From: Pseudomonadota bacterium
GTDB taxonomy: Bacteria; Bdellovibrionota_B; Oligoflexia; Oligoflexales; CAIYRB01
Assembly (NCBI GenBank): GCA_026390435.1
Contig: JAPLFY010000120.1
Coordinates: 1 to 64,000 of the forward strand
DNA length: 64,000 nt
Direction: 5' to 3'
In this document: positions 1 to 64,000 of the stretch, in pieces
Layout: the number at the start of each line of letters is the position of its first letter
Numbering within the stretch: position 1 is the first letter of the stretch
Notes under the pieces: model-generated
Told to the model about the DNA's origin: nothing
Seen by the model: the letters and a program-made list of their open reading frames with translations, nothing else
Databases searched by the model: none
Made by a program: the position numbers and the translations under genes

Positions 1-56
1 AGAATCAAGCCGAGGTCGAATAAATGACCGTTCACTTCGCTCCGCGAAGCTCACGG

Positions 57-131
57 TGAGTCGGCCTTCACCACCAACCAAGCCTCAGGCGCATACGCGC
101 CCTACGGTATGGTTGGAGTACTGGCCGACTT
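57..131. repeat. Nested three-tier inverted repeat
   Basis: Three nested perfect inverted repeats share one centre: AGTCGGCC (59-66) with GGCCGACT (123-130), CCAACCA (74-80) with TGGTTGG (110-116), and GGCGC (88-92) with GCGCC (97-101) around an ATAC loop. The arrangement would fold as one long interrupted hairpin in DNA or RNA. It lies among short stop-ridden frames at the window edge. I do not recognise a known RNA family. It may be part of a structured RNA or the end of a mobile element lying to the left. Confidence 0.45.
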
Positions 132-135
132 TCCG

Positions 136-207
136 ATAGAAACTCGTTCAACTTTGAAAAAACTCGCATTTTTCGGAAACAAGTTGAGCGTTCGAGAAAT
201 TTTCTAT
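136..207. repeat. Second imperfect foldback
   Basis: Directly after the first foldback, ATAGAAA (136-142) pairs with TTTCTAT (201-207), CTCG (143-146) with CGAG (193-196), TCAACTT (148-154) with AAGTTGA (181-187), and GAAAAA (156-161) with TTTTTC (169-174). The pairs are nested in the correct order, giving a hairpin of about 70 bases. A 52-codon open frame (109-267) crosses it but has no ribosome site or recognisable product, so I read the region as structured DNA/RNA and not a gene. Confidence 0.45.
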
Positions 208-273
208 TCCAGAGATCCGAATAAATCTTTGGAGAAGACCTCAAGTTGTGAGCTTACAAAGAGCTAAGGCCGT

Positions 274-303
274 TGGTAACTCCGCCTCGAAGAGGACTTA
301 CCA
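274..303. repeat. Short hairpin
   Basis: TGGTAA-C-TCC (274-283) pairs with GGA-C-TTACCA (294-303) with one C/C mismatch and a 10-base loop. There is no T-tract. It may belong with the two foldbacks upstream; the similar heptamers AGAGCTA and AGAGCTT lie on either side. Confidence 0.3.
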
Positions 304-340
304 CTGACTGCAAAGAGCTTAGTATAGAGGCATAAAATAA

Positions 341-360
341 GGCGGCCATTTGGCCGCCTT
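341..360 (-). terminator. Duplicate terminator after the regulator fragment
   Basis: GGCGGCCA and TGGCCGCC form a strong hairpin just beyond the stop of the truncated regulator copy. On the minus strand it is followed by TTATTTTA. The same hairpin, with one base changed and a better T-tract, follows the intact regulator at 2750-2771, so the duplicated segment includes the terminator. Confidence 0.55.
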
Positions 361-367
361 TAGTCAT

Positions 368-604
368 TTACTGATTATGATACTGCTTAGGATTTATACC
401 GTACTTCTCTAGCTTGCGCAGTAATGTCACTTTTGTCATTTGCGTATGTTCAGCGGTCTGATTGATTCGCCCGTTGAAAGCCTTCAAAGCTCGGATCAAA
501 AACCCCCGCTCGAACTTTTCTTTTAATTGCGGATAATTCAGTTCCGATGAACCCGCAAGTGAACCCGCAAGTGACCCAGCAAGTAAATCATTAGCAGTGT
601 CTGA
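368..604 (-). pseudogene. 3-prime fragment of a sigma-54 response regulator paralogue
   Basis: Read on the minus strand this encodes about 78 residues that match the C-terminus of the intact regulator at 2779-4245 almost exactly, covering the whole Fis-type helix-turn-helix and ending in PKQYHNQ (PKQYHSQ in the intact gene). The frame is open up to an in-frame TAG at 605-607, where similarity ends, and has no start codon. Over the last 62 codons about 13 bases differ, but only about three change an amino acid. There is a 12-bp in-frame duplication giving an extra LAGS unit. The fragment therefore comes from a diverged homologue that was under selection, not from a fresh copy of the neighbouring gene. 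The receiver and AAA+ domains are missing. Confidence 0.8.
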
Positions 605-1130
605 CTACGTCCTTCCCCATGTGATCGGCTTTCCCGACCGCGGAGTACTACGCGAGTTCCGAATTCCTTGGACCATCACCAACCACTGTCGGCCAGCTGA
701 CTACTGCCTCGCAGTCAGATCCAAGGACCTCCCAAGTTCACGTGTGGGCATTTGTGAGCATGCTGTGGGTCGTAGCCCCCGGCAGGTACCCGTCGTCCTT
801 CCAGCTTGGAGCGGGTTACTGTCTTCCCCAGCAATCAACCTGGGTCGACACCTGCAATTTAGTAGGCTTTCGGGGTAGCCCCATTCGCCTCATCGGCTCC
901 GGCCTGCTCACGCATCTTTCCCGGCTTCAGCCCCCTGGTTACCCAGGCCCGCTGCGGGATCGACTTCACCGCTGTCTGGTCTTTACGGTGGCGCTCTTTG
1001 CATGACGCCTGCTCCTTCCACGCGCTTCTTGGCGCACTGATTGCCCTACAAACTTCCTACGAGCTACGAGCTACGAACAACTCGCGGATGGACGCCAATA
1101 CAGTCGCGCCACTTTTGTTGTCAGTCATAC
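605..1130 (-). other. Unassigned relic, possibly group II intron leader
   Basis: No convincing gene. Two plus-strand open frames (597-878 and 742-1005) have compositions typical of chance antisense frames and no ribosome site. Read on the minus strand, the stretch ending at about 605 (GCGTAGTACTCCGCGG, then a GTCGGGAAAGCCGA hairpin, then CACATGGGGAAGG) reminds me of the structured leader ahead of bacterial group II intron maturase genes. No reverse transcriptase frame or domain V is present, so this would be only a remnant. The resemblance is from memory and is weak. Confidence 0.25.
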
Positions 1131-1170
1131 ATCACCGCCGTTATGTTTTGGATTACATAACGGCGGTGAT
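1131..1170. repeat. Perfect 15-bp inverted repeat
   Basis: ATCACCGCCGTTATG (1131-1145) and CATAACGGCGGTGAT (1156-1170) are exact reverse complements separated by 10 bases. There is no T-tract on either side, so this is not an obvious terminator. It may be a recombination or protein-binding site, or the end of a degraded element. Confidence 0.6.
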
Positions 1171-1660
1171 CTTAAATGACGGTACGGCCGTGTCTAAGTT
1201 GGATGCAGGCAGTGATGCGCTGGTTACCACATGGAGCGTGATCTGGCCTCGGCAGCCGGTGACTGCCGTAAGGAGGACTAGGAGCAGCCTATTGAGCAGC
1301 CGATGTCCGAGGTTGGCATGGTCAACAGCGCACTGTTTTGTTTTTTAGCCGAGCATGTGGGGCGATAAAGCTAATTAATATCTGCGTATAGCACCGATTG
1401 ACCTCCGGATTTTTAGCATTGACTCTGCTGACGATCTAAATCCCTCACTTATTAAAAACGGGACCGGCACAGGAGAGGAAAAACTTTGTGGTATTTGGAA
1501 TCGGCGGGGGTAAGCGGCGGGAGGGGTTAGGAAAAACAGGTGGTGGCCAACGGCAGAGGGCGGGCCTGAGACTGGCGACCCGCCTTTTGGATCATTAGCT
1601 CCGTGACTAATCCAAGCGAATGATCAGGGCGTTTACTGGGTGGTTATGCTTTCCGGCTAA
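1171..1660. other. Non-coding stretch before the TA pair
   Basis: No supported gene. A plus-strand frame ending at 1348 lacks a ribosome site and familiar motifs. The stretch is heterogeneous in composition and contains no clear hairpin with a T-tract. It probably belongs to the same degraded accessory segment as its neighbours. Confidence 0.3.
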
Positions 1661-1662
1661 AG

Positions 1663-1720
1663 GTTTTCCTATATTATTCCGATACCAATAGTGAAATTTA
1701 GGAAAAATCGCATTTCCTAA
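1663..1720 (+). promoter_or_regulatory. Probable autoregulatory operator of the TA pair
   Basis: TTAGGAAA (1698-1705) and TTTCCTAA (1713-1720) form a palindrome, followed by TATAA. An upstream half-site, TTTTCCTATATTA (1664-1676), repeats the same core. The AT-rich repeats lie 50-110 bp ahead of the antitoxin start, the expected place for binding by an AbrB-like antitoxin or its toxin complex. The binding role is inferred from position and symmetry. Confidence 0.5.
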
Positions 1721-1773
1721 TATAACCAAATTTTGCTAAGCTGATTCACGAGCAACTTGCCGGAGGAACCTCT

Positions 1774-2073
1774 ATGGGCGAAGCACAGAAAAAAATTGTC
1801 TCCGTTGGGAAAAACGGCCAAATTTCAATTGGCAAAGAGTACGCTGGTCGTACCCTTGAAATCGTTTTTTTTGATGATGGCCGTGCCATGCTGTCGCCTG
1901 GCCGCTTTGTACCAGACCACCAAGCGATATTTTTTACTCCCGATGCTGATGATAAACTCGCCAGGTTCGCGGAATGGGAAAAAGACCACCCGCCAGAGGG
2001 GACTTCCACTGAGAAGCTTCGGGCCAAAAAGCTAGCTGCCCCCAGTAAAAAAACGAAGGCTGGCGGCAAATGA
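1774..2073 (+). CDS. AbrB/MazE-like antitoxin (putative)
   Basis: A 99-residue basic protein. Residues 7-42 (IVSVGKNGQISIGKEYAG, then a short strand pair) fit the swapped-hairpin AbrB/MazE DNA-binding fold. The C-terminal half is charged and lysine-rich, as expected of an antitoxin tail that wraps a toxin. The start is well placed: GGAGG lies 7 bases before the ATG. The stop overlaps the start of the next gene by four bases (ATGA), so the two are translationally coupled. Palindromes upstream suggest autorepression. It lies in an accessory patch, where such modules are common. The antitoxin role is inferred; a free-standing AbrB-like regulator is the alternative. Confidence 0.6.
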   Translation: MGEAQKKIVSVGKNGQISIGKEYAGRTLEIVFFDDGRAMLSPGRFVPDHQAIFFTPDADDKLARFAEWEKDHPPEGTSTEKLRAKKLAAPSKKTKAGGK

Positions 2074-2453
2074 TCCGAGGAAAGAAAAAAGGTGGTGCAG
2101 TCGCGACGGCCACCCAGGGTTCAACCCATCACGACCACGTCGCCATCGACACGTCATGGCCAGAATTTCGGGAGGAACTGTTCAGGATCACCGATCGAGG
2201 CGAGTTCGACGCTTTGCTGGACACTCTCGACAAGGTTCAAAAAATGACCTGGGATGATGTACTTAAAACATCCACAAAGGACCCGCGGGATAAACGGGGA
2301 CTAAATTGGGAGCCTATTTCCAGTCAACAGGTTAACGGCAAGCAGGTGTGCACCATTAGGGTTACGCAACGCTTTCGGGCACGCGTCATCAGGGACGGTC
2401 GTTTTATGCGATTCATCTCTTTGCACCCTGATCACGATAGTGCGTACCGGTAA
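2070..2453 (+). CDS. Putative RelE/ParE-like toxin of a TA pair
   Basis: A 127-residue protein. After a poorly conserved N-terminus, residues 80-127 contain KQVCTIRVTQRFRARVIRDG followed by FMRFISLHPDHDSAYR. The pattern of a strand, a basic turn and a C-terminal strand with paired histidines recalls RelE/ParE-type ribonuclease or gyrase toxins. It starts inside the stop of the AbrB-like gene (ATGA) and is followed within 15 bp by a perfect terminator, so the two genes form a closed bicistron. The family call rests on fold-like motifs and gene order; the exact toxin class is not clear to me. Confidence 0.5.
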   Translation: MIRGKKKGGAVATATQGSTHHDHVAIDTSWPEFREELFRITDRGEFDALLDTLDKVQKMTWDDVLKTSTKDPRDKRGLNWEPISSQQVNGKQVCTIRVTQRFRARVIRDGRFMRFISLHPDHDSAYR

Positions 2454-2466
2454 ATGGTGGCCACTC

Positions 2467-2492
2467 GCTCGGCAGCTGCCGAGCTTTTTTTT
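2467..2492 (+). terminator. Rho-independent terminator of the TA pair
   Basis: GCTCGGCA (2467-2474) and TGCCGAGC (2477-2484) form a perfect 8-bp stem with a two-base loop, followed directly by eight T residues. It closes the TA bicistron. Confidence 0.85.
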
Positions 2493-2592
2493 CGCGGCCT
2501 CCTTTAAATTTTTAGCCACGATTTGCATCACCGCTTGTGTTACCGAAGCCCATCACCGGGGTGATAACTCAAAGATAACAAGGAAGTTCTTG

Positions 2593-2687
2593 GAATGGCG
2601 GCCGCAATGGGGGAATTTAATCGGTGACGAAACCATTAAATTCACTGAGGTTACCCCCGTGTCCATTACGGCCCGCCTCGGCCATTC
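2593..2687. repeat. Interrupted foldback of about 95 bp
   Basis: Nested complementary arms: GAATGGC (2593-2599) with GCCATTC (2681-2687), CCGCAATGG (2602-2610) with CCATTACGG (2663-2671, one mismatch), a run of G with a run of C, and GAATTTAAT (2613-2621) with ATTAAATTC (2635-2643). A 103-codon frame crosses it but shows no protein signature. It could be a structured RNA or a small palindromic element. Confidence 0.4.
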
Positions 2688-2749
2688 TTTGGGCGCAGCA
2701 TCACCGCCCCCCAAACCTACAGATTCCGCAGGAGGGCCTGAAAAAAAAT

Positions 2750-2771
2750 AAGGTGGCCATTTGGCCGCCTT
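2750..2771 (-). terminator. Terminator of the sigma-54 regulator
   Basis: On the minus strand GGCGGCCA and TGGCCACC form a stem closed by AAATT-type loop bases, followed by TTATTTTTTTT. It lies 7 bp past the regulator stop and is the intact counterpart of the hairpin at 341-360. Confidence 0.75.
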
Positions 2772-2778
2772 TAGTCAT

Positions 2779-4245
2779 TTACTGACTATGATACTGCTTA
2801 GGATTTATACCGTACTTCTCTAGCTTGCGTAGCAAGGTCACTTTTGTCATTTGCGTATGTTCAGCGGTCTGATTGATTCGTCCATTGAAAGCCTTCAATG
2901 CACGAATCAAAAACTCTCGCTCGAACTTTTCTTTTAACTGCGGATAATTCAGTTCCGATGATGCCGCAAGTGACCCAGCAAGTGAATCATTAGCGGGTGC
3001 TGATGATCCATCTACAGACGACTCCGCCTCAGCTGAATTTTGGCGACTGGCGCGCACCAAACCCTGCAAATGATCGGGCAAAGATTCCAGCCGAATATTG
3101 TCTAAATTTTCGATAATAAATGCATGCTCAATCACATTTTCGAGCTCACGAATATTGCCTGGCCAGTTATAAAGACGCAGAGCAGCCAGAGAGCGATTTT
3201 CAAAGCCTTTGATCGAACGCCCATGGGACTTGTTGAACTTCTGCACCATAAAATCGGCAAGCGGCGCTATATCTTCGCGACGATCGCGGAGCGGCGGCAA
3301 GGTAATCGGCATGACATTTAGGCGGTAAAAAAGGTCAGCTCGGAACGAGCCTGACTCAATCATCTTCTCAAGTGGAGCATTAGTCGCTGCCACTACCCGA
3401 ACGTCTGCGCGAATCTCCTGGTTAGAGCCGACCGGAGTAAATATGCGCTCCTGCAAAACGCGCAGCAGCTTGACCTGCATTTGCTGCGAGATATCACCGA
3501 TCTCGTCAAGGAAGATTGTTCCACCTTCCGCAAATTGAAACTTACCGAGTTTGCGCCGATCGGCACCGGTGAAGGCGCCTTTTTCATGACCAAAAAGTTC
3601 GCTCTCGATCAAGTTCTCAGGAATTGCTGCACAGTTGATCGCGACAAATGGACCCTTCATGCGATGGGAATTCACGTGAATTGCGCGGGCGACAAGTTCT
3701 TTACCAGTTCCGCTCTCGCCACGGACCATCACAGAGGTCTCGACCTTTGCCAGACGGTGGATGATCTCAAACACTTTTTGGATTTGAGTCGAGCTACCAA
3801 TGATCTTCCGACCCTTGTCAAACTCCAACTGTGGCGCCGAGAAGCGTAGCTCCTTAACCATGGCTGTTGCAGCCAATGCTGAATCCATCACCTTCAAGAG
3901 TCGTTCGCTGTCGATCGGCTTTTCCAGATAATCAAAAGCACCTTGTTTGATGGCTGCGACCGCATCTTGGACATTCGAATAAGCCGTCATGATCAAACAG
4001 AACGTCGTCGGACTGAGCTCTTTGATTTTTGCCAGCGCATCTAAACCGGACATCTTTGGCATATTAACGTCGAGCAAGACAGCGTCGTAAGGGCCCGAGG
4101 TTGCGACCATGTTCACGGCCTGCTCACCGTCCTCAGCCTCATCGATCTGGTAGGCACGCTCTTCTAGTGCAGATCTAACGATCAATCGCAGTGTCTCATC
4201 GTCATCGACTACCAGTACCCGCATCCGTTCCTCCGCTGGGGTCAT
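2779..4245 (-). CDS. NtrC-family sigma-54 response regulator
   Basis: A 488-residue three-domain activator. Residues 9-125 are a receiver with acidic pocket D14-D16, phospho-acceptor D59 (LLDVNMP) and the conserved threonine and lysine (MTAY, LEKP). The central AAA+ domain has Walker A GESGTGKE, the sigma-54 contact loop GAFTGA, and Walker B TIFLDEIGD. The C-terminal Fis-type helix-turn-helix ends at the stop. Phosphorylated oligomers would remodel sigma-54 polymerase at enhancer-bound promoters. No partner kinase is in the window. An internal ATG at 4224 (residue 8) follows GCGGAGGAACGG, a better ribosome site, and falls at the usual receiver start, so it may be the true start. A second copy of the 3-prime end lies at 368-604. 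Confidence 0.95.
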   Translation of the reverse strand: MTPAEERMRVLVVDDDETLRLIVRSALEERAYQIDEAEDGEQAVNMVATSGPYDAVLLDVNMPKMSGLDALAKIKELSPTTFCLIMTAYSNVQDAVAAIKQGAFDYLEKPIDSERLLKVMDSALAATAMVKELRFSAPQLEFDKGRKIIGSSTQIQKVFEIIHRLAKVETSVMVRGESGTGKELVARAIHVNSHRMKGPFVAINCAAIPENLIESELFGHEKGAFTGADRRKLGKFQFAEGGTIFLDEIGDISQQMQVKLLRVLQERIFTPVGSNQEIRADVRVVAATNAPLEKMIESGSFRADLFYRLNVMPITLPPLRDRREDIAPLADFMVQKFNKSHGRSIKGFENRSLAALRLYNWPGNIRELENVIEHAFIIENLDNIRLESLPDHLQGLVRASRQNSAEAESSVDGSSAPANDSLAGSLAASSELNYPQLKEKFEREFLIRALKAFNGRINQTAEHTQMTKVTLLRKLEKYGINPKQYHSQ

Positions 4246-4339
4246 AATCGGTGCTCACCCGCACGTATGGGGAGGCCCGTTGGCCGCAAAACTTATATTT
4301 TGTGGCGGATAGACCTCAAGCTCAATCGATAAGATTCGC

Positions 4340-4368
4340 TTGATAAGATCAATTTATAATAAAGTCAA
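4340..4368 (-). promoter_or_regulatory. Candidate promoter for the sigma-54 regulator
   Basis: On the minus strand TTGACT (4363-4368) is followed after 17 bases by TATCAA (4340-4345), about 95 bp ahead of the regulator start. The -10 match is partial. ATCTTATC occurs twice just downstream. Confidence 0.35.
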
Positions 4369-4393
4369 CAGTTTTATAGAAACTTTTTAAATT

Positions 4394-4999
4394 CTATCGA
4401 GATTTGAATATTGTATTAGTACGGGCTGGTGTCATGGCTGGTGTCATGGCCGGTCTAGGCCTTGTCGGTCTAGGGCTGCTCGTCGAGCCTAAGCCACCCA
4501 AGCCCTTGAGACCCTCGCGGAGGCCGTGGCACAGGCTGAGGGCCAGAGCGTCGGTAGCATCATGAGGTAAGGACCCTCGCTTGAATCCTAGGAGGGTCTG
4601 CAAGGCCAAGCTGATCGCTTCTTTATCGGCACGGCCGTTGCCAGCTATAGTCCTCTTCACATCCGCCGGCGTCAACTCAGCAACGGGCACACCGCAGCGC
4701 ACGCAGGCAGCCATAAACGCACCGCGTAATTCGCCTAATTTGATGGCGGTATTTGCATTTTTATCGACGAATGCCCGCTCTATGACACAAACGTCTGGCG
4801 AGTGCTGACTAACCAAATCGAACACAGCCGTGTGGAGAAGTCCCAGGCGCTCCATAAAGGACAGCTTCGGGTCCGGCCTCAGTACACCAGCCTCAACCAC
4901 CACAAAATCATTAGAGGTGAAGGCCGCAGGCCGTTTAGCGCGCAGCAGGGCGAAGCCAGTTGCACGCGAGCCCGGGTCGATTCCAAGAATTAGTCGCAT
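4394..4999 (-). CDS. ruvC: Holliday junction resolvase RuvC
   Basis: A 201-residue endonuclease that resolves Holliday junctions with RuvAB. The RNase H-like fold begins LILGIDPGSRATGF with catalytic D8. The second acidic residue lies in VCVIERAFV, and the last acidic residues in HDATDALALSL. The helix AFVDKNANTAIKLGELRGA is typical of the family. Compared with the usual length of about 170 residues, it has a tail of about 35 residues rich in proline, threonine and arginine. Part of that tail is encoded by a 12-bp tandem repeat (4425-4448). ruvA and ruvB are not adjacent. It is divergent from hemB, with about 100 bp between them. Confidence 0.95.
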   Translation of the reverse strand: MRLILGIDPGSRATGFALLRAKRPAAFTSNDFVVVEAGVLRPDPKLSFMERLGLLHTAVFDLVSQHSPDVCVIERAFVDKNANTAIKLGELRGAFMAACVRCGVPVAELTPADVKRTIAGNGRADKEAISLALQTLLGFKRGSLPHDATDALALSLCHGLREGLKGLGGLGSTSSPRPTRPRPAMTPAMTPARTNTIFKSR

Positions 5000-5059
5000 G
5001 TTTTCGGCCGCATTGCGTGATCCTAGCTGGTTCGCTGTTTGCTATTCAATCATACTCTG

Positions 5060-5065
5060 TACAAT
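5060..5065 (+). promoter_or_regulatory. Possible hemB -10 element
   Basis: TACAAT lies 32 bp before the hemB start and matches the -10 consensus at five of six positions. The upstream -35 is poor (GTTTGC at 17 bp spacing). Confidence 0.3.
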
Positions 5066-5067
5066 AA

Positions 5068-6111
<1,044 letters not shown>

Positions 6112-6114
6112 AAG

Positions 6115-6924
6115 GTGAGCGAATCTTCACTAGAGGTGCGGCCACCGGATGAGCAGCCCAGCATGCGAGAGTTTCTCGCTTTTCTTCGCCGCATCTGCAA
6201 CCTGCTGATCCAAAGCGGGTGTTCATCTAATCGCGTTGAACTGCTGACTCAGATCCTTGGTGACTCATGGGGCTACGAAGTTGAGACCGTGGCCATCCCG
6301 ACCGCAGTCTGGATCAATGTCAGAACCAAGCAAGAAACACTGCACGAGCTAACGCGCGTGCGCAGGTGGTCCATCGATCTTGACAGATTGGCACGCCTTA
6401 ATGAGCTGGTAGAGTCAGTTCGTCAACATCAGCTAAGTATCGGTGAGGCAAATGCTCGCCTGAATGCGGATGAGGCGATGCCGCCACCCTACGGGAAGAT
6501 CCTGACTTTGCTAGCGGGTGCATTAACCAGCCCCATCTTGATCTTTAGTTACGGTGGTACTCCACTAACGGTTGCACTTGGTGTCCCCGCTGGCATTCTA
6601 GTCCAATATTTGAACAAATATTTATTTTCCTCAGAGCAGCGACGCTACCTCGGTGATTTTCTCATTGCAGCTAGCATGGCGGCGTATGCCTATGCCTGTC
6701 GCGCTTTTATTCCCGCGGTAGATGCACCACTTTTGATCATCGGCGGCATTGTCGTCATAGTGCCTGGGCTGACCCTAGTAAATGCTGTTCATGAGGTCGC
6801 TCAGAAAAATCTAGTGTCAGGTGCCGCCAAGCTACTTGAGGCACTCATGATCACAGCTAGCCTCGGCTTTGGCGTGGCTTTTGTATTGGCAATCATGCAG
6901 ATCTTCATCAGCACGAGATTTTAG
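6115..6924 (+). CDS. ThrE/YjjP-type exporter subunit
   Basis: A 269-residue protein of the threonine/serine exporter family (DUF1212 part). The first 125 residues are a soluble domain that includes NLLIQSGCSSNRVE and VAIPTAVWI, family features. Five hydrophobic segments follow from about residue 130, including the conserved IVVIVPGLTLVNAV. It starts with GTG; GGGAG lies a few bases upstream. It abuts the next gene with no spacer (TAG then ATG). In many bacteria the two halves are fused in one ThrE protein; here they are split as in YjjP/YjjB. The likely job is efflux of threonine, serine or related small acids across the inner membrane. Confidence 0.85.
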   Translation: MSESSLEVRPPDEQPSMREFLAFLRRICNLLIQSGCSSNRVELLTQILGDSWGYEVETVAIPTAVWINVRTKQETLHELTRVRRWSIDLDRLARLNELVESVRQHQLSIGEANARLNADEAMPPPYGKILTLLAGALTSPILIFSYGGTPLTVALGVPAGILVQYLNKYLFSSEQRRYLGDFLIAASMAAYAYACRAFIPAVDAPLLIIGGIVVIVPGLTLVNAVHEVAQKNLVSGAAKLLEALMITASLGFGVAFVLAIMQIFISTRF

Positions 6925-7353
6925 ATGACTCAAGATGTCCCTCTATTAATCGCAGCGGCTCTCCTTGGTGCCGCTGCGTTCGCCATCGTTTTCCGCACAC
7001 CACGGCGCTATTTTTGGCTAACGGTGCTCATCGGCGCTTGTCCATTTATTCTGATCAAGCTGATACCAACTGACTGGAACGTTGGCTTCGCCTCTTTTTT
7101 GGCTGCACTACTTGCAGGCTGTCTGAGCCACATAGCAGCCCGAGTCACTCGAGCTCCTGCACAGTGTTTCTTAATCCCAGGGGTGATTCTCTTGGTACCA
7201 GGGACCTATATTTACCGTGCCTTCAATGCGGCTCTCAGCCGCCGCTTTGAAGACGCACTCAGCCTAAGCCTGAGCGCTGGCGCGATCACTTTGGGTGTCA
7301 GCTTTGGGATACTACTCGCTAACTGGGTGGTGCCGTCACGAAAGGCGCTTTAG
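6925..7353 (+). CDS. ThrE/YjjB-type exporter subunit
   Basis: A 142-residue protein with four to five membrane spans, matching the DUF3815 half of ThrE. The motif CFLIPGVILLVPGTYIYRA is the counterpart of the PGL motif in its partner. Its start codon follows directly on the stop of the YjjP-like gene, so the two are certainly co-translated and presumably assemble into one transporter. No other exporter component is needed in this family. Confidence 0.85.
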   Translation: MTQDVPLLIAAALLGAAAFAIVFRTPRRYFWLTVLIGACPFILIKLIPTDWNVGFASFLAALLAGCLSHIAARVTRAPAQCFLIPGVILLVPGTYIYRAFNAALSRRFEDALSLSLSAGAITLGVSFGILLANWVVPSRKAL

Positions 7354-7486
7354 TGTCACCCTTTGTCAGCAAAGCCAAGGTCACCTAATCGAGCTCTGGG
7401 CAATGTTGCGTGGGTGCGCTATTAATATGCAATGATTATAGATCCGACTAAAGCCTCAAGCGATCATTTAAGTGGACGACTAACAC

Positions 7487-8734
7487 ATGTCGGTAACTAC
7501 ATTTATAGCTAAGCGTTATATGCAAGCCGGGCGAGACAATCGTTTCTTCTCCTGGATTTCCGTCCTAAGTATTGCTGGGGTAGCGATTGGCGTGGCTGCC
7601 ATGATTGTCGTCTGGTCCGTGATTAACGGCTTTGAAAGTGAACTAAGAAGGCGCTTTCTTGAGGCTAATGCGCACGTCATGGCGTACCGCTTTCCCCATG
7701 GCATTACCAACGGCGATCAATGGGCGAAAGAGATCAGCCACGACTTCAAACATGTAGTTCGCGGGATCTCCTTATTTGTGCACTATGAGACCATGGCGCG
7801 CAAAGATTCGATTCTGCACGGTGTTTTGGTGCGTGGAACCGATCCAAAAATGCGTGAGACTGTGCAGAGCCTAGTGCCAGTCACTAAGCCGACAGGGGCT
7901 CTCGATCTCTTGCAGCAGGAAATTATCGACAGCGCCGCTGGCAAGGCGCCTCCGGAGATTCCCAGCGTCATCATCGGATCTGGACTCTTATCACTCATGT
8001 CAGCCAAGGTTGGTGACACGATAGAACTCGTCGAGCCTACGAAAGAAAGCTTGGCTGCGATGAAGAAATTTAAAGTCGTGGGCATTTATGATTCTGGCCT
8101 GAAGCATTACGACAATAAGTTAGTCCTGATGAGTTTATCCACTGCTCAGCGATTTTTTAACATGGGCAAAAGGGTCACGGGGCTAGAGATCGGCCTCGAA
8201 AAGCCGTGGGACAGTCCCAAAATTGCTGAGCAGATGAGCGCAAAATACTCGCTTTCGATCAAAGAGTGGCAGTCCTTCAATCGCCCCCTCTTTGAAGCTA
8301 TGCAAATGGAACGCGTGGTGATTCTGCTGATCACCGGCCTCATCGCAGGAGTCGCGGGGTTTAATATCCTCACGACGATTTTCGTCGCCGTAAGCCAAAG
8401 GCAGAGAGACATCTCAATTTTGAAGGCCCTTGGCGCAACCAACAATCAGATATTAGTGTTGTTCATTAAGCAGGGAGTCTATATCGGACTGATCGGCGGC
8501 CTCATCGGCATGGGCTTGGCCGTCGCTATTAGCGCTGTATTGGAGCGCTATCAGTTCATCGATTTACCAGATCTCTACTTATTGGCACGCTTACCTATCT
8601 CTTACGAATGGTGGGTATATGCTGGGGTCGGAGCTGTCAGCCTTGCGATTGCCGTACTAGCAGGACTCTTCCCTGCGTGGATTGCCAGCCATGTGAATCC
8701 GGTGCAGGGCTTCCGCGGCAACGAGGGAGCATAA
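7487..8734 (+). CDS. LolC/LolE-family lipoprotein-release permease
   Basis: A 415-residue inner-membrane permease of the ABC system that extracts lipoproteins for transport to the outer membrane. Residues 23-47 form the first membrane helix, followed by a periplasmic domain of about 230 residues and three C-terminal helices within the FtsX fold. The line NILTTIFVAVSQRQRDISILKALGA is the coupling-helix region typical of LolC/E. No lolD ATPase follows. Only one permease is encoded here, so it may act as a homodimer (LolF-like) or with a partner elsewhere. The abundance of lipoproteins in this window makes such a system necessary. Confidence 0.88.
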   Translation: MSVTTFIAKRYMQAGRDNRFFSWISVLSIAGVAIGVAAMIVVWSVINGFESELRRRFLEANAHVMAYRFPHGITNGDQWAKEISHDFKHVVRGISLFVHYETMARKDSILHGVLVRGTDPKMRETVQSLVPVTKPTGALDLLQQEIIDSAAGKAPPEIPSVIIGSGLLSLMSAKVGDTIELVEPTKESLAAMKKFKVVGIYDSGLKHYDNKLVLMSLSTAQRFFNMGKRVTGLEIGLEKPWDSPKIAEQMSAKYSLSIKEWQSFNRPLFEAMQMERVVILLITGLIAGVAGFNILTTIFVAVSQRQRDISILKALGATNNQILVLFIKQGVYIGLIGGLIGMGLAVAISAVLERYQFIDLPDLYLLARLPISYEWWVYAGVGAVSLAIAVLAGLFPAWIASHVNPVQGFRGNEGA

Positions 8735-8843
8735 GACCGGCTTTATGCACCTAAAGCAGTCAATTGCCTTGGGTGCTGGCAAATGGTAAGGTCGCGATAA
8801 GCTTCATCAACATATTATCAGCAAGTAACAAGGATCCATCATC

Positions 8844-9557
8844 GTGGTTGACACTCGCGCCAATACACCTCCTGCTGAGTCGACTGCGCCCAAGACCGCT
8901 AAAAGACTGCCCCGCGGTTGCTTGAAGCTACAGTTTGCTGGTGAGCTGGTGCTGGTGCGCAATTCCATGCGCGATTTAGCCGGACTGTTTCGCCGCTATG
9001 AAGCCTTATTTGAATCCTTCGCGAATATGGAGCGCCCTGAGCGCATCATTAATTACCGCTTTATGAATGCACTCATGCTGACCAGTCACGCCAAGAAAAG
9101 CGAAAGTCCTGAGGAGCGCAAACTGCTTTTCGACCTCAAGAACAAGCTATTTCTCAGCATGGCTAATGACCGCGACTTGCGCCGCAAGTTGGTGTTTAAA
9201 TACTTAGTGTCAAAGCACTTTCGCGTCACCGAATTCTGCACTGAATGTACCGCAAAAAATACTGCCGATGGCACCAAACGGCACGTTTGGAAGTTCTGCA
9301 AGAGCTGCAAGATCGATCGCAACTTCTACAACGTGGTGTCGATGCACCATAAGTTTAATGAAGGCTCTGCAACCTTGTTTTTAAGCAACGATCTGATGCC
9401 AGAACTAAAGGGGCTGCAGATTACCAAGAAAGCTAAGCTGGAAGAGGTCGAAGAAGAGGCCCTATTTCAGCGCTACCATTACAACGTACGCAATCTAGAC
9501 GCCGTTGATTTGAACTCAGTGCTTGAGTGGAATAAGCGGCTCTTGCCTAAAGGCTAA
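8844..9557 (+). CDS. Unknown zinc-ribbon protein
   Basis: A 237-residue soluble protein with no signal peptide or membrane segment, starting at GTG. Residues 130-155 hold two CxxC pairs (CTEC, then CKSC 16 residues later), the geometry of a zinc ribbon, inside an arginine- and lysine-rich middle region. The C-terminus contains a charged stretch (KLEEVEEEALFQRYHYN). I do not recognise a family. A nucleic-acid or protein-binding role is possible from the ribbon and the basic character, but this is inference. It stands alone between the Lol permease and the convergent dnaJ. Confidence 0.75.
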   Translation: MVDTRANTPPAESTAPKTAKRLPRGCLKLQFAGELVLVRNSMRDLAGLFRRYEALFESFANMERPERIINYRFMNALMLTSHAKKSESPEERKLLFDLKNKLFLSMANDRDLRRKLVFKYLVSKHFRVTEFCTECTAKNTADGTKRHVWKFCKSCKIDRNFYNVVSMHHKFNEGSATLFLSNDLMPELKGLQITKKAKLEEVEEEALFQRYHYNVRNLDAVDLNSVLEWNKRLLPKG

Positions 9558-9587
9558 GAGCCGTCCTTCTCTCCGCAAGAGTATCTC

Positions 9588-10700
9588 TTAATCACGAAAA
9601 ATCTTGTGGAAGAAGCTGCCTTGATGGCCCGCGTCTTCTCCAGATACGGCAGCAAACTTCTCGAGTAGCTCGCGCTGCTCTTTACTTAGTTTCCGCGGTA
9701 CGACGACTTCTAGCTGCACATGAAGATCGCCACGACCGATGCCTTTAAGATGCGGCACTCCGACACCCGCGAGAGTGATGCGGTGACCATGCTGAATTCC
9801 AGCTGGGACATCGATAGTGCGCTCACCATCGAGAGTAGGAATGATCAATTTGCTGCCAAGAGCAGCCTGAGCCATGCCGATGCCGCGGCGAAGAATCAGA
9901 TCGTCTTCATCGCGCTCGTAAAGCTCGCTCTCTTTGACATGGAGCACCACGTAGAGGTCACCGGACGGTGCACCTTGACTGCCTGACTCGCCCTCACCGC
10001 CCACGCGCAAGCGCAGACCCGTATCGACACCGGCTGGGATCTTAACGGAGAGCTTCTTCTTCTCCATGGTGAAGCCCTTGCCAGCACATGGTTTACAGGG
10101 CTTCGAAATGGTCTCGCCTTCACCGCGGCAACTAGGGCAAGCCGTCTGAACGGCAAAAAACCCTTGGCTGCGCCGTACCTGACCGACACCACCACAGGTG
10201 CGACAAGTTTGCTTTCCACCTGGCTCAGCACGACTACCTTGGCAGGTGCTGCACTCGCAGGCGCGTTCAAACTCTAGCTCTCGCTCGACCCCACGGACGG
10301 CCTCTTCAAATTCGATCGCTAGGTCGTAGCGCAAATCAGCGCCGCGCCGCCCACGGCTACCGCCACGTCCACCACCGCCGCCGCTAAAACCAAAGAATTC
10401 TTCAAAAATATTCCCGAAGCTCGAGAACACATCGCCAACATCCTGGAAGCCTTGGAAGCCCTGACCAGACAGACCGGCGTGGCCGAAGCGGTCGTATGTG
10501 GCGCGCTTTTGCGCGTCACTAAGAACCTCGTAAGCCTCGGAAGCCTCTTTAAACCGGACCTCGGCTTCATGGTCCCCAGGATTGCGGTCCGGGTGATATT
10601 TCAGCGCCGACTTACGGTAAGCGGCCTTAATCTCTACTTCAGTAGACGTACGCTCAACGCTGAGCACTTCATAATAATCGCGTTTGGTAGTGCTGGACAT
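9588..10700 (-). CDS. dnaJ: Chaperone DnaJ
   Basis: A 370-residue Hsp70 co-chaperone with the full type I layout. The J domain has HPD near residue 38. A Gly/Phe region rich in [11 protein letters not shown] follows. The zinc domain has four cysteine repeats ([32 protein letters not shown]), the first lacking its final glycine. Two beta-sandwich substrate domains complete the protein. I chose the ATG at 10700 because [13 protein letters not shown] is the canonical DnaJ start. An in-frame TTG at 10748 overlapping panB would add 16 atypical residues. dnaK is not nearby. The gene follows panB on the same strand. Confidence 0.95.
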
Positions 10701-10744
10701 GAACTCTTCGCTTTGCAGTGCTAAATGGGAGCTCGACGCTCCGG

Positions 10745-11566
10745 TCAATCTTTAAAACTATGTTCGGCGGATGGAAACGAGCCTGCCTTGACTTCCTGAT
10801 CGTAAGTACTGACGGCATCCCGCACAACCTTGCCTAAGTTAGCGTATTTCTTCAAAAACTTAGGATTAAACTCCTCGTCGAAGCCGAGAATATCGTGCAA
10901 CACGATGATTTGGCCATCGCATTTTGGCCCGGCACCGATCCCAATGGTCGGGATTTTCAATGCCGCCGTAATACGGCCTGCTAGTTCCGCCGGGACCATC
11001 TCTAAAACCAGGGAAAATATACCCGCTTCTTGCAATGCCAAGGCATCGTCCATCATCCGCTTAGCCGCATCAGCACCGCGCCCCTGAACCCGGTAGCCAC
11101 CCATGGCATGGACGCTCTGCGGGGTCAGCCCCAGATGCCCCATCACCGGAATCCCCGCCTGGACCATAGCCTTCACCTGTGGGGCAATGCTGGCGCCACC
11201 CTCGACTTTTACCGCCTGCGCCCCAGCCTCCTGCACCAAACGACCCGCATTGGTGAGAGCCTGTTCGACAGAGACGTTGTAGCTAAGAAAGGGCATATCG
11301 GCGCAGACAAAGGGCCGGCGCAAAATGCGCGTCACAGCAGCCGTATGGTGCACCATGTCGTCCATTGTCACCGGCAAGGTGTTGTCGTAGCCGAGCATGA
11401 CGTTGCCCAGGCTATCGCCGACGAGCACAAGATCGACACCTGTTTGCTCAATTATACGGGCAAACGCTGCATCGTAGCAGGTGATAGATGATATTTTTTT
11501 ACCTGCGGCCTTCGCCTGAACAATGTGGCTGACCGTGACTGCTTCGCTTTGGGTGTATTTGCTCAT
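10745..11566 (-). CDS. panB: Ketopantoate hydroxymethyltransferase
   Basis: A 273-residue enzyme that transfers a hydroxymethyl group from methylene-tetrahydrofolate to ketoisovalerate, the first step of pantothenate synthesis. Family landmarks include [42 protein letters not shown] and [21 protein letters not shown]. The start at 11566 follows GAGGT at a normal distance and gives the standard length. A longer frame to 11641 would add 25 unrelated residues. It lies 44 bp upstream of dnaJ on the same strand and may be cotranscribed with it. Confidence 0.96.
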
Positions 11567-11707
11567 GGCTGTACCTCGCAAGAAGGGTAACAACCTAACA
11601 TGAAAAAACAGCGAGAAACAGTGCACAGTGGGGTCGGGCACTCACGCTAAGGTGCTGAAATCAAAATACTCCCCCTTAGGCACCCCTCCCCCAAGCAACT
11701 GGTGATC

Positions 11708-13459
11708 CTAGTTCACCGAGTTAACGACCACAGCGTCGAGCTTAACCCAAGCGCCGCCTAGCCAGCGCACGCGCGGTTTGATGACGCCATTGTCGGGAAC
11801 CTGAAAGTCGAGAACAAAGCGCTGGAGTTGATGGTTAGCAAAAAAATCCTGACGGTTGATCGTCTTCTTTGCCAAAATGTTTTTTCCGTTCGACAGGAGA
11901 TCAATTTCTAAAACCGGCTCGTGAACGCCATCGACATGGTCAATCTCAAGGTAAAAGATAGCCTGACCTACATTACCCTTAACTTGCGCCACAGATCTTT
12001 TGTGGAGAAGAAATCCTGGCTCATTTTTCCCGGGATTTGATCGAACAGACCAACCATTTCCGTCGCGACTGCCAACTTGGTGCCAGTCACTCCCTCCATC
12101 CTCAGCTTGCAAGACAACACTACTAATTGGTTTGGTGGTCGCGCTATTTCGCTGTCGCTCGAGAGTAATGGTGCGCATTTGCTCCATGCCGCGAGAGGGG
12201 GAATCACCAGACTTTGGCGGAATATGCTGCCCCGCCAAAACCGAGCCAGTAAACTCAAAACCACCGTGGACGATGCATAAGCAAATACCAAAGTCCTCCC
12301 CGGCATGATCAATATTCTGAATCATTCCGATCGATCGCCCATCCTGCAGCTCTGGCGTAGCACTGAGAATAAGTCGGCCTGCGCCATGGACATTGATCAA
12401 ATCACCTGACTGACCTTCGCCCAAGTAATTCAGCGGTGAATAAAGTGAAAGATGTTCACCATTCCACGCAATGTAGTTCTGGTATTGTTTGAGGTAGTGA
12501 GGGTGTGGCCAGTCCGTGAGCAGCTGACCGCCGATAAGTTTCTCCATGCCCTCATTGGCAACGGCGTGATCGCCAGCATTGACCATTTGATAATGACGAC
12601 CTATGACCGGCTTATTCGCATACATGGTGTAAGCGGTGGCGAGACGCAGTTCTGTAGTGTCGTGGTCATTTACCGGATAGGACGTACCGCAGGCGAAGGA
12701 ATCTTCGTGAAATCTGGCGACGATTGTCAGCGGAGCCTCATTCTGAAAGATGATTTCGCCGTCGCCCAATATAACCTTAGATGCACCTATAGGAGTGTCC
12801 CAGCGCGTTGGATCGTTGTTGGCATTAATGCACTGACGCCACCACTTGGGAGCATCAGTAAAATGGTTGGCCTCTATAATACCAGCCTGACTATCATGGC
12901 GCCCGTTTTTGAAGCGGGGAATCTCGTAGTGCTCGGCACCATTGTAAGCGCGAGGCCATTGTCCATCGCCGTCTTCTCCAGGGAGGAGCATGCTAATGGG
13001 GCGCCGCCCCATATGGGTAGGCTCGCTCAGAGAAAAATCTAAGCTCTCAATTTGACCGTTAAGGGGCCAGAGCCCATTCAATTTGCCGGAAAATCCAGTG
13101 TTGTCGATCCAAGCTAAATAATACCGACCGACAAATATATAGTCGCCGCCTCTCGGACCTTCCCTAGGGGGAAAACCCAAACCCTTTATTGCCCTCTCAG
13201 CAAGTTCGTTGACCCTAGCTGGATCTGCGACGCCAGTGCAGTCATACAATGTCGGGCCTGCCAATGGCGTGTGCATCCGACACGACGACTCCGACCTGCC
13301 TTGTAGCTCACTATTAGCATCAGAGGACGAGCCGGTCTGGAATGGCTTACAAGCTCCAGAAAATAATAAAACTACGGAAATTAATACTGCCGGTCCAACT
13401 TGGGCTACCCCTTTGGGGGAGTGGCTTATGTTAGCGTCCAAGAAATGTCTCACGAGCAT
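11708..13459 (-). CDS. Large secreted protein of unknown function
   Basis: A 583-residue exported protein. After a positively charged N-terminus a hydrophobic segment (LISVVLLF) ends at SGAC, a weak lipobox, so it may be a lipoprotein. The rest is rich in aromatic residues, with segments such as YYLAWIDNTGFSG and PKWWRQCINANNDPTRWDTP. The last 130 residues start VVLQAEDGG and look like a beta-sandwich, carbohydrate-binding type of module. I do not recognise the family. A surface or secreted polysaccharide-related role is possible but unproven. It lies downstream of the trypsin-like gene on the same strand, about 100 bp away. Confidence 0.7.
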   Translation of the reverse strand: MLVRHFLDANISHSPKGVAQVGPAVLISVVLLFSGACKPFQTGSSSDANSELQGRSESSCRMHTPLAGPTLYDCTGVADPARVNELAERAIKGLGFPPREGPRGGDYIFVGRYYLAWIDNTGFSGKLNGLWPLNGQIESLDFSLSEPTHMGRRPISMLLPGEDGDGQWPRAYNGAEHYEIPRFKNGRHDSQAGIIEANHFTDAPKWWRQCINANNDPTRWDTPIGASKVILGDGEIIFQNEAPLTIVARFHEDSFACGTSYPVNDHDTTELRLATAYTMYANKPVIGRHYQMVNAGDHAVANEGMEKLIGGQLLTDWPHPHYLKQYQNYIAWNGEHLSLYSPLNYLGEGQSGDLINVHGAGRLILSATPELQDGRSIGMIQNIDHAGEDFGICLCIVHGGFEFTGSVLAGQHIPPKSGDSPSRGMEQMRTITLERQRNSATTKPISSVVLQAEDGGSDWHQVGSRDGNGWSVRSNPGKNEPGFLLHKRSVAQVKGNVGQAIFYLEIDHVDGVHEPVLEIDLLSNGKNILAKKTINRQDFFANHQLQRFVLDFQVPDNGVIKPRVRWLGGAWVKLDAVVVNSVN

Positions 13460-13556
13460 CTCACCATCCGTTGCCCAAACTTACTTGGTCCGGGTGCAGA
13501 CCCCCGAGCCCCTCAAAACGAGCAGAATCTGATGCTAACGATTTTTATTTTTCCGG

Positions 13557-14429
13557 TTATTTTAAAAAGCTACCGTAGGTGGCCACTCCTAAAACCCCTT
13601 TGATCCAACCTCTGTAAGCAGGAACGAGTGTATAGATGCCGCCACGGTCACAAGAGTCTGGGCCGCGCGAGGTGAGACCAACCAAAAGCAAGGTACCATT
13701 TTTTGACTTAACAAAAGCTGGACCGCCGCTGTCACCGTTACAAGTATCTGGTAGCCCTTTGCCGCCAGCGAAAAACTCTGAGGCGCTTAGCGCATCTTCT
13801 TCAGCGCCTAGCCTTTTGGAAAATTTAGTCTCAGCCATTCTTAAATTATGGCGGGCCGAAGCCGGCTCTCGACTGGACTGTTTACCGTATCCCATGATGA
13901 CTACCGATTGTCCGTCGACAAAGGCGTCCAAGACATCGTTAGGATCAAGTACCCGAGCTGTATGAACATCCCGAACAGGCTCACTCAAGGTCCAGATGGC
14001 GATATCGCGAGCATCGCCCGGCTTCACATCGTCAGCACTCTCGTCCGCAGTATTTTCGGAGCTATAATCTTCATGGACGGCAATCGATTGGACGGAGTGA
14101 AGCTCGACGTTTTCCGATTCAGGATCACTCTCATTGGCTACGACTGACACCGACGCAGGATCAGTTAATTTGCCGTCATCGCCGAGTGAACAATGTGCCG
14201 CCGTGAGAAGATGCCTAGGGCTGATCATAACGCCGGTGCAAAAAGATGACGTATCGCTAGCGCTATCACCTTCGTTCAAAGACACAACCGGATATAACTT
14301 AGCATCGGCATCGCGACCCTTTACGATCTTGGTATGACTCACGGATTGCGTTGCGGCCGAGCAGCCGATCACGGTCACAAAACCAGCAAACACTGCAGCA
14401 GTCGGCTTAATGCATCCAATAAGATTCAT
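13557..14429 (-). CDS. Trypsin-like (S1) serine protease, lipoprotein
   Basis: A 290-residue S1 protease with the full triad: H79 in TAAHC, D142 in DIAIW, and S234 in GDSGGP. D228, six residues before the serine, corresponds to the trypsin specificity aspartate, so cleavage after Lys or Arg is predicted. The signal segment ends VIGC at residues 20-23, a lipobox, so the enzyme is probably membrane anchored. The mature chain would begin after K34 at IVKGRDA, in place of the usual IVGG, which suggests activation by trypsin-like cleavage. The partner protein downstream is unknown. Confidence 0.9.
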   Translation of the reverse strand: MNLIGCIKPTAAVFAGFVTVIGCSAATQSVSHTKIVKGRDADAKLYPVVSLNEGDSASDTSSFCTGVMISPRHLLTAAHCSLGDDGKLTDPASVSVVANESDPESENVELHSVQSIAVHEDYSSENTADESADDVKPGDARDIAIWTLSEPVRDVHTARVLDPNDVLDAFVDGQSVVIMGYGKQSSREPASARHNLRMAETKFSKRLGAEEDALSASEFFAGGKGLPDTCNGDSGGPAFVKSKNGTLLLVGLTSRGPDSCDRGGIYTLVPAYRGWIKGVLGVATYGSFLK

Positions 14430-14701
14430 GAAATTGACCTCGGCCCGCTAAGTTGCCCTATCCGCTACCTGTATGAATCAAGAGCGACCAGTGCATAGTT
14501 ATGCATAGAGACGGGTAATTATATAAGGATATATGCTCCTGTCTACAAATAATTACTAGTATTTATGAGAATTAATGAGCGTGCATAAAATGATAAATTA
14601 TACAGAATTATACAATCGAGGGGTGGGATATATTTTGGCCAACTACAGGCGTCGCATGGCGCCGCGCCCCACTACCCACTCAAATCAACACTGCATATCA
14701 A

Positions 14702-14908
14702 TTATGACTTTATGATGATGTTGCAAGAGTCGGCTTCAGCATCAAAGACCAGGATAGCCTTACCCGATCGCAATTGGCGCATCACTTGGTCGATTTTTGC
14801 CTCAAGGGAGACCTCGTGAGCGCCATAATCCGTGCCTTCACGCGTGATAAAATTTTCCACCACGCTACGAAGTGTGTCTGGGTGAAGCATATCGATCGGG
14901 ATCTGCAT
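14702..14908 (-). CDS. yheU: YheU-like protein (UPF0270)
   Basis: A 68-residue protein closely resembling E. coli YheU: it begins IPIDMLHPDTLRSVVENFI, then TREGTDYGAHEVSLEAK and the line RQLRSGKAILVFDAEADSCNI. The biochemical function of the family is not known to me. It lies 15 bp downstream of an unrelated small secreted protein gene and is probably cotranscribed with it. Confidence 0.85.
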   Translation of the reverse strand: MQIPIDMLHPDTLRSVVENFITREGTDYGAHEVSLEAKIDQVMRQLRSGKAILVFDAEADSCNIIIKS

Positions 14909-14923
14909 AGAGTCGCATACACT

Positions 14924-15391
14924 TTAATGAGGAGTCTGAGATTCACACATAAAAACACAATTGCCAGCAGAATTGATACAAACTTTTGAGTGATCCTCAA
15001 AAGTGCAATACTCGTAACTCGGGGACCCTCCCGTAGCTAAGGAAAGTCCTAAACCCTCACCGAAGTAGCTGCAATATAACCGCCAAACACCACCCTGCAC
15101 CGCCACTTCAGCCTTGAAGAGCGGCATCGATGCCACGGGAAGACCGGCAACCTCAAGCCCAGAGAATGCAACTTCATCCGATTTAGAGTAATAAAACGCA
15201 TTAAATGATCTCGGTATTTGCCACGATATGATCGCAGTGGGCTCCGGACAATGGATCAAAGTTAGGCTTGCGGTCGGAGTTATTATTGGAAAACTTTGGC
15301 TCAATGGGTAAGCCCAGGAAGTCTGCGGACAAACAAAGCCCGAACCTACCAACATCAGACCACATAAAGCCCTAGCAGGGTGCATAGTCAT
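14924..15391 (-). CDS. Small secreted protein of unknown function
   Basis: A 155-residue protein with a clear Sec signal peptide (ALCGLMLVGSGFVCPQTSWA, cleavage after the last A near residue 27). The mature part has seven or so cysteines, several in the last 40 residues (YEYCTFEDHSKVCINSAGNCVFMCES), suggesting disulphide bonds in the periplasm or outside. No family recognised. The start is preceded by GGAGTAACCTCC, itself an inverted repeat that could hide the ribosome site. Confidence 0.6.
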   Translation of the reverse strand: MTMHPARALCGLMLVGSGFVCPQTSWAYPLSQSFPIITPTASLTLIHCPEPTAIISWQIPRSFNAFYYSKSDEVAFSGLEVAGLPVASMPLFKAEVAVQGGVWRLYCSYFGEGLGLSLATGGSPSYEYCTFEDHSKVCINSAGNCVFMCESQTPH

Positions 15392-15421
15392 CTTGGAGGT
15401 TACTCCATTAACGGAAGTTAT

Positions 15422-15877
15422 CTACTGCCGCGAGAACCCGTGACTCTCCATATGGACTTGACGACTACCAATTCTCGACAAATTAGCAAGCTCGGTAGTC
15501 AGCAATTCGTAAAGATCATCCGCCGCAACGATACCCTTGAGATTGCCCGAGGAATCAACGACCGGCAATCTCCTGACGCCCGAGCTTTCCATCATTTCAG
15601 TAGCCTCGAGTAGCCCGTCCGTGTCACGCGCAATGCGCGGCTCAAGTACCATCACTTGACTAACTTTGGTTTCTTCAGGACAAAGCTTTTGCGCCAAAAC
15701 CTTCAGCACCAAATCACGATCAGTCACAACACCAAGCGGATCCTTGGGATGTTCGGGATGCTTAACAACTACCAGCGTGCCAACATGCTTCTCTTTCATA
15801 ATCAGTGCTGCATTCAATACGCTAGCATCGGGACTAATGCAGACTACATTGCGATTACATACATCCTTGAGTGGCAT
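15422..15877 (-). CDS. Paired CBS-domain protein
   Basis: A 151-residue protein made of two CBS domains and nothing else: the first from about residue 9 (VCISPDASVLNAALIM through GVVTDRDLV), the second from about 80 (ARDTDGLLEATEMM through GIVAADDLYELL). Such stand-alone pairs bind adenosine nucleotides and act as energy or ligand sensors, often on a separate partner. AGGAGG is placed 6 bases before the ATG. No obvious partner lies nearby. Confidence 0.9.
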   Translation of the reverse strand: MPLKDVCNRNVVCISPDASVLNAALIMKEKHVGTLVVVKHPEHPKDPLGVVTDRDLVLKVLAQKLCPEETKVSQVMVLEPRIARDTDGLLEATEMMESSGVRRLPVVDSSGNLKGIVAADDLYELLTTELANLSRIGSRQVHMESHGFSRQ

Positions 15878-15984
15878 AACATCCTCCTGATTTAACTTTT
15901 CTTCATCAAGTGAGAGCTTTCTTCACCGCAAACTGCGACGTGAATCAGCCGTATCTACTTGTATGCAAGAGTTAGTCCGATTCA

Positions 15985-16015
15985 GATAAAAAAAGCGGAT
16001 GCCGAAAACATCCGC
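15985..16015 (-). terminator. Terminator after the gene at 16064
   Basis: AGCGGATG (15993-16000) and CATCCGCT (16008-16015) form a perfect stem. On the minus strand it is followed by seven T residues. An A-run on the other side makes it partly bidirectional. Confidence 0.8.
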
Positions 16016-16063
16016 TCAAAAAAATTATTCCAATTCGCAGCACTCGATCTCATGAGCCGCTGC

Positions 16064-16792
16064 CTACTTACCGAATATTTCTCGCCGTCCGGTATCCTGA
16101 CTCACTGGATTGATGAGTGGCCCGCGATCAAACCCTTTTTCATAAAATGACCCAATAGACGTCGGGTACTGTGACTTTTTTTCCAGGTCCCAGCTAATGC
16201 TCACGACACCCTTGTCATGGATCTCCAAACTAACTTCACGAATGATCTCGGTGGCAGTCCAGGACTTGGTGGTACCCAGCAACTTGGCGCTACCATCTTT
16301 AACACCGACGGCCAGAATCTGCCCACCATCTAGTGGATAGTAATCTTGACCCGGATCAAGCACCATCGGTGTCTTCGGCTGCACTGTGAATTCGATGCTT
16401 TGACCAATAACGTGGCAGCCATCTGATAGTAGAGTTAATTCTCTTTTATCTACCACGATCCCATCCACCTTCAAAGACAGCACATGATCGCCAATCTGCT
16501 CAAAAGCCCCCGCATAAGTCAGGAAATGGGACAGCTTCACTGTTCCGTTCTCTAGAATGCGACTACCTTTTAGCCACCCCATGTTGCTTAGAATATCAAG
16601 CTGGCCTTCGTAAACATCTAACAGCTCAATCTGGGGCTGCTCGCCTAGCGGAATAAATACCGAGACGTTAAGGCCGCTCGCAGCTCTTGCATCGCAGGTT
16701 CCGCTTGCTTGAGTGTCGGCAGAAAATGACGGGCTACTTAGACCTCCACAAGCTAACAACAAGAAGACTGGTATCTGTAAAAAAATTTTCAT
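16064..16792 (-). CDS. Putative lipoprotein of unknown function
   Basis: A 242-residue exported protein. Starting at the ATG at 16792 gives MKIFLQIPVFLLLACGG, a short signal sequence with a good lipobox (LLAC). A longer frame to 16828 would place 12 residues ahead of it and is less likely. The mature part is mostly beta-strand-like with no motif I recognise. A strong terminator follows. Confidence 0.65.
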   Translation of the reverse strand: MKIFLQIPVFLLLACGGLSSPSFSADTQASGTCDARAASGLNVSVFIPLGEQPQIELLDVYEGQLDILSNMGWLKGSRILENGTVKLSHFLTYAGAFEQIGDHVLSLKVDGIVVDKRELTLLSDGCHVIGQSIEFTVQPKTPMVLDPGQDYYPLDGGQILAVGVKDGSAKLLGTTKSWTATEIIREVSLEIHDKGVVSISWDLEKKSQYPTSIGSFYEKGFDRGPLINPVSQDTGRREIFGK

Positions 16793-17085
16793 GACACGTT
16801 TCCCAAGAATTATTTGTTTTTCACACACCGAGAAAGAGTAACGATACTCAGAATGCCAAGGCTTTGAGCACCCCCTATCATGACCTCTAAGGTACTATAA
16901 TATTTTGCTTTTAAAACCATTTTTTGCAAATAATGTGGCACCTGCATCCTGCTCCCCGCGAGCTGAAGGCCCCAAGACATTAAGCCCCCCGAAAAAACTA
17001 GCTGCTAGGCAGTTGTATTTCAGGACGACAGGCAATACCTTCAAGTCATATTTTAGCGATCAATAAGAGATCTTGGAGACTATTT

Positions 17086-19212
17086 TTGAGAAACAGGCTC
17101 ATCAATCAGCGACCTTTCGTAACAGCAGTTTTTCTGGGACTAGGATTCTTACCGCTACAAAAGGGCACGTTAGCCATGGCTGCGCAAGAACAAAAAAATG
17201 ACGGCTCGTATCTTTGGTTAGAAGAAGTTGAAGGAAAAAAGGCTCTAGACTGGGTCCGCCAACAAAATGAACGCTCCCTTAAAGAACTAGAGCACCAACC
17301 GAACTTCGCCGCATTCAAAGACGATTCGCTGCGAATTCTCCAGGCTAAAGATAAGCTCGCTAGCGGCCAAATTCAGGGCGACTATGTCTATAACTTTTGG
17401 CAAGACGCAGGCCACGTCCGCGGCATCTGGCGGCGCAGCCAATGGGACACCTACCAACAGGGCAAACCTGAATGGGAGCTAGTCCTCGATGTCGATGACC
17501 TAGCAAAAAAAGATGATAAAAATTACGTATTTCACGGGGCAACCTGCCTACGCCCTCGTTACGAACGCTGCCTCATCAGACTGTCTGTCGGCGGCAGTGA
17601 TACAAGCTACTATCGCGAATTCGATCTAAGTACGAAAAAGTTTGTCGAAGATGGCTTTGCCCTACCGCCCTCGAAATCGGAACTAGTCTGGATCAACCAG
17701 CATCAAGTTTTCTTAGAAGACGCCCTCACACCAGAGCAGCAGACCACCTCTGGTTACCCTCGCATCGTGCGTCGTTGGCAAAGGGGTACAAAGTTAGATT
17801 CGGCGGTGCAAGTGTTTCACGGTGAGGCGAGTGATGTAGCGGTACATGCCTCAGTCGTCCACGACGGCGACAAAGATTATATCTTCTTTGTGCGGGCGCT
17901 AAGTTTTTTCACTGAGCAGATTCATTACGAGCGCAACGGGCAACTAGTGGAGTTACCACTGCCGAAAGATATTCATTTTGAGGGAGTCTTTCATGGCAAA
18001 TTTCTGTTCACTAACCGCTTAACCATAGCGAACATTGTCGCAGGCTCCCTGATCGCAGCAGATCTCGATGCCCTAGCTGCTGGCAAGGCCGAATTTACTT
18101 CACTCTTTACCCCAACTGCTCAGCAGGCGCTAAAAGGCGTGGCTCGCGGCGAGAATTACCTCTACCTCTCTCTTCTTGATCAGGTCCGTAGTAAGGTGCT
18201 GCGCTTAGAGGAAAAAGGCGACAAGGGCAGCGAGACCTGGGAGCGTCTGGAGCTGCCTTTATCGGAACAAGGCTCAATCAGGCTCACAGCAGTCGATGAA
18301 GACAGCAATCGGCTGCTCATTACTTATGAAGATTTTCTGGTGCCACCAAGGCTATACGCTATGGATGGGCGTTCGCTTAGCAAAAATTTGGTACAGCAAG
18401 TACCGCCGCGATTTAATGCCAAGGGACTCATCATCAAGCAGGAGTTTGCCACCAGCAAAGATGGCGTCAAGATCCCCTACTTTATCGTCCACAGCGAAAA
18501 TCTTAAATTAGACGGCAGCAATCCTACCCTGCTTTACGGCTACGGTGGCTTCGAAGTAGCGATGCAGCCGAGCTATATGGCCGCGATGGGTAAACTTTGG
18601 CTGGAACGGGGCGGCGTCTTTGTACTCGCAAATATCCGCGGCGGCGGTGAATTTGGCCCAAGCTGGCATCAGGCCGCGCTGCAAGAGCATCGGCAGACAG
18701 CGTTTGATGACTTCGCGTCTGTGGCAGAAGATCTATTGCGTCGGAAGATCACTAGCCCACGCCACCTTGGGATTCAAGGCGGTAGCAACGGCGGGCTCTT
18801 GATGGGGGCTACCTTCACTCAACGGCCGGAACTCTTCCGGGCCGTCGTCTGCCAAGTGCCGCTTCTCGACATGCTCCGCTATCATAAACTTTTGGCGGGA
18901 GCGAGCTGGATGGCTGAGTATGGCAACCCCGATGACCCGGGCATGAACAAGGTACTGCGCAAGTACTCGCCGTTCCACAACCTGCACTCGGACAAGCAAT
19001 ACCCAGAGGTATTTTTTGTAACCTCTACTCGAGATGATCGTGTTCATCCAGGCCATGCGCGTAAGATGGCTGCGCGAATGCAGGACCTAGCCAAACCATT
19101 CCTATATTATGAGAATATCGAGGGCGGCCATAGTGCCGGAGCAAACCAATTGCAACACGCCCAAAGGTACGCTCTCGAGTTTAGTTATTTGTGGTCGCGC
19201 CTCGGCGCGTAA
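17086..19212 (+). CDS. Prolyl oligopeptidase family (S9A) peptidase
   Basis: A 708-residue serine peptidase with a signal-like N-terminus, so probably periplasmic. It starts at TTG, with GGAG seven bases upstream. The N-terminal part (YLWLEEVEGKKALDWVRQQN) is the usual opening of the S9A beta-propeller. The C-terminal hydrolase domain has nucleophile S567 (GGSNGG), the acidic pair D650/D651 (TRDDRVHP) and H682 (GGHSAG). These enzymes cut short peptides, typically after proline; the propeller excludes folded proteins. It is transcribed alone and followed by an inverted repeat. Confidence 0.93.
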   Translation: MRNRLINQRPFVTAVFLGLGFLPLQKGTLAMAAQEQKNDGSYLWLEEVEGKKALDWVRQQNERSLKELEHQPNFAAFKDDSLRILQAKDKLASGQIQGDYVYNFWQDAGHVRGIWRRSQWDTYQQGKPEWELVLDVDDLAKKDDKNYVFHGATCLRPRYERCLIRLSVGGSDTSYYREFDLSTKKFVEDGFALPPSKSELVWINQHQVFLEDALTPEQQTTSGYPRIVRRWQRGTKLDSAVQVFHGEASDVAVHASVVHDGDKDYIFFVRALSFFTEQIHYERNGQLVELPLPKDIHFEGVFHGKFLFTNRLTIANIVAGSLIAADLDALAAGKAEFTSLFTPTAQQALKGVARGENYLYLSLLDQVRSKVLRLEEKGDKGSETWERLELPLSEQGSIRLTAVDEDSNRLLITYEDFLVPPRLYAMDGRSLSKNLVQQVPPRFNAKGLIIKQEFATSKDGVKIPYFIVHSENLKLDGSNPTLLYGYGGFEVAMQPSYMAAMGKLWLERGGVFVLANIRGGGEFGPSWHQAALQEHRQTAFDDFASVAEDLLRRKITSPRHLGIQGGSNGGLLMGATFTQRPELFRAVVCQVPLLDMLRYHKLLAGASWMAEYGNPDDPGMNKVLRKYSPFHNLHSDKQYPEVFFVTSTRDDRVHPGHARKMAARMQDLAKPFLYYENIEGGHSAGANQLQHAQRYALEFSYLWSRLGA

Positions 19213-19238
19213 TGCGAACTATTTGAAAGAGCGAAAAT

Positions 19239-19272
19239 ATTCCAGGGCGCTGCTCTACCGCGCCTTGGAATT
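19239..19272 (+). terminator. Hairpin after the oligopeptidase
   Basis: TTCCAGGGCGC (19240-19250) and GCGCCTTGGAA (19260-19270) form an 11-bp stem with one G/T pair and a short loop. Only three T residues follow, so it may be a weak or Rho-assisted terminator. Confidence 0.45.
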
Positions 19273-19608
19273 TGCATCTAAAACACGACAGACCTGTCGC
19301 AAACTTGCGACACGTGAAAAAACATCAGAAATATTTCATCACTGCTTCCTTATCTTCTGCAATCTATAAGCAGCAACCGCTGTAGCCCTCACAAAGCATA
19401 ACAAAACAAGCAATTCGAATCCTTACAACACTTGGCATGTAAATTGCTGTCGCTTGAAGATCCATGCTTCGAAATGTACGGACGGTCTGTACGAAGAGGC
19501 GGCATTTTTTTGGAGTCATTATTTACGAAGCTATTGCGCAGCATCCAAAGAATTGCGACCAGATCCAAAAATCGTTCTGTCAAATGAGTTATCAAAAAAG
19601 GAATCATC
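19273..19608. other. Non-coding gap with a small hairpin
   Basis: No supported gene on either strand. TGTCGCA and TGCGACA (about 19295-19313) form a perfect 7-bp stem with a 4-base loop and no T-tract. The frame at 19389-19667 on the minus strand is antisense to a real gene and rejected. Confidence 0.4.
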
Positions 19609-19611
19609 TTG

Positions 19612-20004
19612 ATGAGTATTCTCACCAAACTCACAACCATCATCACCGCAGTAACAATGGCCTCCACTCTAGCATCGGCTGACCACGATCATGATAACGA
19701 TGACAAAGTGGCAAAGACCGTAAAGTGTAGGGTCCTTGATGCGACAGGAACTGAAATCCCCCCGACCTCACTCACAAGCAGCTATCAAGGCAGTAAGCTC
19801 GTCATCACCGGTGAAGGAGACCTATTTTCTTTCAGCGCGGATCTCAATGAAGCAGTCGCCCTAATATCTCTCACAGATAAACGCAGCGGTCACAAAGTAA
19901 CTGTGAAGGATGGCGATTTTGACATCGACGAAGTGGTTTCCTTCAGTCTGATAACTGACGAGGCTCCGAATGCTCCGATCAGCCTAGAGTGCGTCGGGAA
20001 ATAG
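19612..20004 (+). CDS. Small secreted protein of unknown function
   Basis: A 130-residue protein with a clear Sec signal peptide cut after LASA (near residue 22). The mature protein begins with an acidic, histidine-containing stretch (DHDHDNDDK), which could bind metal ions or mark a surface region, and has two cysteines. AAGGA precedes the ATG by about nine bases; a TTG just before it is less likely as the start. No family recognised. Confidence 0.65.
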   Translation: MSILTKLTTIITAVTMASTLASADHDHDNDDKVAKTVKCRVLDATGTEIPPTSLTSSYQGSKLVITGEGDLFSFSADLNEAVALISLTDKRSGHKVTVKDGDFDIDEVVSFSLITDEAPNAPISLECVGK

Positions 20005-20108
20005 TTTTCGGGATAATTTTTTTAAATCTTATGTGATTGCAAAAAATATATTTAAAATATTTATACAAAGACAGTGTGCAAATAAAAAACTTTTAGAGAT
20101 GAAATTTT

Positions 20109-20684
20109 ATGTTGTCACTAAAAAACCGCACCATGATACTTGCATCAGTAATTTCTGCACCACTTTCTTGTGGAGCCCTTTCTTTATCGGCTATTGCCGA
20201 CGAATTAGACAATTCTCAACTTGAAGCTGCTGACTTCAGCGATAGTCAAATCGCTGGCGCTGTTAACGCTTCCAATGAACATTGCGTCGGTGTCGGAAAA
20301 TCCGCACAAAAGAGCGCAAAAGACCCCAAGGTAGTGGCCTACGCAAACCTCATGGTCAAAGAACACGAAAGGATTAATGAAGAATTTGCAGCTCTACTCA
20401 CAAAGGTTGATGTGAAGAGTGAGGTTACTGCTACCAGCCTCGGCATGCAGGCTGAGCTTGCACGCGATCTTGCGACTCTATGCCTCTTGAGCGGAATCAA
20501 TTTTGATAGAAAATATCTACATCAGCAAACTATGTTCGAAAATCACATGATCGAGCTACTCGACTCTAGTTTGATTCCATCGGCGAAAAACCCTGAAATC
20601 AAAACTTATCTCCAGTCTGTAAGAGCCGACCATGAAAAATTCCTCGCACAAGGACAGGCTCTTCAAGCTGAAATTGGCGAGTAA
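20109..20684 (+). CDS. DUF4142 secreted protein
   Basis: A 191-residue exported protein. The signal segment could be cut after AIA (near residue 30); the LSC triplet at residues 19-21 leaves a lipoprotein reading open. The mature helical domain matches DUF4142, a ferritin-like four-helix family: SDSQIAGAVNASNEHCV, SAKDPKVVAYANLMVKEHERINEE, and the C-terminal AKNPEIKTYLQSVRADHEKF. The histidines and glutamates on these helices could bind metal, but function is unknown in the family. An inverted repeat follows the stop. Confidence 0.85.
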   Translation: MLSLKNRTMILASVISAPLSCGALSLSAIADELDNSQLEAADFSDSQIAGAVNASNEHCVGVGKSAQKSAKDPKVVAYANLMVKEHERINEEFAALLTKVDVKSEVTATSLGMQAELARDLATLCLLSGINFDRKYLHQQTMFENHMIELLDSSLIPSAKNPEIKTYLQSVRADHEKFLAQGQALQAEIGE

Positions 20685-20701
20685 CCGACACTGTTGATTG
20701 A

Positions 20702-20733
20702 TTTGTTTCTGGTGATAGTTTGCCAGAAACAAA
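20702..20733 (+). terminator. Hairpin after the DUF4142 gene
   Basis: TTTGTTTCTGG (20702-20712) and CCAGAAACAAA (20723-20733) form a perfect 11-bp stem with a 10-base loop. No T-run follows. Part of the left arm can instead pair with 20809-20820 (see findings). Confidence 0.5.
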
Positions 20734-20941
20734 CCAAATTTCTCCCGCCGTTTACGCTCAAGCCTCGGATGGCCCGGTCCCCAATTGGAGGCTACCGGCA
20801 GTAGTCCGAACTATCACCAGACTAATTTTATCCATTTATATCAATTAGTTAAATCTTACGCCCTACCAGAGCAGCACCTTCTCTAATATATCCCACCCGA
20901 TTACCGATACCTTTATTAGGTTACCTCAAAGAGGTAGATGT

Positions 20942-21337
20942 ATGGGCGCCAGAGTAAACGAAAACCGAATAGAGCTCCTCGTAGACTCTGGCGAGTTTCG
21001 CGCGCGCGTAGGCATGATCGAGGATTATCTTGAGCTCGACTGGTTGGGGTTTAAGTTAAATAATATATGCGGCATCTTTAGATCACAGGACCTACCAGAT
21101 CTGATCGCTTTTTGCCGCGATCATCCCAATTACCATATAGTCAGCTCTCTAGGATCCGGACGATATATTAACAAATATGACCCCAGCGCACGGTCCTACG
21201 CACTTGCCAATGGAGATAAAAATCGATCTTTAGCTCTCAACTACTTCCTTAACCCGCAGTGGCCCCTAATCGTCGAAGATACTATCAGCAAGGCCCTTAC
21301 CGAATTGCAGAATATCAAAGATCGTAATAAGAGATAG
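20942..21337 (+). CDS. Unknown soluble protein
   Basis: A 131-residue protein without signal or membrane segment. AGAGGT lies 6 bases before the ATG. It has a mixed alpha/beta look (RIELLVDSGEFRARVGMIEDYLE), aromatic residues and a charged C-terminal helix. No family recognised. Its last 72 bases overlap the tail of a convergent frame at 21266-21607. Confidence 0.6.
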   Translation: MGARVNENRIELLVDSGEFRARVGMIEDYLELDWLGFKLNNICGIFRSQDLPDLIAFCRDHPNYHIVSSLGSGRYINKYDPSARSYALANGDKNRSLALNYFLNPQWPLIVEDTISKALTELQNIKDRNKR

Positions 21338-21607
21338 GGCCTTCATCTCTGATGATCGAACATTTTCCGGCAATTTTTCCAGATGAAATCGGGTTGCGTC
21401 CAGATACATTGAGATCGAAGGCGCATTCCTACCATTACGCCTTAGTTCGCGGCTAGTCAGATACTGAAACAGCGCATACGCATCAAAGTGATCGGAAGAA
21501 GTATAATCTTGAAGATTATCAATCTGCGACTGACCATTAATCTTAATAGGCTGAGCGATAGGTTTTCCAGTACGTGTAATTCCCAATCGCATGAAAGATC
21601 GGTTCAT
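21266..21607 (-). CDS. Unknown protein, possibly 5-prime truncated
   Basis: A 113-residue frame with protein-like composition, from MNRSFMRLGITRTGKPIAQ to a helical C-terminus. No family recognised. The open frame continues 12 codons upstream of the first ATG to a TAA at 21644-21646. Beyond that stop the same frame remains open and contains an ATG (MSVHVFAMSLDTKS). The gene may therefore be interrupted by a nonsense codon. The overlap with the convergent gene at 20942-21337 lowers confidence that both are real. Confidence 0.45.
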   Translation of the reverse strand: MNRSFMRLGITRTGKPIAQPIKINGQSQIDNLQDYTSSDHFDAYALFQYLTSRELRRNGRNAPSISMYLDATRFHLEKLPENVRSSEMKALSLITIFDILQFGKGLADSIFDD

Positions 21608-21773
21608 AGAGCCAGCTTCGTCCTTAGAGTTATCGCTGATGCTTTAAGCGAACCAATAATCGTGAATCAGCGACTTCGTGTCCAAGGACATCGCAAAGAC
21701 ATGGACTGACATGAGTATTTAGACGTGAAATTTCACGGAACCAAATTCACATCAGTGACAGGATGTAAATTTA

Positions 21774-24575
21774 TCAGTGAGTTACATCCGGTGCCTGACC
21801 CCATAGGTAAGGCCGCGTCAGCGACTCCTTAACAGCCCCCAGGCCAGCAGGTGGCCCCTCGTAGACTAAATTACCACCGCCTTCGGCGGCTTCCGGACCG
21901 ATTTCCACTAACCAATCAGCGGCTCTCAGTACGTCTAAATGATGCTCAATAACAATCACAGTATGACCGCTGGCCGTGAGACCGCGCAGCTGCTGCATTA
22001 GACTAGCGACATCGCGGTCGCTGAGTCCGGTTGTCGGTTCATCGAAGATCAAGATTGCCGGCTTAGCCGTCGTTACGTCACGTACGCGACTGATTAACTT
22101 CAGACGCTGAGCTTCACCACCGGAGAAACTGCTCGTACTCTGACCCAGAGTCACATAACCAAGACCCATGCCAATGACTTGATCGCAAACGCGCACCATC
22201 TGCGGCCGATCATAAAAGAAGGTTCGCGCCTCGCTCACCGTCATCTGCAAAATCCCGATCAGATTTTTACCCATGACCTCGACAGACAGGACACGGTCCT
22301 CAAATCGACGCCCATTACAGGCTGGACAGGTTACTTCCATTTCACCAAGAAACGACAGGTCTTCTACCACAGTGCCCAAACCACGACAGGTTTCACAGCG
22401 GCCGCCTGCGGTATTGAAACTAAAGGCACCAGCTTTAAGCCCAAGCTTGCGCGCCAACGGCTGATTAGCCAAGAGCTTGCGAATCTCATCCATAAGTCCG
22501 AGGTAGGTCGCAATATTTGACCTGGAGCTGCGCCCAAGTGCTGCCTGACTGACCAACACAATCTCGCTATGCAGGCGGATTACCGCTGCCGGACCGACGC
22601 CAGACGCCTGTGGCTCTGAGGTCGCGGAACGCTCCACACTTTGACCAAGTTGCCTCGCGATCAAGGGAAACAGAGTGTGTTGAATTAAGCTAGTTTTGCC
22701 ACTGCCGCTGACCCCGCAAACAGCCGTGATCTTAGCGACAGGGATACGAACGTCGATCCCCTTTAGATTGTGTGTCTTGGCTTTTTTGATCTCAATAAAC
22801 TGGGTCTTACCCGTAATCGCCGATGCCTTCGGCGCGACCGGCAAGGCACTCGCCACGGCCGGTGGCTTACCAGAGAAAACTACCTTCCCACCTTCATGAC
22901 CAGCGGCAGGACCAATCTCAATTAAGTGATCTGCGCCAGCGATCAGTTGGCGTTCATGCTCCACCATCACCACGGTGTTGCCCTGATCACGCAGTTCTTT
23001 TATGACCGCAAGTAAATTGCCGCTATCGCGAGCATGCAGCCCGGCAGATGGCTCATCTAAGCAAAACAATGTATCGGTTAGAGCACTACCTAAACACCGC
23101 GCCATATTGATGCGCTGCAGCTCGCCGCCAGAAACCGTTCGCGTTTGCCGGTCTAGAGTCAGATAGCCAACACCGACGCGGCACAGGTAATTAATCCGTG
23201 CGCGCAGTTCCTCGGTCGCCTCTTTTACACCCAGCATGCCGTGCTCTTCGCTCGTCACGACTGGTGCGTCTCGCTCTATAGACTCGTTCCAATCCTGCAG
23301 CGCCGTCACCTGCATACGACTGACCTCGGCCAGGCTGAGACCCTGCACTTTGCAAGCCAAAGCAAGCGGATTTAGTCGTGAGCCCTGACAAGTCACACAG
23401 ACGACATAACGACGAAAGCGGGATGCATGGATTCGGTAGTGAGCCTTATATTTCTTGCTATCTAGGTAGGCAAAAAAACCGGCGATGCCATCAAACTGGC
23501 GGCCTTCTCCGTTAATGAGCCAGTCAAGCTGCTCCTTGCTGTACTCCTCGAATGGCTTGTTAAAAACCCAGCCGAGTTTTTTAGCACTAGCCTTTGCCCA
23601 TGTGTAATACTCGGTAAAGGCACCAAAGTTCCATGCCGCAACTCCGGCGTCAGCAAGCGACGCACGTGGGTCAGGAATCACCTTATCCATATCGAGGTCA
23701 CTGGTTAAACCAAAGCCCTGGCAGGAGGGACAAGCCCCAAGCGGGTGATTAAACGACAGGAGAGCCATCGAGGGTTCACGGTAATCAATATTGCAGCGAG
23801 GGCAATCGAGCCCCTGCGAGTAAACTTGCTTACTACCGTCCGCAGCCACCAGCCAGCATTTGCCGCGACCCACTTTAAATCCGAGAGTGAGCGATTCACT
23901 AAATCGACTCAGGCTGTCGGCTCCGACAGTAATGCGGTCGACTACGACCGCTGCACCTTTGAAGTCTGCCGCTTTAGCATCAGGCAACTTGATGATATCG
24001 CCCGCGGCGGTAAGCAAGCGACTGAAGCCGGCCGCCTCGAGCTGGATTTTGAGCTCCTTAGCGGCAACTTTCCCCCAACGCTCTAGAGGGGCGGCGACCA
24101 GCACTTTTTGACCACTAAGCGTGGTGATTGCCTGTGCGCCAATGGCCTCTGGCTGGTCCTTGCGCACAGGGCCTTGGCACTGATAACAGGTCAGGGTCGC
24201 CAGGTGGGTGAATAGTACCCTGAGCAGGTCAACGATCTCTGTCGCCGTGCCAACCGTCGAACGATTCGTCGCAGTTGCCTGCATCTGCCGCACGGCTATG
24301 GCTGGCGGCAAATTGCGCACCCCGGTCACAGCCGGCTTAGGTAAAGCCTGCATGTACTGCCGCGCAAAGCTCGACAAGCTATCGACATAGCGTCTGTAGG
24401 CCTCGCCGTAGAGCGTGTCAAAAACCAACGAACTTTTACCTGATCCAGACACACCCGTGACCACCGTCATAGCTCCTAATGGGAAAGCCACATCGACTGA
24501 CTGGAGATTATTGGTCGACACCCCCGAGAGCTCGATCGCATCCGGGTGGGTATTGCTTATTTTTTGGTCGGCCAT
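21774..24575 (-). CDS. UvrA-family excinuclease ATPase (paralogue)
   Basis: A 933-residue tandem ABC ATPase of the UvrA family, which recognises bulky DNA damage. The first Walker A is GVSGSGKS at residues 41-48, the second GVSGSGKT. Signature lines are TVSGGELQRINMARCLG and SFSGGEAQRLKLISRV. Zinc-binding CxxC pairs are present in both halves (CYQC, CPRC, CPSC, CETC, CPAC). It keeps a region equivalent to the UvrB-binding domain, unlike short UvrA2 proteins. Many positions differ from housekeeping UvrA (for example LDEPSAGLHARD and LSDRDV), so I read it as a paralogue. It could act in repair or in resistance to DNA-binding compounds. Confidence 0.85.
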   Translation of the reverse strand: MADQKISNTHPDAIELSGVSTNNLQSVDVAFPLGAMTVVTGVSGSGKSSLVFDTLYGEAYRRYVDSLSSFARQYMQALPKPAVTGVRNLPPAIAVRQMQATATNRSTVGTATEIVDLLRVLFTHLATLTCYQCQGPVRKDQPEAIGAQAITTLSGQKVLVAAPLERWGKVAAKELKIQLEAAGFSRLLTAAGDIIKLPDAKAADFKGAAVVVDRITVGADSLSRFSESLTLGFKVGRGKCWLVAADGSKQVYSQGLDCPRCNIDYREPSMALLSFNHPLGACPSCQGFGLTSDLDMDKVIPDPRASLADAGVAAWNFGAFTEYYTWAKASAKKLGWVFNKPFEEYSKEQLDWLINGEGRQFDGIAGFFAYLDSKKYKAHYRIHASRFRRYVVCVTCQGSRLNPLALACKVQGLSLAEVSRMQVTALQDWNESIERDAPVVTSEEHGMLGVKEATEELRARINYLCRVGVGYLTLDRQTRTVSGGELQRINMARCLGSALTDTLFCLDEPSAGLHARDSGNLLAVIKELRDQGNTVVMVEHERQLIAGADHLIEIGPAAGHEGGKVVFSGKPPAVASALPVAPKASAITGKTQFIEIKKAKTHNLKGIDVRIPVAKITAVCGVSGSGKTSLIQHTLFPLIARQLGQSVERSATSEPQASGVGPAAVIRLHSEIVLVSQAALGRSSRSNIATYLGLMDEIRKLLANQPLARKLGLKAGAFSFNTAGGRCETCRGLGTVVEDLSFLGEMEVTCPACNGRRFEDRVLSVEVMGKNLIGILQMTVSEARTFFYDRPQMVRVCDQVIGMGLGYVTLGQSTSSFSGGEAQRLKLISRVRDVTTAKPAILIFDEPTTGLSDRDVASLMQQLRGLTASGHTVIVIEHHLDVLRAADWLVEIGPEAAEGGGNLVYEGPPAGLGAVKESLTRPYLWGQAPDVTH

Positions 24576-24724
24576 GGAGTCATTCCGCCTTTACGCCCTA
24601 GAGAGTCAAGCATTGCCGCACCCACTGGGTAAGGCTTTGCCCCTAAATAACAAGCAGGTCATGCCCAGTTAGGCAATCCAAGATATACTGGAAGTCATAT
24701 CACGAGCGAGCGAGAGGAGTCAGT

Positions 24725-25222
24725 GTGTTACATAAGCGACTACAGCTTTCCCCCAGCATTCGGATGGCTATGGCATTTGGACTGTTCGGGATTTTAGTCG
24801 CCTGCGGCATGCTAACCATCTTTGGGCTGCCGCAATATAGCGGGAAAAGGGCACCAAACAAGACCTCAGTCGCAGCCACAGAAGACGCTGATGACGGGTC
24901 TTTTTTCTATCAAAGCATAGGCCACGCCGGTACGCCTACTGACGACACGCAACCGGCAACGACAAACACGGCCGAGATTAAAGAAAAGACGCTCTATACC
25001 CTTGAATTTAAAGTTTCTGAGCACCGTGAGGACGCCGAGAGTATCGTGGCTACATTGCACGATCAGGGTATCGACGCCTATTACACGCCGCTATCCAACG
25101 GTGGCCGCGTCGTCTACCGCGTTCGCCAAGGCATGTTTAATGACTCCAATGCGGCAAAAAGTGCGGCCATTGCTCTACGCCAGCAGCGAAACGTCACCGC
25201 GACGATCGTAAAGTTGCAGTGA
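24725..25222 (+). CDS. Membrane-anchored SPOR-domain protein
   Basis: A 165-residue protein starting at GTG, with AGGAG upstream. Residues 14-35 form one membrane helix; a linker of about 55 residues leads to a C-terminal SPOR domain (LYTLEFKVSEHREDAESIVATL through YYTPLSNGGRVVYRVRQGMF). SPOR domains bind peptidoglycan strands stripped of peptides, mostly at the division septum. The layout (cytoplasmic tip, one helix, periplasmic SPOR) resembles FtsN or DedD. It is transcribed alone, divergently from the UvrA paralogue. Confidence 0.88.
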   Translation: MLHKRLQLSPSIRMAMAFGLFGILVACGMLTIFGLPQYSGKRAPNKTSVAATEDADDGSFFYQSIGHAGTPTDDTQPATTNTAEIKEKTLYTLEFKVSEHREDAESIVATLHDQGIDAYYTPLSNGGRVVYRVRQGMFNDSNAAKSAAIALRQQRNVTATIVKLQ

Positions 25223-25247
25223 AAACCCATTGGGATTGCCACAGCCC

Positions 25248-26189
25248 TCAAGACTCGACCAGCGCCATCACATTATCGGTAATGGTGTCGCAAATAGCAT
25301 TCAGCGGCAGGTGACTGAGATTTTGCTCGGAAAACGGGTTTTGCAACTCAGCACCGATCTCATCTAGGCTGAATAGTGGATACGAGGCTAGTGCCATGAT
25401 GAAGGGCGTAAACCAGCCAATGCGCTCAACCAGCGCGAGCGGCAAAAGAGCCAGAAACATCAGGATGAAACGTCGGGTCTTGATGACTAAGACCAGTGGC
25501 ATTCGAGTGTTTCGGATACGCTCGCAGGCACCAATAGCATCGATTAGCTGGGATCTCTCGGTCTCGGCCCGGTGAAAGGCTACGCGGTCCATACGGTGAC
25601 GTCTAAGCTCGTCTAAAAGCTTAGCGATTTTTTGACCGACATAAACTGGCATGTGCTGAGACTGCCGGATAGCATCCGCCTCCTCAGGTCCCAACAACTG
25701 CACAACCTCGTGCAGATCTTTTTCGTTCCTCAAAGACTGCCGCATGACGTGCGGCCACGCCGCGATCAACTTAAGCAATTGCTCGATTGTGTCCTTTTTG
25801 CCGCCACCATAAGACGACACCACAATAGCCAAATTTCGACTTTGGTTGACAATCGATCCCCAAATCTTGCGAGCTTCCCACCACCGGTCATGGCCGGCAT
25901 TGACGCGCATCACCAAAATCAAGGCAAGAACCGCACCTGAATACTCAAACGGGGTGATCGGAATATAAAACTCGTCGACCAATTGGGCTAACCCGCAAAT
26001 CACCGCCGCAAAGACAGAGGAGAAGACAACTCTAGGCAAGACAATCGGAGTCACTGACCCGTGCCAGGCCAGCGCAGCAGCCAGAAAAGATTTTGGCTCT
26101 GGTTGGTTTGCAAGTGAGCGAACTTTATCAGTAGTCACCGTGCTTACTGACACCGCTCGCTCGTGATCAGAGAGCAAATCTTTCAGCAT
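25248..26189 (-). CDS. Bestrophin-family anion channel
   Basis: A 313-residue membrane protein of the bestrophin/UPF0187 family. Conserved points are AWHGSVTPIVLPRVVFSS and the line LALILVMRVNAGHDRWWEARKIWGSIVN, followed by helices ending in FALLPLALVERIGWFTPF. The C-terminal part contains PLFSLDEIGAELQNPF, the calcium-clasp-like acidic segment of the family. Members are pentameric anion channels permeable to chloride and often bicarbonate. Its start lies inside the end of the carbonic anhydrase gene (23-bp overlap), so the pair is co-translated and a bicarbonate role is likely. Confidence 0.9.
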   Translation of the reverse strand: MLKDLLSDHERAVSVSTVTTDKVRSLANQPEPKSFLAAALAWHGSVTPIVLPRVVFSSVFAAVICGLAQLVDEFYIPITPFEYSGAVLALILVMRVNAGHDRWWEARKIWGSIVNQSRNLAIVVSSYGGGKKDTIEQLLKLIAAWPHVMRQSLRNEKDLHEVVQLLGPEEADAIRQSQHMPVYVGQKIAKLLDELRRHRMDRVAFHRAETERSQLIDAIGACERIRNTRMPLVLVIKTRRFILMFLALLPLALVERIGWFTPFIMALASYPLFSLDEIGAELQNPFSEQNLSHLPLNAICDTITDNVMALVES

Positions 26190-26811
26190 CTACAAAATCT
26201 TCCTTAACTTTATTTGAGGATACATAGGATTTGACTCGCGGATCGTAGATCGATACCGACCCCGTCTCAAAGTTGTAGACCCAGCCGTAAATTCTTACCT
26301 GACCTGACTGCAGTGCTGCGGACACGGCAGGGTGCGTGCGCAAGTTGTCAGCCTGAACCAAGACGTTTTCCTGCACAACTTCTAGCAGATTTTCCATTCT
26401 AGGCGTCCCTTCCAGACGACGCTTGGTCGCCTCAGCATTGCTCAGCCACCGTTTCACGGAAGGAAGCCCATCTAGGTTGACATGATTGGCCAAGGCAGCC
26501 ATGGCACCGCATTTGGAATGCCCACAAATTACAATGTTGCTCACTCGTAACCCCGCGACGGCGAATTCAATGGTCGCCTCCTCGCCGCTACTTGCCGCTC
26601 CGTAAGGCGGCACAATGTTACCGGCATTTCGAATCAAGAAGATCTCACCAGGCTCGGCTTGAGTGACCAAGTTCGGATCAATTCTGGAATCAGAGCAGGC
26701 GATCATAAGTGTGTGCGGAGCTTGACCTTGAGACAGAGATTGGAAAAGCTCTTGTTTCTGGGGGAATACGTTTTCTCGGAATCTGCGGAGGCCAGGGATC
26801 AGGTTGTTCAT
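26167..26811 (-). CDS. Beta-class carbonic anhydrase
   Basis: A 214-residue enzyme that interconverts CO2 and bicarbonate. The zinc ligands are C39, H98 and C101 (CSDSR and CGHSKCGA), with the D41-R43 dyad and the loop RNAGNIVPPYG. The start at 26811 has GGGAG seven bases upstream; a frame to 26829 adds six residues without a ribosome site. It is followed by the overlapping bestrophin gene. A predicted promoter and a 45-bp box shared with the NhaR-like gene lie upstream. Confidence 0.95.
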   Translation of the reverse strand: MNNLIPGLRRFRENVFPQKQELFQSLSQGQAPHTLMIACSDSRIDPNLVTQAEPGEIFLIRNAGNIVPPYGAASSGEEATIEFAVAGLRVSNIVICGHSKCGAMAALANHVNLDGLPSVKRWLSNAEATKRRLEGTPRMENLLEVVQENVLVQADNLRTHPAVSAALQSGQVRIYGWVYNFETGSVSIYDPRVKSYVSSNKVKEDFVDAERFAL

Positions 26812-26864
26812 CGTTAGTCTCCCGTTCAAAAGTTACTTGCTGATTATCGACATGCCTCATGATT

Positions 26865-26909
26865 TACTGAAATCGATAATAATAATGAAATACTTCGCTT
26901 TTAACAAAG
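26865..26909 (-). promoter_or_regulatory. Carbonic anhydrase promoter inside a shared box
   Basis: On the minus strand TTGTTA (26902-26907) and TATTAT (26879-26884) are 17 bp apart, a plausible promoter for the carbonic anhydrase/bestrophin pair. The region matches the one upstream of the LysR gene (28494-28538): TACTGAAATCGA, then 12 variable bases, then AATACTTCGCTTT apart from small changes. A flanking inverted repeat pairs 26837-26850 with 26927-26940 at 12 of 14 positions. Confidence 0.5.
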
Positions 26910-26940
26910 CATTCGGTGTTATGAATTCGGTAATCAGCAT

Positions 26941-27199
26941 TGGAATTAGGTGCTTATCACCAGGACCGAATGGCAAGGTCAGTCGCGCTATTAAAGGCCG
27001 CCGTCGAAAGCTAAGGTCCTTAGAGGTCGCGCCCTTTGATCACGAATTCAACTGCACACAAGCGGTGCTCATGATCATCAACCTTGCCAGCTCAAGCTAG
27101 CAGTGCGCTGCACTGCTGGGAAGTGACATAGGTAAGTCATTAAATGACTAGTGAATTATTTACTAAGGAAAAGAGATTGGAGGTGAGGCGGTTACGTGA
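26941..27199. other. Non-coding gap
   Basis: No supported gene. It holds a hairpin AGCAGTGC/GCACTGCT (27099-27117) and a 15-bp palindrome AGTCATTAAATGACT (27135-27149), the latter just past the stop of the lipoprotein gene at 27200. Neither has a clear T-tract. Confidence 0.4.
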
Positions 27200-28303
27200 T
27201 TACAAGGACTTGCCGAAAGTGACTGACCCCATATCAGGCGTAAGGAATCCCGCACCGGGCGCAGTGGCCTTCAAAGAACCTGTCACCGCTGCATTGCTCG
27301 CGGAGTCCTGTAAAGTATAAGACGGTGACGTATTCGACCCGGTAAACGAGACTACGCCCGTCCAACTATCGACACTGAGCTCGATCTTGCCCGTGCTGCG
27401 CCAGATATTATCATCTGAAGACGAGTCGCTGGTGACACCTAAAAATTTGTATTTATATATATCGTAGTAACTCAAAGTGGCTGACGGGGTAATAAACGAA
27501 TAATCATCTTTGGCGAAGTTGATGCAGTCATCGGCGCGAGACTCAATATTGTTGTTAACCGAGAACTTGCAGCCAGTAAGGGCATTGGTGCCGTCGAGAC
27601 TGACCACTCGCCGTTTAAAGGTTGTTGGAATGAAGCCGTAAAGCAACTCTGCAGTCTGTTCTGAGACAAATTGCAGATGGAAAGTACCTTCTTTGCAGCC
27701 TGTTTTACCCAAAACTACGTCCTGCAAGGACGTGAATGGCTTACCCTTGAGCCCAGACACATCGCCAGATGAGCAGCTCAGATACATGTACACTTTCAAA
27801 GTAGCTGTTAGTGAATTGACAGTCAGACTGGGGTCTGTGAGTTGCTTCACGCAATTGGACACGTCAAGATTTTTGATAATCTTTGCCGATACCTTATTGG
27901 CATCAATCGTTGTCGTATCTAGTTCAGACAGACAGCTAGTAATGTTGGTTGGCAGAGTCACCTGTGCCTTCGGTTGGTTGTTGTAAAACACACTAGTTTG
28001 AGAGAGCGTGGTGAGGACTTGTTCAGCAGTTTTGCTGTTAAGCTTATAGCCTTCAGTCGGGACCAAATCCGCATCAACCAAAAATGCACCGGACACTGGT
28101 AACGGTGTCACAGCAGTATCTGGCGGTGGCGCGGAGGGTGCGGGTGAGGTTGTCTGGCTTTTGGTTCGCTCCGAACTAGCTGGCTGATTACAGCTCGCAG
28201 TCAAAACAAAAAATACCGCTATAGCGATTAACGAAGCCGCTTGTAATACATCTTCCAATCGCGCCCAGCGCACTGGGGAGTAGCCGCTCTGATATGCACC
28301 CAT
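27200..28303 (-). CDS. Lipoprotein of unknown function
   Basis: A 367-residue exported protein. A long N-terminal stretch leads to a hydrophobic segment ending LTASC (near residue 38), a good lipobox. A linker rich in Ser, Pro and Thr follows, then an unrecognised domain with several cysteines (ITSCLSEL, YLSCSSGD, KTGCKEG) and a beta-rich C-terminus. GGAGG precedes the ATG. It is divergent from the NhaR-like gene. Confidence 0.65.
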   Translation of the reverse strand: MGAYQSGYSPVRWARLEDVLQAASLIAIAVFFVLTASCNQPASSERTKSQTTSPAPSAPPPDTAVTPLPVSGAFLVDADLVPTEGYKLNSKTAEQVLTTLSQTSVFYNNQPKAQVTLPTNITSCLSELDTTTIDANKVSAKIIKNLDVSNCVKQLTDPSLTVNSLTATLKVYMYLSCSSGDVSGLKGKPFTSLQDVVLGKTGCKEGTFHLQFVSEQTAELLYGFIPTTFKRRVVSLDGTNALTGCKFSVNNNIESRADDCINFAKDDYSFITPSATLSYYDIYKYKFLGVTSDSSSDDNIWRSTGKIELSVDSWTGVVSFTGSNTSPSYTLQDSASNAAVTGSLKATAPGAGFLTPDMGSVTFGKSL

Positions 28304-28493
28304 GAGCCCTCCGCTCGCTCCACCTAAGGTCGAAATCAGCAGTCACAAAGTAAACTGTGACTCCCCACCGTATCGTATCGACCAGAAGATAAAAAAACAT
28401 TAGGTGAAAATCTTAGACTCGTGAGAAAAACCAGACAGAACAGGTATCTATGCTAGCAAAATTACCAATTGATTGCTGACCTGTGGCATGGTC

Positions 28494-28538
28494 TACTGAA
28501 ATCGAACAAAAATACATAATACTTCGCTTTAAATGAAG
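28494..28538 (+). promoter_or_regulatory. Shared box upstream of the LysR gene
   Basis: The second copy of the two-part box (TACTGAAATCGA, 12 bases, AATACTTCGCTTT), 28 bp ahead of the regulator start. Its right part extends into the inverted repeat CTTC-N9-GAAG. The position suits autoregulation by the LysR protein. Confidence 0.5.
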
Positions 28539-28565
28539 TAAGGCTTTAGGCCAAACGGAAGTCAA

Positions 28566-29456
28566 ATGTCGGCAAGACCATGGGTCAACTACCACCATCT
28601 ACTTTATTTCAAGACCATCGCTCTGGAGGGCGGCATCGCCAATGCTGCCAAGAAGTTGCGGCTGGGGCAGCCGACGCTTTCCACGCAGCTGAAACAATTT
28701 GAATCAACTATTGGGCACCAACTTTTTGATCGCTCAAAAAGGCAATTGCAGCTGACCGAAGCCGGGCGCTTAGTCTTGGGATATGCGAACGAAATTTTTC
28801 GCCTCGGCGACGAGATGTTAGACGCCATAAATGACCGCCACATGGCAGCCAAGCTACAGATCCAAATCGGTGTTGCTGACACTGTGCCTAAGCACTTGAC
28901 TCTGAGTCTTTTTCATAAAGCGCAGGAAGCACACGACTGTGTCGTGTCGATCACAGAGGGCCACGGTCACGAACTGCTACGAGAATTACGAGCGCACAGG
29001 GTCGACTTAGTTATGACTAACGATGCTCCACACGCTGCAGATGCCACAGGTATCTTCGCAAAAAGCATAGCTCGCATGCCAGTCGTGGTGTGTGGCTCGA
29101 AAAAATTCGCCCGCTTAAAAACCGGGTTTCCCGAGTCCCTTAAAAACCAACCATTCGTGATGCCGTCTGTGCACACCAAGCTACGCCATGACGTGGAGCA
29201 TTTCCTTAAGCTCCGTGACATTAATGTGGATATGGTGGCGGAGGTGCAAGATACAAGCTTACAAAAGCTAATGGGCTCGCACGGCGATGGCTTAATCCCC
29301 ATCGCGGCACCAGCAGCTGAGGAAATGATCGGCAGCAAATCGTTGGTAGTGATTGGCACTCTTTTGGATGTTTACGAAGAGCTATGGTTGATTGCAGGCA
29401 AAAGACGCCTGCAAAATCCTATTGCCGCACAGATCATGAAAGACTTTCGACTTTAG
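28566..29456 (+). CDS. NhaR-like LysR transcription regulator
   Basis: A 296-residue regulator. Residues 6-65 are the winged helix-turn-helix (WVNYHHLLYFKTIALEGGIANAAKKL in outline, then QPTLSTQLKQFE). The opening N-Y-H-H-L-L-Y-F and the overall C-terminal ligand domain resemble NhaR, the activator that responds to sodium and pH in enterobacteria. GGAAG lies five bases before the ATG. A box in its promoter is repeated ahead of the carbonic anhydrase/bestrophin pair, suggesting that this operon is a target. No Na+/H+ antiporter gene is in the window. Confidence 0.85.
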   Translation: MSARPWVNYHHLLYFKTIALEGGIANAAKKLRLGQPTLSTQLKQFESTIGHQLFDRSKRQLQLTEAGRLVLGYANEIFRLGDEMLDAINDRHMAAKLQIQIGVADTVPKHLTLSLFHKAQEAHDCVVSITEGHGHELLRELRAHRVDLVMTNDAPHAADATGIFAKSIARMPVVVCGSKKFARLKTGFPESLKNQPFVMPSVHTKLRHDVEHFLKLRDINVDMVAEVQDTSLQKLMGSHGDGLIPIAAPAAEEMIGSKSLVVIGTLLDVYEELWLIAGKRRLQNPIAAQIMKDFRL

Positions 29457-29504
29457 AGCTCAGTGACTTCAAAGCTCAGTGACTTCAAAGCTCAATGGCT
29501 CTAA
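29457..29504 (+). repeat. Three tandem 16-bp units
   Basis: AGCTCAGTGACTTCAA occurs twice in perfect tandem (29457-29472, 29473-29488) and a third time with four changes (29489-29504). It fills the gap between the LysR stop and the next gene. A GTG in the second unit opens the next reading frame but lacks a ribosome site. Confidence 0.75.
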
Positions 29505-29523
29505 AGCTAAACACGGTGTAACG

Positions 29524-30864
29524 ATGCCTCCCGAACCCATGTCGATTAATCAGATATCCCGCACAATCTCCAAAAAAAGATTTTTTATCGTTGCCCTAGC
29601 AGTGCTATCGCTGCTGCTTTGGCGCATCTTTTATGGCCTAAGCCAAAATTTTTGGCACGAAGATATCGTGCAAATTTACCTACTCGGTCTTAAGTACGCA
29701 ACCACAGGACTTTGGCCTTATTTTGGCCCGGACATAGTCCACACCAATCAACAAATCCCCGGCGCTCTGCAGTCTCTTATCATCGGCTTACCGCTGCGTC
29801 TGACACAGGTCGCAGAAACACCCTTTGTCGTGGTCAATGTGCTGTCGCTAATGGGACTCGCGCTTTTGTCATGGTATTTAGCGCGGCGCTTCACCCAATT
29901 TTCCTGTCTGCTACTTCTTATCTGGCTAGCCACGCTACCTTCCACACTGCAAATTTCGACGAATACTTACAACCCCTCTTATCTTTTGTTCCCAGCGTGC
30001 TTGTTCTTCGTAGGCTGGTTCGAATCACAAGCAAAATTCAGAACTCTGCATTTAGGCGCATTTAGTGTGGGCGCAAGTATGGGTTTTGCAATCATGTTCA
30101 CTTTTCAATTGCATATGAGTTGGCCGCTATTTTTTCCCTTTGTACTCAGCGCCATATTGCTCCCATCTAAGGAGCTATCGCGCTTGTACTTAATACTGGG
30201 CTTAGCTACCGGAGCAGCGTTAGTCTCGACTCTTTTACTTCCGACCCTAATTGCATACGGTGTATCCTCACTGTGGACAGCCGGAACCAGCAACTCGGGT
30301 CTGCACTTCAGTCAACTACTAGAGGCCCCAGCTATACTCGCGCGCTATGTATCACTCGGCTCTTACGAATTTTTTGGCTTTAATCTCAGCGCCAGTATCG
30401 ACGAGCGCCGCCAATTTATACTTGAGCGCCCGATACTGATCCTGAGCGCCGTCGCTTTAGCAGCCGGATTGCTCTGGCAGTTTTACCTGACCCTGCGCAT
30501 GATCACTGATTATGCCCGCAACAAGAACAGGCGTTACCCTGAATACACGCTATTCCTGTTAGTGCTACTTTGGGTCACCATGATCTTCATGCTGACTCCA
30601 AGACCTCCAGTGCTGCGCAATTTTTACTTAATGTTCCCAGTAGTCGTGCTGGCCATGGTGCGCCTGTTCACTGACTTAGGGAACGCTAAGGTCGTCAAGC
30701 GCTTGCTGACGGGGCTCATCGCTGCGAGCAGCGTTTTTCACAGCGTTGTGGGTATCACACTGATGCCAGATATCTCGCTGTACCGCGACCGGTCAAAAAT
30801 ACAGCGCGCTTTAGAAGCCGCCGACTACCGCATATTCGGCGAGCGGCGTCCGGGCCGATATTAA
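29524..30864 (+). CDS. Multi-span membrane glycosyltransferase-like protein
   Basis: A 446-residue integral membrane protein with about ten hydrophobic segments. Early on it has NFWHEDIVQIYLLGLKY, an acidic pair after the first helix as in PMT/ArnT-type (GT-C) glycosyltransferases, followed by WPYFGPDIVHTNQQIPGAL. These enzymes transfer sugars from polyprenyl phosphate donors in the outer leaflet of the inner membrane. The match is general, so the acceptor and sugar are unknown. I chose the ATG at 29524; a GTG frame opening at 29479 starts in tandem repeats. Confidence 0.6.
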   Translation: MPPEPMSINQISRTISKKRFFIVALAVLSLLLWRIFYGLSQNFWHEDIVQIYLLGLKYATTGLWPYFGPDIVHTNQQIPGALQSLIIGLPLRLTQVAETPFVVVNVLSLMGLALLSWYLARRFTQFSCLLLLIWLATLPSTLQISTNTYNPSYLLFPACLFFVGWFESQAKFRTLHLGAFSVGASMGFAIMFTFQLHMSWPLFFPFVLSAILLPSKELSRLYLILGLATGAALVSTLLLPTLIAYGVSSLWTAGTSNSGLHFSQLLEAPAILARYVSLGSYEFFGFNLSASIDERRQFILERPILILSAVALAAGLLWQFYLTLRMITDYARNKNRRYPEYTLFLLVLLWVTMIFMLTPRPPVLRNFYLMFPVVVLAMVRLFTDLGNAKVVKRLLTGLIAASSVFHSVVGITLMPDISLYRDRSKIQRALEAADYRIFGERRPGRY

Positions 30865-30889
30865 GGTATTCGGTACTGGTTAGTGATGG

Positions 30890-31270
30890 CTACTCGTCCA
30901 CCGTTAACTGCGGATGGCCGTCGCCGAGGAAGTCGAACATATAGTGCTGTGGTTGGCCGTCTTCGCCGAGCACTTCCAGCATGCCAAAATTGCCACTGCC
31001 ATCGAAATCCCAACCGCGGAAGCCTTTTTTGACCTTAGTTTTGCCGTTGTCGTAATGCCAATCTACGTAAATATCCGTCCGCGTCGGCAGAGGCTCCCCC
31101 TGAACCACTGGCTTATCAGCGCGCAGGGTATAATACAGCCGCGCCGGCTTAGGCTTCGCTACCGTCTCGGGTGGCGGTGGAGTCGTGGCGCAACCGGCCA
31201 AAATGGCAAAGATAACGGGGAGGGCAACGGCGACTCCAAGGCTCGGAAAGGACTTAGGAGAAATTCGCAT
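30890..31270 (-). CDS. Small lipoprotein of unknown function
   Basis: A 126-residue lipoprotein with lipobox ILAGC (cysteine near residue 28) and a proline-rich linker (TTPPPPETVAKPKPA). The mature domain includes TRTDIYVDWHYDNGK and GFRGWDFDGSGNFGMLEVLG, an acidic repeat-like element of the kind seen in calcium-binding loops. No family recognised. It is convergent with the membrane protein gene and divergent from lepA. Confidence 0.7.
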   Translation of the reverse strand: MRISPKSFPSLGVAVALPVIFAILAGCATTPPPPETVAKPKPARLYYTLRADKPVVQGEPLPTRTDIYVDWHYDNGKTKVKKGFRGWDFDGSGNFGMLEVLGEDGQPQHYMFDFLGDGHPQLTVDE

Positions 31271-31381
31271 GGTCGAGATAACCCGTGAAAAAATCGTGTT
31301 TAAAAGATATCCTGCTCCTCTTTATCGGTAGAGACTTAGTTCCTTTGAATGGGCAGCCCGGCCCGCGAGCGAGACGTCAGC

Positions 31382-33184
31382 ATGGAAGATCCTAAATTCA
31401 TTAGAAATTTCTGCATTATTGCGCATATCGATCACGGTAAATCGACGCTTGCTGACCGGCTCATTGAGTTTACGGGCACCCTATCCCAGCGCGAAATGCG
31501 CGAACAAGTCCTCGACAGCATGGATATCGAGCGCGAGCGGGGCATCACCATCAAGGCCCAGACTTGCTCGATGATCTATAAGGCCAAAGACGGCCACTCT
31601 TATCTGTTTAACCTCATCGATACACCCGGACACGTGGACTTCAGTTATGAAGTGTCACGCAGTCTGACCGCCTGCGAGGGCGCCTTGGTGGTGGTCGACG
31701 CCAGTCAGGGAGTGGAGGCTCAAACGGTCGCCAACGTGTCGCTGGCCATGGCCTCCAATTTGACCCTAATTCCGGTCATCAACAAAATCGACTTACCGAG
31801 CGCCGATCCAGAAAAAGTCCGCGGCGAGATTGAAGAAGAGCTAGCGATGGACGCCGACGAGGCAGTACTCGCCAGTGCTAAGACACGAATTGGCATTCAC
31901 GACGTCCTTGAGGCGATCGTCGCCCGTATTCCACCGCCGTTGCCGAAGCGGAGCGAGCCGCTGCAAGCACTTATCTTCGACAGCTGGTTTGACCCTTACA
32001 TGGGCGCTGTATCTTTGATCCGTGTTATGGCGGGTCAGATCCGCCGCGGTCAACACATGCTCATGATGTCGACGGGCAATAAATTCGAAGTATTAAAAGT
32101 TGGCAAACTGACACCACGGCAGGTTGAAGTCGATATGTTGGTTGCCGGCGAAGTGGGCTTCGTTGCCGGATCTATCAAAGGCGTCGGAGACACCCGCGTC
32201 GGCGATACCATCACCGATCCTGATAATCCGGCGAAAGCGCCTCTAGCCGGCTTTAAAAAAGCCAAGCAGATGGTATTTGGCGGTATCTTCCCTATTGATT
32301 CGAGCGACTACCAGGTGCTGCGGGAATCATTCGAAAAGCTGCAGTTGAACGACGCATCACTGACTTTTGAAGTGGAAAGCTCTATAGCTTTGGGCATGGG
32401 CTTCCGCGTTGGCTTCCTCGGCCTTCTCCATATGGATATTATCCAGGAACGCCTTGAGCGCGAGTATAACCTCGACCTGATCTTTACCGCACCGACTGTG
32501 GTCTATCATGTCTTCTCGGTCGACGGTACAGAGATGAAGATCGAAAATCCAGCACGTATGCCCGATCCAACAAAGATCGAGCGTATCGAAGAGCCCTATG
32601 TGCTGCTAACGATCCACACTCCCGAAGAATATATTGGTGGCTTGCTCAAGCTCCTTACAGAACGTCGCGGCATTCAAAAAGGCCTCGACTACCTCACCGC
32701 CAAACGCGTGAAGATCACCTACGAAATCCCGATGAATGAGATGATCTTCGACTTCCACGACAAGTTGAAAAGTATCTCACGCGGCTATGCTTCGATGGAC
32801 TACGAAATCAACGACTATCGTCCAGGCGACCTGGTGAAGCTCGACATCCTCGTGAACAACGAATCAGTGGATGCCCTGTCCTGCATCGTCCACCGTTCGA
32901 CTGCACCACACCGTGGCCGCTCGCTGTGCAAGAAGCTCAAAGACATTCTGCCACGGCATATGTTCCAGATCGCTCTGCAAGCTGCTATCGGCAGCAAAGT
33001 GCTGGCGCGAGAGACGGTGGCTGCTATGCGTAAAGATGTGACGGCCAAGTGTTACGGCGGTGATATCTCTCGTAAACGCAAACTGCTCGAGAAGCAAAAA
33101 GAGGGCAAGAAGCGGATGAAGTCGGTCGGCAAAGTCGACATTCCGCAGGACGCCTTCATGGCGATCTTGCAGCTTGATGACTAA
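31382..33184 (+). CDS. lepA: Elongation factor 4 (LepA)
   Basis: A 600-residue translational GTPase that acts on stalled or mis-translocated ribosomes. G1 is [10 protein letters not shown]3 DTPGH, G4 NKID. The EF-G-like domains and the LepA-specific C-terminal domain ([19 protein letters not shown]-like basic tail) are complete. The ATG at 31382 gives a length almost identical to E. coli LepA and starts [10 protein letters not shown], as in the family. An upstream ATG at 31349 adds 11 atypical residues. A bidirectional hairpin follows. Confidence 0.97.
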
Positions 33185-33186
33185 AA

Positions 33187-33220
33187 AATTAGTGTCTGGC
33201 GCGAGTGCCTGACACTAATT
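33187..33220. terminator. Bidirectional terminator between lepA and cysC
   Basis: AATTAGTGTCTGGC (33187-33200) and GCCTGACACTAATT (33207-33220) form a 14-bp stem with one mismatch. On the minus strand six T residues follow, so it is strongest for cysC. Its right arm overlaps the cysC stop codon. Confidence 0.8.
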
Positions 33221-33872
33221 AGTTCTGATGCTCTTCGGGTAGGCCCTCACGCTTGCCGACTATAGGCTGCGCCATTCTAACCTGCTGGAATAGCGATGTG
33301 CGTAGCGCTAAGGATTCCAACAGGGCATCTAAGCATGCTTCGGGACTTGTGAGATGAGTGCGCAGATGCAAATCTGGGCTACCAGGGGTCTCGTGAGTCG
33401 CATCTAAGCCTGCTACTTGCGTCACCAACCCGCGCGCCGCTTTATCATATAAGCCGCTTGGATCGCGCTGGCTACAAACGTCTATCGGACAATCTACAAA
33501 TACTTCCATGTAATCGTAGTCATCAAGCAGCTCTCGCAGAAGCACGCGGTCGCAGGCAAAGGGCACGATACAGGCCACGATGACAATTAGACCCGCATCT
33601 GCAAATAAACCCGCGACCTCACCGATCCGGCGCACGTTCTCTGCATGATCAGCATCGCTAAAACCTAGGTCCTTATTTAAACTATGGCGCATCAAGTCCC
33701 CGTCGAGGACGTAAGTCGCCATGCCGCGCATGCTGAGAGCATTTTCCAGTGAATGAGCCAACGTCGATTTACCCGAGCCAGATAGACCCGTTAACCAGAT
33801 CACATTGCCTCTATCCACGGATAATTGTGACTTAGACGCGCCGCTGCGTTTCTCATGGGACCGGATTGACAT
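33219..33872 (-). CDS. cysC: Adenylylsulfate kinase
   Basis: A 217-residue kinase that phosphorylates APS to PAPS. The P-loop is GLSGSGKS. DGDLMRHSLNKDLGFSDADH and ENVRRIGEVAGLFADAG match the family closely, as does ERDP-type SQRDPSGLYDKAARG. The substrate-loop motif, usually SPFR/SPYR, reads VPFACDR here. No sulfurylase (cysD/N) or reductase genes are adjacent. A stand-alone CysC can supply PAPS for sulfate assimilation or for sulfotransferases. Confidence 0.9.
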   Translation of the reverse strand: MSIRSHEKRSGASKSQLSVDRGNVIWLTGLSGSGKSTLAHSLENALSMRGMATYVLDGDLMRHSLNKDLGFSDADHAENVRRIGEVAGLFADAGLIVIVACIVPFACDRVLLRELLDDYDYMEVFVDCPIDVCSQRDPSGLYDKAARGLVTQVAGLDATHETPGSPDLHLRTHLTSPEACLDALLESLALRTSLFQQVRMAQPIVGKREGLPEEHQN

Positions 33873-34002
33873 CTGGGAGTCCCTCTAACTGATTGGTGAT
33901 TACATCCACCTTAGCGACAATGATCGCTACAGCCAAAGCTTTTTTTCATGAGACTGGCTGACTGTTTACACCGCACTGAAGAGGTGACTCAAAAACTAGC
34001 GA

Positions 34003-34749
34003 TCACGGAGCCCCTAAGACGTATCGCAAGCCTTGATCCAGCGTCTTACTTAAGTCGAAGGCGCAGTGTCCTGTGCCGCGCGGATGCTCCCCGCTCACTG
34101 CCAATCCACGATCGCGCCAGTAGCTTACCCCCTCCATAGTCTGACGGGCTAAAAAATCACCTCCGTGGATGTAATAAAATACTCTGAAGCCAGCCTTGGT
34201 CTGCGCCGAAATAGGGAGCGAATTTTCTGGCAAAGTCGGCAGCACTGGTGGACCACCACCGCACAGCAAAATCGCACCGCCCTGATATTTGCCAACTTGC
34301 GATGGCAGAAAATCACCACTAATGAACGTTGAACCCGCTGACCAACCAACGAATACTGTGCGCTGCCTCGAGAGCTCTTTGTGCACACTGTAAACTTTTT
34401 CTTCGAGAAGTGAGTTAACGTAGTCAACATGACGCAGCTCAGAGCCAGGACCCGGTTCCGCCCATGAGCGCGTTCCGTTGGGAGCCTGGATCATCAGCAA
34501 AGCCATTTTGTAGACATGTGCAGCGCGCGTTAATTCATTCAGCTGAGATGTATAATGCGGCCCGCCTCCCGCACCGTGAAAGTACACAAGTAGCCATGTG
34601 TTTTTTGGCAAGGGGCTAGCAGGCAGGATCAACGTATATTTGCCATGCCTGTCGAGTTTGACTGAGGTGAACTCGGCTTCATCAGCTTTCGCCGAAATGG
34701 AAACGCTCAGCAAGAACAGGATAGCGATCAATATGCGACAAATTCCCAT
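34003..34749 (-). CDS. Secreted alpha/beta hydrolase (esterase/peptidase-like)
   Basis: A 248-residue hydrolase with signal peptide MGICRILIAILFLLSVSISA. LLVYFHGAGGG is the oxyanion-hole loop, GWSAGS carries the nucleophile serine, and GTGHCAFD near the C-terminus carries the likely histidine. The layout resembles feruloyl esterase/PHB depolymerase-type or phospholipase/carboxylesterase proteins. The start at 34749 follows GGGAGGAGG, so the longer frame to 34800 is rejected. The substrate is unknown. Confidence 0.8.
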   Translation of the reverse strand: MGICRILIAILFLLSVSISAKADEAEFTSVKLDRHGKYTLILPASPLPKNTWLLVYFHGAGGGPHYTSQLNELTRAAHVYKMALLMIQAPNGTRSWAEPGPGSELRHVDYVNSLLEEKVYSVHKELSRQRTVFVGWSAGSTFISGDFLPSQVGKYQGGAILLCGGGPPVLPTLPENSLPISAQTKAGFRVFYYIHGGDFLARQTMEGVSYWRDRGLAVSGEHPRGTGHCAFDLSKTLDQGLRYVLGAP

Positions 34750-35006
34750 CTCAACCTCCTCCCTTGGGGCCACAGCAGTGCCTTCGGCCACTTTCCCCAA
34801 GTCTGGGTCTCGGCAATTCTAAGGGTTAACTGTAATTTCAACTGACGAATCTATAGACACTATCCCGTGGGTGTCCAAAACGTAGCCAAAAATGTGCTGA
34901 GTCTGATCTACAACTACCCTGAACTACTGGCCCCTTGTTCGGAATGATTTTTGCTTACTTAATGGAATCGGTAGTCGAAGGCAGAGGTACAACGAACGAG
35001 GGCCCT

Positions 35007-35612
35007 ATGAAGCACCTATTTCCCCTTGTATGTTTAGCTCTCTCATATCAACTGGGATGCACAGGACCCGTGGCTCAGGAAGGGGCCGTCCAGACCGGCG
35101 GAAAGAAGTCGGCTGCGAGCAAAGCCAATATTGGCGAGACCAATGACGATGCAACTAAAAAGAACGATGACTCCGCTTCAAGCGAAGAATCAGACGACGA
35201 TGGTCATGGTCACGATCGTTCGCACACTGATGCCAACACGGAGCTAGCGACTGATGCTACTAACATCAACTCGAACGCTCTAGGGACACCAGTAACGGCA
35301 AGTACGACACCGACTCCCTCAACGGTACAAAATGGCAATATTGTCGAGTTTCGCATTAAAGCCGGCACCGGTAACGGCCCTTGGAACGACGAAGCTAGCA
35401 GAATTAACGTCAAGGTCGGTCAAGAATTACACATAGTCAATGACGACGATCGTACCCACCTCATGCATACCAACGGCGCCCCTTTCTTCCACCCATTCGT
35501 GCCGATTGCTCCCGGGGGCAAGGCTGTTTACAAGATCGCATCGCCCCTTCCAAAGGGAACGCTATACGATCATCAGACTAAGGGAAAAATCTACATTAAT
35601 GCCGAGCGCTGA
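35007..35612 (+). CDS. Lipoprotein with cupredoxin-like domain
   Basis: A 201-residue protein. The start at 35007 has GAGG five bases upstream and gives a signal ending YQLGC, a lipobox. A linker of about 90 residues is rich in Asp, Ser, Asn and Thr with a histidine patch (DDDGHGHDRSH). The last 75 residues (NIVEFRIKAGTGNGPWN, INVKVGQELHIVNDDDRTHLMHTNG, YDHQTKGKIYI) look like a cupredoxin strand order with several histidines and a methionine that could bind copper. Copper binding is inferred. Confidence 0.65.
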   Translation: MKHLFPLVCLALSYQLGCTGPVAQEGAVQTGGKKSAASKANIGETNDDATKKNDDSASSEESDDDGHGHDRSHTDANTELATDATNINSNALGTPVTASTTPTPSTVQNGNIVEFRIKAGTGNGPWNDEASRINVKVGQELHIVNDDDRTHLMHTNGAPFFHPFVPIAPGGKAVYKIASPLPKGTLYDHQTKGKIYINAER

Positions 35613-35725
35613 GTCGGTCCGGCTAGCTTAAATGTGCGGGATTGCGATTTCTGTCACGTTTCTCTATCTTGAAGTCTTGCCGCCAGTCTTCTTTCCTGTG
35701 GGCGGCTCTTCATGGGGACCGCAAC

Positions 35726-37516
35726 GTGCCAAAAAAAGCTGCCTACACCTCGACCGAACAACGTCAAAACCTCATTCGTTCCGCCAGAGGTGAGATCCCT
35801 GCCGATGTGGTAGTGCGCAATGCTAAGTGGCTCGACGTATTTACCGGCAAATTCCGCAGTGGCGATGTCGCTTGGAAGGACGGCACCATAGTTGGTGTCG
35901 GGGAACATTATGAAGCTAAGCAAGTCATTGACGGCACTGGCCAATATATCGTCCCTGGTTTCATCGATGCGCATGTGCATATTGAAAGTAGTCTAATGAC
36001 GCCGGTACGCTTTCAACAGGCAGTCTTGCCATGTGGCACTACAGCTGTTGTGTGGGATCCGCATGAGATCGCCAACGTCAAAGGCACGGCAGGGATTCAG
36101 TGGGCGCTTGAAGCCTCCGAAGGACTGCTGTTGGACGTTTTCGTCATGGTGCCAAGCTGCGTCCCATCGACCTCACCTAGCGCTGGTTTAGAGACTAGTG
36201 GCGCGGCCCTGACGGCCGCCGATTTACTGCCGTTCCGCAGCCATCCACGGGTGCTAGGCTTGGCTGAGATGATGAATTTTCCGGGTCTTTTATCTGGCGA
36301 CTCTGACATCATGAACAAGCTAGATGGATTTTCCGCACTGAAGCTTGATGGTCACTGTCCGGGACTCAAAGGCAAAGATCTGAATGCCTATGGAGTGGCC
36401 GGAATTCACAGCTGTCACGAATCGACATCTGCAGATGAAGCAGAAGAAAAAATGAGTAAAGGCATTCATGTACTGATCCGCGAAGGTTCATGCGCCAAAG
36501 ATGCCGACGCATTATTGCCGTTGCTCAATTCCTATACTTCACCCGTACTCAGCCTGTGCAGTGACGACCGTAATCCCGCAGATATTAGTGCTAGCGGTCA
36601 CATTAATTGCATCATCGATAAGGCGCTGCATGCCGGAGCGCGCCCTGAAGATATCTTCCGTGCCGCTAGCTTTGCTACCGCCTTAACCTACGGCCTAGAA
36701 GACCGCGGCGCTGTGGCGCCAGGCTATCAGGCGGATGTCGTCTTAGTCGCGCCGCGCTCTGCGGCAGGAGCGACTCAAAGCTGGGGACACGGCGCAGACA
36801 TCAAAAAAGTATTTAAATCAGGCCAATTGGTAGACATTGGCCACCTAAGTCACGCCGCGAGTGGCCGCAAGTCACATTTCGATGGCCGCAATCTCAATCT
36901 GGCTGCCAGCAGCGCCAGCGATTTTAAGATAGCCGGGCTCAAAGGCTCAGCAACTGCGCAAGCAAGAGTGATTGGCGTCATCCCAAATCAAATACTGACG
37001 CAGGATCTGACTGCTCATCTCAGTATCGATCACGGAAGTGTGCAATCAGACCTATCTCAAGATGTGCTAAAAATCGCTGTGCTAGAGCGTCACCACGGCA
37101 GCGGCGGAAAATCTTGCGCCTTCGTTAAAGGACTCGGTCTAAAGTCTGGTGCTATCGCAACCAGCATAAATCACGACTCACACAACGTGATCACGGTCGG
37201 GTCGAGCGATGAGTTGATGGCTCGCGCTGTCAATGAGCTCCGTAATATCGATGGTGGCATCGTGGTGGTTCACGCAGATGGCCGCACCGAGTCCCTAGCG
37301 CTACCAATCGGTGGATTAATGACCGACGCCGATCCGAGCATAGTCACAGCGGCATTATTACGCCTAAAGGCCCTCGCAACTGACGCCGGATGTACACTTC
37401 ACGAACCGTTTCTACAGTTGTCGTTCTTAGCATTGCCCGTAATTCCAACGCTAAAAATCACTGACAAGGGACTCGTCCAGGTCTTGGAGAGCCGCCTTGT
37501 CAGCGTAATTTACTAG
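35726..37516 (+). CDS. ade: Adenine deaminase
   Basis: A 596-residue amidohydrolase that converts adenine to hypoxanthine in purine salvage. The metal-binding line FIDAHVHIESSLM, then PCGTTAVVWDPHEIANV, HGHC-like LDGHCPGLKG, and SLCSDDRNPAD mark the active site. The long C-terminal part (VLERHHGSGGKSCAFVKGLGL and beyond) is the usual Ade-specific domain. I chose GTG at 35726, preceded by GGGGA, because it gives the family length; the open frame extends back to 35642. Confidence 0.95.
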   Translation: MPKKAAYTSTEQRQNLIRSARGEIPADVVVRNAKWLDVFTGKFRSGDVAWKDGTIVGVGEHYEAKQVIDGTGQYIVPGFIDAHVHIESSLMTPVRFQQAVLPCGTTAVVWDPHEIANVKGTAGIQWALEASEGLLLDVFVMVPSCVPSTSPSAGLETSGAALTAADLLPFRSHPRVLGLAEMMNFPGLLSGDSDIMNKLDGFSALKLDGHCPGLKGKDLNAYGVAGIHSCHESTSADEAEEKMSKGIHVLIREGSCAKDADALLPLLNSYTSPVLSLCSDDRNPADISASGHINCIIDKALHAGARPEDIFRAASFATALTYGLEDRGAVAPGYQADVVLVAPRSAAGATQSWGHGADIKKVFKSGQLVDIGHLSHAASGRKSHFDGRNLNLAASSASDFKIAGLKGSATAQARVIGVIPNQILTQDLTAHLSIDHGSVQSDLSQDVLKIAVLERHHGSGGKSCAFVKGLGLKSGAIATSINHDSHNVITVGSSDELMARAVNELRNIDGGIVVVHADGRTESLALPIGGLMTDADPSIVTAALLRLKALATDAGCTLHEPFLQLSFLALPVIPTLKITDKGLVQVLESRLVSVIY

Positions 37517-37544
37517 ACCATTACCCTAGGATTAGACGACGGTC

Positions 37545-38912
37545 TTAGCGACCGACGAGACCAGGAACTTCACTTGCCTGCTGACGCCTGTCACTAATAC
37601 CGCGGTCAGCCAGGAACAATCGACATGTAGCGAGAATAGGCTCGTCACTGACGTCGGGAAAGCCCATTTCGGAAAGAGCACCGGTGAAGCGAGCGCGGTC
37701 TTGCTTAATATACTCATTCATTTCGGCCAATGTTGCGCCGTTGGTGCCAGCCGGGCTAGTTGGTGCATTCACCCCGGCAGAGTGACAAGACATGCAGGAT
37801 TCGCCGTTGATCACGAATCCACACGACGCTTTTCCTCCTACGCAATGTGTCAGACCGTCTTGAGGGCGCCGCATATCGGAGGCAACAGGTAGCGAGCCAA
37901 TACCGCTCCCGGCTGGCACATCGAAGCGGTGCTGATTGCCGAAGCCGACCAAATAATAGGCTTGAAGACCATTTGGTAGACTATAGATGACCTCCCCAGC
38001 TACAAAGTCAGGAATCGCTGTGGTCCGCAGACTACGCGGATCGTTAAAGCCACGTTGCATGACGTCATTACGGCCAAAGTCATAGGAACGCCAGTAGTAT
38101 CCACCCGGCTTGCCGCCATTTTCAATCGGTACGCGCATTAACACACGCCCATTAAATGTAACGTCAGAGCGATCGGTGTTCACATATTTAGCCTGATTGT
38201 AATCAACTCTAAGTGTCGCGTCTAACATAGTACCTAACTGTGGAAGGCGCAGAAGGTAGTCATATACCTCTGGACGCGACAGCACATAAACTAACCAGTC
38301 GCCTTTTACGACGGTGGCGGAGCCGATACGAGACAGGTTTTCCTGCGCATATGGAGCGCCGTTTAGACGAGCGACTGCACCTGGCTGAGCAAACTCGTTA
38401 AAGTCGATGCGATAGACAGTTTTACCTGGATCAATCGCCACTGGACGCACGATAGAGGGCGCCGTTGACACACTATTCAGAACTTTAACCATGCCATAGC
38501 GAACCATGTTTAGTTCTGAACTTTGGCTCTTGTCGGGCGATAAGTGATCAATGCGAGCATAGACCACACTGCCGCCACCATGACTTGCCGCATCGGTAGC
38601 AATTAATTGCTCGACGGCTGATGGGTCGGGCACAACAGCATCCGCAGGGGGTGCCTCGTTGCCCACCGCGCCACCGCCGGTGAGTAATGAATTGACTCGC
38701 ACGTCAGCACTTGCGTCCTTGCCTCCTTTCTTGACGCGTCCTGAACCCTTTCCGCCTGCCTCTAAGTCCGAATCTTGATTGCTCCCTGCAAATGCCGCCG
38801 ACACTGGTTTGATGCCGCCCGCGCCCGATCCCGCGCTGCAGGAGATCAGGCCCGCTGCGGTCAACACGACACTGAGTCGATGACCGATAGGGACTCTTAA
38901 CCACATAGTCAT
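37545..38912 (-). CDS. Single-haem cytochrome-like lipoprotein A
   Basis: A 455-residue exported protein. The signal ends GLISC, a lipobox, and AGGAG precedes the start. A low-complexity linker leads to a domain shared with two other proteins in this window (39116-40426 and 48125-49402). Shared points are AIDPGK, GDWLVYVLSRPEVYD, GGYYWRSYDFGRND and EVIYSLPNGLQAYYLVGFG. One c-type haem motif, CMSCHSAG, lies near residue 370. No second haem or oxidoreductase domain is visible. The family is known from delta-proteobacteria and planctomycetes but its role is unknown to me. Confidence 0.75.
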   Translation of the reverse strand: MTMWLRVPIGHRLSVVLTAAGLISCSAGSGAGGIKPVSAAFAGSNQDSDLEAGGKGSGRVKKGGKDASADVRVNSLLTGGGAVGNEAPPADAVVPDPSAVEQLIATDAASHGGGSVVYARIDHLSPDKSQSSELNMVRYGMVKVLNSVSTAPSIVRPVAIDPGKTVYRIDFNEFAQPGAVARLNGAPYAQENLSRIGSATVVKGDWLVYVLSRPEVYDYLLRLPQLGTMLDATLRVDYNQAKYVNTDRSDVTFNGRVLMRVPIENGGKPGGYYWRSYDFGRNDVMQRGFNDPRSLRTTAIPDFVAGEVIYSLPNGLQAYYLVGFGNQHRFDVPAGSGIGSLPVASDMRRPQDGLTHCVGGKASCGFVINGESCMSCHSAGVNAPTSPAGTNGATLAEMNEYIKQDRARFTGALSEMGFPDVSDEPILATCRLFLADRGISDRRQQASEVPGLVGR

Positions 38913-39066
38913 GCCGCTCTCCTTGGGTAATCTCTAAGCAGTCATCTGCAAAGAGTTGGGAGTCGCCTCGGCTCGCGCGGGGAAATCATTTAATTATATT
39001 TTTAACACATTGTTTTAACTGATAAATAAAACCATAATTTCTCAACGACCAATTGCAAAGCAAAGA

Positions 39067-39097
39067 GCCGCCGCGGGATTTCCATCCTCGCGGCGGC
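39067..39097 (-). terminator. Terminator after lipoprotein B
   Basis: GCCGCCGCGGGAT (39067-39079) and ATCCTCGCGGCGGC (39084-39097) form a very stable stem with one bulge. On the minus strand it is followed by TCTTTGCTTTG, a moderate T-rich tail. Confidence 0.7.
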
Positions 39098-39115
39098 AGC
39101 ATCATCTTGGTTATT

Positions 39116-40426
39116 TTATTTGCCGGTTAAACCCGAGACTTCACTTGCCTGTACTCGCTTGTCAGTCACTCCACTGCGAGCGCGGAAAGCATTGAGCGTA
39201 CCGTAAATAGGCTCAGCAGCGTTGGGGTCGATACCCATCTCTTGCAGTGCCGAAGCAAACCGGGCGCGATCTTGGTTAATCAACTTGGTCATTTCATCTA
39301 CTGTTGCATTGTTAGCCCCAGCCGCGCTTGTGACCGAGTTGATACCGGATGCATGGCAGGTCATGCAAGACTCACCATTGATCACGATACCGCAAGGCTG
39401 TTTACCACCAACGCAACGGGTCAAACCATCTTGAGGACGACGCGAATCCGACGCGACACCCGGCGAGATCCCACCCGCGCCAAAAGCAGGCACATCGTAG
39501 CGATGTTGATCACCAAAACCAGTCAAGTAATAGGCCTGCAGACCGTTTGGTAAGCTGAAAAAGAATTCGCCCGCGACGAAATCGGGGATTTGTGTCGTGC
39601 GCACACTGGCTGGGTCACTAAAAGCCCGCGCTTGAACATCAGCACGCACAAAATCATAAGTACGCCAGTAGTAACCACCTGGCTTACCGCCGATTTCTAA
39701 AGGAATCCTTGCTAAAACTCGACCGCTAAACACCACTTCAGAATGCTCAGCGTTGAGGTACTTCGCGTTGGCATAATTAACTCCCAACTGCGCATCGAGC
39801 ATTTTACCTAGCTGAGGTAATTTCATCATAGGATCGTAAACTTCTGGACGGGACAGTGCGTACACCAGCCAGTCGCCCTTAACGACGGTAGCACTACCGA
39901 CTGTCGACACGTTGTCCTGCGCGTATGCTGCCGATTTAATCCGGCCCAAAGCTCCAGCTTGCTTGAAGTCAGCAAGATTGACCCGGTAGACTGCCTTTCC
40001 AGCATCGATTGCTTGCAGATTAACAATGCTTGGAGCCATAGACACACTGTTCAGAACCTTCACTAAACCTTTACGAGCCACTTCAAGCGTTTCGTTTTGT
40101 TGTCCATCTTTAGATAGATGATCAATTGTTGCATAAATTACGCTTTGTCCACCGTTACTAGCAGCGTCGGTTTTAATAAGCTCCTGAAGTGCAGAGGCAT
40201 TACCAACAGGTCCGGCTACCAAATCGGCCGCTATATCATCTCCAGCATCTGCTGCGATATTTTTCGAACGACTTGCACCGCTACCATCTGTACCCTTATC
40301 GGCACCATTCTCTCTAGAATACGCATTAGAGAATTTTCCAGCTTGCGGCGCATTGACGCTGGGCGTCGGTATACAATTACTAATTGAAAACAGCATCGAC
40401 ATCCAGGCAATATGTTTCACAGCCAT
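39116..40426 (-). CDS. Single-haem cytochrome-like lipoprotein B
   Basis: A 436-residue tandem relative of the protein at 37545-38912, with the same order of segments: AIDAGKAVYRVN, GDWLVYALSRPEVYD, GGYYWRTYDFVRAD, EFFFSLPNGLQAYYLTGFG, one haem motif CMTCHASG, and a C-terminus ASEVSGLTGK (ASEVPGLVGR in A). Identity is roughly half by eye. Its signal ends SISNC, a less typical lipobox. It has its own terminator and a separate upstream region, so the two copies are probably regulated independently. Confidence 0.75.
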   Translation of the reverse strand: MAVKHIAWMSMLFSISNCIPTPSVNAPQAGKFSNAYSRENGADKGTDGSGASRSKNIAADAGDDIAADLVAGPVGNASALQELIKTDAASNGGQSVIYATIDHLSKDGQQNETLEVARKGLVKVLNSVSMAPSIVNLQAIDAGKAVYRVNLADFKQAGALGRIKSAAYAQDNVSTVGSATVVKGDWLVYALSRPEVYDPMMKLPQLGKMLDAQLGVNYANAKYLNAEHSEVVFSGRVLARIPLEIGGKPGGYYWRTYDFVRADVQARAFSDPASVRTTQIPDFVAGEFFFSLPNGLQAYYLTGFGDQHRYDVPAFGAGGISPGVASDSRRPQDGLTRCVGGKQPCGIVINGESCMTCHASGINSVTSAAGANNATVDEMTKLINQDRARFASALQEMGIDPNAAEPIYGTLNAFRARSGVTDKRVQASEVSGLTGK

Positions 40427-40865
40427 CTTTGCGACTCCTAACCCGTATCACTAACGGGCATGACACAGTCCACAGAACCTCATTCTAAGATATATTCAAG
40501 ATTGGTGCCAACAGTCTGCAGCACGTGAGCTAAGCATATAATCATGAATTTATTTATATTTTAGATGCTAGATGCCCACTAAAGAACATGAATTTACGTC
40601 CAAGGCTTAGTCAATGCGTAGTTTTCAGGCACTACGGCAGCATTAAGACAGAAACTCCGACTGAGGTGCAACTAGCCATATTTTTTCGACATTATGGAAA
40701 AATTCTCAAGTTAGCACAATCTAGGACCGATGCCTGCTCGACGCCATAAGGCACTCCGATGTACCAAAGTAAGCTAAAAATATTATACCCTCGATTTCTT
40801 AAGCCATTCCTTACCTTAGTCCCGCTAAACTACGGACCTGGTCAAGCGACAAGAAAGAAACATGC
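40427..40865. other. Non-coding gap of about 440 bp
   Basis: Divergent spacer between lipoprotein B and the ADCK-like gene. A small hairpin CCCGT/ACGGG (40442-40458) is near lipoprotein B. The rest is AT-rich with no convincing operator, RNA or reading frame. It should hold both promoters. Confidence 0.4.
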
Positions 40866-42182
40866 GTGGGAAAAACAACAAAAAAAATACCTCTAAATGC
40901 ATTTTCTAGAGCTAGTCGCCTTTTGGCCTCGGGCGCCAAAGTCATGGTTCAAGAGGTCGCTAGTCAAATTGCAGGCGGTGATAATATTCTCGCGACTCGC
41001 CTTAGGCAGACGCAAGAGCTGGTTAGTACTATCGGTCAGCTGAAAGGCGCTGCCATGAAAGCGGGCCAAATGCTCAGTATGGAAGCCAGCGATTTACTAC
41101 ATCCGGAAATAGTCAAAATCCTACGTCAATTACAAGACGACACAGCTTTCATGCCTATCGATCAGGTTCGACTCATCCTCTCGCGACAGCTAGGTCGAGA
41201 AAAACTTGGCTACATTGAGGATCTAAGCTTCGAGCCGATTGCTGCAGCGTCGATTGGCCAAGTCCATAGGGCCACAATCGAAGGTCAGCCGGTCGCAATC
41301 AAAATCCAATACCCTGGCGTAGCCAAAAGTATCGATTCAGATCTCGCGGTACTAAAAAAATTGGCAGGCATCGCCATGAAAATTTACGGAAAGACCGGCG
41401 ATGTCGATCCTATCGTTGATGAGATCGCGAAAAGCTTGAAAAAAGAAGTCGACTATCGCTTGGAGGCAACGAACATCGAGCTTTTTCGCTCACTCGTTAC
41501 CGACCCTTCTTATATAATTCCCCAAGTTTTTGACAAATATTCTACCGACACCGTACTGACGTTATCGTTTGAGGAAGGGGTCAAGATCAATAATTGGATC
41601 GCCTCTCAGCCCGCCGCAGCAGAGGTTGAACACTTCGCCTCGCTGGTTCTCAACCTATTAATCGCGGAGATGGTCGAGTATGGCGTCGTCCAAACCGACC
41701 CGAATTTTGCTAATTTCCTCTACCGGCCTCAGGACCGCAAATTGGTACTTTTAGACTTTGGCGCCACAAACATGTATCAGGTCGAGCTGCGAGAATTGCT
41801 GCGAACCCTAACTTTAGCTGCATTTTCTGGTGAAGCCGACCTCGTGTTGAAAGAAATCATTAAGGCGGGTTACCTCCATCCGAACGAATCCGCAGAAGTC
41901 ATGAGTCAGATGAAGGATCTGCTCGCGCTGATCGGCCAGCTCGCTGAGGAAAGCGCCCAACCCTTCCCCTTTCGCAACGACCCTTGGCTTAATCAGATCC
42001 GAACCATGGGACAGTCCCTGGCCGAGTCAGTCGAATTCACCCTACCGCCAAAAGATCTGTTATTTCTCGGCCGTAAATTGGGCGGTATGTTCCATATGCT
42101 AAAGGATTTAAATGCCAAAGTTGATATGATTGCAGTCAAACAACGGTTACATTCAGTGTCTATAAAAGAAACGGGGAAGTAG
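40866..42182 (+). CDS. ADCK/UbiB-family atypical kinase
   Basis: A 438-residue protein of the ABC1/ADCK (COQ8/UbiB) family. The N-terminal KxGQ motif is MKAGQMLSMEA, the alanine-rich loop AAASIGQVHRA, the ATP-binding lysine VAIKIQYPG. The catalytic line reads VQTDPNFANFLY and the metal motif LLDFGA. These proteins are ATPases or kinases that assist isoprenoid-lipid metabolism at membranes. It lacks the usual C-terminal membrane helices of UbiB. It starts at GTG and leads a codirectional block with the two Get3-like genes (39-bp gap). Confidence 0.85.
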   Translation: MGKTTKKIPLNAFSRASRLLASGAKVMVQEVASQIAGGDNILATRLRQTQELVSTIGQLKGAAMKAGQMLSMEASDLLHPEIVKILRQLQDDTAFMPIDQVRLILSRQLGREKLGYIEDLSFEPIAAASIGQVHRATIEGQPVAIKIQYPGVAKSIDSDLAVLKKLAGIAMKIYGKTGDVDPIVDEIAKSLKKEVDYRLEATNIELFRSLVTDPSYIIPQVFDKYSTDTVLTLSFEEGVKINNWIASQPAAAEVEHFASLVLNLLIAEMVEYGVVQTDPNFANFLYRPQDRKLVLLDFGATNMYQVELRELLRTLTLAAFSGEADLVLKEIIKAGYLHPNESAEVMSQMKDLLALIGQLAEESAQPFPFRNDPWLNQIRTMGQSLAESVEFTLPPKDLLFLGRKLGGMFHMLKDLNAKVDMIAVKQRLHSVSIKETGK

Positions 42183-42221
42183 TAAGCCTGACTTTAAGAG
42201 GAGTCAGAGGAGGCAGAGCAA

Positions 42222-43169
42222 TTGGATCCCTCAGATTTGATGCACATCTATAAAGATATCTTCGCTAAGAAGCTGGTCCTCATCACGGGCAAAGGCGGTA
42301 TTGGCAAGTCTCTGATTGCAGCAGCTCTGGGCCAGTTCCTGGCAGAGGCAGGGAAGAACGTGCTTATCGTTCAAAACGCCAGCTTAGATCAGATCTCCCC
42401 CCTTTTCGGCTTAGCACCAGGCTACGATGACGCCGTGCGAGTGCAGCCAGGTTTAGATGTCCTAAATATCGATGCCATCGCCAACTTCCGTGATTATATT
42501 GTCGAACACCTCGGACAAAAGCGGCTCTATAAAACGGTATTCAGCAATCGCACCGTTAAGGGCCTTATTAATGCCATGCCCGGCTGGGCTGACGTAATGC
42601 TGCTCGGTCGCCTCCTGTTCGAGACCGAGCTCCGCCCCCGACATGACTACGTCATTTTTGATGGGCCAGCATCAGGGCATTTTTTAAACCTCATGACCAC
42701 TCCAGACTCGGTGCTGTCAATGTCATTTGGGGGGCCGCTGGCGAAGGAAACTCAGCGCGTCAAAGACTTCTTGAGCGACCAAGCTAAGTGCACGATGCTA
42801 TACGTTGGAGTTCCGGAAGAGTTGGTGGTTAGCGAGTGTCTAGATTTTCTACCACGCCTCCTAAAGGTATCGCCCGTCTCCGTGGGGGGCGTGATCATGA
42901 ACCGAACACCCCCACCGATAAGACTCGGCCAAAATCTCGACGCCCAACTGAGGCCTGCTGAAACCTACGCTGTGCGACATAGCGATGCTGCGGAAGAGGC
43001 TCTAGCCATGCTAGCGGCCGATCTTCGTAGTGAGAAAGGCTCCTTAGATTCCATACCGATGTGGGCGCTCGCTGATTTTGGTTTTATTAAGGAACCTCTG
43101 CCGACTGGTTTTGGACGACAGTTTTTAACCCCGCTTCGCCGCATCGATCGCGTGGGGGCGTCTTCATGA
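42222..43169 (+). CDS. ArsA/Get3-like ATPase, subunit 1
   Basis: A 315-residue SIMIBI-class ATPase starting at TTG with GGAGG upstream. The deviant Walker A, GKGGIGKS, keeps the signature lysine. The switch I aspartate expected in a DPA motif is missing (IVQNASLDQIS), and the switch II region reads FDGPASGHFLNLM. It overlaps the second ATPase gene by four bases (ATGA), which implies a fixed ratio and probably a heterodimer. Such pairs are known in actinobacteria (for example mycobacterial Rv3679/Rv3680). Anion export is unlikely, since there is no arsB or metal-binding cysteine pattern. Confidence 0.82.
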   Translation: MDPSDLMHIYKDIFAKKLVLITGKGGIGKSLIAAALGQFLAEAGKNVLIVQNASLDQISPLFGLAPGYDDAVRVQPGLDVLNIDAIANFRDYIVEHLGQKRLYKTVFSNRTVKGLINAMPGWADVMLLGRLLFETELRPRHDYVIFDGPASGHFLNLMTTPDSVLSMSFGGPLAKETQRVKDFLSDQAKCTMLYVGVPEELVVSECLDFLPRLLKVSPVSVGGVIMNRTPPPIRLGQNLDAQLRPAETYAVRHSDAAEEALAMLAADLRSEKGSLDSIPMWALADFGFIKEPLPTGFGRQFLTPLRRIDRVGASS

Positions 43170-44224
43170 TCGAAAACAAAGACCTCATCTGCAATAGTAA
43201 AGTAATCGTCATGCTTGGCGCAGGTGGCGTCGGGAAAACGACATCAGCGATAGTCATAGCACTGGCTGCAGCGAAACTAGGCAAGCGCGTGGCGCTACTT
43301 AGTATCGATCCCGCCAAGCGATTAGCAGCGGCCCTCGGGATACCACTGAGCAATGATCTAGCTACCCTTTCGATCCCACAAGAATACGGGATTACCGGAT
43401 CTGTTGCTGCGGCTATGCTCGATCAAAAAGCTGTATTCGACCAAATGGTAGATAGGCACGCCCCAACGCGAGATGCCGCTATAAGAATTAAAGCGAATTC
43501 CATATACCGTGCCGCCTCAACCAACTTGGGTGGTCCACTCGAATATATGGCCCTTGCAAAGCTGCAAGATCTTTCTGCGGACGCGCGCTATGACTTAGTG
43601 GTCCTTGATACGCCACCAGACACTCATGCACTGGATTTTCTCGCACGTCCAAATGTACTAGATGGGTTCATGGAAACCAAAGTCATGAACTGGCTAGTGC
43701 GACCCTTCCTCGTCGCCGGCCGCCTGGGACTTGGCAAATTACTTTCAGCGAGCGAACGCCTTATGGGCGGCATGGCAAGAGTATCTGGAGTCGAACCTCT
43801 ACGACTTTTTGCTGAATTTTTGGTCTTGATGCAGGACGTGATCGAAGGCTTCCACAAATCAGGCGAAGCAACTGCTGAACTTCTGCAACGACCCAGCACC
43901 AGGTTTATCTTGGTCAGCATTCCAACGCACACAGCGCGGCGTTCGGTCGAGAATATTACTAAACAACTTCGTGAACTCAGTTATAAGCCGGAACTGCTGT
44001 TGGTCAACAGATGCCTTCCTGAAGCAGTGACTGCAGATCTCCTCAGCCGAGAGCAAGATCACCAATTAGCTACCTATGTCCTAAAGGCTAATGGGCAGAG
44101 GGAAGTGATCGAAAAGCTCGTGTCTATGGCACCCAACATCTGGCAGCTCCCAGAGCGCGAGCATGATCCGGGTGATCTCGCTGGATTGATGGACCTAGTA
44201 GCCGCCCTAAGCCATCAAAAATAA
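43166..44224 (+). CDS. ArsA/Get3-like ATPase, subunit 2
   Basis: A 352-residue SIMIBI-class ATPase. Its Walker A is GAGGVGKTT: the signature lysine is replaced by alanine, but the P-loop lysine is intact. Unlike subunit 1 it keeps switch I (LLSIDPAKRLAAALG) and switch II (LDTPPDTHALDFL). A helical hydrophobic region follows (MNWLVRPFLVAGRLGLGKLLS) which in Get3 proteins would form the client-binding groove. The complementary losses in the two subunits suggest composite active sites in a heterodimer. Confidence 0.85.
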   Translation: MIENKDLICNSKVIVMLGAGGVGKTTSAIVIALAAAKLGKRVALLSIDPAKRLAAALGIPLSNDLATLSIPQEYGITGSVAAAMLDQKAVFDQMVDRHAPTRDAAIRIKANSIYRAASTNLGGPLEYMALAKLQDLSADARYDLVVLDTPPDTHALDFLARPNVLDGFMETKVMNWLVRPFLVAGRLGLGKLLSASERLMGGMARVSGVEPLRLFAEFLVLMQDVIEGFHKSGEATAELLQRPSTRFILVSIPTHTARRSVENITKQLRELSYKPELLLVNRCLPEAVTADLLSREQDHQLATYVLKANGQREVIEKLVSMAPNIWQLPEREHDPGDLAGLMDLVAALSHQK

Positions 44225-44331
44225 AAGACATTATTGCCAGCCATAGCATTTTTGCCACATCTGTTCTCAAGAGTTGGGCAGAAATTGCCGATGCGCCCCT
44301 TGGAACGCAGGGACTTACCGGGGAGGCAACG

Positions 44332-45210
44332 ATGGCTAAGGCACCGCTCATGGAAAAGGCATTGGGGAAACTCCTCAATCTGTCCGGATTCGAAAGCCGA
44401 GTTGTTGGCGCTAAGCATAGAAGGCTACACGTATTCGTCGGTGAAGGCTCCGGATCGCTGCCACCGATCATGTTAGTCCATGGCATCGGTGCCAGTGCCT
44501 CATCTTTCGGACCCCTGATGCACTTGCTTCGCTCCTCGTTTAGCAAAATTATTGTCCCTGATTTCCCCGGTCACGGTCAGTCCGCGCCGATTCCCAATCT
44601 AAAGGGACATGAACAATTGTTTTCCGAGACTTGTGCGTCCTTAACCGAGTTTATTCGTGAACCGATTTATTTATTCGGCAATTCCATGGGTGGCGCCTTT
44701 TCGGTCTACTGGGCCGAACACTATAGGGAACTCACGCGGGGCCTTGTGCTTTGTTCGCCAGCGGGAGCCCCTATGGACAAGCGAGAACTTGACGCGTTTC
44801 GCTCACAGTTCGACTTAAGCACGCTGGCTAAAGCTAGGAACTTTGCCGGCAAGTTAACTCATACTATGCCGGCTCCCGCTGCCTGGTTATTGGCGCTCAG
44901 CCTGCGCGAGGTTTTTGCGACAAAAACCGTACGCACCCTCCTCGCAAACCTAACCCCTGGCGATGGCTTACACCCTGACGAATTAGCCCGCCTAGATATG
45001 CCCGTCATGTTTCTCTGGGGCAAATCGGAACATTTAATGCCAGAGGCACACTTTAATTATTTTGCCGCCCATTTACCCGGCCACGTCTACATCACTAGGC
45101 CGGAACGATTTGGGCATTGTCCCCAGCTAGATCGCCCAGCAGAGTTAGCACGGTACATCGTAGACTTTAGCTCAAATGCCACACAAGCCAAAGTTCGTGG
45201 AGCTGCATAG
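44332..45210 (+). CDS. Alpha/beta hydrolase
   Basis: A 292-residue cytoplasmic hydrolase. The oxyanion loop is LVHGIGASASSF, the nucleophile motif GNSMGG, the histidine GHCPQL. The acidic residue normally found in WGxxD is a glutamate here (WGKSEHLMP). GGGGAGG lies five bases before the ATG. It follows the Get3-like pair by 107 bp and runs straight into the phosphatase gene. The fold covers esterases, lipases and C-C hydrolases, so the substrate cannot be named; a lipid ester is plausible given the neighbours. Confidence 0.85.
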   Translation: MAKAPLMEKALGKLLNLSGFESRVVGAKHRRLHVFVGEGSGSLPPIMLVHGIGASASSFGPLMHLLRSSFSKIIVPDFPGHGQSAPIPNLKGHEQLFSETCASLTEFIREPIYLFGNSMGGAFSVYWAEHYRELTRGLVLCSPAGAPMDKRELDAFRSQFDLSTLAKARNFAGKLTHTMPAPAAWLLALSLREVFATKTVRTLLANLTPGDGLHPDELARLDMPVMFLWGKSEHLMPEAHFNYFAAHLPGHVYITRPERFGHCPQLDRPAELARYIVDFSSNATQAKVRGAA

Positions 45211-45247
45211 GCGCAACTTCAAAGGACGTATAGTTCCCATAGAAAAC

Positions 45248-46627
45248 ATGTTTAAAAAAATCAAAATAAAACTAGAAAATAAACTAGCTCGACTGTACCC
45301 ATCCAAGGATAGTGGAGAATCTGCAATCGATCGTTACATGGTTAATTGGAACGGGCGTTACCGCAGCGCTTTAAACCCGACCTTTTACCGCATCACATCT
45401 TTAGTCCTACTCTTACCGGTTATTTCGCTTTATTTCCTGAGCCCCGCATCGGCACGGACATCTTTAGTTTTAACATATCTTTTGATGATATCGCAGGTGC
45501 TCTATCTTGGCATGCGCAGCAGATCCCGCTCTAATACCACCCTGACTATCTATATCCTAGTTAGTCAGTTCGCTTTGATCGGTCACGCCGTGTCATTTCG
45601 CTTAATCATGAACGGATCTTTAGATCTTGAAAACAGCATGATTATCTGCGCCATGTACACCACTATGGGATTCTTATTTATTATTCTCGCTCCGGTGTAT
45701 AACGGCCTAGCTCTTGCCCTTGCTATGGAACACTTGGCATTGGCCTACTTTTCTTGGGGACCTAGCCATCCAGACAGCCGCACTTTATCGTGGATGTTGA
45801 TCCTCTTATCATTCGATTCTTTTGCTGTTGGGTTTCACATCCTGAATTATCAAAGGATGCGACGCCATGCTGCTTTAGAACTGTCCGCGCACGAACTCCA
45901 AATTCAAAACGAACGCTTGAGAGTCGAGTCAATTGAAAAAGACATGCGCCTGGCTCAGCAAATTCAGGATTCGCTATCCCCGAAGTCCGACACGATCAGC
46001 TCGGGACGCACTACGGTAAGGTTCTTTCATCGTAGATACGACATACTCGGCGGCGATTGGATGGGCGCCCGCATGCTCACTAATGGTGACTTAGTTTTGG
46101 CTGTAGCCGATGTCTCAGGCAAGGGAATTGCGGCATCAATCGTCGCGCAAGCCATTCACACCTTATGGGTGCAAGCACTGGTGCAGGAGGCATTTGACGC
46201 AGAAAAATGGCTCAATGATGTGAATAATACTTTAATTATGATGGGACACACTGAGCTTCATACGGCAACTATTGGGCTGGCGATCCTCACCGAACACCGC
46301 GTTACTTATTATTCTTGCGGACATGTGCCGCTTTTCTTGATGAAGAAAACCAATAACACTACTGAATATGTACCACTTTTATCTCGGGGAAATCTGGTCG
46401 GTTTTACGAATGAGCTCGACCTCAAACCATTGTCCGCTGCATGGGACCAGGACGGCACTGATTCTATCCTACTAGGTACGGACGGCATCTTTGACCGTGG
46501 TGCAAGGACTAAGATTGCAAAGATAAACGATTTGCTCAAAGCCATTGAGGCATGTGGGTCGGCTGCGCTTAACAATGATGATGTTCGCGACGATAAGTTA
46601 CTGATTTGGGTCAAGCGAGCTGCGTGA
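45248..46627 (+). CDS. Membrane SpoIIE/RsbU-type protein phosphatase
   Basis: A 459-residue protein. Residues 35-210 contain six hydrophobic segments. A short coiled-coil linker (ALSAHELQIQNERLRVE) leads to a PPM/SpoIIE phosphatase domain: GGDWMGARMLTNGDLVLAVADVSGKG, then CGHVPLFL and LLGTDGIFD, all carrying the usual metal-binding acidic residues. Such enzymes remove phosphate from serine or threonine of anti-sigma antagonist proteins. An earlier start at 45176 would overlap the hydrolase gene; neither start has a strong ribosome site. It ends one base from the convergent TPR gene. Confidence 0.85.
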   Translation: MFKKIKIKLENKLARLYPSKDSGESAIDRYMVNWNGRYRSALNPTFYRITSLVLLLPVISLYFLSPASARTSLVLTYLLMISQVLYLGMRSRSRSNTTLTIYILVSQFALIGHAVSFRLIMNGSLDLENSMIICAMYTTMGFLFIILAPVYNGLALALAMEHLALAYFSWGPSHPDSRTLSWMLILLSFDSFAVGFHILNYQRMRRHAALELSAHELQIQNERLRVESIEKDMRLAQQIQDSLSPKSDTISSGRTTVRFFHRRYDILGGDWMGARMLTNGDLVLAVADVSGKGIAASIVAQAIHTLWVQALVQEAFDAEKWLNDVNNTLIMMGHTELHTATIGLAILTEHRVTYYSCGHVPLFLMKKTNNTTEYVPLLSRGNLVGFTNELDLKPLSAAWDQDGTDSILLGTDGIFDRGARTKIAKINDLLKAIEACGSAALNNDDVRDDKLLIWVKRAA

Positions 46628-46628
46628 T

Positions 46629-47843
46629 CTAAACTGCAATGTCTCTGCGTCCACTCGTCTCGGGCCTATCACCCCAGGTCTTATTGATCAGATCCGCAGC
46701 TAAACCCAAGACATCCTTACTAACCCCACCGCTTATTTTTAGACTTAAACCACAATATTCTGATAGACAGAGCGCTGCTAAATCGAACGCTTTCTGTCTG
46801 ACCAAACAGCGGGACGCAGCTAACCAAACAAGCAATTCTTGGTTCAGACTGGGTAGCTGTGAACAAGATTCTAGACGCTTAGTTAGACGCTCAAAGCGGA
46901 GCTCTCTTGGCGTCTCTGAGTCATACGCCTCCTCCAAAGACTGCGCTATTTTAAATAGGCGTCCATCATCACCCATATCTAGGTCACCACGAGCAAGACT
47001 GCGAACTTTCATAACTCTGGCCATATCCTCGACAGTCACGATTCCTTTAGCCCATAGACCAGCTTCGAGAATATACCGCGATTCGTAGTGTGTTCCGCCA
47101 CGCTTGATGCATTTATGCAATTTTTCAAAAGATCCAAGAGTGCTAGTATCTAAACAGGCATCTTCCCAGATCAGGCGATTTGCTAATTTTGAATTAGCCG
47201 AGTATTCAGTTTTAAATTTATCAATAAGGTCTCGCGCCTGAATAAAATTACCCGACAACCTTTCTGCCCGAATCACAGAGATTCGAGCAATCCCCTTGTG
47301 CTTGTTCTCTGGGTCACTATCTAAAGCTGCCTGGAAATATTTTTTTGCGAGTGCCATATGCCCGAGACGCAGCATACGGTTGCCCAACGCAAGATTATGT
47401 TTGGCAAACGTTTCTGGTTGCGAATTACGAGCATTTGACACAGCGGTCTGTTGTATTCTGACGGCTGCCCATGAACGACCGTCCTGCTGATTGATCTGAC
47501 TGATAATTAGATTTAGCTCAGCATGTAAGAAGGATAGTCGCGAGGATAGAGGATCAATGTTACCTAACCGCAAAATGTCACGTGCGTGGGATGTGGTGTC
47601 TGCAACTTCCTTTGGAGACAAATCACCGTGACGATAATAATATAGCAAATGTAAAACATAAAAAAATCGCCGAATCTGGCTTCCCACGTCCAAACGGTCG
47701 GAAAGTAGATGGAGATTTTTCTGGATAGCATCCCTACGCCCAGATCGACCAGTCGCCGCCTCTACTTCGGCTAATTGGCTGTCAATCGCTGCGCTTTCGG
47801 CCATAACCGTGCGGATTTGCCATTTAACCTTCGATCCAATCAT
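46629..47843 (-). CDS. TPR-like helical repeat protein of unknown function
   Basis: A 404-residue all-helical protein without signal or membrane segment. Helical pairs such as AKHNLALGNRMLRLGHMALAKKYFQAALDSD and ARISVIRAERLSGNFIQARDLI in outline fit TPR repeats in the middle third. AGAGG lies six bases before the ATG. An upstream copy of its exact complement (47927-47934) could mask that site in the mRNA. It converges on the phosphatase with a one-base gap. TPR proteins are protein-binding scaffolds; the partner is unknown. Confidence 0.65.
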   Translation of the reverse strand: MIGSKVKWQIRTVMAESAAIDSQLAEVEAATGRSGRRDAIQKNLHLLSDRLDVGSQIRRFFYVLHLLYYYRHGDLSPKEVADTTSHARDILRLGNIDPLSSRLSFLHAELNLIISQINQQDGRSWAAVRIQQTAVSNARNSQPETFAKHNLALGNRMLRLGHMALAKKYFQAALDSDPENKHKGIARISVIRAERLSGNFIQARDLIDKFKTEYSANSKLANRLIWEDACLDTSTLGSFEKLHKCIKRGGTHYESRYILEAGLWAKGIVTVEDMARVMKVRSLARGDLDMGDDGRLFKIAQSLEEAYDSETPRELRFERLTKRLESCSQLPSLNQELLVWLAASRCLVRQKAFDLAALCLSEYCGLSLKISGGVSKDVLGLAADLINKTWGDRPETSGRRDIAV

Positions 47844-48124
47844 GTAAAGCCTCTAAATGGACGACTCGTTGTTATTAACCGAAAGCATCTGTGATGTGAC
47901 CTTTATCGGACATTCTGGGTCAAAACTTTAGAGGAAACTTCAATTTAAAAAATATTCCGAACAAAATTTTGGCTGATTTATCAACCGAATGAATTAATCC
48001 ATACGGAAAATTGATGTTCACAAAACTAAAGCTCAATAAAAACCACGCCGCCTTGGGGGCGACATTGTCCATGTCTGGACTCAAGTAACCGATATTAAAG
48101 ACGAACCACTTCCCAACTCATCGA

Positions 48125-49402
48125 TCACTTTAGATTTAAGCCAATAGCCGCGTTGACCGGATCACTTTCGTCCTCCGGTATGCCCAGTTTCTTGAGCGAT
48201 TCCAGATAAAGTTGGCGGTCTTGGGCTAGCTGCGCGTCTAAAACAGGTGCCTCAACGTAAAGCTTCTGAACCCAGGCCAATGCATCTCCGGATAGTCTCG
48301 CATTGCTACGAACTTGATCTGTCGCAGGCTTGGTACCCTGGGAATGACAACGCATGCAGCTCACACCGGCAATGACTTTACCCTGCGCGTTACCTGGAAC
48401 CTCGTTGATACGAACTCCAGTAGCTCCCGTAATGAAAAATCCGATCATTCCATTCGGCAATGTAAAAAGATATTCGCTACCATCGCTAACAAAAGCTAGC
48501 CCCGGAAAAGGCACGGGGGCGCTTCCTCCGCTACCAGCATTTCCACCTAGAATCGATGCCAACAAATTATTGTTTGATGCTGCACCTGGGCCCAGTGGAA
48601 AAGAGAATATATTGCGATTTCCGGTTTTAGATCCGAATTCAAAACTCCGCCATAAAAAGCCGTTGCGAGTTTTGTGATACTCAATGACTCGATGATTAGT
48701 CGACACCAAAGACTTACTGAAACCAGCCCGCTTGACCCTTCCAGCGCTGATATCGGCATCAAATGAAATACCGAGACGAGCAGCCAACTTCGCCGCATTT
48801 TCAGGTGCATTTCCAAGCTGATAATACAGTGGTGGACTACTCGCATTACGAACGAACCATTCCGCTCGAATCATCGGCTTTTGGCTCCCAGTCCGCTGCT
48901 TGAGAACCTCAAGCCCTGGGACTCCAGTGCCCGCGTCTGGATGGGAGGCAACAAGAGTGTCCCATGTCGCTTTGGTCCAGCCGAATTCCGAAAGTCGAAT
49001 TTTCAGCACAGCGTTGCCCGGGTCTATGGCCGTCACCATTCCTAGGCTAGGCTGCCATGAAAGGCTATTCATTAATTTAGTAGTTGCCTTTCGCAGCGTC
49101 TCGAGATTTTCACTTGAAATACCGTTCGACTGCAAGAAAGCGAGGCTAAAGTAACGCACATCGGCCGCGGCCGGATCACTTGCTGCATCTTCAGCAGCAA
49201 GGTCGAATGCTCCATCTTCTGAAACGGGAGTTACCGGTCGTAAATTACCAGCTTTATCAGATTTAGATTCGTTGGGTTGTTTAGTGGATGACTTAACCGT
49301 TCCAATCGAAGGGGCCGTCGGGCCGGAAGGGCCACCGCAGCCCATGCATGCTGCGGTGACTAAAATGATGTTTATGAATAAGGCTATTTGCATGGGATTC
49401 AA
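48125..49402 (-). CDS. Single-haem cytochrome-like lipoprotein C
   Basis: A 425-residue third member of the haem lipoprotein family. Its signal ends AACMGC, with two possible lipobox cysteines. It shares AIDPGN, AEWFVRNASSPPLYYQLG, NGFLWRSFEFGSKTG, EYLFTLPNGMIGFFITGATG and one haem motif CMRCHSQG. Compared with copies A and B it is closer to the general form of the family. It starts at TTG (49402) five bases after AGGA, or ATG at 49393. It is the last of three lipoprotein genes in a row on this strand, with gaps of 50-70 bp. Confidence 0.75.
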   Translation of the reverse strand: MNPMQIALFINIILVTAACMGCGGPSGPTAPSIGTVKSSTKQPNESKSDKAGNLRPVTPVSEDGAFDLAAEDAASDPAAADVRYFSLAFLQSNGISSENLETLRKATTKLMNSLSWQPSLGMVTAIDPGNAVLKIRLSEFGWTKATWDTLVASHPDAGTGVPGLEVLKQRTGSQKPMIRAEWFVRNASSPPLYYQLGNAPENAAKLAARLGISFDADISAGRVKRAGFSKSLVSTNHRVIEYHKTRNGFLWRSFEFGSKTGNRNIFSFPLGPGAASNNNLLASILGGNAGSGGSAPVPFPGLAFVSDGSEYLFTLPNGMIGFFITGATGVRINEVPGNAQGKVIAGVSCMRCHSQGTKPATDQVRSNARLSGDALAWVQKLYVEAPVLDAQLAQDRQLYLESLKKLGIPEDESDPVNAAIGLNLK

Positions 49403-49453
49403 ACTATTCCTAAACTTACTGGAAGTTTCTAGGTCAATTCCATCGCTTTAACT

Positions 49454-50092
49454 TTAGCTCTGAGGAACAAACATACAAGACACCACACCACCAACAGTAG
49501 CACTCGCTGTAGCCGCTGATGTTAAGCAAGCCGCGTACATAATCGGATTAGCGACTGTTTTGAATGGCTGAGCGTAACTTTGTGTGCGCTCTGCATTAGT
49601 AAATACGATCATGTAACGAGCCTGCCCTAGCTTCTTGGACTGTTGAAACCACTCACAAGTGTTCAGATCGAGGTTAATCAAGCCAAGACTACCCTGTGAC
49701 GATGAACCGCCGCCCCAGCCACTCAAGCTGAGTGCCGTAGAACTAGGTGCAACAAAACCGCCCATGATCTTGCCGACCTTCTCGGGCAATGCGCACCCCG
49801 GAGTGGTCCCATCACCTGAACTCGATGGCTCGAATCCGCCTAAAAATGCGGAATCCGCGCTGCCTTTCGCTGCCTCACCATTTGCAGTCGTGCTTTCTCC
49901 AGCAGCACTAGCAGCATCTGTATTCGACTTCGCAACTTTTTCGCCTTGGCTGTCCGTTAGGTTTGCTTTAGCGTCACTTTTAGCTACTGAATTGCCCTGC
50001 CCACTAAATGCCGACCCACCGCAACCAACTGCAAATGTAACTACTACCGATATTGTGCTAATTAAAACTCGAGCTTTTGAAAAAACCTTCAT
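49454..50092 (-). CDS. Lipoprotein of unknown function
   Basis: A 212-residue lipoprotein. The start at 50092 follows GGGGAG and gives a signal ending AVGC. The next 70 residues are rich in Ala, Ser, Lys and Asp; the rest is glycine-rich (SGWGGGSSSQG) with three cysteines. No family recognised. It lies between lipoprotein C and another lipoprotein and is probably cotranscribed with both. Confidence 0.65.
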   Translation of the reverse strand: MKVFSKARVLISTISVVVTFAVGCGGSAFSGQGNSVAKSDAKANLTDSQGEKVAKSNTDAASAAGESTTANGEAAKGSADSAFLGGFEPSSSGDGTTPGCALPEKVGKIMGGFVAPSSTALSLSGWGGGSSSQGSLGLINLDLNTCEWFQQSKKLGQARYMIVFTNAERTQSYAQPFKTVANPIMYAACLTSAATASATVGGVVSCMFVPQS

Positions 50093-50161
50093 AAAAATAC
50101 TCCCCAATACTATTTGATTTATATGCCCGCCCGCACCTACACTTACTTATTCTTTAATTTT

Positions 50162-50989
50162 TTAGAAGTTGACTCGATTCACATTGACCGAGGAAAGCAC
50201 GTTCACATCAAGATTTGCTGTTTGGTTGTTAGTGGCACTTAATATATTCACCGCAACTCTTGAATCAGCTAGATGAGCCTTGGTATGCAAATCCACATTT
50301 AGGCGTGTAGCCAAGTTGAAATCCGCTATGATGCAGTACCAACCGTTCGGGTTGAGAAAACGGTAGCGCGTTAAACTTGCTAGATTTACTCCGGCAACCA
50401 GCACTACTAATTCTGGCGCATCAGTCACATCGGTATCATTCACCGAGTTACCTAAGCTTAGGATTGAGATCGACGCTGAGATCTTCCGATACGATGATGA
50501 ACCATTGAATGGGGACTTAGGTCCCCAGCCATTCAGGCATTTTCGGAGGCCATCACCGACGCGCCAGTCGGCTGAATCAATGGTGCCATCTCCGCCACCG
50601 GCCGTTGTAACTATAGGATTCTTGTTAGCATTTAGAGCAGGATCAGGCACCTGAGTGATGGCTCCACCTCCTTTTTGTGGATCTGCCGGCGCCGCTCCCC
50701 CGGCTCCAAGTGTTGGATCGGGGTGGAGTGGATTGGTGTTTTTTGTGCCCAAGGTAGGATCAAGCTCGGGCTTCACATAACCTACGGTTGGGGAAATTTT
50801 ATTATCCTTAATGCTTTGAGCATTTGGATCCTCCGGACTTTCAGCGCTGAAGCTAACACCTGTGACGCCTAAGGCCCTGCCTTTTGTGCCACTGGTATTG
50901 CCGGACAAATTGCCATCGCCACAAGCACTCAGACAGACAGCAGCAAGTAAGCTAACCTCGAAAAAAAATGAATTCGCTGATCTGATCAT
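50162..50989 (-). CDS. Lipoprotein of unknown function
   Basis: A 275-residue lipoprotein. The start at 50989 gives a signal ending LSAC. The next 100 residues carry a loose repeat built on DPTLG or DPALN units (four copies). The last 100 residues (ISILSLGNSVNDTDVTDAPELVVLV through NLDVNVLSSVNVN) look like a parallel beta or beta-sandwich fold. First gene of the three-lipoprotein run. Confidence 0.65.
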   Translation of the reverse strand: MIRSANSFFFEVSLLAAVCLSACGDGNLSGNTSGTKGRALGVTGVSFSAESPEDPNAQSIKDNKISPTVGYVKPELDPTLGTKNTNPLHPDPTLGAGGAAPADPQKGGGAITQVPDPALNANKNPIVTTAGGGDGTIDSADWRVGDGLRKCLNGWGPKSPFNGSSSYRKISASISILSLGNSVNDTDVTDAPELVVLVAGVNLASLTRYRFLNPNGWYCIIADFNLATRLNVDLHTKAHLADSRVAVNILSATNNQTANLDVNVLSSVNVNRVNF

Positions 50990-51453
50990 AGCCACCCCTA
51001 ATTCTTTCGTGAAAGAGTCCATTAAAACCCACTAATAGTTAGGATCTCTTACAGTAATTTCTAGCAGCGTCGATGTAAGGGTTATTGCAAACGCTGTGCC
51101 GCCGCCAGATATCGGTCTCGCAGAGACATCGAGGGCGTGACTCCTAATCTTTTATTTTTCGCATGTGCCGGAAGTGCTTTGCTAATTGGGAGACCAAAGC
51201 GCACGAGGGCAAAAAATGACGTGGACAATGGGTGTAACCATTGGCCCTAGCATCCGACGTTAATTCAAATTAAATTAGTTGTTTATACACAATGTGGTTG
51301 TAATCGAGTCGCAAAAAACAACTGATGATTAATTATTCACAGTAAACATCGATCTTTTTCTACAGTTAGATTCAATTAGCAAAATTTTGATCTAATCTGT
51401 CGAGTCCGTAAGCGAACCCGTGCAAATCGCCGGATGATTAAGCCCATAGAGGA
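50990..51453. other. Non-coding divergent spacer
   Basis: About 460 bp with no supported gene. A hairpin-like pair GTGCTTTG/CAAAGCGCAC (about 51170-51204) is followed by AAAAAA, which would read as a T-tract only before the stem on the other strand. I see no riboswitch core in it. Confidence 0.35.
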
Positions 51454-51454
51454 G

Positions 51455-51524
51455 TATCCGCGTTTCTTGACAGGTGTGAAATAATCTGGCATGATTTTTT
51501 TGTGGGTGGTGAAAAACGCGGATA
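51455..51524 (+). promoter_or_regulatory. Promoter flanked by an 11-bp inverted repeat
   Basis: TTGACA (51467-51472) and CATGAT (51490-51495) are 17 bp apart, a good sigma-70 promoter for the DUF4143 gene. TATCCGCGTTT (51455-51465) ends two bases before the -35, and its exact reverse complement AAACGCGGATA (51514-51524) lies in the leader, eight bases before the start codon where a ribosome site would be. The geometry suits a looped operator. Confidence 0.6.
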
Positions 51525-51531
51525 ATCAAAA

Positions 51532-52656
51532 ATGAAAAAAAGATATTTATTTCAGCAGGTTATTGAAGACGTGGCAGAAAAAATGGTCTTCATCGGTGGG
51601 CCGCGTCAGGTCGGGAAGACCTATCTTTCGAAGCAAATCGGCGCACAGTTTAAGGGTGGTTTCGCCTATCTGAATTGGGATGATGATGATGACCGTAGCT
51701 CTATTTTGGCCAAGGAGTTCCCTAAAGTAGGGCTTCTGGTTCTTGATGAGTTGCACAAGAATCGAAAGTGGCGCCAGCTTCTCAAGGGTCTCTATGATAA
51801 GAATAAGGATGTTCTAAAGATTCTGGTAACAGGCAGCGCTAGGCTTGATTACTACAGGTTTGGCGGTGATTCCCTGCAGGGGCGCTATCATTATTTACGT
51901 ATGCATCCCTTAAGCGTGGCAGAGCTTGGGATCACCAACCAGACGGATCTTCTCGCTCTCTTGAAATTAAGTGGATTTCCGGAGCCTTATTTTTCTGGAT
52001 CTGAAATCAAAGCACGTCGTTGGTCCAGGGTATATCGCCAAAGACTGATTCGCGAAGACTTAGCCGCGCTCGAGAAAACTGAGGATCTGGCGCGGTTAGA
52101 ATTGATGGCAATGCGCCTTCCAGACTTAGTAGGCAGTCCATTGTCAATCAATGGTCTACGCGAAGACCTTGAAGTTAGCCATGTCACTGCATCCAAATGG
52201 CTTCAGATTTTAGAGCGTCTGTACCACGTGTTTCGCGTCACGCCTTTTGGATCTCCCAAAATTAAATCCGTCAAAAAAGAATTCAAGCATTACCATTACG
52301 ATTGGTCTCTCGTTCCAGAACTAGGGGCACGATTCGAAAATTTTATTGGTAGTCACCTGTTGAAGTGGTGCCATTGGCTCGAGGACACCGAAGGACTTGA
52401 TATCGAACTTCGGTATTTCAGAGACCGCGAACAGCGGGAAGTTGATTTTGTAGTGGTGCGCGAGAAGAAACCGATTTTATTCTGCGAGGTCAAATCCTCG
52501 GACACAAAGCTCTCGCCTCAATTGCGATATCTCAAGCAGAAGTTTCCCGAAGTCAGGGCAGTCCAGGTAGTTCTGGATCCTATTAGCGCGAAGATTAATG
52601 CAGATGGACTAGAACTGTTGGGCGCTCTTGAATTCCTGAGCGAGCTGCCGACGTGA
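51532..52656 (+). CDS. AAA ATPase with DUF4143 domain
   Basis: A 374-residue protein of the AAA_14/DUF4143 type. The P-loop is GGPRQVGKT (residues 23-31), Walker B LLVLDELHKN, and the arginine/sensor line LVTGSARLDYYRFGGDSLQGRYHYLRMHPLS. A winged-helix-like middle (LREDLEVSHVTASKWL) leads to a C-terminal nuclease-like fold (REVDFVVVREKKPILFCEVKSS), where acidic and lysine residues resemble PD-(D/E)xK proteins. These proteins often behave as accessory or defence-associated genes, but their role is unsettled. Confidence 0.85.
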   Translation: MKKRYLFQQVIEDVAEKMVFIGGPRQVGKTYLSKQIGAQFKGGFAYLNWDDDDDRSSILAKEFPKVGLLVLDELHKNRKWRQLLKGLYDKNKDVLKILVTGSARLDYYRFGGDSLQGRYHYLRMHPLSVAELGITNQTDLLALLKLSGFPEPYFSGSEIKARRWSRVYRQRLIREDLAALEKTEDLARLELMAMRLPDLVGSPLSINGLREDLEVSHVTASKWLQILERLYHVFRVTPFGSPKIKSVKKEFKHYHYDWSLVPELGARFENFIGSHLLKWCHWLEDTEGLDIELRYFRDREQREVDFVVVREKKPILFCEVKSSDTKLSPQLRYLKQKFPEVRAVQVVLDPISAKINADGLELLGALEFLSELPT

Positions 52657-52697
52657 TCGCTAAGGCGCGCTGCTTTTCATTCAATAGTAGCTGTTTA

Positions 52698-54062
52698 CTA
52701 AAGACTAAGCCGCAGCCCACCCACGGCCCCAATCTTGCGGTAATAGTAAGCACCCGGCAGCTCGCCCGTCGCGTCCACGCCAATTGAGGCTTCGGTAAAG
52801 GTAAGACCACCCTCAAGTGTTAATTGCCAATACTGAACAGGAGCGTTTGGCTTCTGGCTGACTGGCAAAAAGCCTATCTGAAGGCCACTCGCCAATGAGT
52901 AGTATGGAGCAAGCGGGGAAAGCCCAGCTACTGATTGTAAAAATTCCATGGTGCCGTAACCTATTAACGGATTTGTCCCGGTGCTACCAGGGCCGACTGC
53001 GCTAGGCTCAAACCTAAATCCACCCAAAGCATTTATCCGCCGATTCACGTTGAAAATAGCTCCGCTACGCACAGCAATTGTGTCTTGAACATCGCGGCGT
53101 TGTTTTTTCAGACTGACTAACGAAATAGTCTCTTGCGATGAGTCTTGACGCGCGTAGCGCAATTCACCCATCAGCGTCAGGCGGGGTATGAGATGTAATC
53201 TGATGCCGGCTAATCCAGAGCCAAACGAGGTCTGAGAGTTTAGGCCCGAGGTTAGTGATTTGACTGTCGCCTGAGAGTCATCACCCTGCAAAAGAGGAGA
53301 CTCAACCTGTAGGTCAGCCTTCATCATCTGCAAGGCATTTGCTGCGAAACCAAGCCCAACGCGCCCACCTGCAAATTCAATCCGTGCTCCGATATTGGCA
53401 TTCGCTATCGCCCCAGTGCCGCTCACTGTGGCTAAGGGTGAGCCCTTTTCGGCCTCTGTCATGACAGCAGTGAACCGTGCGGCAATATATTCGCCACCAA
53501 ACCCAATCCCAAATTGGTCATTGAAGCGATAACCCACAGCTAAATTAGCAACGCCGAGTAACTCGGCTTTAATTTTGGCATTAAGATAAAATGGCTGATT
53601 GAGAAGAATTACAGGCAGCTTCTTCTTTTCAATCTCGAACTTATAGGGCACAGGAGGAATGACAAAACCACCCAGGCCTAACTTGGGGGTTGGCTTAAAA
53701 ACCAGACCCGGTCTAGTGGTCGGTATGCTGATACCATTATTATTGACCGTAATTGGATCCAGCCCAGGGTAGCGCACGGCTATAGTCTCTGATTTTAACA
53801 CCTCGCCCATAGCAGCAAAGCTGGTAGTAGGCAGAAACGAGGCATTCGCTGGATTATCGGCCACTGCCTCCGCGTTGTTTATAGCAGCCGAGAAGTCACC
53901 AAGTAGTGGTGTACCAAATGCAGGACTGCCCTCTAAACACAGCAGTACCGCAAGTGTTGATATAAGCAGATAGGTATTAAAATCACGGAAAACAACGGCT
54001 GGTAAGCCCAGTATCGACAGCCCCGCCTTGGACCGGCAACGTCCCTGTCTATACCTAGACAA
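52698..54062 (-). CDS. FadL-like outer-membrane protein
   Basis: A 454-residue outer-membrane barrel. The mature N-terminus reads AINNAEAVADNPANASFLP, where NPA is a hallmark of FadL-type hydrophobic channels. Alternating strands fill the rest, ending IGAVGGLRLSL with a C-terminal aromatic-poor strand. It starts at TTG; the GGAGG of its ribosome site lies inside the last codons of the preceding gene. As last gene of a four-gene operon with three lipoproteins it may import or export lipids or other hydrophobic molecules. Confidence 0.65.
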   Translation of the reverse strand: MSRYRQGRCRSKAGLSILGLPAVVFRDFNTYLLISTLAVLLCLEGSPAFGTPLLGDFSAAINNAEAVADNPANASFLPTTSFAAMGEVLKSETIAVRYPGLDPITVNNNGISIPTTRPGLVFKPTPKLGLGGFVIPPVPYKFEIEKKKLPVILLNQPFYLNAKIKAELLGVANLAVGYRFNDQFGIGFGGEYIAARFTAVMTEAEKGSPLATVSGTGAIANANIGARIEFAGGRVGLGFAANALQMMKADLQVESPLLQGDDSQATVKSLTSGLNSQTSFGSGLAGIRLHLIPRLTLMGELRYARQDSSQETISLVSLKKQRRDVQDTIAVRSGAIFNVNRRINALGGFRFEPSAVGPGSTGTNPLIGYGTMEFLQSVAGLSPLAPYYSLASGLQIGFLPVSQKPNAPVQYWQLTLEGGLTFTEASIGVDATGELPGAYYYRKIGAVGGLRLSL

Positions 54063-54064
54063 CC

Positions 54065-54943
54065 TTAACCTCCGCTGAAGTTGTATTCCTTCACCGTCAG
54101 CGTAATCGTAACTTCACCGACTAAATCAGACAAACTATCGGCTGACTTACCTTCAATGAACCCATTGACGCCTTCGAGAGTGATGATGATCTTTGGAATC
54201 ATAATCGGCCGCGTATTCCAGCGCCACTCCCATTTTTTAAAAAGCAGACCATATTTTGACGGAACCCCTTGGAAGCCATCAGTTTCCATGGTCCAATGCA
54301 TGACTTTATCAAAGCCCTTGGTGAGATATTTATTTTGATAAAACCCGTCTACTTCAAGGACCTTGGTAGTAAAAGTGCCCTCAGCTTTAAGTGGCTGGCC
54401 ACTTTCTGGTTTCGCAACTGTCACGGTAGAAGGAGTGACTCGACTGAGTCCAGCAAATTTACTCGAATCCTGAACTATCGGACCGACTATAAACGGCCTT
54501 GGTGGATCGAAAGTAGCACCGGCAATCTCGGCAATAGAGAGTACTTGGCCATCGCTAGACAACTTATCTAGCCCAACCGATGACGCTGCCCCCTTCAATT
54601 GACCATTTAGTAACTTCGCAATATCGAGAGTCAATGAGGCACACGTAGCTTTTGAATCGCGAAGGCTGAAGGTAAAGTCCCCCATGATATCCAAGGTAAT
54701 CTGCCCATCGCATGGCTTGGCGCCAGACGGCGTCTCAATATCCAGAAAATAGGTCGCCGTTGCTACCGGCTTTTTAGCGTTCGCGTCCTCTGCCAACTTC
54801 CCGTTGCCAGACGACACTGCGCCAGAGAGAGTTCCTTTCTTTTGCAAATTACTGGCAGATTTCACCAAAGCCTCGTCGGCACTATAACAGCTGACGCCGA
54901 GACTCCCGGAAAGCAAGATGATTGTTAATAAGCCATAGTTCAT
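54065..54943 (-). CDS. Lipoprotein, related to the gene at 55802
   Basis: A 292-residue lipoprotein with lipobox LGVSC. It shares the order of segments with the protein at 55802-56926: a cysteine pair (PCDGQITLDIM; ATCASL), a line GQVLSIAEIAGATFDPPRPFIVG, then GTFTTKVLEVDGFY and ETDGFQGVPSKYGLLFKKWEWRWN. Its start overlaps the stop of the preceding gene (ATGA). No family recognised. Confidence 0.7.
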   Translation of the reverse strand: MNYGLLTIILLSGSLGVSCYSADEALVKSASNLQKKGTLSGAVSSGNGKLAEDANAKKPVATATYFLDIETPSGAKPCDGQITLDIMGDFTFSLRDSKATCASLTLDIAKLLNGQLKGAASSVGLDKLSSDGQVLSIAEIAGATFDPPRPFIVGPIVQDSSKFAGLSRVTPSTVTVAKPESGQPLKAEGTFTTKVLEVDGFYQNKYLTKGFDKVMHWTMETDGFQGVPSKYGLLFKKWEWRWNTRPIMIPKIIITLEGVNGFIEGKSADSLSDLVGEVTITLTVKEYNFSGG

Positions 54944-55791
54944 GATTTATCCCCAACCTTAATGAGCGTATCCACCATGGTCTTGAGTCCGGTACCAAAT
55001 ACCTGGTTTATGGCTTTATCAAGCGGCCCAGTTAAGCCGATGTTGTAGATTTTCATGTTGACGCCCATATCGAGGTAAATATCTTTCGCATAGGGGATCA
55101 CTAAAAAAACAACATCAAAAGACTGCAGGAAAGATTTTTCGTAGGAAGGATAAGGCTTAGGTGTCGATATAGTCACAGCGATACCGTTACTGAAGACTTT
55201 GCCGTCAATCAAAATATCGTTTGATACGTTGATTGCTCCCGTAATTTCGATATTTAACTTCACACTAAAAGTGAGCTCATCAAGGTCGAATTTTGGAGCC
55301 TGAGTGATTTTTATGACTGGCTTGACCAGATTTTCTAGATCTTTGGTGGCGCTCTCTGGCAGCTTCAACTCACCGACAACCAATTGGTCTTTTTGTTTCA
55401 TTAAATCAGAAAGAAGTGGCAACAGCTGCGGGATTTGCTTGTTCAGCCAAATTTGCGTACGGATTGACTTAGAAAAAACATCAGCTTCAGCTTGATCAGC
55501 AGCGGTTTTACCACCCGGAAGATCGTTGAATGTGAAAGCGCTAATTTTATCAAAATCTGTCGCTGTCAAACCTGCGCCTGCACAACCTGCAAGTTGTGGC
55601 AGCATACTTTTAGTAGTCGGTGCTTTCGGGCGCGCCGCAAGAGACTTGCAGATATCAGTCGCTATATCACCAACTGATTTTGGGGCTTGACTGAAAAGGC
55701 TGGACACTTCAGATGCACGCTTCAAACGAGAGCCACAGCTGACTGACAGCAGCACGAATCCCAGCATGAAAATGTGTTTGACCCTAAACAT
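54940..55791 (-). CDS. Lipoprotein of unknown function
   Basis: A 283-residue lipoprotein with lipobox LSVSC. The first half is helical (KSIRTQIWLNKQIPQLLPLLS), the second half beta-rich with a repeating strand pattern (LDELTFSVKLNIEITGAINV). It does not closely resemble its two neighbours. Its gene lies 10 bp after one and overlaps the other by four bases, so a shared complex is likely. Confidence 0.7.
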   Translation of the reverse strand: MFRVKHIFMLGFVLLSVSCGSRLKRASEVSSLFSQAPKSVGDIATDICKSLAARPKAPTTKSMLPQLAGCAGAGLTATDFDKISAFTFNDLPGGKTAADQAEADVFSKSIRTQIWLNKQIPQLLPLLSDLMKQKDQLVVGELKLPESATKDLENLVKPVIKITQAPKFDLDELTFSVKLNIEITGAINVSNDILIDGKVFSNGIAVTISTPKPYPSYEKSFLQSFDVVFLVIPYAKDIYLDMGVNMKIYNIGLTGPLDKAINQVFGTGLKTMVDTLIKVGDKS

Positions 55792-55801
55792 AATCTAGCC
55801 C

Positions 55802-56926
55802 TCAATTAGTCGCCTGAGGCACTGCCGCTCCAGCACTGAAAGTCTCGCCCCGACCACCCTCTTGACTAACTTGATCAAGCCCGTCTTGATTGGTCAGATT
55901 AATCGTGATGGTGGCGGTTATGTCTTTGCTTAATCCCATTAGTATTTGATTATCGATGCCCTTGCTGTTCACAGTATTTTTGACAATCGGTGCGATCGTC
56001 TTCAGAAGACCACTCAAAGCTTCGTCTGGGACCGAAGCAATGACCGAGATGAGTTTGTCTGCGCGACCCTTTACTTCAATTTGTGTGATCGCAATTGGAG
56101 CGACACTCAGGCGAAAATTCAATTGGTCGAAGATTAGGCCCTTGAGCGGGTCTAAACCGTCGAAACCAGATGCGGTAGTTGAGAAATACATGGACTTAGG
56201 AAAGTTAAAGCTCATACCAGGTGGCTGATACGGAGTGTCGTACTCCTTCATTTCTAGGCCGAAAGTTCCTTGGTAAGCTTTACCGTCAAGCGTTGCTGTT
56301 GTTGGATTAGATACAGAAAGCCGAGTTAAATTCTCTTTTTTACCTGCTAGTAAAGATGGGAATAAAGGTCTAGCTGGTTCGTAGCTTACCCCTAGTAGCG
56401 AAGTCAAAGCTAAGACATCCCCGACTCTCTTAATCGGCAGACCCTCTCCAGTCGGCTTAGCGGCAAAGAATCCTCCAAGAAGCTTTGAAATGTCGACACT
56501 ACTTTGAATCGCTGGACAATTGATTGGTTGCGAAGCTCCAATCACTAAAAGTTTACTAATGTCTCCAGTTTTCAATACTTCAGGGGATGGGTTGACTGCG
56601 ATATCGATGGGACCGTTACAAGCTTCCAGGTGAATCAAATTGGCCAGGCCTAGAAAACCACCTGAACCATCGAGTCTTACCGTCACTTTGAAAGAAGCCC
56701 TTAGCGCTCCGGACAAATCCGGCACAGCCAGATCTCCTGGCTCACCAGGCGTTTCATCTTTATCGATGTCGGAAGGTGAATTGAGCGCTCCCCGTGCGGG
56801 TAAAGAAGATCCGCCGAGTCTTCCCTTCTTTACACCTTCAGGGCTTTGACTCGAGCACGACGTCACTAAAGCGGCTAGAGCCAACCCAAATATAACTCGG
56901 AAGTTGATGTAGAAGTTTTGGAACAT
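55802..56926 (-). CDS. Lipoprotein, first gene of the envelope operon
   Basis: A 374-residue lipoprotein with lipobox LVTSC. The domain DVLALTSLLGVSYEPARPLFP, GTFGLEMKEYDTPYQPPGM and TASGFDGLDPLKGLIFDQLNF parallels the protein at 54065-54943 along most of its length, and it has the same cysteine pair (LEACNGP, INCPAI). I chose ATG at 56926; a GTG one codon earlier is possible. No family recognised. Confidence 0.7.
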   Translation of the reverse strand: MFQNFYINFRVIFGLALAALVTSCSSQSPEGVKKGRLGGSSLPARGALNSPSDIDKDETPGEPGDLAVPDLSGALRASFKVTVRLDGSGGFLGLANLIHLEACNGPIDIAVNPSPEVLKTGDISKLLVIGASQPINCPAIQSSVDISKLLGGFFAAKPTGEGLPIKRVGDVLALTSLLGVSYEPARPLFPSLLAGKKENLTRLSVSNPTTATLDGKAYQGTFGLEMKEYDTPYQPPGMSFNFPKSMYFSTTASGFDGLDPLKGLIFDQLNFRLSVAPIAITQIEVKGRADKLISVIASVPDEALSGLLKTIAPIVKNTVNSKGIDNQILMGLSKDITATITINLTNQDGLDQVSQEGGRGETFSAGAAVPQATN

Positions 56927-57190
56927 CACCTTTTCACCCAGTCTGCCCAGCGCATGTCGCTCAGCGGAAAATTACCCAACTGTTTTATGTCCACACGCTC
57001 TTATCGGTACGTAAACCTTAAAACTTTAGGTGTTTTTTTGTTGATTACAAAAAATCGGATAGGAAGCGCGGGATAAAGACGCAGTAAATTGTAATCACTA
57101 ACTAAATTAGATATCTTGGCCGAGGCCAGGAAAGCGGTGATTCTGGGGAACATTTCGCTCGCCCTGGCCACGCCCTTAAGTGCCGTTAGG
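56927..57190. other. Non-coding divergent spacer before thrA
   Basis: No gene seen. GGCCAGG (57124-57130) and CCTGGCC (57163-57169) could pair around about 32 bases. I looked for a threonine/isoleucine-rich leader peptide, as in enterobacterial thr attenuation, and found none. Confidence 0.4.
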
Positions 57191-57199
57191 TGCTATAAT
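57191..57199 (+). promoter_or_regulatory. Extended -10 promoter for thrABC
   Basis: TGCTATAAT is a perfect extended -10 element, 39 bp ahead of the thrA start. No strong -35 lies at the usual distance, as is common with extended -10 promoters. Confidence 0.55.
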
Positions 57200-57237
57200 A
57201 AATCTTAGAATTTTTAACAAAGGATGGACTGCCGATT

Positions 57238-59808
57238 ATGCCTGGTCAGCTCACTCAGTACCGAGTAGCCAAATTTGGCGGCACCTCTGTTAAAGATCAC
57301 ACTGCGATTGAGCACGTGGCAGCCATTGTGCAGGCTAACCCTAAGGGTCTAGTCGTGGTTTTATCAGCAATGGCAAAAGTCACAGACCTTCTCTTAGGTG
57401 CCGCGCAATCAGCCGTCAGCGGTGGTTCGTTTACAACTGAACAAAAGACCTTTCGCGAGCGCCACAAACAGGCAACTGCAGCACTTATTAAAAGCCAACA
57501 GAGGCGAAGCAGCATAGATGAACGCATCGATACTGCTGCCGATGAGCTCGGAGCCATTTGTCACAGCATCGCAACGCTGGGCGAACATACGCCGCGGATT
57601 TTAGATATGACAGCTGCTCGCGGCGAGCGCATGCTGGCACAAATATTCTGCGAAATCATGCAGGATCGAGGAATCGACGCAGTCTATATCGATGCCACGC
57701 GACTGATTAAAGTCGAACGGCAGTACGGCTCACCTTTTCCAGATTTAGAAGCTTCGTCGAAGAACGTCGAGGATCTGATCATCCCGTGCCTTGAACGTGG
57801 GCAGTTAGTCATAGTTCCAGGCTTTATTGGCACAGGTAGTGACGGTGAACTGGTCACCCTAGGACGCGGTGGCTCAGATCTTTCGGCGACTGTTCTTGGC
57901 CATTGTCTAAAGGCCCGGGACGTGACCCTTTACAAAGAAGTCGACGGATTACTGACTGCCGACCCAAGACACGTGAAAGAGGCAAGAATAGTCCCTGAGC
58001 TACACTACCGCGAAGCTGCTGAACTAGCCTATTACGGCGCCAAAGTCCTGCATCCAAGAACGATCATTCCACTGCTCAAGCACCAAATTCCACTTTCGGT
58101 CAGAAGTACCTTTAACCCCACCCAAGCAGGGACTCGGATCGCCGGAGATGTGCCGCCAGGTGCCTTTCCAGTGAAGGCTCTAACGGCAATCGTCGAGCAG
58201 TCCCTGATCGCCATCGAGGGTAAAGGTATGATGGGAGTGCCCGGAATTGCCGCCCGCACTTTTAGCGCCCTTGCCCAGGCTGGAATCTCTGTATCAGTCA
58301 TTAGCCAGGCCTCTTCGGAGGCAAATATTTGCTTTATAGTTCCGAGTGGAGAAGCACGGGCAGCTGTCCGTTCCTTGAGAGAGACATTTCGTTACGAGAT
58401 CGATCACAAGTTAATTGATGATGTGCGCGCGACAGAGAATCAGGCTGTACTAGCAGTTGTCGGACTAGGCATGCAAGGAACACCGGGAATTGCGGCGCGG
58501 GTATTTGCCGCATTGGCACGGGCCGATGCGAATGTGGAGGCAATCGCCCAAGGCAGCTCCGAACTCAATATCTCAGTTGTCATCGGCGAAGATCGCGTAC
58601 CCGCCGCGCTCGCAAGCTTGCACCGAGAATTTAGGCTCGAGAAGCTTCGGGCAATGCCACCGCAGGCGGATGGCGACGTCCACCTGGCAATCTTCGGCGT
58701 CGGTCAAATTGGTCGCACGCTGCTCCGGCAAGTTACAGCTCAAGAAGCATATTTTCGCGACAAAATGAAGCTTAACCTTAACTGCATCGGTCTCATTGAC
58801 ACGTCCGGAGTTTTAGCTCGCGAGAGTGGCTTTACTCGGCGCGAAGTCGATGACCTTTTAATTCTGAAAGACCGTGGCATCCGGATCAGAGGCGATACCC
58901 ACAAAAAGCGCCTGAGCCAAACTGAGCTAGCCGCAGAGCTGCAAAGTAAATTCTGGCAGCTGCCAGTTAAGAAGGGGGTATTTGTCGACCTTACCGCCGA
59001 CGACAGCGCCCCGATCATTCTCGATGCGCTTCATGCTGGTTGGCACGTTGCGCTCGCGAATAAAAAGCCGCTAGCGGTCAAGCAAGAACAATTCGATGAA
59101 TTGTTTGCTGTAGCCGCAGCTAAGGGAGTACAGCTGCGCTATGAAGCAACCGTTGGCGCCGGGCTCCCAGTCCTAGATACCATCACTAAACTCAAAGAAG
59201 CTGGCGACGAAATAAAGACCATCCTTGGCTGCTTTTCCGGCACCCTTGGTTACCTCATGACCGAGATGGAGCATGGCGCGAGCTTTTCCGATGCAGTACG
59301 TAGGGCCCATTCTCTCGGCTACACGGAACCGGATCCGCGCGAAGATTTGAGCGGTATGGACGTCGCCCGAAAGTCACTCATCTTAGCCCGGACCCTTGGC
59401 ATGCGCCTTGACATCAGTGATATTCGCGTCGAGCCACTCTTCCCAGCTGAACTCAGTCACGCTGATCCGCAACAATTTCTCGACAATTTGCGCAAACTTG
59501 ACGACGAATGGGAAAATCGACTGAGCCAAGCAAAAGCGCAGCAAAAGACTATACGATTTGTGGCTCGAATCAGCCGTGAGCAGGTGACGGTTGGTTGTGA
59601 AGAGGTTGACATCACCTCTCCACTTGGGCGGTTACAAGGTACCGATAATCAAGTCGCTATCACAACTCGTCGCTACGCCCAAAACCCGCTGATAGTCAGC
59701 GGCCCTGGAGCCGGTGCTGAAGTGACAGCCGCGGGCGTACTGAACGACATTTTAGCAATAGCCCTAGCTTTAGATATTGAAACTCGCATACCTAGCCACA
59801 GGAAGTGA
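57238..59808 (+). CDS. thrA: Bifunctional aspartokinase/homoserine dehydrogenase
   Basis: An 856-residue fusion enzyme for steps one and three of threonine/methionine synthesis. Residues 8-290 are aspartokinase (KFGGTSVKD; TLGRGGSDLSAT; YYGAKVLHPRT). Residues 310-470 hold two ACT domains, each with a GMxGxPGIAARxF-type line, for allosteric control. From about residue 480 the dehydrogenase begins (IFGVGQIGRTLL), with ANKKPLAV and EATVGAGLPVLDT. It heads thrA-thrB-thrC; thrB begins seven bases after the stop. Confidence 0.96.
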   Translation: MPGQLTQYRVAKFGGTSVKDHTAIEHVAAIVQANPKGLVVVLSAMAKVTDLLLGAAQSAVSGGSFTTEQKTFRERHKQATAALIKSQQRRSSIDERIDTAADELGAICHSIATLGEHTPRILDMTAARGERMLAQIFCEIMQDRGIDAVYIDATRLIKVERQYGSPFPDLEASSKNVEDLIIPCLERGQLVIVPGFIGTGSDGELVTLGRGGSDLSATVLGHCLKARDVTLYKEVDGLLTADPRHVKEARIVPELHYREAAELAYYGAKVLHPRTIIPLLKHQIPLSVRSTFNPTQAGTRIAGDVPPGAFPVKALTAIVEQSLIAIEGKGMMGVPGIAARTFSALAQAGISVSVISQASSEANICFIVPSGEARAAVRSLRETFRYEIDHKLIDDVRATENQAVLAVVGLGMQGTPGIAARVFAALARADANVEAIAQGSSELNISVVIGEDRVPAALASLHREFRLEKLRAMPPQADGDVHLAIFGVGQIGRTLLRQVTAQEAYFRDKMKLNLNCIGLIDTSGVLARESGFTRREVDDLLILKDRGIRIRGDTHKKRLSQTELAAELQSKFWQLPVKKGVFVDLTADDSAPIILDALHAGWHVALANKKPLAVKQEQFDELFAVAAAKGVQLRYEATVGAGLPVLDTITKLKEAGDEIKTILGCFSGTLGYLMTEMEHGASFSDAVRRAHSLGYTEPDPREDLSGMDVARKSLILARTLGMRLDISDIRVEPLFPAELSHADPQQFLDNLRKLDDEWENRLSQAKAQQKTIRFVARISREQVTVGCEEVDITSPLGRLQGTDNQVAITTRRYAQNPLIVSGPGAGAEVTAAGVLNDILAIALALDIETRIPSHRK

Positions 59809-59815
59809 GACCCTT

Positions 59816-60736
59816 ATGTCGTCCTCTGTAACTGTCTTTGTCCCCGGAAGCATTGGTAACGTTGGCCCCGGCTTTGACGTCCTCGGCCTCGCTATCGACG
59901 GTATCGGTGACCGCATCACGGTCGAATTAGTCGACGGCCCTAGTCGTGTCGCCGCTGTCACTGGACGCGACGCCGCCGATGTTCCTTTGGTTGCTGATCA
60001 TAATTGCTGCAATGTTGCAGCAAACTCATTATTGCTGCGGCTGGGTGATCCCCGGCAGGCAGTGGTTACGATTGACCGCGGCCTACCCTTAGCTGGTGGC
60101 CTCGGTGCTAGCGCTGCGGCTAGTGTAGGTGGTGCCTACGCAGCTGCTCTGGCAACGGGACGCGACGTTCCGATCACAACTATTCTAACGGCGGCACTTG
60201 ATGGAGAAGACGTCGTGTCCAGCCGCCACCTAGACAACATTGCACCGAGCCTCCTGGGCGGACTTACGATTGCACGCGGCACTGAGCCTGCTGAAGCTGT
60301 GCGGCTACCAATCAAAGGCGAATGGTGGGTGGCCGTAGTTAGTCCAGCAGTGCGCTTAACGACAAAGAAAGCGCGCTCTGTATTGCCACAACTTGTTACC
60401 CAGGCAGATTTTGTGAAGCAAATGTCTAACACTGCTAGTCTAGTCGCCGCATTCATGACGGGTGATCACGACTTGGCAAGCCGCTCACTGGTCGACATCT
60501 ACGCCGAACCACGGCGCGCTTCACTCATCGGATCCTTCTTCGCCGTTAAACAGGCTGCCCTGAATGCCGGAGCCCTTGGCTGCACGATCAGCGGCGCCGG
60601 TCCAAGCGTCTTTGCCCTGACTAGCGACGAAAATATAGCTATCAAGGCTGCAAAAGATATGCAGGCTGCTTTTTGGCCACTAGAGGCGCAATTCCACATT
60701 GGACGCGTCGCCGACAAGGGAGCCCATCGTATATGA
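59816..60736 (+). CDS. thrB: Homoserine kinase
   Basis: A 306-residue GHMP kinase that phosphorylates homoserine. VFVPGSIGNVGPGFDVLG is the N-terminal motif, LAGGLGASAAASVGGAY the ATP loop, and CTISGAGPSVFALT the C-terminal motif. AGGAAG and GAG precede the ATG at 59816; a frame back to 59777 would overlap thrA and lacks the family start. It overlaps thrC by four bases (ATGA). Confidence 0.95.
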   Translation: MSSSVTVFVPGSIGNVGPGFDVLGLAIDGIGDRITVELVDGPSRVAAVTGRDAADVPLVADHNCCNVAANSLLLRLGDPRQAVVTIDRGLPLAGGLGASAAASVGGAYAAALATGRDVPITTILTAALDGEDVVSSRHLDNIAPSLLGGLTIARGTEPAEAVRLPIKGEWWVAVVSPAVRLTTKKARSVLPQLVTQADFVKQMSNTASLVAAFMTGDHDLASRSLVDIYAEPRRASLIGSFFAVKQAALNAGALGCTISGAGPSVFALTSDENIAIKAAKDMQAAFWPLEAQFHIGRVADKGAHRI

Positions 60737-62031
60737 GTAGCCAGGAGACCGCTAAAACTGGCTCACAACAGGCACCAACCGTCGCGAACAGTGCGGGGGA
60801 ATGGCTGCAGTGCATCAGCTGTACTGCTGCCTACTCAGTTGAGATGGTTCGCTATCACTGTGACTGCGGTGCCCTACTAACAGTCGCACGGCGACAACCT
60901 TGGTATGAACGCCTCACTCCAGAGATTCTGCTCGCTCGCCAAAACAGCTCCGATCCACTCGATCAAAGTGGAGTCTGGTCCTTCCGGGAAGCCATCGTGA
61001 GCCTGCCCAGGCAATCGATAGTCACGCACCCAGAGGGACGCACACGACTTTATTCCCGCTCCAGCTTATCCACCTATGCAGGAGTTGAACGCCTGACCTT
61101 CAAACATGAAGGCGAAAATCCAACGGGATCCTTCAAGGACCGTGGCATGACGGTCGCCGTTTCGCAGGCTAAACACTTGGGTCTAAAAGCTGTCGCTTGT
61201 GCTTCTACCGGTAATACGAGTGCATCGTTGGCTGCGTATGCTGCCCATGCTGGCATGCGAGCTGTAGTCTTTCTCCCAGCCGGCAAGATCTCGACCAGTA
61301 AACTTGCACAAGCACTCGGCTACGGCGCTATCTGCCTTGCGGTCGAGGGTGACTTTGATGCCGCTATGACTTTAGTACAAGAATCAGCGGATAAATTAGG
61401 TCTTTACTTAGTGAACTCATTAAATCCTATGCGCCTTGAAGGGCAAAAGACCATCATCTTCGAAATGCTGATGCAACGCGGTTTCAAGGCTCCTGATTGG
61501 ATTGTCGTTCCGGCTGGCAACTTAGGGAACACAAGTGCCTTCGGTAAAGCGCTGCTAGAGGCACACGCTGCAGGATGGATTGACCGCCTACCGCGACTAG
61601 CCTCGATACAGGCAAGTGGTGCAAACCCGTTCTATCTAAGTTACGTCGATGCTTTTCAGTCTGCCCATACGGTCAAGGCACACACCGTCGCGACCGCTAT
61701 TCAAATTGGTGCACCAGTGAACTATAGCAAAGCAAAAGCTGTGATAACCGCTACCAACGGAATCGTCGCACAAGTTAGCGATGCGGAGATTATGCGCGCC
61801 AAGGCTGCAATTGACCAGTCTGGCATTGGTTGTGAGCCCGCAAGCGCCGCCACCTTGGCCGGTGTCCAGCAGCTTAGGCAGCAAGGAATTATCCAGCCCA
61901 GCGACGACGTAGTCTGCGTCCTGACAGGCAACATGCTGAAAGATCCGGAGGCTGTCCTGGCAGCTACAAACAACAAGGTAAGGCCGATCGCGGCTAGCTT
62001 GGCAGCAGTCGAAGCAGCTTTAAAAGGTTAG
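60733..62031 (+). CDS. thrC: Threonine synthase
   Basis: A 432-residue PLP enzyme that makes threonine from phosphohomoserine. The N-terminus carries a zinc-ribbon-like CISC and CDCGALLTV. The PLP lysine lies in ENPTGSFKDRGM; ASTGNTSASLAAYAA and VPAGNLGNTSA hold the phosphate. The start at 60733 overlaps the thrB stop by four bases; the frame is open further back but inside thrB. Last gene of the operon. Confidence 0.95.
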   Translation: MSSQETAKTGSQQAPTVANSAGEWLQCISCTAAYSVEMVRYHCDCGALLTVARRQPWYERLTPEILLARQNSSDPLDQSGVWSFREAIVSLPRQSIVTHPEGRTRLYSRSSLSTYAGVERLTFKHEGENPTGSFKDRGMTVAVSQAKHLGLKAVACASTGNTSASLAAYAAHAGMRAVVFLPAGKISTSKLAQALGYGAICLAVEGDFDAAMTLVQESADKLGLYLVNSLNPMRLEGQKTIIFEMLMQRGFKAPDWIVVPAGNLGNTSAFGKALLEAHAAGWIDRLPRLASIQASGANPFYLSYVDAFQSAHTVKAHTVATAIQIGAPVNYSKAKAVITATNGIVAQVSDAEIMRAKAAIDQSGIGCEPASAATLAGVQQLRQQGIIQPSDDVVCVLTGNMLKDPEAVLAATNNKVRPIAASLAAVEAALKG

Positions 62032-62173
62032 CCTAAAGCTAAAAAAGCGAAAATTAATTAATCATTTAAGCAAGTTTTTTATCACCCTCGTCTCGACAGA
62101 CTAAGCTCACTCAGCTAATTAACCGATTGGTATTAAGCGGAAGTAGAGTCCTAAGGTCGAGGGTGTCTGGACG

Positions 62174-63448
62174 ATGACTTTTTTGATGCGAGTACTAAAT
62201 TCGCGCTGGAACTGCGTAAGCCTCACGCTGGTTCTGGCATTGCTCGTTGTCAATTTATGGTCGTCACCGGCTAGCGCCGAGAATGAACTGGAGCCATTTG
62301 CGGTCACTATTCACGGCCATGAACGCACTCATACGGAATATATTGAAAAGCTGGTGCGCGATTGTCTTTCCGGCGCAGCCTACCCGCAGCAGCCGGGGTA
62401 CCTCGATATCTACATGCGGCAGTGCCTCATCAACAGCAAGCTGTTCGAGAAGATTAAGATCCAATTTTCAGCCAAGACGATTGATGTCGAAGTCCAGGAA
62501 CGATGGACTTTGATCCCGATACCTTATTTACAGGTGAATACGGGTAATTCGCGACAAATTGGTTTGATCGTGATCGAGACCAACTTCCGTGGTAACGGGA
62601 AAATTCTGGCTGGTGGCGCGTCGCTGTCAAATGTTGGTGCGAGCTACTTCGGTTACTACCAGGATCCAGCTATAAACTACTCCAACTGGCGTGGCGATAT
62701 TCTCGCTGATCATGTCAATCAGGCACTTCGCCTTTACCGCCAACGCAATATTGTAGACAGCTTTATGGAGTCCACCAACGGCCTGCTGGCTGGGGGTGGC
62801 TATAAAATGAGCGACCTAATTGTCAGCACTCACCTAGGCACGCGACAACGCAAATTTACCTCTATAAATAACTTCGAGCCCCCCAAGAATCAGCGTTTCG
62901 GATACCTGAATATGCTCGCTGAGTATTCCAATAAAGACTTTCACTTTTACGGCAATCACGGTGTTTCGTTGAAAATAAATGCGACTAAGCAACTAGTGCG
63001 GAACGATCAAATTCCAACCGCCGCAAATGCTGACTTTGCCTTTAGCTTTGAAAGAATCGTAATAAAACACGCGCTGCAAGTACAAGTGGTGGGCGGCAAG
63101 CTCAATGGCGGAGCCCGCGAAGATGCCTACCGACTAGGCGGCGCAAAGGGGTTCCGCGGCATCGAGCGTGTGGGGCTTTGGGCTGACCGCTACCAAGTCA
63201 TAGCTCTCGATTACCAGATCCCAGTGGAGTCGTTTCCTGCCGGTACAGTCACCGTGGGTCCTTTTAATGACTATGGCATCGTCCATACGGCCGGCCCCAA
63301 TGGCTATGCGACCCACTATGACTCATTCGGAATTGCGACCTACTTTTTCCTGACCGCAATCGCGCTGCCGGGGATTGGGATCGAGGTTGGCATCAACAGA
63401 CAGTTCCAAGGCCCATTCGCCAACCTAACGATAGGCTTGTCTATCTAG
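62174..63448 (+). CDS. Small Omp85-like outer-membrane protein
   Basis: A 424-residue protein with a signal peptide ending SPASA. Residues 38-105 form a single POTRA-like domain (FAVTIHGHERTHTEYIEKLV; LINSKLFEKIKIQF; VQERWTLIPIPY). The barrel that follows includes AYRLGGAKGFRGIERVGLWADRY in outline, where KGFRG stands for the (V/I)RGF/Y motif of Omp85/TamA barrels. One POTRA makes it smaller than BamA or TamA. Function unknown; it might insert or translocate proteins or lipids. Confidence 0.75.
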   Translation: MTFLMRVLNSRWNCVSLTLVLALLVVNLWSSPASAENELEPFAVTIHGHERTHTEYIEKLVRDCLSGAAYPQQPGYLDIYMRQCLINSKLFEKIKIQFSAKTIDVEVQERWTLIPIPYLQVNTGNSRQIGLIVIETNFRGNGKILAGGASLSNVGASYFGYYQDPAINYSNWRGDILADHVNQALRLYRQRNIVDSFMESTNGLLAGGGYKMSDLIVSTHLGTRQRKFTSINNFEPPKNQRFGYLNMLAEYSNKDFHFYGNHGVSLKINATKQLVRNDQIPTAANADFAFSFERIVIKHALQVQVVGGKLNGGAREDAYRLGGAKGFRGIERVGLWADRYQVIALDYQIPVESFPAGTVTVGPFNDYGIVHTAGPNGYATHYDSFGIATYFFLTAIALPGIGIEVGINRQFQGPFANLTIGLSI

Positions 63449-63538
63449 GCGATCTGGTGGCGGCGCCCCCGCTACGACCTATGTTAGCCATAGCGAAGGC
63501 ACAACCAACTTAGTGAAAGACTAGTAAAAGACTACAGA

Positions 63539-64000
63539 TTAACCAGCCACCCTGGTGGCACCTTCTGGAGCTTCTGCCCTGTAGGCATCCAGACGCCCTT
63601 GCAGCACGGAATCTTCTTCCTCAATCTCAAGCTTGAGCTGATTCAGCCGTGGCCAGGATTTATTGAGGAAACGCTCAGCATAGATCGCACGCGATGGATC
63701 ATCTTCGGCATCCCACACTAGACACTGAGCTAGACTGACCAGTGACTTGATCTCGCAAATACGCTCAGCGTGAAGCAGTGCAGGGCCAACATTTTCAAAT
63801 TTGATCAGGTCACGGCTCAACAGCTTAACCATGCGCATGAGATCTGTAGGCTTAGCCTCAGAAATCGTCGACCGGACGTTGGTCTTCAGCAGGCGCAGCA
63901 GCAAGGACATGATTGCACCGCTTTGCAACTGCTTAGCGCGGTACAGCTTCTTCCTCAAACCATCACCAGGGCGCAACGCCTGAACGCGAAGACCCAGAGC
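63539..64000 (-). CDS. Unknown protein, 5-prime end beyond the window
   Basis: At least 153 residues; the frame is open to the right edge, so the start is probably outside. The visible part is helical and charged (LMRMVKLLSRDLIKFENVG; RLNQLKLEIEEEDSVLQGRLDAYRAE), without signal or membrane segment. No family recognised. Confidence 0.6.
   Translation of the reverse strand, partial: ALGLRVQALRPGDGLRKKLYRAKQLQSGAIMSLLLRLLKTNVRSTISEAKPTDLMRMVKLLSRDLIKFENVGPALLHAERICEIKSLVSLAQCLVWDAEDDPSRAIYAERFLNKSWPRLNQLKLEIEEEDSVLQGRLDAYRAEAPEGATRVAG

Follow-up and report, generated by a model that had tools for sequence, protein, structure and literature searches.

A putative two-part LysR-type operator at the genes for an NhaR-like regulator and a carbonic anhydrase-bestrophin pair

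LysR-type regulators of the CbbR/CmpR kind control inorganic-carbon genes. LysR-type control of carbonic anhydrase (CA) is also already known, as E. coli CynR is encoded divergently from the carbonic-anhydrase operon cynTSX, which it activates, and represses its own gene (PMC5002191, PMC6627978). CynR has an inverted repeat at -66, IR1, and a further site lying across the regulator's promoter as well as the target -35 (PMC5002191); LysR-type operators generally share a dyad near -65 and a second site at -35 (PMC8407307). An earlier note on the DNA studied here had called a link between an NhaR-like regulator and a bicarbonate module undescribed. A title and abstract search, in a literature thin in subscription journals, turned up no paper in which an NhaR-like regulator controls a bacterial CA, so that the claim holds for regulators of this type but not for LysR-type control of CA as such.

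The locus lies in a 64,000-nucleotide stretch of DNA (the window) from a member of the Oligoflexia, whose genome is designated G000; other G numbers are relatives' genomes. It has the following features.

25248-26189, minus strand: bestrophin-family channel (Pfam Bestrophin_2, 3e-68), its open reading frame overlapping the end of the CA gene (coupled pair)
26167-26811, minus strand: beta-carbonic anhydrase, first gene of the pair (Pfam Pro_CA, 9.3e-46)
26843-26871, minus strand: predicted CA promoter, with -35 TTCAGT (26871-26866), 17 bp and -10 GATAAT (26848-26843)
26865-26909, plus strand: putative operator copy 1 (CA side), half-site TACTGAAATCGATA and dyad TTCGCTTTTAACAAA (26894-26908, centre 26901)
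27200-28303, minus strand: gene for a 367-residue lipoprotein-like protein between the two copies, without a counterpart in the G004, G019 and G024 spacer
28494-28538, plus strand: putative operator copy 2 (lysR side), half-site TACTGAAATCGAAC and dyad TTCGCTTTAAATGAA (28523-28537, centre 28530)
28566-29456, plus strand: NhaR-like LysR-type regulator (Pfam HTH_1 and LysR_substrate), the presumed binder of both boxes

Like the CbbR/CmpR systems, the locus pairs a LysR-type protein with inorganic-carbon genes, and the best PDB sequence match of the regulator is a Rubisco operon regulator (5y2v), although LysR proteins match each other broadly; unlike in those systems, no Rubisco or carboxysome gene was seen adjoining. 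A difference from CynR is that the genes examined here include no cyanase.

Two copies of a composite box

The box reads TACTGAAATCGA-N12-AATACTTCGCTTT, a 12-base block, 12 variable bases and a 13-base block that together span 37 bp. The earlier note had reported these blocks at two places, and exact copies were confirmed at 26865-26901 and 28494-28530, both on the plus strand (n = 2 in the window), with no match in 100 dinucleotide shuffles. The shared length of 45 bp that it had given was too long: 37 bp are exactly common, and the right dyad arm that makes up the rest of the span is unlike between the copies (TTAACAAAG versus TAAATGAAG). The placement of the copies agreed with what had been described, copy 2 ending 27-28 bp (28 bp in the note) ahead of the lysR ATG at 28566 and copy 1 overlapping the predicted promoter of the CA gene, whose ATG is at 26811 on the minus strand. 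A search of the whole 4.28-Mb assembly (153 contigs), which the note had proposed, found no third copy at three or fewer mismatches, and a reversed-pattern control gave 0 matches.

Boxes from lysR and CA spacers, 14 in all, could be aligned without gaps over 77 columns, with the layout ATTATCG, 17-18 bp, TnAAATnGATA, 15 bp, TTCGCTTTTAnCGAA. The last of these elements is a dyad with the form T-N11-A (T26895-N11-A26907 in copy 1, with the equivalent in copy 2). Its arms were paired in 73% of cells, compared with 28-48% when the arms were slid, and 14 double changes were found; this level of pairing was matched by 0 of 500 shuffles, which take no account of relatedness. The box thus has the make-up of a two-part LysR-type operator, composed of the T-N11-A dyad and a TnAAATnGATA half-site 15 bp away.

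Read towards CA, the ATTATCG column corresponds to the predicted -10 (GATAAT) and the half-site lies over the -35; this promoter pair was picked by eye from the conserved column, a mechanical scan having missed it. The centre of the dyad falls at about -65 from the implied, predicted CA start, and the spacing is constant in relatives. This geometry is like that of CynR, the dyad centre corresponding to IR1 and the half-site again lying on the target -35, but the CynR dyad, ATAA-N7-TTAT, differs from the one found here. In many relatives the half-site can also be read as an extended -10 (TTTGnTAAAAT) of lysR, and the dyad lies between this element and the start codon. The lysR-side copy has lost the leftward -10 (ATTATCG changed to ATTGCTG) as well as GATA, whereas the CA-side copy retains both, a pattern that looks like specialisation of the two copies.

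The regulator and its kinship with E. coli NhaR

Among NCBIfam models, NhaR (NF008284) matched the LysR regulator best and far ahead of the others, at 147 bits, which does not reach the equivalog cut-off of 219; the CynR model PRK11242 scored 88 bits (cut-off 277, not reached) and the CbbR model 54 bits (cut-off 450). The earlier description of the protein as an NhaR-like sodium/pH sensor thus keeps its first half, and because the score stays below the cut-off, Na+ or pH sensing is no more than a lead. The protein is 28% identical over 288 residues to NhaR of E. coli, a LysR-type activator.

We compared the box with the E. coli NhaR targets. In 2.7 kb around nhaA-nhaR, the best profile match lay upstream of nhaA in the orientation of a target (17386-17430, E 0.0033) and reads TAAAATcAGAT-N-TTCGTTTTTTACGA. 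In a separate matrix scan, its score was reached at only 2 of 195,818 positions of a 49-kb E. coli background, or about 1% per promoter-sized stretch, so that the match is moderate evidence for a shared site and would not be significant genome-wide. At pgaA a correctly oriented, weaker match, TTCGGATTTTTCGAA, was found (3 of 195,818 positions), and the matrix scan gave no match at the promoter of osmC, also an E. coli NhaR target. At nhaA, E. coli NhaR contacts G-92 and G-60. Each of these positions holds a G within AACGA, and they fall in the dyad and in the half-site, one in each. The published NhaR consensus, TCgaAAAAatCtA (PMC6307784), resembles the dyad. The two systems therefore have in common a LysR-type protein and a similar composite site at the nhaA promoter. 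They differ in that the targets here are CA and bestrophin and the regulator gene is unlinked to nhaA, in a half-site spacing that is one base shorter here, in the sub-cut-off score of the protein and in the missing match at osmC.

Sites elsewhere and the candidate signal

A sequence-only profile built from the 14 lysR and CA boxes was run over G000 and 144 genomes, giving E-values that are rough throughout. Besides the two boxes, the profile matched G000 at a third site, C32:65927 (E 2.5e-6), and at a doubtful one on contig C88. The C32 site precedes a predicted membrane peptide of 52 residues (MKGISMMGYSPTTPLYVFFF...; L129 ~1290-1449) and lies opposite a DksA-like zinc-finger gene; G002, G004 and G005 have a site at the corresponding position, with short membrane open reading frames in G002 and G005. 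The C88 site (G000:C88:12778-12820, L130 ~1480-1520, E 0.0067) is a 17-bp perfect palindrome, CTTCGTTTAAAACGAAG, after selD, which could be an operator site or a terminator.

Elsewhere, sites outside the training set precede baeRF, HtpX-TerC operons, HtpX, TerC and, in G013, SulP with CA and TerC; several weaker matches are probably due to chance, for example one inside a coding region of G119. In G022, two close sites (C36:7911-8193, L176) have on one side a 53-residue open reading frame that precedes the lysR orthologue and on the other a 764-residue Mrp-type antiporter gene; the gene with Mrp-antiporter domains adjoins lysR. In G048 (C2, L185) an operator-like site is followed by baeRF-like, S30AE/HPF-like and Na_H_Exchanger genes.

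The earlier note had proposed looking for the box near antiporters in particular; in G000, no profile match was found at any antiporter-domain gene located in this genome (contigs C92 and C138 and the region near C23:71-75 kb). With filters off, the scan gave only sub-threshold scores at its TerC, HtpX and second CA genes, and a baeRF gene was not found in G000. A candidate near TerC (L121:838) was dropped for its wrong orientation and its score. As G000 showed no site at these antiporter-domain genes or at its TerC, HtpX or second CA gene, a role in the response to pH or Na+ rests on the relatives.

Our leading guess is that the signal is alkaline pH or Na+, as suggested by the kinship with NhaR, the match in E. 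coli and the other targets. The main alternative is that the LysR protein responds at this operator to inorganic carbon, either CO2/bicarbonate or a metabolite of it, in the manner of CbbR/CmpR-type regulators. The nearest targets, CA and bestrophin, speak for such a signal, as do the SulP and CA target of G013 and the PDB match to a Rubisco operon regulator, although the broad cross-matching of LysR proteins limits the weight of the latter. However, HtpX, TerC, baeRF and the MrpA-type subunit among the relatives' targets sit better with stress of the envelope, alkaline or Na+ kind, and the NCBIfam order places NhaR far above the other models; we therefore consider an inorganic-carbon signal unlikely, if still worth keeping in mind.

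Building on an alkaline pH or Na+ signal, a broader reading, which we put forward tentatively and as quite possibly wrong, is that an old NhaR-type operator grammar (a dyad at -65 and an AT half-site on the -35) is found in both Oligoflexia and E. coli. Control by Na+ or alkaline pH would then be tied to inorganic carbon (CA, bestrophin and SulP), TerC, HtpX, baeRF and a Mrp-type antiporter gene, and in the G000 lineage the divergon would have been split and the operator copied, one for each promoter. The analysis assigns a defined, predicted operator and regulon to an NhaR-like regulator that is found across the class but is uncharacterised, and it suggests that bicarbonate handling is part of the same response as sodium/pH stress.

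The distribution of the sites bears on which protein binds them. Sites at E<=1e-4 were present in 6 of the 19 untrained genomes with a lysR orthologue and in 1 of the 113 without one (Fisher 2.6e-5); within the same order alone, the counts were 6 of 14 and 0 of 19 (p 0.003). This co-occurrence ties the box to the LysR regulator as its presumed binder. Since the tie is one of position and co-occurrence, another transcription factor that also controls lysR could in principle be the binder. This is improbable, because throughout the class the box accompanies the lysR gene itself, also when lysR has a different neighbour, and occurs mainly in genomes that have the lysR orthologue. Moreover, T-N11-A with a centre at -65 is the signature of LysR-type operators.

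A split divergon with one copy per promoter

CA and lysR diverge directly from a spacer of 127-142 bp that holds one box in G004, which belongs to the same genus, and in two genomes of the same order, G019 and G024. In layout this fits a divergent, autoregulated LysR-type pair. The layout is split in G000, and its close relative G002 has the same two boxes and the same intervening gene. This lipoprotein-like gene has relatives scattered in the genus and one more copy in G000. G001 has a gene for an M48-type peptidase and a gene of 154 residues between CA and lysR, and a single box, at lysR.

These comparisons, together with the dyad, the co-occurrence and the nhaA-like site, support the earlier note's reading of the box as a site for self-control and control of a bicarbonate module. 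Very probably the NhaR-like LysR protein (28566-29456) has its operator here and controls both its own gene and CA-bestrophin. The sequences show the two copies with their conservation, spacing and dyad, the single-box divergon of relatives and the sites at other targets; from these we infer binding, the sign of control at each promoter and a signal of alkaline pH or Na+. One dimer of the protein would anchor on the T-N11-A dyad and another on the TnAAATnGATA half, at the -35 of the promoter of CA-bestrophin, which it overlaps; the signal-bound tetramer would then activate this gene pair. In the lysR copy, the dyad is placed downstream of the lysR promoter and ahead of the start codon, and binding would thus be expected to repress lysR. 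In relatives, the single box of the divergent spacer would serve both roles. In G000 the lipoprotein gene parts the two genes and each side has its own copy, most likely by duplication.

Comparison with G002 showed that the block bases are conserved at 25 of 25 positions in copy 1 and 24 of 25 in copy 2, or 49 of 50 overall, compared with 267 of 351 and 185 of 225 bases of the surrounding spacers (~78%). In the columns beyond the motif, likeness between the two copies in G000 and G002 is 56-64%, compared with a median of 36% for all pairs, which makes duplication of one ancestral box the likeliest origin of the two copies. Such likeness, probably through common descent, would also be expected if the box were a dispersed repeat or had been duplicated recently without playing any part in regulation. 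We regard this as very improbable, since the blocks have been kept while spacers and flanks diverged and the motif occurs at functionally related genes in other genera; a dispersed repeat unrelated to promoters, which the earlier note had raised against its own reading, is rejected by the finding of just two close copies in the whole assembly. Least probable of all is a structured RNA element, a 5' leader hairpin: the dyad could also form a hairpin in the lysR leader, but we rejected this reading since no Rfam family matched at E<=0.1 and since the predicted -10 of CA and of the other targets is downstream of the element, which leaves it outside the transcript.

With the LysR-type operator as the preferred reading, the split divergon supplies two natural copies, one for each promoter, which allow a direct comparison of the operator parts needed for activation with those needed for autoregulation.

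The CA-side box is also surrounded by a 9-bp perfect inverted repeat, TGCTGATTA / TAATCAGCA (window positions 26838-26846 and 26931-26939), the right arm of which, with GAATTCGG, is fully conserved in G002.
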